From Thalassiosira profunda (taxonomy: Eukaryota; Bacillariophyta; Thalassiosirophyceae; Thalassiosirales; Thalassiosiraceae), in NCBI GenBank assembly GCA_036939355.1, contig JALLAP010000079.1:1-38708 (forward strand): a stretch of DNA of 38,708 bases, in the 5' to 3' direction. Shown piece by piece: positions 1-38,708 of this stretch (its first letter is position 1; each line of letters begins with the position of its first letter). The position numbers were made by a program, and so were the translations under genes. The notes under the pieces were generated by a model, which had not been told where the DNA came from, ran no database searches, and saw nothing but the letters and a program-made list of their open reading frames with translations.

Positions 1-431
1 CTGGCGTAGAGCAGAACTTTCCTGGGGCGGGGAGGTCGTGTTGGCATTCGTACACGCTGCAGTAGCTGTCGTTGCAGACGGAGACTGTGTCACCGGCGCC
101 GTACTCCTCGGAGGCAGAGAACCGTTCTGGGCAACCAACGCCCGACCAGAGCTCTGGGTCGTCGTGCTCGGAGAGGGCGTCGAATCTCGAGGCGGCGGTG
201 GGTGCCATCGACCCAGAGCAGGAACCGCGCAGAAGCCACGCCGCTCCTGAATGGAGCGATCCGGGTTCATACCCTGGCGTAGAGCAGAACTTTCCTGGGG
301 CGGGGAGGTCGTGTTGGCATTCGTACACGCTGCAGTAGCTGTCGTTGCAGACGGAGACTGTGTCACCGGCGCCGTACTCCTCGGAGGCAGAGAACCGTTC
401 TGGGCAACCAACGCCCGACCAGAGCTCTGGG
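1..431. repeat. 273-bp in-frame tandem duplication inside the secreted-protein gene
   Basis: Bases 1-158 are identical to 274-431 by direct reading, giving a period of 273 bp (91 codons). The unit encodes one whole Cys-rich module plus its linker on the minus strand. The first copy is probably cut by the window edge, so more copies may lie to the left. Confidence 0.9.
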
Positions 432-847
432 ACGTCGGGCCAGAGATCTCGCGCATTGGAGGTGGCAACGGCAATGTAATCCTTCTTGGTTTGTAGTAGA
501 ATGAGATTATGAGCACGTGATGTGCACAAACTACGAAAGCAAGCGTAGGCAGCTACTAAACTCACGTCATCGCACTCCGCGCGTTCTTCCCACGCCAACG
601 CTGAGTAGACACTGCCGGGGGCGTAGCCGACATCCTTGCACCAGATGCCCGCGATGCACTCGTAGTTGATGCGCGCCTTGCGCTCGGCTCCAGCCTCGTC
701 GGTGACGGTCGAGACGACCGAAACCCAGTCGCCCTCCGAGTAATCTCCGCCGTCGACGTAGGCGTCATGACAGCCCGTGGCCTGGGCGACAGCAGCGCTG
801 CCAAGGACGGCGGCGATGAGCGGTGTGCATCTATTCTTCCACATCAT
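1..847 (-). CDS. Secreted Cys-rich repeat protein, 5' part (partial)
   Basis: Two exons are visible: 566-847 (94 codons from ATG at 847) and about 1-481 or 1-484, with an intron starting GTGAGT at 565. Both acceptor choices keep phase 0. The first residues (MMWKNRCTPLIAAVLGSAAV) look like a signal peptide ending AQA. The protein then repeats a module of about 65-90 residues: GC, then Y..GD.VS, YEC, (F/W)C...GY.PGS, AW and C. One copy lies in exon 1, and two almost identical copies lie in exon 2 as a 273-bp tandem duplication. The layout suggests an extracellular, disulfide-bonded, possibly carbohydrate-binding repeat protein, but I do not recognise the family. The gene runs off the left edge, so its length is unknown. 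Frame, splice phase and repeat pattern all agree, so coding status is secure and function is open. Confidence 0.72.
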   Translation of the reverse strand, partial: MMWKNRCTPLIAAVLGSAAVAQATGCHDAYVDGGDYSEGDWVSVVSTVTDEAGAERKARINYECIAGIWCKDVGYAPGSVYSALAWEERAECDDVSLVAAYACFRSLCTSRAHNLILLQTKKDYIAVATSNARDLWPDVPELWSGVGCPERFSASEEYGAGDTVSVCNDSYCSVYECQHDLPAPGKFCSTPGYEPGSLHSGAAWLLRGSCSGSMAPTAASRFDALSEHDDPELWSGVGCPERFSASEEYGAGDTVSVCNDSYCSVYECQHDLPAPGKFCSTP

Positions 848-1567
848 TCGTCGCAACTAGAGGCAACGGAAGGAAATCGTTCGGCTGAAGGGGGCCGCGA
901 GGATTTATGAGCAAGCCGAAGAGGAGAGAACCTTGGCACGAGCAGGCAAAAGGATGGGCCCTCTGCATGCAGCAATTCTACCGCGGGGCGTTAGAGTCTT
1001 GCTCGTCTCGAGTTCCCATCCTCTCGGCTCAGGGTCAATCGTTTGAGATACAGTGAACGTTTACATTTTGAGCCCCTGCCGCTGCGCGCAACTGCCCCAA
1101 TGGTACTAATGACCAATACGGTCATCCAGAAAACAGCATGCAGCGTTTCAGCAGCCAAAGCAGCATGCAGCGTTTCGGCAGCGGATGCTTGGCCGCCTGC
1201 GAGGACCCGCCCAAACCCCCCTGACCCTTTCGACCCCACGACAAATCCGTCGAGCTCTTCGCCCAAAAAAGGGCAAGGGAGAAAAAGGAGGCGGAGACGA
1301 GAAGACTCTCGGTACCCAAGTCCATTCGTCTTAGTACGTACCTACGTATGGTACCCCCCAGTACAACATCTACCACTATCTACCAACCGCCCACCACACC
1401 TTCTTGCCGCCTTCATGCGTGGTGCTACATAGAGATGCATGAGGAGAACCCCTTGCTCAAGAATGATACAATCGTTCGCTAAGAGAACATTAGGTCCGCA
1501 CCTCCGTCCAGTCAGTTGTCAGCAAACAGCAAACATTCCACAACTTTCGTGCGCCCGCCCGTCTTTC
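848..1567. other. Intergenic region, no gene seen
   Basis: These 720 bp separate the start of the left-edge gene from the 3' end of the next minus-strand gene. I found no convincing coding exon; the open frames are low-complexity and have no paired splice sites. The region contains a 22-nt direct repeat at 1134-1155 and 1161-1182 (one mismatch) with CAGCATGCAGCGTTTC at its core. The left part presumably holds the promoter of the secreted-protein gene. Confidence 0.5.
1134..1182. repeat. Short direct repeat, 22 nt x2, period 27
   Basis: CAGCATGCAGCGTTTC followed by A or G and then GCAGC occurs at 1134-1155 and 1161-1182. It includes a GCATGC palindrome. No function can be assigned. Confidence 0.8.
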
Positions 1568-2309
1568 TCAGTATTTGGCGTTGTAGAAATCCGTATCCGG
1601 GTTGTAGCTCTTCATCCGAATCTCCTCTCGCAGCTCCTGCGCGCGCTTCACCTCGGCGGGATCCTCGAGGACGGACGCCTGGTCGATGATTCTATTGACG
1701 CCCGCGAGGTGCTCTTCCTGTGCACAATTTTTCCCGGCGTATGGAGAGATGTGATAGGGTGAGTTGATGAATTGCAATTGCAATGGGGGGAAACGACGGG
1801 GCGGGGAAAGCGTCATGTTGCATACTCACCGCATCCTCCAAATCGTGCTCGCCGTCGGGCGCGTCCACGGCGAAGACCTTCTTCCCGAGCACGGCGTTGT
1901 GCACCTCGGTGATGGCGTCGGCGTCCTCGGTCACGGCGGCGACGTCGATGGTCCGCTTGGCCCACGTGCCAGACTCCTCCTGTTTTCATGGACAACATCG
2001 AGTGTGCGCATTTTGTGGTGGGATTGGAGATGGATGGATGAGGATGGATGGACACGTGATGTGAGCAAACACGCATCATCATGCAAAATACACAACGACC
2101 GAGACAACAATACGATGCACACACACGAAGCGCATTCTTCGAGGCTCACGCACCACGTCTTCCAGATCGTGGTAGCCGTCGGGAGCATCCACGGCGTAGG
2201 GCTCGGCGCTCATGAACCGAGACGCATAGCGAGCGACGGCCGCTCTTGCGACGGGGGCGCGCGCCACAGACGCGGCGCGGAGGGTGCGAAGGGCGAGAGA
2301 ACTGAGCAT
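1568..2309 (-). CDS. Small mitochondrial-type AVDAPDG-module protein, copy 1
   Basis: Three phase-0 exons (2154-2309, 1830-1979, 1568-1717) give 151 aa. Donors are GTGCGT and GTGAGT; both acceptors end in CAG. The N-terminus (MLSSLALRTLRAASVARAPV and on to RYASRFMSAEP) is rich in Arg, Ala and Ser with no acidic residues, as in a mitochondrial presequence. Exons 1 and 2 each end in a module with FAVDAPDG or YAVDAPDG, then HDLED. Exons 2 and 3 each begin with two Glu. The middle and last exons are both 150 bp and look like duplicates. Its closest relative is the divergent neighbour at 2798-3506. The small acidic helical modules suggest a matrix or inner-membrane assembly role, but the function is unknown to me. 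Confidence 0.8.
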
Positions 2310-2797
2310 TATGTGACTTCGTAGATTGGTTCGTCGGAGGCGTCTTTTGTCGGCAATTGGCGTTGCTTTTGTGGCATCGAGCTCATTCATCGAAGGTGCG
2401 GTGAAGAACAGGAGGGAAGCGAGCGGCGTGTGAGAGGAGGGCGCGGAGTGGAGCGCTACGTAAATCAAAATTGCTACCACGCATCTTTTAAGTATGGTCA
2501 TTTCTAGTTAAGTTACCTATCTAAACTGTCATTATTTATGTAAAAGACAAAATGGCACATCTGCGTAGGGCTAATTTGATGTTTGGGTTCGCAAATCCGG
2601 CGCCTCGGCTCTCGGCTTCTCGTCAATCAAGCCAAAGCCAAAGCCAGAGGTAGAGGAGTGGTGCTCATAAACACGCACCGCTTCAGACGAAGGACCTCCG
2701 ATACCACCAACGCAGCCGCCGATACGATAACAACCTCTCGCAAGTCGACAGATCCGACGCCAACAGAGGTTTGCAACAGCCCAATCAACACAAAACG
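2310..2797. promoter_or_regulatory. Shared divergent intergenic region between the two AVDAPDG paralogues
   Basis: These 488 bp lie between the two start codons, so the region must hold both promoters and both 5' UTRs. I see no TATA box at a convincing distance. The head-to-head arrangement of close paralogues suggests an inverted duplication and possible co-regulation. Confidence 0.5.
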
Positions 2798-3506
2798 ATG
2801 CTCAGCTCCCTCGCCCGCACCGCCTCCCGCGCAGCCGTCTTGCGCGCGCCCGTCGCCCAGGCCGTCGCGGCAAGATACGCCGGCCGGTTCATGAGCGCCC
2901 AGCCCTTCGCCGTCGACGCTCCCGACGGCGAGCACGACCTCCAGGACGTGGTGCGTGTGTCTATGATGGGATCCGGTTTGCAATAGTCGTCGCCTCGTCC
3001 AGATTTGGCTGGTGAATGTTTGGCGTTCTCGTTTGCAAGCGTTGGCTCGCACAGTTCTGCCTGACCCACCATCTCTCTCTTTCGTTCAATCTCCGCGCCT
3101 CACATTCTTCTTTCGGACTGTTGGTACACTGCAGGAGGAATCCACCTCGTTCGCCAAGCGGGCCGTCGACGTCGCCGCCGTCTCCGAGGACGCCGCGGCC
3201 ATCAACGAGGTCCACGACGCCGTCCTGAAGAACAAGCTCTTCGCCGTCGATGCGCCCGACGGTGAACACGATTTGGAGGACGTGGTGAGTTTTGATCTAT
3301 CGGTGGATATGTGCCGGAGATTTGTGTTTGGAGCGGATTGCTAACCAACACGACCGCGTGCGCCGCAGGAGGAGCACAGCCGGGGGGTCAAATCCATCAT
3401 CGACGAGGCGAGCATCTTTGAGAACCCCGACGAAGTGCACGCGCAGCAGGCCCTTCGGAAGGGCGTGCTCAAGGAGGCGAACAACACCGTCCAGCACGAT
3501 TTGTAG
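2798..3506 (+). CDS. Small mitochondrial-type AVDAPDG-module protein, copy 2
   Basis: Exons 2798-2950, 3135-3284 and 3369-3506 are all phase 0 and give 146 aa. Donors are GTGCGT and GTGAGT; acceptors are CTGCAG and CCGCAG. The start context is AAAACG ATG C. The N-terminus (MLSSLARTASRAAVLRAPVA) is a typical Arg/Ala/Ser mitochondrial presequence ending near RYAGRFMSA. It is followed by FAVDAPDGEHDLQDV and, in exon 2, FAVDAPDGEHDLEDV. Exons 2 and 3 begin EE and contain similar helical stretches (INEVHDAVL; VKSIIDEASIFENPDEV). It matches the minus-strand neighbour exon for exon, so both the gene model and the paralogy are firm. No catalytic motif is visible and no function is assigned. Confidence 0.82.
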
Positions 3507-3740
3507 GAGAATTGAGAGAATGGTTGGCCAAACGGGGAAAGGGAAGGAGGATCAGAGGTTTTGTTTAGGGGGTTCCTTTGCCCGTGCTAGGACAACGTAC
3601 AGTGCTTGTTACATTGCCCAACACCCCCCCTGGAAGGTCTTTCTGTGGCATCATCAACCCTGTCGCGTAGTGGGGAGGGACCCACGAGCGCCCCAAACCA
3701 AAAACTTTCAAATACTGGCGAAGTGGCCAACCCAGCAGCG

Positions 3741-3870
3741 TTCAAAATTTCAAACAATAGGGGGGGCGAGATTTAAAATTTCAAACAACTGTCAGGGCGA
3801 GATTTAAAATTTCAAACAACTGTCAGTCCACTTTTCAAAATTTCAAACGACGCCATCCCGATTTCAAACA
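3741..3870. repeat. AATTTCAAACAA repeat cluster with a 31-nt tandem pair
   Basis: A 31-nt unit starting GGGCGAG and continuing ATTTAAAATTTCAAACAA is repeated exactly at 3764-3794 and 3795-3825. It is flanked by further partial copies of the ATTTCAAAC core at about 3746, 3840 and 3861. The block differs in composition from its surroundings. It lies between a host-like gene and the Helitron-like gene, so it may be an element terminus or subterminal repeat. Confidence 0.7.
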
Positions 3871-4052
3871 ATGCCGTCGCTGTCTTCTCAATGGAGCAAA
3901 TGTGAGGCTGAAAAGCAGTGTCGCAAGACAAGAATTCACATACTAATTCCTATTTACAAAATTCACGGCATTCTTTTTTACCTCCCCGCCCCCTCTCACC
4001 CTCCTGCTCCTCTCTTCTTCTCCTCTCTTCTTGCAACACAAAAAAACGGACC

Positions 4053-4109
4053 ATGTGGGCGGTCCACCTCGATGACAGCCCTTCGACGGCGGCTGCTGCC
4101 ATGAATTGA
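4053..4109 (+). other. Short upstream ORF before the giant gene
   Basis: ATG at 4053 opens an ORF (MWAVHLDDSPSTAAAAMN) that closes at 4107-4109, 12 nt before the main start. If it lies in the mRNA leader it would reduce initiation at 4122. Whether it is transcribed is not known. Confidence 0.35.
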
Positions 4110-4121
4110 AGAGTCGTCGTC

Positions 4122-7100
4122 ATGGCGAAGAGGGGGGTAAGGCGAAAATCTGCCTCCCAACTGAGGGCGGATCTTGATGCGTGGATTGACGAGCAACCCT
4201 ACAGCCTCCTCGAGATCGAGGACGGCTATCGTGAGTATCGCCGCCTGACGAAAAAGTGCAAACAAAATGAAGCAACGGAGGACGACACGCGCCGCATTCA
4301 AGAGCTGGAGCCATTGAAGAAAATTGGAAAGAATCTGGAGACAAGGAGGGGCGCTATTGCAAAGAGGGAGCGCGAAGAGCAGGCCGCGGCGTCCACTGAC
4401 ACGTCCCTCCCGTCTGCGTCCGCGGCGTCCACAACATCATCTTCGACCGGCAGCAGCACCCCTGCAACTTCCGACAATGGCAATTTGTCGGCATCCACGT
4501 CCTCCAATTTGTCGACGGGCACGACGGCCGCCCGTCCAGCTTCTGCCACCCTTTTGGTTGAGCCATCGTCATTGGTTTTGTCCCCGGGCCCGTCGAGGCA
4601 GGCCACTGCTGATCGAACCCTGACCGCCAACGACGTCTCCAACGCCTGTGCTGGTGCGCTCCGTCCAAAGAAAAAAGGAAAAAGGCTGGCGGATCTTGAA
4701 AGTGACTCTGACGACGATGAACCTCTCACATTTGCTCAGGCTCGGGAGTCGAACCTTGAGGCACGACGGGATTGGGATCGCGAGCGCCAGGGGGGCACCG
4801 CTGTTCCATCCACTTCTTCACAACTGACTCGCAAGCGCCCATCTCCACAGGGGGGCTCTGTCGATGTTCCACCCATTTCTCGTGCACGACGTGCACCGGC
4901 AGTAGAGGGCGAGAGCAATGCCCCCGCTGCGCCAAGTGGTGCACTAACAAACAATGCATTGGCCCTTGCAAATTCTCAGCAGAGCATGGCGTTATTGCGT
5001 GCAATGTTTCCGAACCGCGACCCTGACGAAATCACACGCGCATTTCGTGCATCGAATGGCGATGTGCAGCGCGCAGTAGATCGACTGCTTAGTTTAGATG
5101 CGGGTGGTGCATTTTCCAACAGAATGGAATTGGACGACGGACACAATACACGCGCATCTCACGCCCAAGGCGGATGGTCAATGCCGCCATTAGTAGTTGC
5201 ACTGGAGGGTGTTTTTGAGGATTGCACGTGTCGCGAGTGTCACAATTCGATATGGTCAGACGCGAAGTCCATAAAGGTGCACGATCCCACACTCCCCTTC
5301 TCGACCCCGGATGATTGGTGCCACCTGAATTGTTGGCCAGCCCAGCACCCTTTCATTGCAGGGTTGTTTTCCGGGGCACAGGAGGATGGCGTGCGTGTGC
5401 TGGATGCACTGCACAATCAGGTGACCGCCAATTCGACCCTCTTTTCCGGGTGGCGCGAGTTGGAGTGCTCCCATCGATGGAAAGTGCTGCTGCGCATATT
5501 TCAGGTGCACTCCAATTCCTTTGATGTCAACTTGGGCCATGTTGTGCGCACGATGCCCTGCAATCGATGCACCATTTGCCGCAGTCCAAAGTGGTGTTCG
5601 TACTGCCATTTTGAATGCGCCCATCCGGAATTGCCACTTCTCCCATGCCCCAAGCCGAACTGCGACAAGAAAATGCATCATCTCTGCCAGTTTTTGTTTC
5701 AGCAGAGGCACAATACGAACCATCTCCCTCATCAATGCGCCCTGTGCCACGACGACGCCAATGGCATGCGAATGCGAACTCAGCCAAACCACCACCACCG
5801 CAATCAACACCATGCTCCACCGCCAGCGTCGAGCACCGGTGAACCCGAAGATCTATGCGGGCTTTCCGAGAGCAATATCTTGACCGCTGAAGAAGAGGAA
5901 CGGCTCCTAGCGGAGAGGATGAGGGCGGCTGCTGCTGATCTCTATCCCAGTACTGAGTCTGCTGCTCGCTCGACGTCGCGCCGTCGTCCAACTGCGCCAA
6001 CTGCGACGGAGCGGCCATCTAGGCCATCCTCCACGCAGGCTCCGGGCCATGGGCAGCGATCATCGTCTGCAACAGCCACGCGCCGTCCGGAAACGCGTCC
6101 ACCGGAGGAGCATCGAAGAACGGCCAATTCGGCGTCGAATCTCTCTGCGAACGAATGTCGTAAGCGCTTTGCGATGATCGTCGCCTTTCTTGTGTACAAT
6201 ACAATTGCAGCTAATCGAACCTGCTCCCTCTTTCTTTCCAGGCGAAATGGAGTGCAGCAATTGCAAGCGTGTCCAATACGAGGAGGACCCCGAATCCTTC
6301 TACTGGATCACGTTTCACACCGTCAGCTCTGCCGACATCCGCAAAGCGACGAACAAACTCCAATTCATCCGACAGAAGAAATCCAACCCTGACGATTACA
6401 ATCTGTGCGACGAATGCTATCGCTTTGTCAGTGGATCAGACGACTTCAAGCACTTGTGGCCCAGCTTCATGTACTCTATTCTGGCCAGGAAGATAAAGCC
6501 CAAGGTTGGACCCAGCTACTTCACCAATCAGGTCTACTGTGGGGACCAGATCTGGCGAGCCTTCCCCAAGACCATGCGCCCGTGGTGGCTGCCTCTCATT
6601 CGTCGTATTCAGCACCATGGGGTGCACCCCTTTCAAGGATGCGATTTGGAGACGCCTCCGCCCATGTTCGAAGATTTGACGGTCGACCTGCATCGCATGG
6701 AGGAAAATCTTGCCTCGGGCAAGCAAGCGAGCCTCGTCGAGTCGCTGAACGACGAAAAGCTGATGTTGCCCAACATTTTGTGCCCCTTCGGATGCACGGA
6801 GTTTTGTCGCAAGGCGCAGTACGCTCCGCTGGACGTGATCCTTCAGCGATACCTCCTCAAAGTCAACTTGCCCATGGTCAACGGTGACCGATATCGTCAT
6901 TTTCACTCCATGGCCGATACTTACTTTGGCGTTCACAATGGCTTCGCGGGCATTCTCCTCAATGAAAATTTCCAAATGAAGCCGACGATAATAATGACCG
7001 ATGACGGCCCCCAGGTTTGCACGTGCGATCGCCATGGTGGTGGAGACGATCATCTGCGCCTTTACCCTCCATTGCCACTCTACGTTGGATTGAGCGCCCA

Positions 7101-10100
7101 CCAATCGGACCAGCTGAGTCACTGCACTTCGAACCCACGCGTTGCTCGCCCAGTCGTTGCGAAACAGTACAACACCACCCAATCAATGGCGCGGCACGTA
7201 GGAGGATACGATGGACTAGACACGTTCAACGTTGGCACCCACAGCGATTGGAGCAAGCCGTCGGATCTTCTAGCGAGGCACGAATCAATGTCTCTCTATG
7301 GCCGACAGGACATTGTCCATCTGCTTTCGCGAAAGGTGGAGTCCGGCCAAGTGTCGCCGGAGCTGGCTCACAGTCTCATTGAGATGTCGAAGCATCATTT
7401 CCCTCCCGGCTCTCTGCAGCATTTGATGCAAGGGGCCACCTTCGTCCCCTTCGAGGATAACATCGCCATGCATATGGAGCAAATGTCAGAGGACGACGGA
7501 AGCGGGACGATCAGGGCCATTAACAGCCGGAATGAAATTGTCACGTGCCGCCGCGGGTGGCCGCGTGGGATCAATAGAGTCCAGATGGAGGACAGCAGTG
7601 GCTTTGGCTACCAGTTTCGATCAATCCCCTGCCTTTCAAAGGGCGGGCCCCCTCTCATGATGCCGTGGACGTTGATTGGAATCCTGAGCACCGTCAAGGA
7701 ATTGTGGGCGGCCGTGGATATGAAGCCGACTCCTTTCGACCACCAAGGCTGGGAAGGTTGGCTGCTGCCGTACATCCAGCAATTCATGTTCCAATTCGAC
7801 ACGCAGCGCATGGACCTTCGTTCTCCCTTCAAACGGCGAATCAAGAACCAATCGCAACTCGCGAGCGTTGTCACCGACCGCTTCGCACTGCCTCCCCTCG
7901 AACCCGGCGCGCCTCCCGACCCCAGTTTTGTGTACAAATTCTCGCACCAATTCATGGGGCAGCTGTTCTCTCCTGTTGATTATCCAACTGTCTCAGTCCA
8001 ACCCTCTCTGGCCGATGCGCTCTCTGAGGATGACAGTTTCTACGACGACAAGAATGTGATAATTGTGGTCTCTCCAGGCATGCCGGACGCTATTGGCAAT
8101 GACACCCCGAATCCAGCGACTGCGACGAACCTCAGGTTGGACAACGGCACATTGTTCGAGCTGCGGACTGTGGTGTTGCTGAAGGCCGAGAAGAGTTCTT
8201 CCCGTCGAGAGCCAAATCGTCGAAGCGCTCGTCAGGCAACATCTGAAATTCGTTACGGGACGCCTAGCAAGTTCGATGGAAAGATTTGGATGCGCCATGG
8301 CGGCTCGCAATACCAAAACTTTTGGCAGCAGGGGCGATCGGATTCCATACCCACCCAGTGCCACGAACCTATCCTGGATGCGATCGACGCCTGTTGTTCT
8401 TCCGAGGAAGATAGGTTATACTTCATCCAGCACGTGTTGGTGTTCGTCAAAGAGAGGTCCCCGGACGTCGATCAGTGGGGTCTCAAGGTCTTCCAAAATC
8501 TCGGTGGCAAAACCCACGTCCAATGCCAATGCATCAATTTTCCTTTGATTCCATCGAACAAAGCGCGCGAGCAAAAGCCCCTCTGCATAAAGTGCGGCCA
8601 GCGGAAGGAAACCTACGTCTGCTGCAACCAATCGTGTGTCACTCGCTTGTGCAAGCGGTGTTACGACGAATACCCCGTGGCCAACGTCACTATGGTGAGC
8701 CCAAGCGAATTGGTCGACAGCGCTCGCGCCACCTCCAACGGAGGCAACCCGCACGAGGATGGCAAAGACGACGTCGACGACGACGATGAAGGTGGCAGGA
8801 CAGGTGGCAGGACAGAGGAGTTGATCGACGTTGACCTCTCGCTCTCCATTCCGTGGAGCTTCGACTGGGATGGGCCGCCGACGCTTCACGCCACGAACAC
8901 CTGCGCGATGGATACGGCGTTGATGGCACTGTACTTCATTAGAAAGTACGAGGATGGAATGTCAATGGCATTTGCAGCAGAAGAGGAACTCACGAATGTG
9001 CTCAACCTCATCGATTGCCGGGAGTACGCGGCAGCGCGATTCCAATGGATCGAATTCAACGAGGCAGAGGCAGGTCACTTGAGAGGCAACGGGAGCGTGG
9101 TCCTGAGCAAGACGCCAAGGAACGACGCCGTCGATCTCTGGGACTGCAAAGGCACTATCGGGGACAACATTGCTTTGATCCAGATGTTCCAATTTCAACT
9201 GCAGCTCGATTTTGGCCCCTGCAGCTGCGCCAGCGACTGCTGCTACGAAGAGGAGTACTCCACACGCAGCCGACCTGATCCAACCGATCCCGAGAAGCGC
9301 AGACCCATTCAACCGCTGCGGCCTGATACTGCAAGAAGGATCGATGTGCCACGCAGTGAGACGATGCGGATGCAACAATACATCGACAAGGAGTACCCGG
9401 ATGGGTTCCGAGATGACGTACCTTGTGGCTACCAAACGGGCTACAAATCGGTGGAGTCGTCCAATAGGCTGGCCGATGCCAACAGCGGCAGCGACAGTGA
9501 GTTGGAATGCCTGGGAGCTGTGCCAAATGGCACCGAACAGGTTTGGATGTGCGAAGGAAGGCGACCACTGCGAAATGCCGTTGTCAACCACCCACTGCTC
9601 CTTCAGATAAATATCCCTGTTGCCGGCGAAGAGCAATGCAAGCGTGTGAGCAACATCGCGCATCAATTGCGAATTGGCAGCCACATGTACCTACTAGTGC
9701 AAGTGAACCTCACGGACAGCTTCCATTTCTGCGGCATCACCTTGGTCCGGGGCAAGTATCTCTTCTACGATGGCATTCGTGGGGACAATCGGGCAAAGTG
9801 GGTGGACGTCAATGATGCCTATCCCTCCGGCTATTACGTCAGCAGCCTCTGGTATCGCCGCGTTGACGAGGAGGAAGACAACCAGCGGTACCAAGAGGAT
9901 GGCGAGCTGGGAGTGCCAGCTGAAGGTGGCAACGACGACGAAGATGTCGATAGCTTGTTCGAATCTCTGTCGACTGGGAGCAGAGAGGAAGCCGAAGATG
10001 ACAATGAATCTGAAGAAGCAAAGGACGACGAAGACGATGTGAGCGACGCGTTTGACGAGGAAGAAGATTTAGGAGATCGATTTGCAGCGCGTGTGGAATA

Positions 10101-13100
10101 TTCAGACATGGCCAATGTCTTGACTTACAACGACGTCGATGGCTCGCATGACCGGACGGAAGACAATGTCGATCGCGATTTGGGCTTCTTCACTACTCAT
10201 GCCGGAGACGTCCCTCTGAGCGTCGAGCACCACCCTTCGATGGATCAAGTGCACGGCTACTGCCTGTACAACCTAGCAGCGGTGTGTACAAATCGGCGCG
10301 ACCAGCGAATTCGAGGCACCCACAGTCAGCAGCACTTCATTCAGCGTCTTTGCGCCACCACCCCCGGCCAATCGACGCCTATTCTGAGCTTGGATCAGTT
10401 GCTCTTTCCACGGATATTTTGGGCTTCCGCCTCTTCGGATGCGTACGCCATCCTTGGGGCAGTGCCCACCTCGTGGTATGCCCATTCTTCTCACCCTTTT
10501 GGGTTTGCTGGCGTCGTTGATATGGTCCGATCGCGCATCACTGCCTTTGGGAGCCTCACTGGCACCGACCCCCACTATCATCGATATGTGTTTGATTTGC
10601 TGGCCAACAAGCAGCTGAGCAGAGCCGATTCTCGACAGATCATCAACCGCGGCTTTCAGGTCGACGCCAAGAGCCCCACCGGATTGGCCGTTCGCAACAG
10701 CAGTCAGGGTGGCAGCAACCTCACTGAGAGCGTCGATAGTCAAGCAATGGTTAGAGGCCTTGCTGCATCGCAGGAATTCATCCAATGGAATGTCTTCTTG
10801 ACGTTCACCAAGAACGACTCTGAGACTCCGGGCATTCAATTCTTGCATCACTGGGTGCGAGGCGGCGATTGGTCGGCCAAGATTGCTGATTTCGACAAGC
10901 TGACGCCACTCCAGAAGGAAGAATACTGTCGCAGCATGGCCGAAGCATCGGGCCCGGTCATCTTGCGCAACTGGGTCGAGGTCCGCACGCTGGTGCTGAA
11001 GTGGATCAAAGAGCACATTACGTTCCTTGGATCGACCGTTGCCATTTTCTCTCGCGACGAATACCAAGAGAAGTCTGGAAATCATTTCCACGAGCACGCT
11101 GTCATTGCAGTGGACAACAGATCCGCGAACGAAGACACAAATCGCTTCATCGAAGATCTTTTGCGCACTTCCGTGATGGAGGTGGTCAAGACGGAGGATA
11201 TCGAGTCTTTGGTCGCAGAGGGTTTGCTGTCCAAAGCGGAGGAGGTTCACGAAATCACTCGCCTTGCCTCTCGACTTTTGCCCCACACGTGCAGCGACAG
11301 GTGCAGGCGTCGTATTGGTCCCGGCGATGGTCCGGAAAACTTTCGCTGCAGGAAGTTGCATTCGGTCAAGGCCTCCCCTGATCCAACGACCCACCAATAT
11401 GTCCCACTGAACGTCCAACTGTCGGACGAGTCCATCGCTGCTCTTTCTGAATGTGGTTTGTGCACCACGTCCGAGTTTGGGGAACACGAATTCAGCCACT
11501 CTTTCTTCAGCCCCAAGCGCCACATCCCTCCCTGCATGCCAAATGCCACCTGCAACATGTCGCCCGTGTATTGCCCTTTGTTTCTGCTGCTGCGGTCCAT
11601 GTGCAACGCCCAGGCCATCCCTAGCGAGCAGGGCGGGTCGTTGGCCAAATACATTCTCAAATATTGCGCAAAGTTCGACCAATCGAACCAAGCCACGGCA
11701 TATGTGGACATCCACACGGGCCACGTTCAGGTGGGGCAACGTTTTCTGCACAATACCAAGATAGAGTCGTCTCGAATTAACGAGCAGCGTGCTGCGCAAA
11801 ATCGACGGGACCGCCACCATCCGCACTGCCGCGACATTCCAATGATGGAGATATACCAGCTCATGCTTGGTCTTCCAGAGGTTACCACGAATCTGCGCTT
11901 CATTCCCATTTCTTCTCTCTCGTTCGAGAGCCGCGCCATGCACAAAGTGAAGCTCAAGTTGGACGGGTCTGTGCGACGACCGAGAGGGAGCGACGGGGGC
12001 GACGAGGCGGAGAATCCCATGGACCTCGACAACAATGCGGACGCTCACGTGTCGGGCATCCCCTCCAAGCGCGTTCGCGAGCTGGAAATGCTCGACCTGC
12101 ACGAAGCTCAGCACTTGACCCCCAACCAAGAGATGATCGCCCGCGACAAGCGTGGAGGGTTTCGCACCTACGACATGATCTCGGTCTTTGGGCTTCGTCC
12201 GCCGGAGCTTACGTTTGTCGCACAGAATCCCAAACAGTACTTTCGGCTGTTTCACATCGAGGATTCCGACACTGTGTCCGAGACCGATATGGTACGATTG
12301 CTGCACAAGGACTTGCACCTGTGCGATTGGATCGACTGCTTGGGCAGGAAGGTCCGTTTGCGTCGAAATGCGCTCCGGGAAGTGGAGGAGCTTGCCAATG
12401 CCAATTTGAACGACAGCGTCTCTTTGTCGGACGACGCATCTCGGCGGGCGTTTGGTGTGCAAATGAACAATCTGATACTCGATTTGGTGCGCTTTGCGCA
12501 AATGGAACGCTCCGAGCGAACTCCCTCTCAGTGCAATTGTGTGGAAAGGCTCGTTCTCCACGATGGCATGGATCTGCTGCCCATACCGGTGTTCACCCAG
12601 GTCAATCCCTTCAACACGCACCAATTCTTCGTCCACGTTGTACTGTCCATGGGCAAGTACATCACGGAGATCGACGTGCTCCAGCACGCAAGCCCACGCG
12701 AATGTCTGAGGCGAGCACACCTCATTGGGTCCGAGACAGACCCTGAATCGTTGCGCGGTTATGTCAACGATCTGCTCCGTCGATACGTCTTGAACCAAGT
12801 GGTGTATTACTCCAACTCGTTGCGCAAGTCGGACAGCTTCATCGTTCAGGCGAAGAGGGTGTTCGAAGACATCATCATCGAAGAGGCCTTTCCCACCAAT
12901 GAAATACCCTTCATTCTGGCCGACATGTATGACAGCGCCGATCAGAAAAATGTGGAGCAATGGAGATCGACGACCTCGTCTCAGCTCACCTCTGTTTTTA
13001 CGACGCTTCGCTCGATACCCAATCTCCCCCTTCGCGATCAGGTCGAAGGTGCAACTCGCTTCGCGCCCCTGAATTGGGATCCTCACGAGGCAATGTCTCA

Positions 13101-15213
13101 GGCGACCGCGCAAAGCAACGAGTCTTTCGTAGAGCAGCGGCTTGTGATTCGTTCGTACAAAATTGCCATAGACAAGTACAGAGGCGCGGCCACTGGGCAT
13201 CGTTCCCACACCTACACCAAGAACGTCATTGCCGAAGGCGCTCCAGGCAGTGGCAAGTCGTTTTGCGGCCAATACGGACTTCTGTACGCCATCTCGCAGG
13301 GCTTGCGCTGTTTGTCGACGGCTCTGATGGGCGCCAGGGCGACCTTTTTGGGCGGCACCCATTGGCACAAGCTCTTTTGTTTGCAGAAGCAAAATGGCCC
13401 ATCCCATCCGTACCGCGTGGCTGAGCTGGCAATGCAGCGAATTATGCGCAAGCCGACGTCGTTGCACGCGCTTCTGACGGTGGACGTGCTGTTCCTCGAC
13501 GAAGCGGGGCAAATTTCGGCCGAAATGATGGCAGTATTCGACATCATCATGCGCAAGCTGCGAAGTTCGCAGATTCCATTCGGTGGGGTCCTCGTGATTG
13601 GAACGATGGACCACAGCCAGATCCAACCAATACTGGCCCTTCCGTTTCTCATGTCGTCGTTGGTCATGACGTGCTTCTATTGCGTGCAATTGCGACACTC
13701 CGTCCGCGCGGCCGAAGATGCGGCGTTTTGCGAATTCCAAGAGCTGATTCGATTGACCCCAGCGCAGCTGTTGAGTGACGAGCTCATAAGTGGAGACGAC
13801 TTCGATTCTATGACCCGGAAGGAGAGGTTCGAGTTCCTTGCCAGCACGCTTTTCGAGTACGTCCCATCCATGTCCCACGAGCGCGTGCTGCCATCCTACT
13901 CCAGAATGTACGCAAAGAAGAAACCCGTCAAGAGCGCCATTGCCATGTTCACCTCAGACCTCCAGAGGCGCATGGAGCTGCGCCGCGATGCAACTGGCGA
14001 AGAGTTTCACGTGCGCCCGGCCGTAGACAGCCAGGTCAGAGATCGAACGCTGGCCGAGTACACCGCAGCCTCCGCCACGACGACGGCGTGCCTCAACACC
14101 CACCTGCGGGAGCCCCAAACGTTGGTCTTCTATCGTTTCGGCGTGTACGAATGCACCACCAACGAAACAAACGGGCGGTACAATCAATCGACGCTGGCCA
14201 TTTTGTTCGACCTTCCTTCTGCCGATGTTGTGCGATCGTTTGGCCAGTTCCCAATCCTCATCGCTCCACCGGGGACACAGCACATCGATTTTTTGGAGAA
14301 CGAAGCGCAGCGCCCCTCGAAGGATCAATTGCTGGCCGATGGTTGGAAGGAAGTGCAAATCGGCGTGGCGCCCGATCGTCCCATCACCGTAAAGGGCGGC
14401 TTTCAGGCGAAGCGGAAGCAGTATTCGCTCAAGCACATTGGTGCGCTGACGATCGACAAGTCGCAGGGAGATACTCTCCACTCCGGATTGGCCCTTGAAA
14501 TTTCGTCAGAAGAATCCTGCCCCTTCAATCGAGAGCAGATCATCGTCGCCACCAGCCGGCCTCCACGCGCCAACCTGCTCGTCATCGTTGGATCTCAATC
14601 CTTTGCAATCAACAAGATGTGGGAGCTCATAACGACCGGCAATCAGTGGACTCACATGACGGAGAGCATATTGCGCATGATCACCATCAATGCCGACGAT
14701 GGCCCCGATAGTTCCTGGAACACGCTGAACATCCCCGAAATATTCCCCTTCCGCGTCAGCGACTGCATCCTGCCGACGGATAACTCCGGCTTCGTCTACC
14801 TTTTGATCTCGATGAGGAACCCCGACTTCACGTACATTGGGCAAACGGAGAATCTCTCGCAGCGGCTTCGCCGGCACAACTCGGGCAGCGGATCTCACGG
14901 CACTTCAGATCCAGCAAATCGCCCTTATTACGTGGCGGCGTACATCAGCGGTCTGTTGCACTGCAACACGAGCGATCGCATGTCACTGGAGGCCACCTGG
15001 CGCCACTATCGGAATCAGGGCAACCTTGACACGCCTCTGTCGATCGTCAATGCCGGACAACGCGTTGTGCAGGGCTACAACGAGAATGCCGAAACCGTCG
15101 GTTCATCGGATCGCATAAATTTTGTGCGCCTAATCAGCAACGCATCGCCCGGGCCCCGTGCTCGTGGTGTCGTCGAGGAGAGAGCGTTGCTACGCGTTGC
15201 TTTTGAAGAATGA
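4122..15213 (+). CDS. Giant Helitron-like Rep/PIF1-helicase protein with USP-like peptidase and C-terminal GIY-YIG nuclease
   Basis: Exons 4122-6159 and 6242-15213 join in phase (intron GTAAGC to TTCCAG) to give 3669 aa with no stop. In order: CUE/UBA-like segment (285-327); Cys/His fingers (368-410, one PARP-finger-like, and 481-545); CxxC pair 684/687 with 735/738; Cys-rich knuckle (1461-1490); SIM-like ELIDVDL; USP-like Cys box NTCAMDTALMALYF (Cys1567) with His box HFCGITL (His1841) and Asp1856; acidic stretch (1890-1960). The Rep core follows: FLTFT (2198-2202), NHFHEH (2293-2298), YILKYCAK (Tyr2483, Tyr2487). A PIF1-type helicase has GAPGSGKS (Lys3018), FLDEAG (Asp3099-Glu3100) and LTIDKSQGDT (Lys3419). 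The GIY-YIG nuclease has VYLL (Tyr3532), YIGQT (Tyr3544), QRLRRHN (Arg3554) and Glu3596. Rep plus PIF1 helicase defines Helitrons (rolling-circle transposition). Termini were not found, so mobile versus domesticated is open. Confidence 0.85.
6160..6241 (+). other. Intron joining the two halves of the giant gene
   Basis: The intron starts GTAAGC at 6160 and ends in a pyrimidine tract plus CAG at 6241 (82 bp). A CTAATC branch-like site lies at about 6211. Exon 1 leaves one base (C6159) that is completed by G6242 and C6243, which restores the downstream frame exactly. The two long frames overlap at 6190-6392 only because of this intron. Confidence 0.85.
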
Positions 15214-15799
15214 CTCCGGCCGCAACCAAACAACCATCGCCGAGAGGAGGGCTTGGTGCAGCCAACTATCGCAGGGGCTGGTTCTTCGGCCAAATAAATT
15301 AGACCATCATCGCGGCAAGTGATGTTTTGCGAGGAGGGGTTGCTTGCTTTTTTTCGCCAGCCTGCATGCACTGACGTACTTGCGTGTGCAGCACACATCA
15401 ACTAGAGATATCATGCATTAACAACCACACACCCAGCCCGACCCCACGTCGAACCTCGTACTCTGAACCTCGTACAAGTACCCGGTCATAAGGGACCCCA
15501 CGAGCTCACGCGGGATGACCTTCTTGCGGTAGGTGGTCCTTTCGTGAGGAGCACGTCCAAGAGTTTTCGGCTGGCGATAGGCACTCTTACAATCACACAT
15601 CAACACATCAACACATCAACACAGCGACCTCACCACTCTCTGCGCGCTGGCGCCTCATCTCCATGCTGCGCCTTCCCTCCTGTCCATCTTGCAAGCCCAC
15701 GGCCCTCGTTGAATGCCCAATCCCCGCCTTTCTGTTGCCGATGATGTTGCATATCGGTAAGTTCTTGCAAAGCGACTACAATACATACTGCTGTTATCT
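15214..15799. other. Convergent 3' gap after the giant gene
   Basis: This stretch lies between the stop of the giant gene and the 3' end of the minus-strand 705-aa gene. I see no gene. It contains tandem ACACATCA repeats at about 15594-15620. If the giant gene alone makes up the element, its 3' terminus (hairpin plus CTRR) should be here. I found no convincing hairpin followed by CTAG or CTRR. Confidence 0.45.
15594..15620. repeat. Octamer tandem repeat (ACACATCA)n
   Basis: Three consecutive ACACATCA-type units are visible. This is a simple repeat with no assigned function. Confidence 0.75.
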
Positions 15800-17979
15800 C
15801 TAATTCTTCTTGCTCTTCGTCACGAAGCACCTCACAGTCTTCCGCTGCCTGCAGGCCTGCCTTCCATCGCCCAATTCCCTTAGACAAGCATCGACCGCAT
15901 CAGGATTGATTCTGTTCAGGTTCACGTGGGTCATCCCGTCTCCGCCCTTCCTGGACAGTGCTCTCGGCGCGAGGTGCTCGATCTGCTTCGCCAGCTCCTC
16001 CATCTCATCGAGCGAGGCACTCGACATCTCTTCTGCCAATATCTCGCGCTTTGGGTCAGGGTTTGATGCAAGCTCGATCGAATAACACTGCAGGCGTCGC
16101 CCGTACGTACTCATCCACCTCCTCGCAATGCCAATATCCCTACGATCGAGTGAGAGTGCAAATCCGAGGATGTCCCCAGCCCATTCCATGTCGCCTCTCT
16201 CTGTTTGTTGGCCAATCTCCCCGATGATGTCACTAGAGGAAAAGGTATAGTGAGTGAAGCTTGCTGACAAAAGATCCCGGAATTGGTCACTCACTTTGCG
16301 ACGCGCCCTGGAAACGGTGGCATGTGCGACACCAGCTCCAGCACATCGTCCTGCAGCGATTGCAGACATTTCTCGACGTGGGTGTCAACGCCAGGCCCCC
16401 CGACTTTGTTGAAGTAACCACATGCAGTGTGGGTGACGGCCGTTTTCTTTTGTGCAATCATTGGGATCGACATGAGGAAGTCGACATTGCCGGAAAGACT
16501 CAGCTCGCCCGCTAGCCGGGTCTCGCCTCGCCGGACGGTCATCAAAATGCAAAGAAAGCAGAGGGCTGTCCATGCCTTCTTCCATCGGTGGTTGTATGGC
16601 CTGAGAAGACGGGTCAGGAACTCGTACACCCGCAAAAAAGGGACTCGGTTCAATGCATCGTCGAATTGGGCTGGGCTGAGCCTGTCCCATGTGAGTTCCA
16701 CGTACGAGACCTCTTGCCTTTCGTCCATTGTATTGTTGCTGTTCAATAATGCGAGCGCGTGGTTGTATTGCACCATTCTCTGCAGATATGCCGGCCCGTC
16801 ACACTCCTCTACTCCGTTGAACTGCAAGGCTGCTATTCTTTGGCGGACGCAATGCTGACGAAACGTTTCGGTTCGGAATTGGTCAGCAGTTTCGTCTGCT
16901 ACGTTCCACTCCCTCCACAACAGTCTAATGGGGTCCGAGGGTTGGCCGATTGCTACGAAGGCGCGCCAAAGGTTCGTGACAAATCTGTTCATCGCTTCTA
17001 CCTTTTCTTCGCTTGCCGCGCTTGTGCCTCCTGGTGCGTCGTCACTCCCATTCTTCTTCTTCGTTTGGCTCTTCATTCCCATCAGATTCCGTTTGCGTCG
17101 ACAGCAGAAGTGCCATCGAGTGAGATAGTTGCATGTCCTGTCGCACCCCTTCATTCCTTGGAGAATCTCCTCCATTGACAGGAAGTCGTGGACGCGCCAA
17201 AGGACCTGGTCTGCCTTCAGAAAGTATCGTGCTCCTGCGCCTGGTCCACTGCTCTCGAGATAGCACCGACAACCCTGCAGAGATGGCTGGTCATTGACGT
17301 CATCGTATCCATCCATGGGCGTGGCAAGAGGCACTGTGCCAATCAATTTACTATTGCCTCGCTTGCCAGTTCGTACACCAAATGGAAGCAAGGTGCCCTC
17401 GAGGCAACTGTAATTCACTTCGACGTAGAAGAAATCTTCTGGATGCGCGTACGTGCCTGACACTGGTGGAGTTTTGACATCTTCCTTGCTCGACTGCAAG
17501 TATTGCTCAAATTTGTTGTTGCTCTGTGCTACCACCTTTGGGAACAGGCAGAATTGAACCTGCCCTGCCTTCATCTTCTCCATGATTGCCTTGGGTATGC
17601 GTCGCTGTTCCACTTGCTCGAGAGGGGCCAGAGACGATGGCCTGAATGTGTTCTTTTTCTCGAGGTCCCAGTGATCCACCGGTGGACCATCCTTTGGCTC
17701 GGATACCATTTCTCTCCACTCCTGTTGCAATGCAGCGAACTCGGGTCTCATTGTGGGCATGTCTTTGAGAGAAGGTTGTGTGGTGGCTGCCGCTCGCGTG
17801 AAATGGTCGTGATTCGGAGGAAGGTTGGGAGCTGGTGGTGGCTCCGGAACTGACGGCTTGATTTTTTTTTGATGGGGGGTATTGGATGGTCGATGGACGT
17901 TCGTGCCTCTTCTCTTCTTGGGACGGCCAAGGCCAGCATCACTTCTCTTCTTCCTCCTTTTCTTGGCTTCTGATTTCAT
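15800..17979 (-). CDS. Unrecognised basic nuclear-type protein, 705 aa
   Basis: Exon 1 is 16295-17979 and exon 2 is 15800-16232. The 62-bp intron (GTGAGT to TCTAG) splits one codon (AA+T, Asn), and the frame continues to a stop at 15800-15802. The N-terminus is strongly basic (KKRRKKRSDAG, PKKRRG), so a nuclear location is likely. A Pro-rich stretch follows. Further on come a Cys/His-containing segment (GCDRTCNYLTRWHFCCRRKR) and helical regions with many Trp and Arg. I do not recognise the family. It is convergent with the Helitron-like gene and could be a second protein of that element or an ordinary host gene. The segment ILMTVRRGETRL faintly resembles box I of tyrosine recombinases, but no matching H..R and Tyr boxes follow. 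Confidence 0.7.
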
Positions 17980-18422
17980 TGTGCTGTGAGATTATGCGTC
18001 GCCTAACTCATGACATAGAGTTTGGCCGTGTCAGTCTGCTCTGTTCTGTCTACAGCATCTATCGGCGGATGCTTTTATTTAAGATTCATGGCCGAGGGAA
18101 TTGCTTACCGGGGTTTACTGCCATCGATAGATGGGCCGTTGATGGTATGGTGGGGTGAGATGCTGCAGCTGGGTGCTTTTGAAAGCAATAGAGAGGTTGC
18201 AAGGTTGGAGTTCTGGAATGTCAGCAATCCCACTATTGTAGCACCTCTTTTCTAGCTACTCCTCTAGGTAAAGTGAAGGACGCACTCACGCCCGCGCACA
18301 AAATAGCATGCATCCACCTACCTCCAACAACACCCATCAACAAAGCAGAGCACCAGCAGCAGCAGCATCAGCGGCGGCAGCAGAGCAACAACAACACCGC
18401 GCCCTCGTAGCACACCGCCACC
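17980..18422. promoter_or_regulatory. Divergent promoter region with triplet-rich leader
   Basis: These 443 bp separate the start of the minus-strand 705-aa gene from the plus-strand coiled-coil gene. The last 70 bp or so are rich in CAG, CAA and CAC triplets and end in CACCGCCACC ATG, an ideal eukaryotic start context. No coding exon is seen. Confidence 0.45.
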
Positions 18423-19209
18423 ATGTCCTTAAGAGACCGGCGAGAGACGCATCGGCTCATGAATGAGTCCCAGCAGACGTTGGTCGACCTCGAGCGGAAG
18501 CAATTGCAACGCGTGCAGGAGATCGAGGGAACCTTAGACCGCGACGAAAGGGCCAGGGCCGAGGCTCCTTCCGGCAGGCTCGAAGATCACGTCCACGACG
18601 ACGGCGTTGATGCTCTCCTCTCGGTGATTGCCAAATATACCGGTATCATCGAAGAACTCACCGAGCTAAAGGCCGGCTCTGCCGTGGCCCACGGCGAGCT
18701 CATCCAAACTCTCGCGAAGTTGATTGACGCCCACGGCAAAGTCATTGAATGTCAGAGGGAGTTGAACGAATGTTATCGGTACGAAGACAGGCAGGACGAT
18801 GAGATGGATACCTTACGCAGCGAATTGGGCGAGAAGGAGAGCGAATGCGAGAGCCTCCAGGAACTGTTGCACGCTCGGAATGAACTCATCGATTCTCTCG
18901 TGGAGGAGAGGGACAGCCTTCGCCTCCGGGTCCAATCCCTCCGGGTCCAATTGGTACGCCGCAACCGTGAGTGTATGCATGATGATATGAGCATGATGAT
19001 ATGAATGCATATGAGGCGTATGCTCACTATGGTGTACTTGTTTGCAAACGGCTGCAGAGTCGAGCAAGAAGAAGCGGAGCCTTCCGTCGGACGATGAGGA
19101 CGAGGATATGGAGGATATGGAGGATACGGAGGACAAGAAGGGGCCCGGAGGTGATGGAAGGGTGATTGATTTGACCCAGTCCGATGAGGAGGATGCGGAG
19201 ATGGTGTAA
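18423..19209 (+). CDS. Coiled-coil protein with C-terminal SUMO-interaction-like motif
   Basis: Exons 18423-18966 and 19058-19209 (donor GTGAGT, acceptor CTGCAG, phase 1) give 231 aa. The start codon sits in GCCACC ATG T. About 180 residues are predicted long helices with heptad-like Leu, Glu and Arg patterns (HARNELIDSLVEERDSLRLR). Exon 2 adds SSKKKRSLPSDDEDED, which looks like a nuclear localisation signal followed by an acidic run. The end carries VIDLTQSDEED, a hydrophobic V-I-D-L core flanked by Ser and acidic residues, as in SUMO-interaction motifs. The same plan occurs in the gene at 25871-26658, so the two are probably related. The protein is likely a nuclear scaffold that binds SUMO-modified partners; this is inference from the motif. 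Confidence 0.8.
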
Positions 19210-19419
19210 TTCTTGGAGATGGAGAGGAGATCCGTCGAGAGGACAAGAGAGATTATTGTATGCCAAACGCTCCGGCGGAGGAGGCAGTGTAGAGATTAGC
19301 TAGATTCGATTGCATGCATTTGTCACTAGAGAGTTATTGCTAATCGCAATGAAGCATCTACTCGAGGTCTCATAACCGGCAGCATGTCGTCGCGAACTCA
19401 CAAAGCTGCAACAACGGCT

Positions 19420-20878
19420 TCAGTTGGACAAGTTGTACTTGGTGCTGCGAAGCGTGGCGAGGTTCACGCGGAGAGGGTTCGTCGGTGCAACGGTCACGAG
19501 GTGGTAGACGAGGCTACCGTTGCGAATCATGACGGGGGCGGCCCCGTACACGCCTTGATTCTGAGCCTCGACGGCCTGATCGCGCACCAAGCCGGGGCGA
19601 GCCCACCCCGTGAGGTCGAAGCCTCCACGAGTGTTGATCATCGCGATGTTGGCGTCCATCGCCTCGGAGATCTCATTCTCGCGCATGAAGTTGATATCGG
19701 CCTGTGCCATTCCAAGCGGAATGGGCCCTTCGAACACAAAGTCGCTCATGAAGGCACTCGAGGAAAAGTCGTTGACGACGAACTCGTTCCCGTCGGCACT
19801 CGTGACCCTGACGGAGATATTCCAGAAGAGGGTCGTGCCAGTGCGCTGCTGCTGGTAGCAGGGGCAAACTTGGCGAACGGTCCCGTTCCTGACCGCGTCG
19901 AGCTTGCCGCAAAAGTTGCCCCTGCAGTTGCCGTCCTCTGGGGACGCGGAGATGATTTCCAGCCTGCATCCCTTGAGATGGAAGGCCGACATCTCTTGGG
20001 TATCGGTGCCAATGACGGTCGTAGGCTGATTGAATGGCGCGTCGACCGGGATCAAGTAGCGACGCATTTCCAGGATTGGCTGATTGCCCATCCACAACTG
20101 ACACGGCGGGGGGTTCACCACGACGAGCCAGGTGCCCGGGCCTGCGCCGGAGGAGAGCAGAGAGCAAGCAGATAGTGAGTGGCGTGTATGTCCCATATGT
20201 GCACACACACAAACGACGCTCACGGATGATGCCACTGTCCCTGTTCCGCAGGTCGTAGTCCCAGAGATGGCTCTGGCCGGCCCCGGCCTCCATGATGGCA
20301 AGCATGTTGTGCCCTGGGTCGCTCCGGGGGCAGTAGAGGCGGATGAGACGACGGAAGGTGACCTGGACTTCGTTGCGCTGGCCGCCGGCGCGCCCTCGCT
20401 GCTGGGCACGTTGCTGCCCATTGGGTTCGGCGAGCTTGATGTTGATCAGCTGCACGATCATGACTGTGCCGCGCACGTTGCGGGCGCCGCTCGACCACTC
20501 CTGCAGCGTGATGACCCTGGCCTGGTCGAGGTTGTGAAGGTAGTCGTCGTGTTCCCTCTTCTTCACCATGTCGGAGGTGATGGAGGACGTGTTCCTGAGG
20601 TCGAAGGCAACTTGGGCGCGAAAGACGCCCTCGCGCGCCGGGGCTTCGGCAGGAGGATCGTCGGGAGGAGGTCCCCCTCCGCCACCGCCTCCGCCGCCGC
20701 CACCTCCGCCTCCGCCCCCTCCGCCCCCGCCGCCTCCGCCCCCGCCGCCTTGCTCTTCGGGGTCCTGATCGAAGTCGTCGAGACCAAGACCGCCGTGACC
20801 GCGGCCGCCTTGTTCCTCTTCGGAGTCGTCGTCGAGACCCCCTCCCAGGCCTTGGAAGTTACGGTCGTCGTCCGACAT
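19420..20878 (-). CDS. Unrecognised protein with poly-Gly linker and Cys cluster, 458 aa
   Basis: Exons 20224-20878 and 19420-20141 join with GTGAGC donor and GCGCAG acceptor, phase 1. The N-terminus (MSDDDRNFQGLGGGLDDDSE) is acidic and is followed by a pure Gly run of nearly 30 residues and then PPPDDPP. The rest is a beta-rich domain, with a Cys cluster in the C-terminal half (GNCRGNFCGKL, then VCPCYQQQ). The Cys arrangement after a possible OB-like beta region would fit a single-stranded-DNA-binding protein, but that is a guess. A spliceable upstream segment (21100-21305, donor CCAG|GTGAGTG, joining at 20892) keeps the frame but has no ATG, so it may be a 5' UTR exon. I chose the ATG at 20878 because it is the first one in the joined frame. 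Confidence 0.72.
20664..20757 (-). repeat. Poly-glycine triplet tract in the 458-aa gene
   Basis: On the plus strand this is a run of CCG, CCT and CCC triplets, encoding an almost uninterrupted Gly run on the minus strand. Such tracts vary in length between strains and are prone to assembly error. Confidence 0.8.
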
Positions 20879-21472
20879 GATGTAGAATTGACCTGCAATT
20901 GACGCGGCAACAAACAGTTCGAGCATGAGGAGCGTCGACTGAACAGGCCCAATGACACGCAGGCCAATCCAAAGCGAGCCTCCCACCTCGCGCCGCGCCG
21001 CGCGGGCGGAGACGAGCAGCTCCCACCGCCGCAGTCCTGGTCTCGTGCCCGGGGGCACCCGCCATGCCGTGTCCCGGCACACGCCATCGTCGCACTCACC
21101 TGGTCCGTCGATTACTAGCAATTGCTCTTCGGGTGGCCGCCACTCCAATTTATGGTAGCCTCTCCTTTCGTTTTTGAGCGGCAGAATTCGCCACCCGTAT
21201 CTTCTCACGTAGGAATCAATAGAATCAAGCACCTCTCTCTTGTCAGCCACACAAAGATTTGTGCGCAAAGATCTCGATAGAGCCCAAAGATCCACCCGCG
21301 CTGGGCTGAAGAAGGGAGGAACGTGTCAGGTGGTGGTGTCAGAATTTCTCTTCTTCAAGGTCTGTTGCCGGAAGAAGATCGTCTCCGCGCGGCGGCGATC
21401 GTCTCCGCGCCGCAGCTGTCGTCCGTCGCTCCATATCTCGACGGGGATGATACAATAGTATGTAGCACAACC
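20879..21472. promoter_or_regulatory. Divergent region between the 458-aa and Rep-motif genes
   Basis: This holds the starts of two divergent genes. On the minus strand a spliced leader exon may occupy 21100-21305: acceptor CTTCTTCAG before it, donor GTGAGTG after it, then acceptor TTGCAG at 20893. On the plus strand the frame of the Rep-motif gene is open back to 21323 but has no ATG before 21473. A repeat of GATCGTCTCCGCGC lies near 21378-21406. Confidence 0.4.
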
Positions 21473-22213
21473 ATGAGCTGTCCTCCGCTATCATCCATGA
21501 GCTGCCCTTTGCAGACCGTCGTGTTTGTCGACAAACTGGGCTCCATGTCCCGCACCGACGTCGCTCGCATCCTGGGCCTGGGTGTCGTCGACCGCTCACT
21601 GTCCCGCGCCGACGTCGCTCGCATCCTGCTCGGCTGCCGTCCTACCACGCCCCACAGCTCCCTCAACGCCGACGCTGCGGCCGCGGTCCTCCGCTTCTTC
21701 GCCACCGCGATCTTTGGAGACAAGGCTGACAAGGTCTCCGACACTGCTCTGCTCAGCGCCATGGCTTTTGCCACCAGCCCGCTTAATTGCAAGGGCCCGG
21801 CTCTATCGCACTACGTTCTGCAGGTCGATCGTCTTCTCGCGTCCGCCGAGCTGACGGGGGGCGTTATTTCCGACGTGATCTTCTTCTCATGCAAGCATCC
21901 TCCCGTCTACAACATCCATTTGCCCAAGATCATCAACTTTGGCTCGACCTTGGCCGTGCCGCCATCGATGCTCCAACGCACAATCTTCGCGCCCCGCATT
22001 GGACCTACTACTGTCCAATGGCACCTCGCGAGTGTTGACGAGGGCAACATGATTGCCCCTTGCTACATTCGGTACATTTTCAAGTACGTCGCCAAATTTG
22101 ACCATCGAGTCAGGAGGGAATTTCAGGAGGTGGTTACTGCCCCGCTCACGATTCCTCGCCTCGAACGCCGGATCGTGAGCCTCGAACGCCGGCTCCGCGA
22201 GATGAGTTTGTAG
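21473..22213 (+). CDS. Short protein with Helitron-Rep-like double-tyrosine motif
   Basis: A single open frame of 246 aa from ATG at 21473. The N-terminal third contains a duplicated segment (MSRTDVARILG and LSRADVARILLG). Near the C-terminus, APCYIRYIFKYVAKFDH closely parallels the catalytic tyrosine region of the giant gene (AKYILKYCAKFDQ), and the Y-x3-Y-x2-K spacing is kept. Preceding residues (TVQWHLASVDEGNMIAPCYI) sit where Rep proteins have their segment before the tyrosines. No FLTFT or HUH motif and no helicase is present, so if related it is only the C-terminal part of a Rep domain: a fragment of another Helitron or a captured piece. It ends in a short Arg-rich helix (RRIVSLERRLREM). 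Gene status is moderate; no splice sites are needed. Confidence 0.55.
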   Translation: MSCPPLSSMSCPLQTVVFVDKLGSMSRTDVARILGLGVVDRSLSRADVARILLGCRPTTPHSSLNADAAAAVLRFFATAIFGDKADKVSDTALLSAMAFATSPLNCKGPALSHYVLQVDRLLASAELTGGVISDVIFFSCKHPPVYNIHLPKIINFGSTLAVPPSMLQRTIFAPRIGPTTVQWHLASVDEGNMIAPCYIRYIFKYVAKFDHRVRREFQEVVTAPLTIPRLERRIVSLERRLREMSL

Positions 22214-22994
22214 GTTCGACCCGGCCCCATGCCCTCCGTGGCATGGGGCAGTTTATTGATTTGCGCGGGGCGGAAAGAGCTCCCAAAGCGGAGATTTCCA
22301 GTGGCGAGCAGCAAGCCTAATGGAGATACAACAAACTAACAGATAACACGGGTATTGCAGAAAAGGTTCCTTTTTCATTTTATAAAGGGGCATTCGTGGC
22401 TGGTGGGTTCTTTTTTGCGTTGCTTTGTTTGCACACCTGTGACGTCGTGACCTCTGCACATCCTGACATGCACATCTGGACATTGCTGCGTCAAACTCAC
22501 ACTCTGCATTTCGCTTTGGGCCAGATCTGCAGACCAGCAAACAGACCCACTGCTTTTTGTCATTTTTTCCGGTCCTTCCTCTGTTGCCGATGTCGCTGGG
22601 TCAGGTCAACGCCAGTGTTCAGCAACTAACTGCCCTATTGAGCAATCAATTGCCTATTTGCTCACTGCCGCCGTTCCACATTGGTTTGTTAGGTGCCTGC
22701 CAAAATAACTTTCTCTTCAAAGTGATTCAAGATTCAACATGTCGACCAAACCCTGACCAAACGTTGTCCAAACGTTGTCCAAACGTTGTCCATTTAATGT
22801 CTCAATCTCGGAAAAACTTTGTCCACTCATTGTCTCAAACATTGAAAAACTTTGAACAAAATTAAATTTTCGAATCTGGTGCTTTCCATTCACAAGAACA
22901 AAGAGGTAAAAAGCGTTCAGTCACAGAAGAACAAGAGGTGGTCGCAAGAGAACTCACTCCGTCGCATTTTTTTTTTCCCTCCATAAGTCGAGGC
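22214..22994. other. Intergenic region with an 11-bp tandem repeat
   Basis: 781 bp with no convincing gene. CCAAACGTTGT is repeated three times at 22757-22789, followed by a looser series of TTGTC-containing partial copies to about 22850. AT content rises here compared with the flanking genes. The right end holds the leader of the Gln/Pro repeat gene. Confidence 0.5.
22757..22789. repeat. 11-bp tandem repeat CCAAACGTTGT x3
   Basis: Three exact head-to-tail copies, each containing the palindrome AACGTT. It lies about 200 bp upstream of the Gln/Pro repeat gene and could bind a regulator, but nothing shows that it does. Confidence 0.85.
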
Positions 22995-25169
22995 ATGCCG
23001 AACGACATCGCTGGTATTGTAGCCCGCCTCGAAGAAAAGGTGAAGTCAGGCGCGCTCGAGATGGAGGCGAGCAAGCCTACGCGGAAGCGGGCCGCACCGA
23101 ACCGCTTCATCGACGAAGCGGCCAAGCAGTTCACTCCGAAGAAGAAGAAGAAGAAGCCGGCCAAAAAGAAGCAGAAGCCAACGCCGAAGCATGAACTGGA
23201 TGATTCCGACACCGAGGAAATCGACGTCCTGAAATCGAAGCACTGCACGCAACCCAAGAGGTTCAACCGCATGAAGCGACTGGAGCAAGACGAGACACGT
23301 CGAAGCAAGAACTTCTTGCCAACGGAGAGCGACTCCGAGGACGACGAAGAGCACAAGCGAAGCCTCGCGGAACTCCTCAGCGATGCAACGGACTCCAAGC
23401 TCAACCACGGCCAAGACGTAGCGAAGAAGCTCTGCGATGACCGATCGGCGATGGTGGCCTCCAACAAGAAGGCCAAGGCGGACGCGACACGCCGCGCTCT
23501 CGAAAAGATGCATGCGGAGAAGGAACGGAGGGTGGAGGAGAGGACGTTCGCCCACACCTCCAGCTCCAGCTCCTCCCACGCCGCCGTAACGAACACGAAC
23601 TCGAACAACGTCAATATCACCGTCAATCACAATCATGCACCGTCCTCGAATCCACCGTCCTCGAATCCAGTTGACGTGCAAAGCATTTTGCGCGCAGCCG
23701 ATGCCATTCTGAGGAACGGCCAGCCAACGCAGCCGCGGCAGCAACTCGCCGCGTTGCTCGACTCAGTGTCGTCGAACGGCCAGCCGACACAGCCGCAGCA
23801 GCAACTCGCAGCGTTGCTCGACTCAGTGTCGTCGAACAACGGCCAGCCGACACAGCCGCAGCAGCAACTCGCGGCGTTGCTCGATTCAGTGTCGTCGAAC
23901 GGGTCGAACGGNTCAGTGTCGTCGAACGGGTCGAACGGCCAACCGACACAGCCGCAGCAGCAACTCGCGGCGTTGCTCGATTCAGTGTCGTCGAACGGGT
24001 CGAACGGCCAACCGACACAGCCGCAGCAGCAACTCGTGCCCGCAGCCCAAATTGGACCGCCTCCTGCTGCCAACCAATTCGCAGCCCTCGATCAGCAAGC
24101 GACGGTCCCACAGCTCCAATCTCAACCAGCGCGTCAATCGCTGCACGAGGAGGTTTCTGCTGGACTTGACATTGCCGCCATTGCCAGTCAACAGCAGCAG
24201 TTACAGCAGCAGCAGCCGGGTCAGCAGCAGCAGCAGCAGCAGCAGCGCCGTTTGTTGTTGGAGGGGCTGCAGCCAACCCTAAAGCAGCCGCACCTTTTCT
24301 CGTTGGAGCAGCAGCAGCATCCTCAGTTGTTGGGGCAGCAGCAACCTCAGCCGGAGACACAGCCATCGTCATCGCTTCTGTTATCGGGGCCGTTGCAGAC
24401 GCAGCCATCGCCGCATCTGATGTTGGGGCAGGCCCAGCCACAGCCACCCTCTGCGCAACCTTTGTCGCTCGGGCCATCGCATCTGCTGTTGGGGCAGGCC
24501 CAGCCACAGCCATCCTCTGCGCAACCTTTGTCGCTCGGGCCGTCGCATCTGCTGTTGGGGCAGGCCCAGCCACAGCCATCCTCTGCGCCCCATCAACCGT
24601 CGCAGACACAGCCATCGCCGCATCTGCTGTTGGGGCAGGCCCAGCAGCCACAGCCATTCTCTGCGCAACCTTTGTCGTTGGGGCCGTCGCAGACGCAGCC
24701 TTCGCCGCATCTTCTGTTGGGGCAGGTCCAGCCACAGCCATCCTCTGCGCAGCCTTTGTCGTTGGGGCCGTCTCAGACGCAGCCATCGCCGCATCTGTTT
24801 TGGGGGCAGGCCCAGCCACAGCCATCCTCTGCGCAGCCATTGTTGCTGGGGCCGTCGCAGACACAGCCATCGCCGCATCTACTGTTGGGGCAGGCCCAGC
24901 CGCAGCCTCCTCCTGCATTATTTGCACATGTGTCATTCGACCAGCTCGAGGCCGACCTTGAGGCAGACGAGGGAATGCAAGGAGTGTATGGGCAGGTATG
25001 GCTGCGTAACGCCCGTCGGGTGAATGAGCTAATCCTCGTGGGGAACGGGCGTTGGAGCCAGGGGCAGCCCTCCCTTGCCAAGTGGTACCGCCGACAAGTC
25101 GTCGATCGCACCCTCCGTCCCTCGCAGCTTCACATGATGCAGTATTTTATGCGGTTGATTGGCAATTGA
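22995..25169 (+). CDS. Nuclear-type Gln/Pro-rich repeat protein, 724 aa
   Basis: A single open frame from ATG at 22995; the frame is open upstream but without ATG. Residues 1-35 are helical. A strong basic nuclear signal follows (KKKKKKPAKKKQK, about 50-62), then an acidic stretch (DDSDTEEIDVL) resembling a SUMO-interaction motif, and a charged coiled-coil region to about 195. Residues 241-350 are five copies of a 20-24 residue unit (NGQPTQPQQQLAALLDSVSS). Residues 446-640 are seven or so copies of a unit around LLLGQAQPQPSSAQPLSLGP. A unique C-terminal segment of about 80 residues (FDQLEADLEADEGMQ onward) looks folded. The plan resembles transcriptional co-regulators or phase-separating scaffolds, but no family is recognised. 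One undetermined base (n at 23912) lies in the first repeat array, so the copy number there is unreliable. Confidence 0.72.
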   Translation: MPNDIAGIVARLEEKVKSGALEMEASKPTRKRAAPNRFIDEAAKQFTPKKKKKKPAKKKQKPTPKHELDDSDTEEIDVLKSKHCTQPKRFNRMKRLEQDETRRSKNFLPTESDSEDDEEHKRSLAELLSDATDSKLNHGQDVAKKLCDDRSAMVASNKKAKADATRRALEKMHAEKERRVEERTFAHTSSSSSSHAAVTNTNSNNVNITVNHNHAPSSNPPSSNPVDVQSILRAADAILRNGQPTQPRQQLAALLDSVSSNGQPTQPQQQLAALLDSVSSNNGQPTQPQQQLAALLDSVSSNGSNXSVSSNGSNGQPTQPQQQLAALLDSVSSNGSNGQPTQPQQQLVPAAQIGPPPAANQFAALDQQATVPQLQSQPARQSLHEEVSAGLDIAAIASQQQQLQQQQPGQQQQQQQQRRLLLEGLQPTLKQPHLFSLEQQQHPQLLGQQQPQPETQPSSSLLLSGPLQTQPSPHLMLGQAQPQPPSAQPLSLGPSHLLLGQAQPQPSSAQPLSLGPSHLLLGQAQPQPSSAPHQPSQTQPSPHLLLGQAQQPQPFSAQPLSLGPSQTQPSPHLLLGQVQPQPSSAQPLSLGPSQTQPSPHLFWGQAQPQPSSAQPLLLGPSQTQPSPHLLLGQAQPQPPPALFAHVSFDQLEADLEADEGMQGVYGQVWLRNARRVNELILVGNGRWSQGQPSLAKWYRRQVVDRTLRPSQLHMMQYFMRLIGN
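23716..24040 (+). repeat. 60-72 bp coding tandem repeat (GQPTQPQQQLAALLDSV unit)
   Basis: Five near-identical copies encode NGQPTQPQQQLAALLDSVSS, with small GSNG insertions between later copies. An undetermined base at 23912 lies in a repeated GTCGAACGG stretch, which points to an assembly join. The true number of copies is uncertain. Confidence 0.88.
24390..24910 (+). repeat. Degenerate coding repeat (LLLGQAQPQPSSAQPL unit)
   Basis: Units of 60-90 bp contain CATCTGCTGTTGGGGCAGGC and CAGCCACAGCCATCCTCTGC. They differ in length through presence or absence of the SQTQPSPH block. The array is preceded by CAG-type triplets at 24190-24245. Confidence 0.85.
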
Positions 25170-25870
25170 AAGATTGGTGTTCGAGGAGCGCAAATGTAAA
25201 AGTAGCAAAGTGGATGCAAAGAAGCGGGGTTTGGTGTTGTTTGCTCCTCGCTCCGCAGCTCTGTGCTCTCGGCGCTGGTTAGTTTCACCCAGCTGGTTTC
25301 AGCAGGTGAGTGGCTCTACGCGATATCGTGTTTTGCAACACAATTGCAATAGGTATGCTCACCAAATTGCAGCTGTGTTCCCACCTTTCGTTGCAGATCT
25401 TGTGTCGTACGTATTCTCCCGCTCCCGGCCAGATCCGCCGAGGCGCCGACCTGTGTTCGGGGAGTGTGTGGCCGGACACCGTTCGACTGTGTTATCCTCG
25501 AACCATGTCGGAGCCGAGGCTGGTGTCTGCGCTGGGACACAGGGAAAGTACATGGGCGCTTCTCGGGGCCGGCCTCTTTGTGTCCCTGACTCCTGAGTTC
25601 TCAACTCTACAATAGATAGCAAGTACCTACGTACGATAGGTAGCAAAAGCCTAAGTACCGCGAGCAGATACTGTGTTCCAATTTACGAAGCTTGGGGCTG
25701 TTGAAGCTAGGAGCCGTTGTCACCGAAAAGAAGCCTGATAGATTGAGAACGTGAGCGCCGCGCGCTGCGCTCTCTCACCCTCCAGCAACGCCCTCGCGGG
25801 AAGAACAGAGCAAACAGAACGCAAACGCGTTGCTGCTTCGAAAGGTCAGAAGTTCGCGACAATAACGATC
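25170..25870. other. Intergenic region, no gene assigned
   Basis: About 700 bp with scattered splice-like signals (GTGAGT at about 25304; TTGCAG at about 25395) but no frame that gives a recognisable protein. It could hold a small spliced gene or the leader of the next gene. Just before the next ATG there is a T-poor, A-rich stretch. Confidence 0.4.
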
Positions 25871-25937
25871 ATGAATCGTATGGAGTATCATGAATCGTAT
25901 GATCGTATGGAGACTATCATGAATCGTATGGAGACTG
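25871..25937 (+). repeat. ATG-containing repeat at the start of the coiled-coil gene
   Basis: ATGAATCGTATGGAG and close variants occur three times, giving several in-frame ATG codons (MNRMEYHE, MNRMET). This makes the start codon choice ambiguous. Confidence 0.75.
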
Positions 25938-26658
25938 AACGGCGGATGAAGAAGGCCGAGCGGAATGCCCTCGTGTGCACGAAGGAGCTAGCAGCGGCCG
26001 AGCAAAGATTGGAGCAGTATCTTCGTAGGGACGACATCGCGCGTGAGGCACGCAAGGAAGAGGCACGCGAGGAAGTCTCTGTGCACGCTGGAATGCACCA
26101 TCACGCGGAGTGGATCTCCGAGCTTGTAGCCCAGTTTTCGGGCTCGGCGGCCAAAATCCAACAGGCGGATACTGAGATTGTTGAGCGTATGGGTGAGCGC
26201 AATCGTGAGATTTTCAAGCACGGAGAAACCCTCGAGAAACTGTGCGATCGCGAGAGAGCGTTGGCCGATGCATACCGCGATGAAGCCGAGAGAGAAGATA
26301 GGATTGACCAGTTGAAGATTGATTTGAGTCGGGCTGAGGACGAACGCGACCGCTACAAGGAGGAACACAAAGATCTCGACTTCGACAACTTGAACGACGA
26401 AATCAACGAATTGTGGGAGCGGTTGGAGATTCCACTTCAGAATTGTTTCACTGGAAAGAGCGATTCAACGAGATGCAGGAAGAGCGGGATGCCCTCCGCG
26501 AAGAGTTGGAAGAGTTGCAAAGGATCCGTCGCGACGGTGGTGACGTTGGAGGAGGTGGCAACGGAGGAGGTGGCAATGGAGGAGGTGGCAACGGAGGCGG
26601 CATGATCGATCTTACTAATTCGGAGGACGAGATGGAGGTGGAGATGGAGGAGGCGTAG
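25871..26658 (+). pseudogene. Coiled-coil protein with C-terminal SIM-like motif, apparent frameshift
   Basis: The first frame runs from ATG at 25871 to about 26425 and encodes long charged helices (AAAEQRLEQYLRRDDIAREA and onward). The coiled-coil reading then continues in the -1 frame from about 26425 (SELFHWKERFNEMQEERDAL) to the stop at 26656-26658. In the first frame the downstream sequence loses its helical character. No GT-AG pair of reasonable length explains the switch, so either one base is missing in the assembly or the copy is broken. The end has three GGGGN units and then MIDLTNSEDEMEVEME, a SUMO-interaction-like core with acidic flank, matching the plan of the gene at 18423-19209. 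The start region has repeated ATGAATCGTATGGAG units, so the exact initiation codon is uncertain. Confidence 0.6.
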
Positions 26659-27134
26659 AGGCGTATCTGTGCATGGCTCCGCATTGTTTGCAACACCTAG
26701 GTAGAGATGTATTGGTATGAAAGAACCATTGTTTGCATAGGTAGAGATGTAATTGAAACGACGGTCCAAATATCATGTATTGTACTACTTTTCCTATGTT
26801 CCTATGGAAAGGGATGGAAAAGGACGAGACCAATCAACAAGCATCGCATGTAACACCTTTGCATGCCATCCACACGTCTTTGCATACAGCTCAAAAGATT
26901 GCACAGCCACACCGCCACCCACTCTCTCTAGCCCTCTTTTGTGTTCATCTCGTTGAACTGCTACTATGTCAGAGGTCCATTCCATTCTGGGATATGTTTG
27001 TTCAGAGTTGCCACAGAAGCTCACGGAAAGGCTCAAATCAATGAGTTGGGGGTAGTTAGAACTATCTATGAGTACCTTATTTCGATAGGCGCTGCTTTCT
27101 CCTTGCTTCCCAAAAGAAGTCATCTCCGCCAACC
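26659..27134. other. Convergent 3' region, no gene seen
   Basis: 476 bp between the 3' ends of a plus-strand and a minus-strand gene. A short repeat containing GGTAGAGATGTA occurs at about 26700 and 26740. Nothing coding is visible. Confidence 0.5.
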
Positions 27135-28661
27135 TCAAATACGAGAGACAGCCTCAGACATAAACTGGTCGACGAGGTCAACGCTCGTGGCGGACGTCGG
27201 ACGTCGCTGGGTTTCGTCCCTTGATGTTTGCCCCGCCACCGGAGGGTCTCCTCGTTCCGTGCCTTCCGACTTGATGGCAGCACGCTGGTCCGAAAGCAGC
27301 TCAGTCAACTTTGACCGGACGTTCGACAGCTCTTGCCGAAGGTCGTCGCTTTGAGAATGAGAATGGTCGTTTAGACTTTCCCTCACGTCGACCAAACCCT
27401 GCTGGATCTGGTCCGAGAATTGCTCGAGCAAGGCGGCGCTGGACAGTGCCGACACGGCCTCGGAGACTGTTTTCAGGCTGCGCTCGAGGGACTCTGTCGT
27501 GTTTGACAGAGCGGGAAGGGCGGCCAGCGACTCTCGAACTTCGCCGCTGTGCGAGAGGACCACCTTGAGATCGCTCCTCGACTTCTCTAGCATGGCCGTC
27601 GTTCCAGCAAGCTTTTCGTCGAGCGTCGACGTGCCCGCCTGCACAATCTCTCTAAGATCGTTCGATTGTCTCTTCAATTCGTCGAAGGAAGCGGCAGTTG
27701 CGTCATTCGTCTTCCTGCTCTCCTCCAAATTTTGATGGGCAACGCCCAGCGCCTCGTTGGCCGCCGCCAGCTTGGTGTTCAGCTCCGCGTTGGAGGTTGT
27801 TGCGTGCGACAAATCCAGCTGCAGTTTGCTAATCAAGGACTCCGTCTCGGCCCGATACTCGGAATGCTTCGCCTCGCTGGCTTCCAACCGGGCCCTCGTG
27901 TCCTCAAACGTGGACTGGGCGTGTGCCAGCTTCTCGTCGGTGACCGCAGCATCCGTCTTACACTCGGCCAACTGCTTTTCCAAGCGGGCAATCGATCGAT
28001 CCCTCTCCTCAATCAATTGTTCCTTCTTCTCCAGGTCCGATTGCAGCGGCCCCAGCTTCTCCCGCATCGACTCCGTCTCGCGTTGCAGTTCGCCAGTTTT
28101 TTGGCGCAGCTCTTCCATTTCGCTCCGCCTCTCTTCGTCCTTGGCCACCAATGCCGCTCGCTCCTCCTGCAGACCGTTGATGGTCTTGCTCATCTCGTGG
28201 CTCGTCTCGTTGGACAGCGTTTGAAGTTCCGCCAATTCCCTCCTCGTCGCCTCGAGCTCCTGCCGCAACTTGGTCGCCTCGTCCTTGTACCGTCGCTTCC
28301 TCTCGAACGTCGTCTTGACCCGTTGATTCTGTATGACTCGTTCCCGAGCGTGAAATTCCGGGCTGTGCAGCGTCTCGAGCAGGCACCGCCACTCGTCGTA
28401 CACGTCCCCGTCCTCCGTCGCGAGCATGCTTTTCATGTCCTCCAGTTTGTGCGCCATCAAAGCAACATAGAGCAAGGTCGATAAAAGGTGCGAGGAGACT
28501 GCGCTCTTGCGGGAGCGACGGGTACGGCTCGAGGCCGAGCCCGGTCTGCCGCCCCGGGCGAGGCCCAAATTTCCCCGGTTGATTTCATCGAGCCTTTGCT
28601 GGGCGAGGATGAGGAGGTCCTTTCGCTCCGCCATGCGGTGGGCGGCGACGTCCATCTCCAT
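27135..28661 (-). CDS. Long coiled-coil protein, 508 aa
   Basis: A single open frame from ATG at 28661. Residues 1-50 are basic with RTRRSRKS. Residues 55-110 are a mixed helical region (LLSTLLYVALMAHKLEDMKS). From about 110 to 400 the sequence is an almost continuous coiled coil rich in Glu, Arg, Leu and Gln (KLRQELEATRRELAELQTLS). A second helical region reaches about 450, and a polar tail ends VDLVDQFMSEAVSRI. The plan is that of structural or tethering proteins such as golgins, cytoskeletal or centrosomal proteins and SMC-like arms, but no ATPase head or GRIP-like end is visible. No specific family can be named. The frame is uninterrupted and codon use is consistent, so the gene itself is well supported. 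Confidence 0.78.
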   Translation of the reverse strand: MEMDVAAHRMAERKDLLILAQQRLDEINRGNLGLARGGRPGSASSRTRRSRKSAVSSHLLSTLLYVALMAHKLEDMKSMLATEDGDVYDEWRCLLETLHSPEFHARERVIQNQRVKTTFERKRRYKDEATKLRQELEATRRELAELQTLSNETSHEMSKTINGLQEERAALVAKDEERRSEMEELRQKTGELQRETESMREKLGPLQSDLEKKEQLIEERDRSIARLEKQLAECKTDAAVTDEKLAHAQSTFEDTRARLEASEAKHSEYRAETESLISKLQLDLSHATTSNAELNTKLAAANEALGVAHQNLEESRKTNDATAASFDELKRQSNDLREIVQAGTSTLDEKLAGTTAMLEKSRSDLKVVLSHSGEVRESLAALPALSNTTESLERSLKTVSEAVSALSSAALLEQFSDQIQQGLVDVRESLNDHSHSQSDDLRQELSNVRSKLTELLSDQRAAIKSEGTERGDPPVAGQTSRDETQRRPTSATSVDLVDQFMSEAVSRI

Positions 28662-28855
28662 TTTGATTGTTGATGTCTCCCTTCAAAGCGGGTAAGTCTC
28701 CCTGCTTTCAGCTAGCGTTGCTACTTACCCACAGAACCAGGTTGGTTGTGTCCGTATCAAAGCATAGCATCCCCTGAAATGGAAAAATCCACAAACATGG
28801 TGGAAACCTCCCGGAGCAGTTGCAAATATTTGATGTTCCTTGGAGCTGCTTTGCA

Positions 28856-28897
28856 CACTCGCACATCATGTGCACGTCATGTGCACATCACATGATG
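28856..28897. repeat. Small palindromic repeat (ACATCATGTGCACGTCATGT)
   Basis: GCACATCATGTGCAC, CGTCATGTGCAC and ATCACATGATGC follow one another just downstream of the ankyrin gene stop. The segment can form a small hairpin and may act in 3'-end formation, but that is speculation. Confidence 0.5.
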
Positions 28898-28903
28898 CAA
28901 CGG

Positions 28904-29721
28904 TCAATCGTAGTGCCCCAGCCGCTGCATCGTTATCAAAAATCGAATCGCCCTCTGCCTCTTGGCAATCTCGACGGGGGTCGAGTCCGCCCCCTCCAGT
29001 TCCTCATTCGGGTCCAGCCCCGCCCTCACCAGCGCCTCCGCCCCCACCTCCAAATCGTTCGACGCCATGCGATGAAGCGCCGTGTACCCGTACGTGTCCA
29101 CGGCGTGCACGCTTGCCCCGGCCTCGATCAACGTTTGGGTGCACGCCTGCCCTTTGGGGGACATGCCGCAAATGTGCAGCGGCCGCGCCCCACCTGTTGC
29201 CACCTCCTCGACCAACTGGGGAAAGTCGCCCAGCAGCTGCGTCACTTTCTCCGGCCCCGCGTGGATCGCCCGGGCCATGAGGCTGTAGCCCTTTCCATCG
29301 TACAACGGTCCGGGGCGGTGGTTGTGATTTTCGTGCTGCGCTCCGATCAACGCGGTGCCGTCGGCGTGCGCTGGACGGAGCCGCCGTAGATGCCCGGTCC
29401 GACCGCGTCGGCGGACTCGTCGAAGCCGTCGGTTTCTGACGAGGTTGCGAGGCTGTACTTTTTGGCTACGCCGGGGGCGTAGGGATCGCCGCCTCCAATT
29501 TCCCCCGATCCGCATTTGCTTGTTGCAATATCTTCCTCGTCCTCCTCGCTCTTCCTCGAGCCGCGCTCCAGCGAGAGGAGGTAGCCGCCCTGCAAATTGT
29601 GCTGAAGCCTCGTGGAAGGGCGCGTCGCATGACCGGCGAGGATGGGCGCCCCGACGCCTCGCGGCGTTGCAACGAAGCCGGCGAGGACGGCGATGACGAC
29701 CGGCCGGGGTGTTGTTGGCAT
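28904..29721 (-). pseudogene. Secreted or plastid-targeted ankyrin-repeat protein with apparent frameshift
   Basis: The first part reads from ATG at 29721 (MPTTPRPVVIAVLAGFVATP), a signal-peptide-like start; ATGs at 29760 and 29859 are alternatives. It continues to VGPGIYGGSVQ near 29372. The sequence then carries on sensibly only in the -1 frame (DGTALIGAQHENHNHRPGPL) to the stop at 28904-28906. The C-terminal half has ankyrin-type units: GYSLMARAIHAGPEKVTQLL, RPLHICGMSPKG, GYTALHRMASNDLEVGAEAL and TPVEIAKRQR. Ankyrin repeats bind protein partners. The only possible intron is about 41 bp with a poor donor, so a one-base assembly error or a genuine break is more likely. If intact, the protein would enter the secretory or plastid route. 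Confidence 0.62.
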
Positions 29722-29875
29722 GGCAGGATTGTGAGCGGCCGCGCCGCCTGTGAGCCGCATCGCCGCGTCAGCGTCAGCTGGCTGGATGGCTGACTCCGCG
29801 CCCCGGCGCCTAGAAGGTACGTGATCAGGCGAGCCGCGAGCCGAACACGAAAAAGCCATTTATTTAGCGGCCGCG
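29722..29875. promoter_or_regulatory. Very short divergent promoter region
   Basis: Only 154 bp separate the chosen start of the ankyrin gene from the start of the methyltransferase gene. The ankyrin frame is open further up to an ATG at 29859, which would leave just 16 bp. A GCGGCCGC palindrome lies at 29868-29875. The two genes may share a bidirectional promoter. Confidence 0.45.
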
Positions 29876-30992
29876 ATGGCGGCTCCCATCCTCCGCGGCG
29901 CAGTCCTCGTCTGCCTGGCGGCGGCGGGGACGATGTCGGCCGTAGATGCGGCCTTCGTCCCGCCGCCATCTTCTCCAAGCGGCGGCCGCAGCACCGTTGA
30001 TGTCTCTGCTGTAACATCGACCACATCTCTGATGGCCCATCACCCTCAGCATCCGCCGAGCCATCGCCGCGCCTTCCTCGCCGCGTCCCTCACATCGGCG
30101 CTGCCAACACTCATAACACCAGACCCAGCAGCAGCCATCAGCCCCGACCAGGCCTCACAATCCTACGACCGCTACGCCCCCTCCTACGACGCCCTCGACG
30201 GGGGATCGGCCGCCTCCTCGCTGGGCATCGACGCCGCCCGCGCCAAACTGCTGCAGAGGGCAAAAGGCAACGTGCTGGAGGTGGGCGTCGGGACCGGCCT
30301 CAATTTGCAATCGTACGACTTTGATAGAATTAGTTCGCTGACGGTGGTGGACGTGTCGGAGGGGATGCTTTCGCAAGCCCGGGAGAGGGCACGGGAAATG
30401 CAACGGGCGGGGAAGATGGGGGCAACGAAGATCGAGTTTGCGAAGGCCGATGCCACCTCCGAGTTGATATCGCTGTTCGGGGAAGGCAAATTCGATACCG
30501 TGGTTGACACGTTCAGCTTGTGCGTGATGGGGAACGCGGGGGCGCGGCGGTGCTTGGAGCAAATGGCGGGCGTCGCGAAGACGGGCGAGGATGGCGGTGA
30601 GCTGCAGCGATGTGGCTCGGGATTCAATGCACATCTCTATCTGCGTTGTCCGTCACGTCAAGATGCTCAGTCGTTCTATTGCGCTCCATCTTAAAAGGCC
30701 AAATCCTCCTCATCGAAAATACGCGGGCGTCCAACCCGCTGCTGGGAGCCTACCAGGACCTCACCGCCTCGGCCGCCGCAGACGTGGGCGGAAAAGGTAC
30801 GTCGGCTCCGTTGTTTTTGTTTGTGCATGCAACTACTCTGGCTGAATGAACCTCAACACCACATCGAAAAAAGGATGCGTGTACAACCAGAACGTGGGAG
30901 AGATGATACGGCAAACGAGGGGATTGGAATTGGTCGAGGAGGAAGCCTTCGCGGCCGGGCTGTTTCGATCGTTCGTCTGTCAGAAGAGATGA
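29876..30992 (+). CDS. SAM-dependent methyltransferase targeted to the thylakoid lumen
   Basis: Exons 29876-30596, 30698-30796 and 30874-30992 (donors GTGAGC and GTACGT, acceptors AAAAG and AAAAAG) keep phase and give 312 aa. Residues 1-26 form a signal peptide ending SAVDA|AFVPP, the ASAFAP-like cleavage context of heterokont, haptophyte and cryptophyte plastid proteins. A second leader follows (HRRAFLAASL, twin Arg64-Arg65, ending PAAA), typical of Tat import into the thylakoid lumen. The mature part is a class I methyltransferase: motif I VLEVGVGTGLNL (133-144), an acidic VVDVSEGML, then DTVVDTFSLCVM, and GQILLIENTR in exon 2, as in the Methyltransf_11/METTL7-type group. It would transfer a methyl group from S-adenosylmethionine; the acceptor is unknown. 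It lies head-to-head with the ankyrin gene. Confidence 0.85.
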
Positions 30993-31753
30993 AACCCTCG
31001 CTCGGTCTAGATACGAGTACTTAGATGGAAGTGGAAGCCGAGATGGGCATCGCACACAGCTGGGCATCGCACAAAGGTATTGCAACAGTAAAGTCGTTCT
31101 TTCGAGGAAGCATTCCTCGAAGCACTGTGGTCGAAACATTGATCCAGAAGGAGGTGTAATGACACATTGATCAACAATACGCTGCACACTGCCAATAAGA
31201 GGAGGCATTGTACAACCAGCGGAAAGGACTTACTGATATGATAAGGATGGATCACATATGTGGTAGATAGTCAACTAGATAATCCTCTCGCCTCGCTCCT
31301 TGATGTTCAATGTTCAGACAGTCTGATCCCGTGTCTGTGTCGCCAACCTTCAGGGGTCTTCGTAACAATGACCTTTCCGTAAGGGCCACATTAGATGTGC
31401 CCCCCGCGCGATCTCTCCCCAGAAACCATCATGATCCAAGTTTGACGAGCAGAGGCGGCAGCTTTTTCCGCGACTTTTATTACTGGGGGTTGACTCTCAG
31501 TATGACAATCGCAAAGACCGCACCAAGCCCCCCATCATGAAGCGCGAAGGGAATATTCTCGTTTCGTGAGTTGTGAGGCACTCACAAGCAACGAAAGGCC
31601 TGTTGGCATCTGCCCGGGCATCTGTTTTTGCAGTTCGGGAAGATGGAAATCACGCTTTGATGGCACAAACAAGCAAAAGCAAGCACCTCCACACTCGCAT
31701 AAAATATGAAACCGCCAAGCAACCATTGCAATAGAGAAACAACAACAACCACC
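30993..31753. other. Intergenic region, no gene seen
   Basis: 761 bp after the methyltransferase. Open frames are short and lack recognisable content. The right end, rich in CAAC before ATG at 31754, is the leader of the next gene. Confidence 0.5.
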
Positions 31754-32314
31754 ATGGCTCCCCAAGGACAAGACGTCGGCGACGACCTGCTCGAGGACTG
31801 GCCCGCCGCGCCCTCCGCCTCCGCGCGGCGACGATCGTCGTGCCCCAAACCCCGCGCCGTCCAATTCTCCGAGTCCTCCGTCCTCTTCGTCTACGGCCCC
31901 AACCGGACCTACGAGGACGCCAAGTCTCACGGCCGCGACTCCACGCGGTCCTTCCGGCATGATACCCTCGCGGAGGCGAGGCGACTCAAGCGCACCCTCT
32001 CCGGCTCTTCGGGGAGCGCGGGCGCCGACGACGACGAGATTAACAAGTGCCCCATCGAGCAAGGCATCCAGCGTCTCGAGGCTTTGGATGTGGCCAAGGA
32101 AGAAGTCCTCGGCTTGGAGCAACTCGTGCTGGAGGATGATCCTCGGAAGGTACTCAAGCTCCGGCAGCTCCACATCAGGGCCGTCCTGGCCGAGCAGGCC
32201 CACCAGGACCGGCGGGGCGTCCGCGACGTCGACCGGCTGGGCAAGCTGTCGGCGCTGCTGACGAAGCGGCCGACGCGCCAGGCCCGGAGCCGGGCGGCGC
32301 TCGCGGCCGCCTAG
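31754..32314 (+). CDS. Small protein with VQFSESS motif, unknown function
   Basis: A single open frame of 186 aa. I chose ATG at 31754 over the in-frame ATG at 31706 because its context (AACAACCACC ATG G) is ideal. After a polar N-terminus comes VQFSESSVLFVYGPNRTYED, then a helical Arg-rich part (FRHDTLAEARRLKRTL), an acidic spacer, and IEQGIQRLEALDVAKEEVLG. Near the end is LHIRAVLAEQAHQDRRGVRD, followed by a basic tail. The order of a short beta strand, an ARRL helix and a VLAEQ helix resembles a set of uncharacterised small proteins in heterokont algae, as far as I recall. No catalytic residues stand out. It is a plausible nuclear or cytoplasmic binding protein of unknown role. Confidence 0.75.
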   Translation: MAPQGQDVGDDLLEDWPAAPSASARRRSSCPKPRAVQFSESSVLFVYGPNRTYEDAKSHGRDSTRSFRHDTLAEARRLKRTLSGSSGSAGADDDEINKCPIEQGIQRLEALDVAKEEVLGLEQLVLEDDPRKVLKLRQLHIRAVLAEQAHQDRRGVRDVDRLGKLSALLTKRPTRQARSRAALAAA

Positions 32315-32675
32315 ATAAAGACCACAGGGTTTTTGATACGGCGGGTGGCGCGTCGACTCTCCAAGCTAGCTATTAGATCGAATCAAGGCGCCCCAGAGAT
32401 TTAAGGGGCTGCCGGGGACCAAGGGGCAACACATTTTTGTAGATAGGGTGTTGCTGCCAGAATAAACATAAGAATGCCCAAGTAGAAGAAGAATGTGCGA
32501 GCCAAAGCATCCTTGGCTCTGAACGTGTGAGGCCCCGGCGAGGGTTGTTGCGCGAAGTTCAACCTCAGCTCCGGTGAGAAGTCCCTCCGAGCTCCCGGTC
32601 GTTTGCTGGATTGCCTCTACAGCTTTTGTGCATAAGATTGTACGATATGTCTTCAATCAAACCCAACGTAACATT
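32315..32675. other. Convergent 3' region
   Basis: 361 bp between the ends of the 31754 gene (plus) and the zinc-repeat gene (minus). No gene is seen. It presumably holds both 3' UTRs. Confidence 0.5.
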
Positions 32676-33531
32676 TCACACCCCGCCCCCTCGGCCGTGC
32701 CGGTCGCACATGCCCTTTCGCACCACCTGAATGTATGCCGTGCGAGAGAGGATCAGTGACGTGGTACACTACCAATGCACTGCCCCCACGCAGAGCACAC
32801 GCACCTGGTTCCGACACCCCGCCGCGGCGCACCTGGCCGCGTGCTTCCGACAAACTCCCCCCTTGGCCGTGCCCTTCAACGCGCACCCGTCCACCTTGCA
32901 AACGGGCAAAATGGATCCGTCGGAGTGCTTCACGCACGTCCCACCGCGGTGGGCCTTCTTCTCGCAGCCTTGGCGCGAGCACCGCTTCAGTTGGGCGCCG
33001 TGGCGGACGCAGACTCCTATCGTGTGCGTTTGCAACGAGGGCCAGACAGAGGCATCGGTGCATTAGAAATAATGATGCGTTGAGCACATCTCATGAACAG
33101 ATGCAGAGAACCGGCTCACCCTTCTGGTGGGCGAAGTTGTCGCACCCCTCGGCGCTGCACCTCCTCCGCTTTCGTCGGCGCGCCGCCTTCTTCTCCTCCT
33201 TCAATTGCACGATTCGCTCAGAGATTGCCGTCATCTCGGCCGTCACGCGGAGCACGTGCTCCTCCAGCTCCACTTTTAGTGATGAATGGCGGCGCTCCAG
33301 CTGGGCGAGGGTGAGGTTTGGATCGATCGTCGGGCCCTCCGCCTGTGGCTGCGGGGGCAGCTGCGGCGGTGGCAGGTGCTGTGGCCGAGGTTGTTGGTGC
33401 ATCTGCGGCGGCCGATGCTGATGGAGGGGAAGACCGGGTGCGACGCCCCCATCCGCCGCGCTCGGCGGGCCGCCGCCGCCCGCGCCGGCACCACCGCAGC
33501 CGCGCATCCTCGTCGGCGGGCAGCCTTCCAT
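32676..33531 (-). CDS. WRKY19-like zinc-repeat protein, 224 aa
   Basis: Exons 33120-33531, 32805-33016 and 32676-32726 (donors GTGAGC and GTGCGT, acceptors GATAG and TTCAG) keep phase. Residues 1-75 are rich in Pro, Gly and Gln. A coiled coil follows (LTLAQLERRHSSLKVELEEH), then a basic cluster KKAARRRKRRR. The C-terminal half is four copies of C-x4-C-x(7-10)-KGG/RGG-x-C-x2-H: CSAEGC with GVCVRHG; CSRQGC with GGTCVKHS; CKVDGC with GGVCRKHA; CAAAGC with KGMCDRHG. This is the repeat found in WRKY19-like zinc proteins, common in heterokonts. Introns interrupt repeats 1 and 4, and both are completed only by splicing, which confirms the model. It is probably nuclear, binding zinc and perhaps nucleic acid; its target is unknown. 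Confidence 0.85.
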
Positions 33532-33960
33532 CCTCCGGGCTGATTCTCCCTCGCTCCGCTGCTCCTGCCTCTTGCTTCGCCTTGTGGCTGGCCTCGTGCC
33601 TCGTGCCTCGTGGCTTGTGGCTCTTCGCCTCCTTCTTCGGGATAGTGCTACTGAAATCGATTAAAATAATACGAACATACTCAACTTAATACTTACTTAA
33701 GCATATGGCAAATTCATTAGCGCTTATTTGAGCCCTGTCCCTCGAGCTGTGTCAGCTTGTCGCTCGAGGCAAGGGGACGATGGAGCGCTTTGCCCAGCAA
33801 GCCGGGCGCCGGCGTCGATTGGATCGACCTCTGCGCGGCTGCGGCGGCGGCGGCTGTGGCTCAGGCGGCGGCGCGGTCACGGTCTCAGATAACAGAACGC
33901 AGAATTGAGAATTGACCGTCGTTGTCGTTGGTCGAGGGGAGAGAACAAACGGCGAAAAAT
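33532..33960. promoter_or_regulatory. Divergent region between the zinc-repeat and nuclease-fusion genes
   Basis: 429 bp between two start codons. Around 33660-33720 it is AT-rich; elsewhere it is GC-rich with repeats of CTCGTG near 33590-33615. No coding exon is seen. Confidence 0.45.
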
Positions 33961-36900
33961 ATGGTCCGCCGCCTCGTCTCCTGCAGAGAATGCCGGGCGC
34001 GGTTCGCCACCAAGTCGGGTGAGTCGTCCTCTTCTGACGAAATATCAATTTGCTTCGCCGCGGACTGCTAATTTATTGCTCGCCTGCCACAATGCTAATA
34101 TATCAGGATCGAAGCTCTGCCTCTCCTGCCGATCGAACAATAATGAGGAGGGTCCCGTATCCACAAGTGGCGGCCATGAGGGCCTTCCGTCGTTGCCATT
34201 GGATGGCCGCGAGGGGGGCAGCGTCCGATCGGCGGCGTCGAATGATGAGTCGGTGGAGGTCATCTCGATCGGGAGCGACAGCGACGACGAGGAGAGAGGA
34301 GGGGTGACGGCTGCAGCGATTGATGGCAAATCTGCAGCCATTGAGGAGGAACACTGTGCAGGTGCCGGAGCCAGTGGAAAATTGGGGGCCGATGGATCGG
34401 CACACAGCGAGCGGAGGGGCGGCGTGCTGATTGACCTCTCTGAGATGGAAGGCGGTGGCGCCGAGGGTGACACAGAATCGTTGCACGTCGACGGGGGAAG
34501 TCGGCAATCAGTAGAATCATCGTCGGCGGCCTCGTCGGGCATTCCCTCTCCGTGGAAGGCCGCGGACGATGTTTGTGGTGGGATGCAAAACCTTGCCGTT
34601 GCTCGCCCTGCGGGGGCGGAAGCTGATGCTGTTGTTGAGGGGAACAAAACGGACTCCACAATGAATGACGGGCACGGCCAAATTGCTGCAATTCATTTGT
34701 CCGACGAGGGGTCGGTGTCTTCCTTGGAGCCATTTCAATGGGACGAGGATCAGCCGGCAGCAGTGCAACCACCGAACAAAGGGACAAGACCGGTCCGCGA
34801 TGCCGTTGCAGAGCCAAATGTGGCACCGGAAGTGGCAGCCATCGACATATCGGATGATTCGGACAGCGGCGATGATGGCCCACTCGACGACGACGACGAC
34901 GACGCCGACAGTTCCGTTTCGTCCGACGACTCCATTTGGGGCAAGAAAGGATTTGAGTCGAAGCCAAAGCGAAAGGAGAAGGCCGACGACGGCCCTCGCA
35001 ACGAACCGGCCAGCAGAGAAGCGCCGCCCGCAACAGCAAAACCAGCACCGAAAGGCAGGGACGATACGGCCAACAAGCACTTCCACTGCTACCTCCTCCG
35101 CTCCCTCGATCCAAAGCACCCCCTCAAGACGTACATCGGCTTCACCACCCACCCCCAGCGCAGGATACGGCAGCACAACGGCCTCCTCAAGAGCGGGGGC
35201 GCCCGACGCACGAAGCGGTCGGGCCGGCCGTGGACCTTCGTCTGCGTCGTTCACGGCTTCGAGGACAAAATCGCCGCGCTCCAATTCGAGTGGGCGTGGC
35301 AGAACGTCGACAAGTCCAAGTCGTTCCGTGAGGCTGTGGGGGACGACGCCCTCGCGCGGAAATTGAAGCGGCGTCACGGTCCCAAGGCGCGGCTGGACGA
35401 ATTGCGGACACTGCTCAAGGACGCGCTTCCGTTCAGCCTGTATTCGCTCACGGTGTACTTCCCCGAGCGGGAGTATCACAGCATCTTCTCGGGGATGCTG
35501 CGGAGGGGGAGGAACGGCAACCCCTACGTGCGAGACGAGGGCGAGGGAGATGCGCACGATTGTCTGTTAGATATTCAGATCTGCGCGTTGGAGAAGATGC
35601 CGGCCGCGAGGGAAGAGGCGGCGTTGAAGGAGCGGAAGAAGAGGGAGAGGGAGGCGAAGAAATTGAAGAAGCAGCAGCAAAAGAAGGCGGCTGGTGCGGT
35701 GAATACATCGCAGCTGCGGGAGAATGTGGTATCGACAGTCGAGGAAGAAAACTGGTTTGACTTGGTCGACGATGAGGACGAGTCAAAGTGCAGCAGCCTT
35801 GAGTCGGTTGGCATTAGTTTGGATGGGAGCAGCAGAGGCGGCGGGGGCAATCCATTGGATGGGTTTAGCAACAACCTCGCGGACGAGCGCGCCGAGAGGG
35901 ACACTGACCTAGATTGCCTGGGCGAAGAGTTTCTGGGCCTATCGATTGGGGCATCCCCGACAACGCACGGAGAAGAATCAACAAAACCAGCAGCCGCCAG
36001 ATCGAAGTGTTCTACTGCTCTGTCGTTAGATTCCTCCATTGTTGAGGTTGGCAACCAATCATCTGATGATGGCTCTGTTTCTCCCTTTGGGTCGACCAAC
36101 TTGGATCGGGAGCTATCTTTGGCAACGCCAACCAAAGAGTCTGCGCCTGTGGAAGGGGCAGATCGCTTGAACGACGTCGCCAGCCGAAGTAGCAACGACA
36201 GCAGCTCGGTCTCTTCGGACGAATCGATATGGAACAAGAAGGGCTTCGAGGCGAAGCGAAAGGAAGGCCGAATCGAATCTTACTACGACTATCACCGATT
36301 CCAGAATAGAGCGAAGAGTGCCCCGGTCGTCCCGAGCGTCGAAAATGCAGATGACGAGGCCAAACCTGCACCGGAGTCCCTGCCACCGGAGGTTCCCTTG
36401 CCGACGAATGCAACGTGGAGGCTAGTGTTGCTGATGGACCATCGAGAATTCGGATGCGCCAACAACTTCCTCCAGATGGTTGAGCAGAAAATGAACGATC
36501 ACTTTGGTGGGAAGTGCGCCGAGATAACGACGCTTGCCTCTGCCGATTATCTCTACGTTGCCCGCTTGATATCGGACGATACCGGCGAGATTTTGGACGA
36601 GCGGGTGATGGACCTGGTGATTGAGCGCAAGGCCGTGCAAGACGCGTGCCAGTGCCTCATCGCCGACAGCAAGAAGTACAAACCACTGTCGTTCTTCGAA
36701 GCGCAGATGTACAAAATGCAGCACTCGGGCGTTAGCAAGAAGATTTTCTTGATGGAGGGTGAGTTTGCATCAAGCGCTGCCATTGCTTTTGATTCCTGGA
36801 CCCACTAGATAACCCTCGTTCCTTCCCTGAAGGTGACGAGCACAAGACGAAGAACTTCTTCAGTGGGTGCAAGGGGCAAAGAGAAAAGGACATTCGAATG

Positions 36901-37536
36901 AAGCGCGTGAAGACGTTGCGTCTGCAGCTAGCGAACGGGGAGTTCAAGGGCGTCGAGCTGGTGTGCACGAAAAACCGATGGGACTCGATCAAGTGGTTGA
37001 TACAGCAACTCAATTCGTTCCAGCAATCGTTCGATCCGCGGCGACCGCCTACGAAGACGAGGGAGCAGTTGAAGCACCACATCAACGAGCAGATGAAAGC
37101 TCCAACCTTCCTCGAATACCTTCGCCTGCGTTCGATTCCTGGCATTGGCGATGCCAAAGCAATGAAGGTGTGTGTCGTGTGTTTGTGCGTTGATTTTGTT
37201 CTCTCAAGTGCACTCACCAACGCGTTTCATCTATGACAGGTCATCATGGATCCGACCCTCGACTGGGATAAGTCGTTCCTTTCGCCCAGCTCCAGCAAGA
37301 CGTCGAAGGCTACCTTGCAGGACAGGGCAGCATTTTGGAAGCCCCCTTCGGGAACCGCGTTTATCTTTGCGAAGTCTTCGAAGACGAGCGGAAAACAAAT
37401 CCAATCAACTTCGCAGGCCAAACCCAGAAGCAAATGGGCACCGACAAAGACCAAAGACACATCGAAAGCCACAGAGCTGCGCTCCTGGCTGGATGTCGGG
37501 AAGGAAAACAATGGTGGCGCCACTGTCATTAATTAG
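33961..37536 (+). CDS. SLX1-type GIY-YIG nuclease fused to MUS81/XPF-type ERCC4 nuclease
   Basis: Exons 33961-34018, 34107-36758, 36833-37167 and 37240-37536, all in phase, give 1113 aa. Exon 1 plus exon 2 forms a zinc ribbon (CRECRARFATKSG|SKLCLSC). SUMO-interaction-like motifs follow at 71-74 (VISI then SDSDDEE), 126-130 (VLIDL) and 265-268 (IDIS then DDSDSGDD). The GIY-YIG domain has CYLL (Tyr348), TYIGFTTHP (Tyr362), QRRIRQHN (Arg371/372), a VVHGF motif and FEWAWQ (Glu414), as in SLX1. After a basic-acidic linker comes an ERCC4 nuclease: LMDHRE (Asp797), ADYLYVAR (Asp833), VIERKAVQD (Glu859-Arg-Lys861, Asp865). It ends with a helix-hairpin-helix-like RSIPGIGDAKAMK (about 1003-1015) and a polar tail. 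Both nuclease domains lie in exon 2, so the fusion does not depend on splicing. SLX1 and MUS81 cut branched DNA in recombination repair. I see no SLX1 RING finger. Confidence 0.88.
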
Positions 37537-37704
37537 CTGAGAGCGTTCTAATTCGTTGGTCGGATCTGTGCAAATGAGGTCGAGAGGCGAAAGGCAGCGA
37601 AGTGTCGAACGTGTTCGATGAAATCCAATGTTGCCAGTCACGAACGATTCCTTTAATAGGTACTACAATGCATTATCGAGGTTCTCCAGGGTGGAGAATG
37701 GGGC
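37537..37704. other. Short convergent 3' region
   Basis: 168 bp between the stop of the nuclease-fusion gene and the stop of the EGF-domain gene. No feature is seen. The two 3' UTRs may overlap. Confidence 0.45.
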
Positions 37705-38708
37705 TCATAATCCACCATCGGCAACGGTACCATTGACGCTGATGGGGATATCAGCTGGCGCCCCAGCATCTGAAACTCCCTCAGGCAAAGGTGCATTCGA
37801 CGAAGACGGATCATCTGCAGTCGTTCTCGGACCTTGCGAGTGGTGGTGTAACATGATAAGTCTCGAAGAGACCAGAACGATATCACAAAGAATCCACACT
37901 GAGATGCACTTACACGCAAACGAAAAGGCCCGAGCCCACAAAATCGGCGAGGGGCACGAGCATTCCATATGCACCTCCGCCCTCCTCGTCTCCACGTTCT
38001 TCCTGTAGATAGAAATCTGACGATACAGGACTGCCGTCATTCGTGGTATCGCTGATAATGAGTGCGTTCTGCCGTTTGAAAGCCCTTGCCCAGAAGCCGT
38101 GATATTGGGACGCTGCATCACCGTAGAACTTTGAGAGCACCTCCTGTCCCATAATCGATCCATACCATCGACTGCCCGAATACGAGAGAACCATGGAGTA
38201 ATTTCCAGGCAGCAGGTCCTTATCGCCCGCACCAGTGTTGTTTCCGAGGAGAAAGGCGAGCCACTTTTCCGGGCTTTCACTTGATCCAGGCAAGCCCGAC
38301 AGATTGTGCTTCATGTACACTGGCTGGAACGGGCGTAAGTATAATGTACGTTGAGCGAAAGCTGCTGTGACAAAGTGAAAAGCAATTACTCACCCTGTTG
38401 TAGACCTTCTTGAATTGATCCGCGCTTCCCTCGAGAGATAAGACCTCGCATCCATCGCCCAGTTTCGCTGGAATAGGAGAAAAAGATATTGTCAATAGAC
38501 AGCATGCAGCCACAACAAACGAAGCACCAAGTCACAAGCTCACATCTCAACAAAGGACAAGGCTGCTCAAACTGACAATGGGATCCGAAAAACTAGCGGC
38601 AGAAGGGGGCATGAGATGAAATCACCACTCTGCCGTGAACAGATCAATACAAAACTCACACCAGGAAGGCAGACACACTGCTTCTCCACGCAGCGCCCAT
38701 GATAATTG
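37705..38708 (-). CDS. EGF-domain single-pass membrane protein, C-terminal part (partial)
   Basis: Five exons are visible: 38660 to beyond 38708, 38544-38592, 38394-38467, 37914-38323 and 37705-37861. Donors are GTGAGT, GTGAGC, GTGAGT and GTAAGT, and phases agree at every join. The first two exons together make an EGF-like unit (GRCVEKQCVCLPG|FFGSHCQ). An extracellular region of about 150 residues follows, with LGDGCEVLSLEGSAD and SYSGSRWYGSIMG. A hydrophobic stretch (GMLVPLADFVGSGLFVC, continuing VLIML across the last intron) is a likely membrane span, leaving a short polar tail of about 45 residues. It is therefore a type I surface protein, perhaps for adhesion or recognition, but no family is identified. 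The gene runs off the right edge. The last acceptor (at 37862) is the least certain. Confidence 0.7.

Follow-up and report, generated by a model that had tools for sequence, protein, structure and literature searches.

A natural fusion of SLX1-type and MUS81-type nucleases in one gene of the diatom Thalassiosira profunda

Elsewhere, SLX1-type and MUS81-type nucleases are two separate enzymes that are joined by a scaffold. According to the available text of PMC8599992, the CCD of SLX4 is held by the RING finger of SLX1 together with its nuclease domain. The plant nuclease At-HIGLE cuts junctions without SLX4, and its authors raise the question of whether an SLX4-independent SLX1-type nuclease and MUS81-EME1 are coordinated (PMC9071465, available part). 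Here we describe a diatom gene that encodes both nuclease types in a single chain and thereby makes scaffold-free junction processing testable. The first-pass annotation of this DNA, which had proposed a natural covalent fusion, knew of no such protein, and the titles and abstract openings of the open-access papers matched in keyword searches likewise gave no described SLX1-MUS81 fusion.

The window, the whole stretch of DNA analysed, is an entire contig (C79) of 38,708 bases from an assembly of 21.8 Mb. Splicing of the four exons (Table 1) yields a product of 1113 amino acids (1113 codons), identical to P0001, the NCBI entry 'hypothetical protein ACHAXT_007652 [Thalassiosira profunda]'. The fused gene that had been noticed was thus confirmed by its gene structure, its residues, Pfam profiles and an identical annotated protein, and the residues then named (Tyr348, Tyr362, Arg371, Glu414, Asp797 and Glu859-Arg860-Lys861) were correct. 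Both nucleases had been assigned to one exon; this holds for the whole GIY-YIG domain and for the ERCC4 catalytic core (to about residue 903), whereas exons 3 and 4 supply the remainder of the ERCC4 fold as well as the helix-hairpin-helix (HhH) tail. Both Pfam families were recovered, GIY-YIG at 47.7 bits (cut-off 22.6; residues 346-423) and ERCC4, by a narrow margin, at 26.4 bits (cut-off 24; residues 822-959); in the unspliced frame the ERCC4 match, at 17.7 bits, falls below the cut-off.

Table 1. Features of the fused gene (window positions)
Feature	Position	Strand	Remarks
Exon 1	33961..34018	+	start codon and first CxxC of N-terminal zinc-ribbon-like motif; 27 residues 74% identical to P0002
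Exon 2, single open frame	34107..36758	+	zinc ribbon end, acidic/Ser-rich tract, GIY-YIG domain, linker, ERCC4 catalytic core
Exon 3	36833..37167	+	nuclease domain end and most of HhH tail
Exon 4, including stop codon	37240..37536	+	identical in P0001
Introns, all GT-AG	34019-34106, 36759-36832, 37168-37239	+	
Zinc-ribbon-like CREC-x12-CLSC, residues 8-27	33982..34129	+	split by intron 34019-34106
First SSxSSxDSIW motif region, residues 284-312, ERCC4-gene type	34898..34984	+	58.6-61.5% identity to P0002
SLX1-type cassette (GIY-YIG domain and C-terminal tail), residues 327-636	35027..35956	+	homologous to unfused SLX1-like proteins
GIY-YIG catalytic domain, residues 346-423	35084..35317	+	
Second SSxSSDESIW motif region, residues 719-740, ERCC4-gene type	36203..36268	+	window 691-760 vs P0006 47%
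MUS81-type ERCC4 nuclease domain, residues 788-969	36410..37029	+	exons 2 and 3
HhH-like tail, residues 980-1017	37060..37245	+	exons 3 and 4; predicted model, MUS81 alignment to residue 1024

The reading frame that joins the two halves was examined closely. Exon 2 is open over 2652 bases, the 284-codon linker (residues 501-784) shows positive codon bias only in its coding frame, the values of the other five all being negative, and 0 of 2000 base shuffles of the linker were stop-free; the open linker frame is therefore not due to chance. The contig carrying P0001 measures 1,301,306 bases and hence belongs to another assembly, so that two assemblies agree, possibly with reads common to both. 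Together with the bracketing of the GIY-YIG part by the zinc-ribbon start and the ERCC4 part, which in the related protein P0002 are joined without a GIY-YIG domain, this second assembly answers the objection of a hidden assembly join. We infer that the fusion is transcribed as one mRNA. An annotation or expression artefact, in which two transcripts yield two proteins or one half has begun to decay, would fit the weak codon bias at residues 600-720 (0.049, yet the highest among the six frames) and the two 70-residue windows, 601-670 and 631-700, that match neither parent family. Against it stand the long open exon with coding bias across the linker, the bracketing, the identical protein in another assembly and the unfused relatives of the two halves, which are 83-85% and 78% identical and keep the catalytic-motif residues, and we consider such an artefact very improbable. 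Profiles, PDB sequence matches, predicted folds, the second assembly and the unfused relatives matching each half all support a natural covalent fusion.

On its sequence, the GIY-YIG half is of the SLX1 lineage, and HIGLE-like, not an SLX1 of the fungal/animal type. It has the GIY-YIG hairpin with conserved Arg and Glu, whose roles in GIY-YIG nucleases are stated in the available part of PMC9071465: Y348, Y362, G364, R372 and H376 are kept in 60/60 GIY-YIG rows, and R371 and E414 in 59. The protein's only CxxC motifs begin at residues 8 and 24, which leaves it without a C-terminal RING finger, and SLX1_C gave no Pfam match at E<=0.1; we limit the assignment to HIGLE-like because the RING finger is missing here and At-HIGLE, too, is without one. 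The same finger is missing in 27 unfused SLX1-like proteins (26 of them are free of CxxC, and the one exception, P0058, carries it once, close to the N-terminus), while P0074-P0076, outside their clade, keep RING-type CxxC pairs. A bypass of SLX4, which had been suggested for the fusion, would probably be older than it, since the unfused relatives are RING-less and At-HIGLE is independent of SLX4. A canonical SLX1 with a RING finger was sought in the T. profunda genome and rejected: all six SLX1_C profile matches were below cut-off, the best (contig C519) resembling a PHD-finger protein by eye. An Slx4 profile had no match in this genome, nor in the control genomes, all prokaryote, a negative that does not establish absence.

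MUS81 has an N-terminal HhH domain and a winged helix. Neither had a Pfam match in the fusion, whose upstream region is mostly disordered in a model predicted from a shallow alignment. By profile search, Foldseek and VIA-align, the ERCC4 half resembles MUS81 more than it does EME1, XPF or FANCM, with 16-19% identity to MUS81 in the top structural alignments and with an unrelated Ser-rich chain, mL68, as the second-best profile match (7.9e-4). Eight positions of the motif D..RE / ERK-x3-D (D797, R799, E800, D833, E859, R860, K861 and D865), which we take to be catalytic, are the same in all 33 ERCC4 relatives. A C-terminal HhH region is present in the predicted model, which aligns with MUS81 through residue 1024, and had no Pfam HhH match. 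Also, the EME1-MUS81_C profile found nothing in the T. profunda assembly and nothing above cut-off in the prokaryote controls, which likewise does not establish absence. EME1 was not recognised in diatoms in a published survey (PMC4647503, available part); the probable dimer partner of the MUS81-type domain, bound through the HhH tail, is therefore a second copy of itself or an ERCC4 paralogue on contig C25. A viral origin of the ERCC4 part was considered and dropped, as 0 of 61 pattern matches in viral contigs were confirmed.

Comparison in 70-residue windows indicated how the gene was put together. The unfused ERCC4 protein P0002 matches at residues 2-66 (4.8e-11) and again, with the SSxSSxDSIW motif, at residues 284-312; residues 327-636 match unfused SLX1-like proteins (best 81% over 64 residues), and from about residue 661 onward ERCC4 proteins match again, at up to 82%. 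These alternating matches place SLX1-type sequence between the motif repeats of an ERCC4 gene. P0002, from Thalassiosira minuscula (eukprot, MMETSP0737, taxon 385413; MMETSP being a transcriptome project), has the same zinc-ribbon start and ERCC4 end and no GIY-YIG domain, and in a scan of all 33 ERCC4 relatives the full zinc-ribbon pattern occurred only in P0001 and P0002. A profile of the unfused SLX1-like proteins, for which 26 of the 27 were used without P0053, aligns to residues 67-667 (positions 6-605 of 657), weakly in its N-terminal part. The parent of residues 67-280 is ambiguous, with GIPSP-type motifs in 18 of the 27 SLX1-like proteins (one pattern) and, in a scan of 14 of the 33 ERCC4 relatives, as RIPSP in P0002. 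A joint alignment of both families had almost no shared invariant columns, which we read as domain misalignment, and it was discarded.

Two further motif classes were recorded. The motif SSxSSxDSI[WFL], often repeated, lies upstream of the ERCC4 domain in 12 of the 33 family members scanned with one pattern (P0001, at residues 288 and 719, P0002-P0007, P0010-P0012, P0029 and P0032) and is possibly a phosphorylated docking motif. SUMO-interaction-like motifs number four in the fusion under a loose pattern (shuffle mean 0.63; 4/2000 shuffles reach four) and two under a stricter one (61/2000 reach that count), an enrichment that is suggestive only.

A GIY-YIG domain of the fusion's kind was detected in at least two of the 33 ERCC4 relatives obtained at E<=0.001, P0001 and P0032, some of the other models ending at contig ends; the remaining 31 show no fusion, which is therefore not essential to the family. 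From the other side, ERCC4 is annotated in at least one of 58 GIY-YIG relatives, P0001 only, a lower bound given that P0032 was missed in that set. P0032, on an ENA contig of 4870 bases, contains the second half of a zinc ribbon, a GIY-YIG domain (47.7 bits) and an ERCC4 start that is cut by the contig end, scores 15.3 bits, below cut-off, and is 77% identical to P0001 over 100 residues. A search with its GIY-YIG region returned P0032 alone among 127 candidates.

The same two families seem, on the available sequences, to have been joined twice. In the GIY-YIG tree P0001 and the 27 unfused SLX1-like proteins make up a group of 28 (support 98/96), the named ones being from Discostella, Skeletonema and Conticribra, and P0032 groups with P0074 (99/85); a tree constrained to unite the fusions is worse by 75 log units (AU p 0.0016). 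The ERCC4 tree places P0001 beside P0002 (99/96) and P0032 beside P0004 (98/92), and the same constraint gave an AU p of 0.023. The pair was tested since both are fusions, a choice made before these trees and after a first FastTree look; the second GIY-YIG tree omits P0090. A single ancestral fusion followed by several splits would account for the position of the GIY-YIG part within the same SSxSSxDSIW repeat tract in both proteins, and for the resemblance of the P0032 start to the second half of the same zinc ribbon. We nevertheless hold it to be unlikely: the AU tests reject the pairing in both trees, the nearest ERCC4 relative of each fusion is unfused, and P0074, the unfused nearest GIY-YIG relative of P0032, has RING-type fingers that a split product would need to regain (the match of P0032 to P0074 stops at residue 209 and the RING-type finger starts at 212). 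The weak points of P0032 are a long GIY-YIG branch joined to another long one and only 39% of ERCC4 columns filled.

Taken as a whole, the best explanation, which we think rather probable, is that of two structure-selective nucleases in cis, of insertion origin, with tether-coupled cuts. It builds on the gene structure, domain families, residues, predicted folds, unfused relatives and second fusion, each at the strength given above; the activity, coupling and dimer partner of the protein we infer. One chain combines a RING-less, At-HIGLE-like GIY-YIG nuclease of the SLX1 lineage with an ERCC4-HhH nuclease of MUS81 type. A long Ser/acidic linker of about 260-285 residues, for the most part disordered, connects the two, and the zinc-ribbon-like and SUMO-interaction-like motifs precede them. 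The gene probably arose by insertion of SLX1-type sequence into an existing gene, within the SSxSSxDSIW repeat tract that precedes its ERCC4 domain. From family knowledge, cutting of a Holliday junction or fork would begin with a nick by the GIY-YIG domain, after which the MUS81-type domain, held close by the tether, would place the counter-nick opposite in the junction already nicked; the tether would increase the local concentration and take over the coupling that SLX4 provides elsewhere. A bolder version, in which the protein is a self-contained resolvase without SLX4 or EME1 and at least two diatom insertions represent two independent covalent replacements of the SLX4 scaffold, we put forward tentatively, as possible.

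The fusion could instead be real while its halves act on separate substrates, the joining serving mere co-regulation or co-localisation or being nearly neutral. Most relatives (31/33 ERCC4, 57/58 GIY-YIG) are not fused in this way, and the GIY-YIG family fuses readily, as in a form joined to a TrmA-type methyltransferase (P0061-P0072; PF05958 in 12/12). However, the same two families were seemingly joined twice, and elsewhere a shared pathway is reported for SLX1 and MUS81 (PMC9071465, available part), so that we judge separate roles improbable.

No unfused orthologue of either half was found in the 21.8 Mb assembly with both Pfam families and a protein query, an absence that is not proven, since the published T. 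profunda genome is 41 Mb (PMC11309476, available part). The other matches were ERCC4 proteins on C25 (paralogue, 60%), C221 (XPF-like make-up) and C1183/C510, a GIY-YIG paralogue on C945 (67%), and GIY-YIG matches in other frames of C79, C959 and C468. The C1183/C510 protein was considered as a canonical MUS81 and left unnamed: it scores 64 bits for ERCC4, its core had no PDB match at E<=10 and Pfam gave no other MUS81 domain. It carries a RanBP2-type zinc finger and exists in two copies about 90% identical in DNA (C1183 2951-7135 and C510), and an adjoining frame resembles a sigma-70-type factor by eye. The C25 paralogue (3328-5280; P0011, ACHAXT_006094) has two RING/PHD-like fingers by eye, one of them weakly by Pfam, and ends in a SUMO-interaction-like VIVID; one of 24 members of its family alignment has an SLX1_C match at 4e-4. 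The C945 frame (877-3231), cut by the locus end, has GIY-YIG and TRAM matches and forms one clade (97/93) with the methyltransferase-fused proteins. Additionally, the window holds at 6190-15213 (+) a 3007-aa open frame with PIF1-like helicase and C-terminal GIY-YIG matches; this frame and those on C959 and C468, also large, may belong to a repeated mobile element.

The apparently double fusion is strong circumstantial evidence for coordinated SLX1-type and MUS81-type action in diatoms. In a single chain, the order and coupling of the two cuts become measurable by killing the sites one at a time, and gene-fusion logic predicts that the unfused diatom SLX1-like (P0034-P0060) and ERCC4 (P0002-P0031) proteins interact. 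These are relatives of the fusion's halves, but separate proteins; P0003, on the ERCC4 side, belongs to Cyclotella cryptica. At-HIGLE (PDB 7wme), a plant GIY-YIG nuclease of the SLX1 lineage, has no second nuclease, unlike the fusion, and consists of a nuclease domain (residues 1-183) and a C-terminal region without known fold (184-368), according to the available part of PMC9071465. Fungal and animal SLX1-SLX4 has, in alignments, the same GIY-YIG catalytic residues, but there the RING finger contacts the SLX4 CCD (PMC8599992, available text), and the fusion is without RING. Compared with MUS81-EME1, the fusion lacks a Pfam winged helix or N-terminal HhH and carries a GIY-YIG domain in the same chain. 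The SMX tri-nuclease (SLX1-SLX4, MUS81-EME1 and XPF-ERCC1) brings the same two nuclease types together, but as a complex of separate proteins (PMC5344696, available part).
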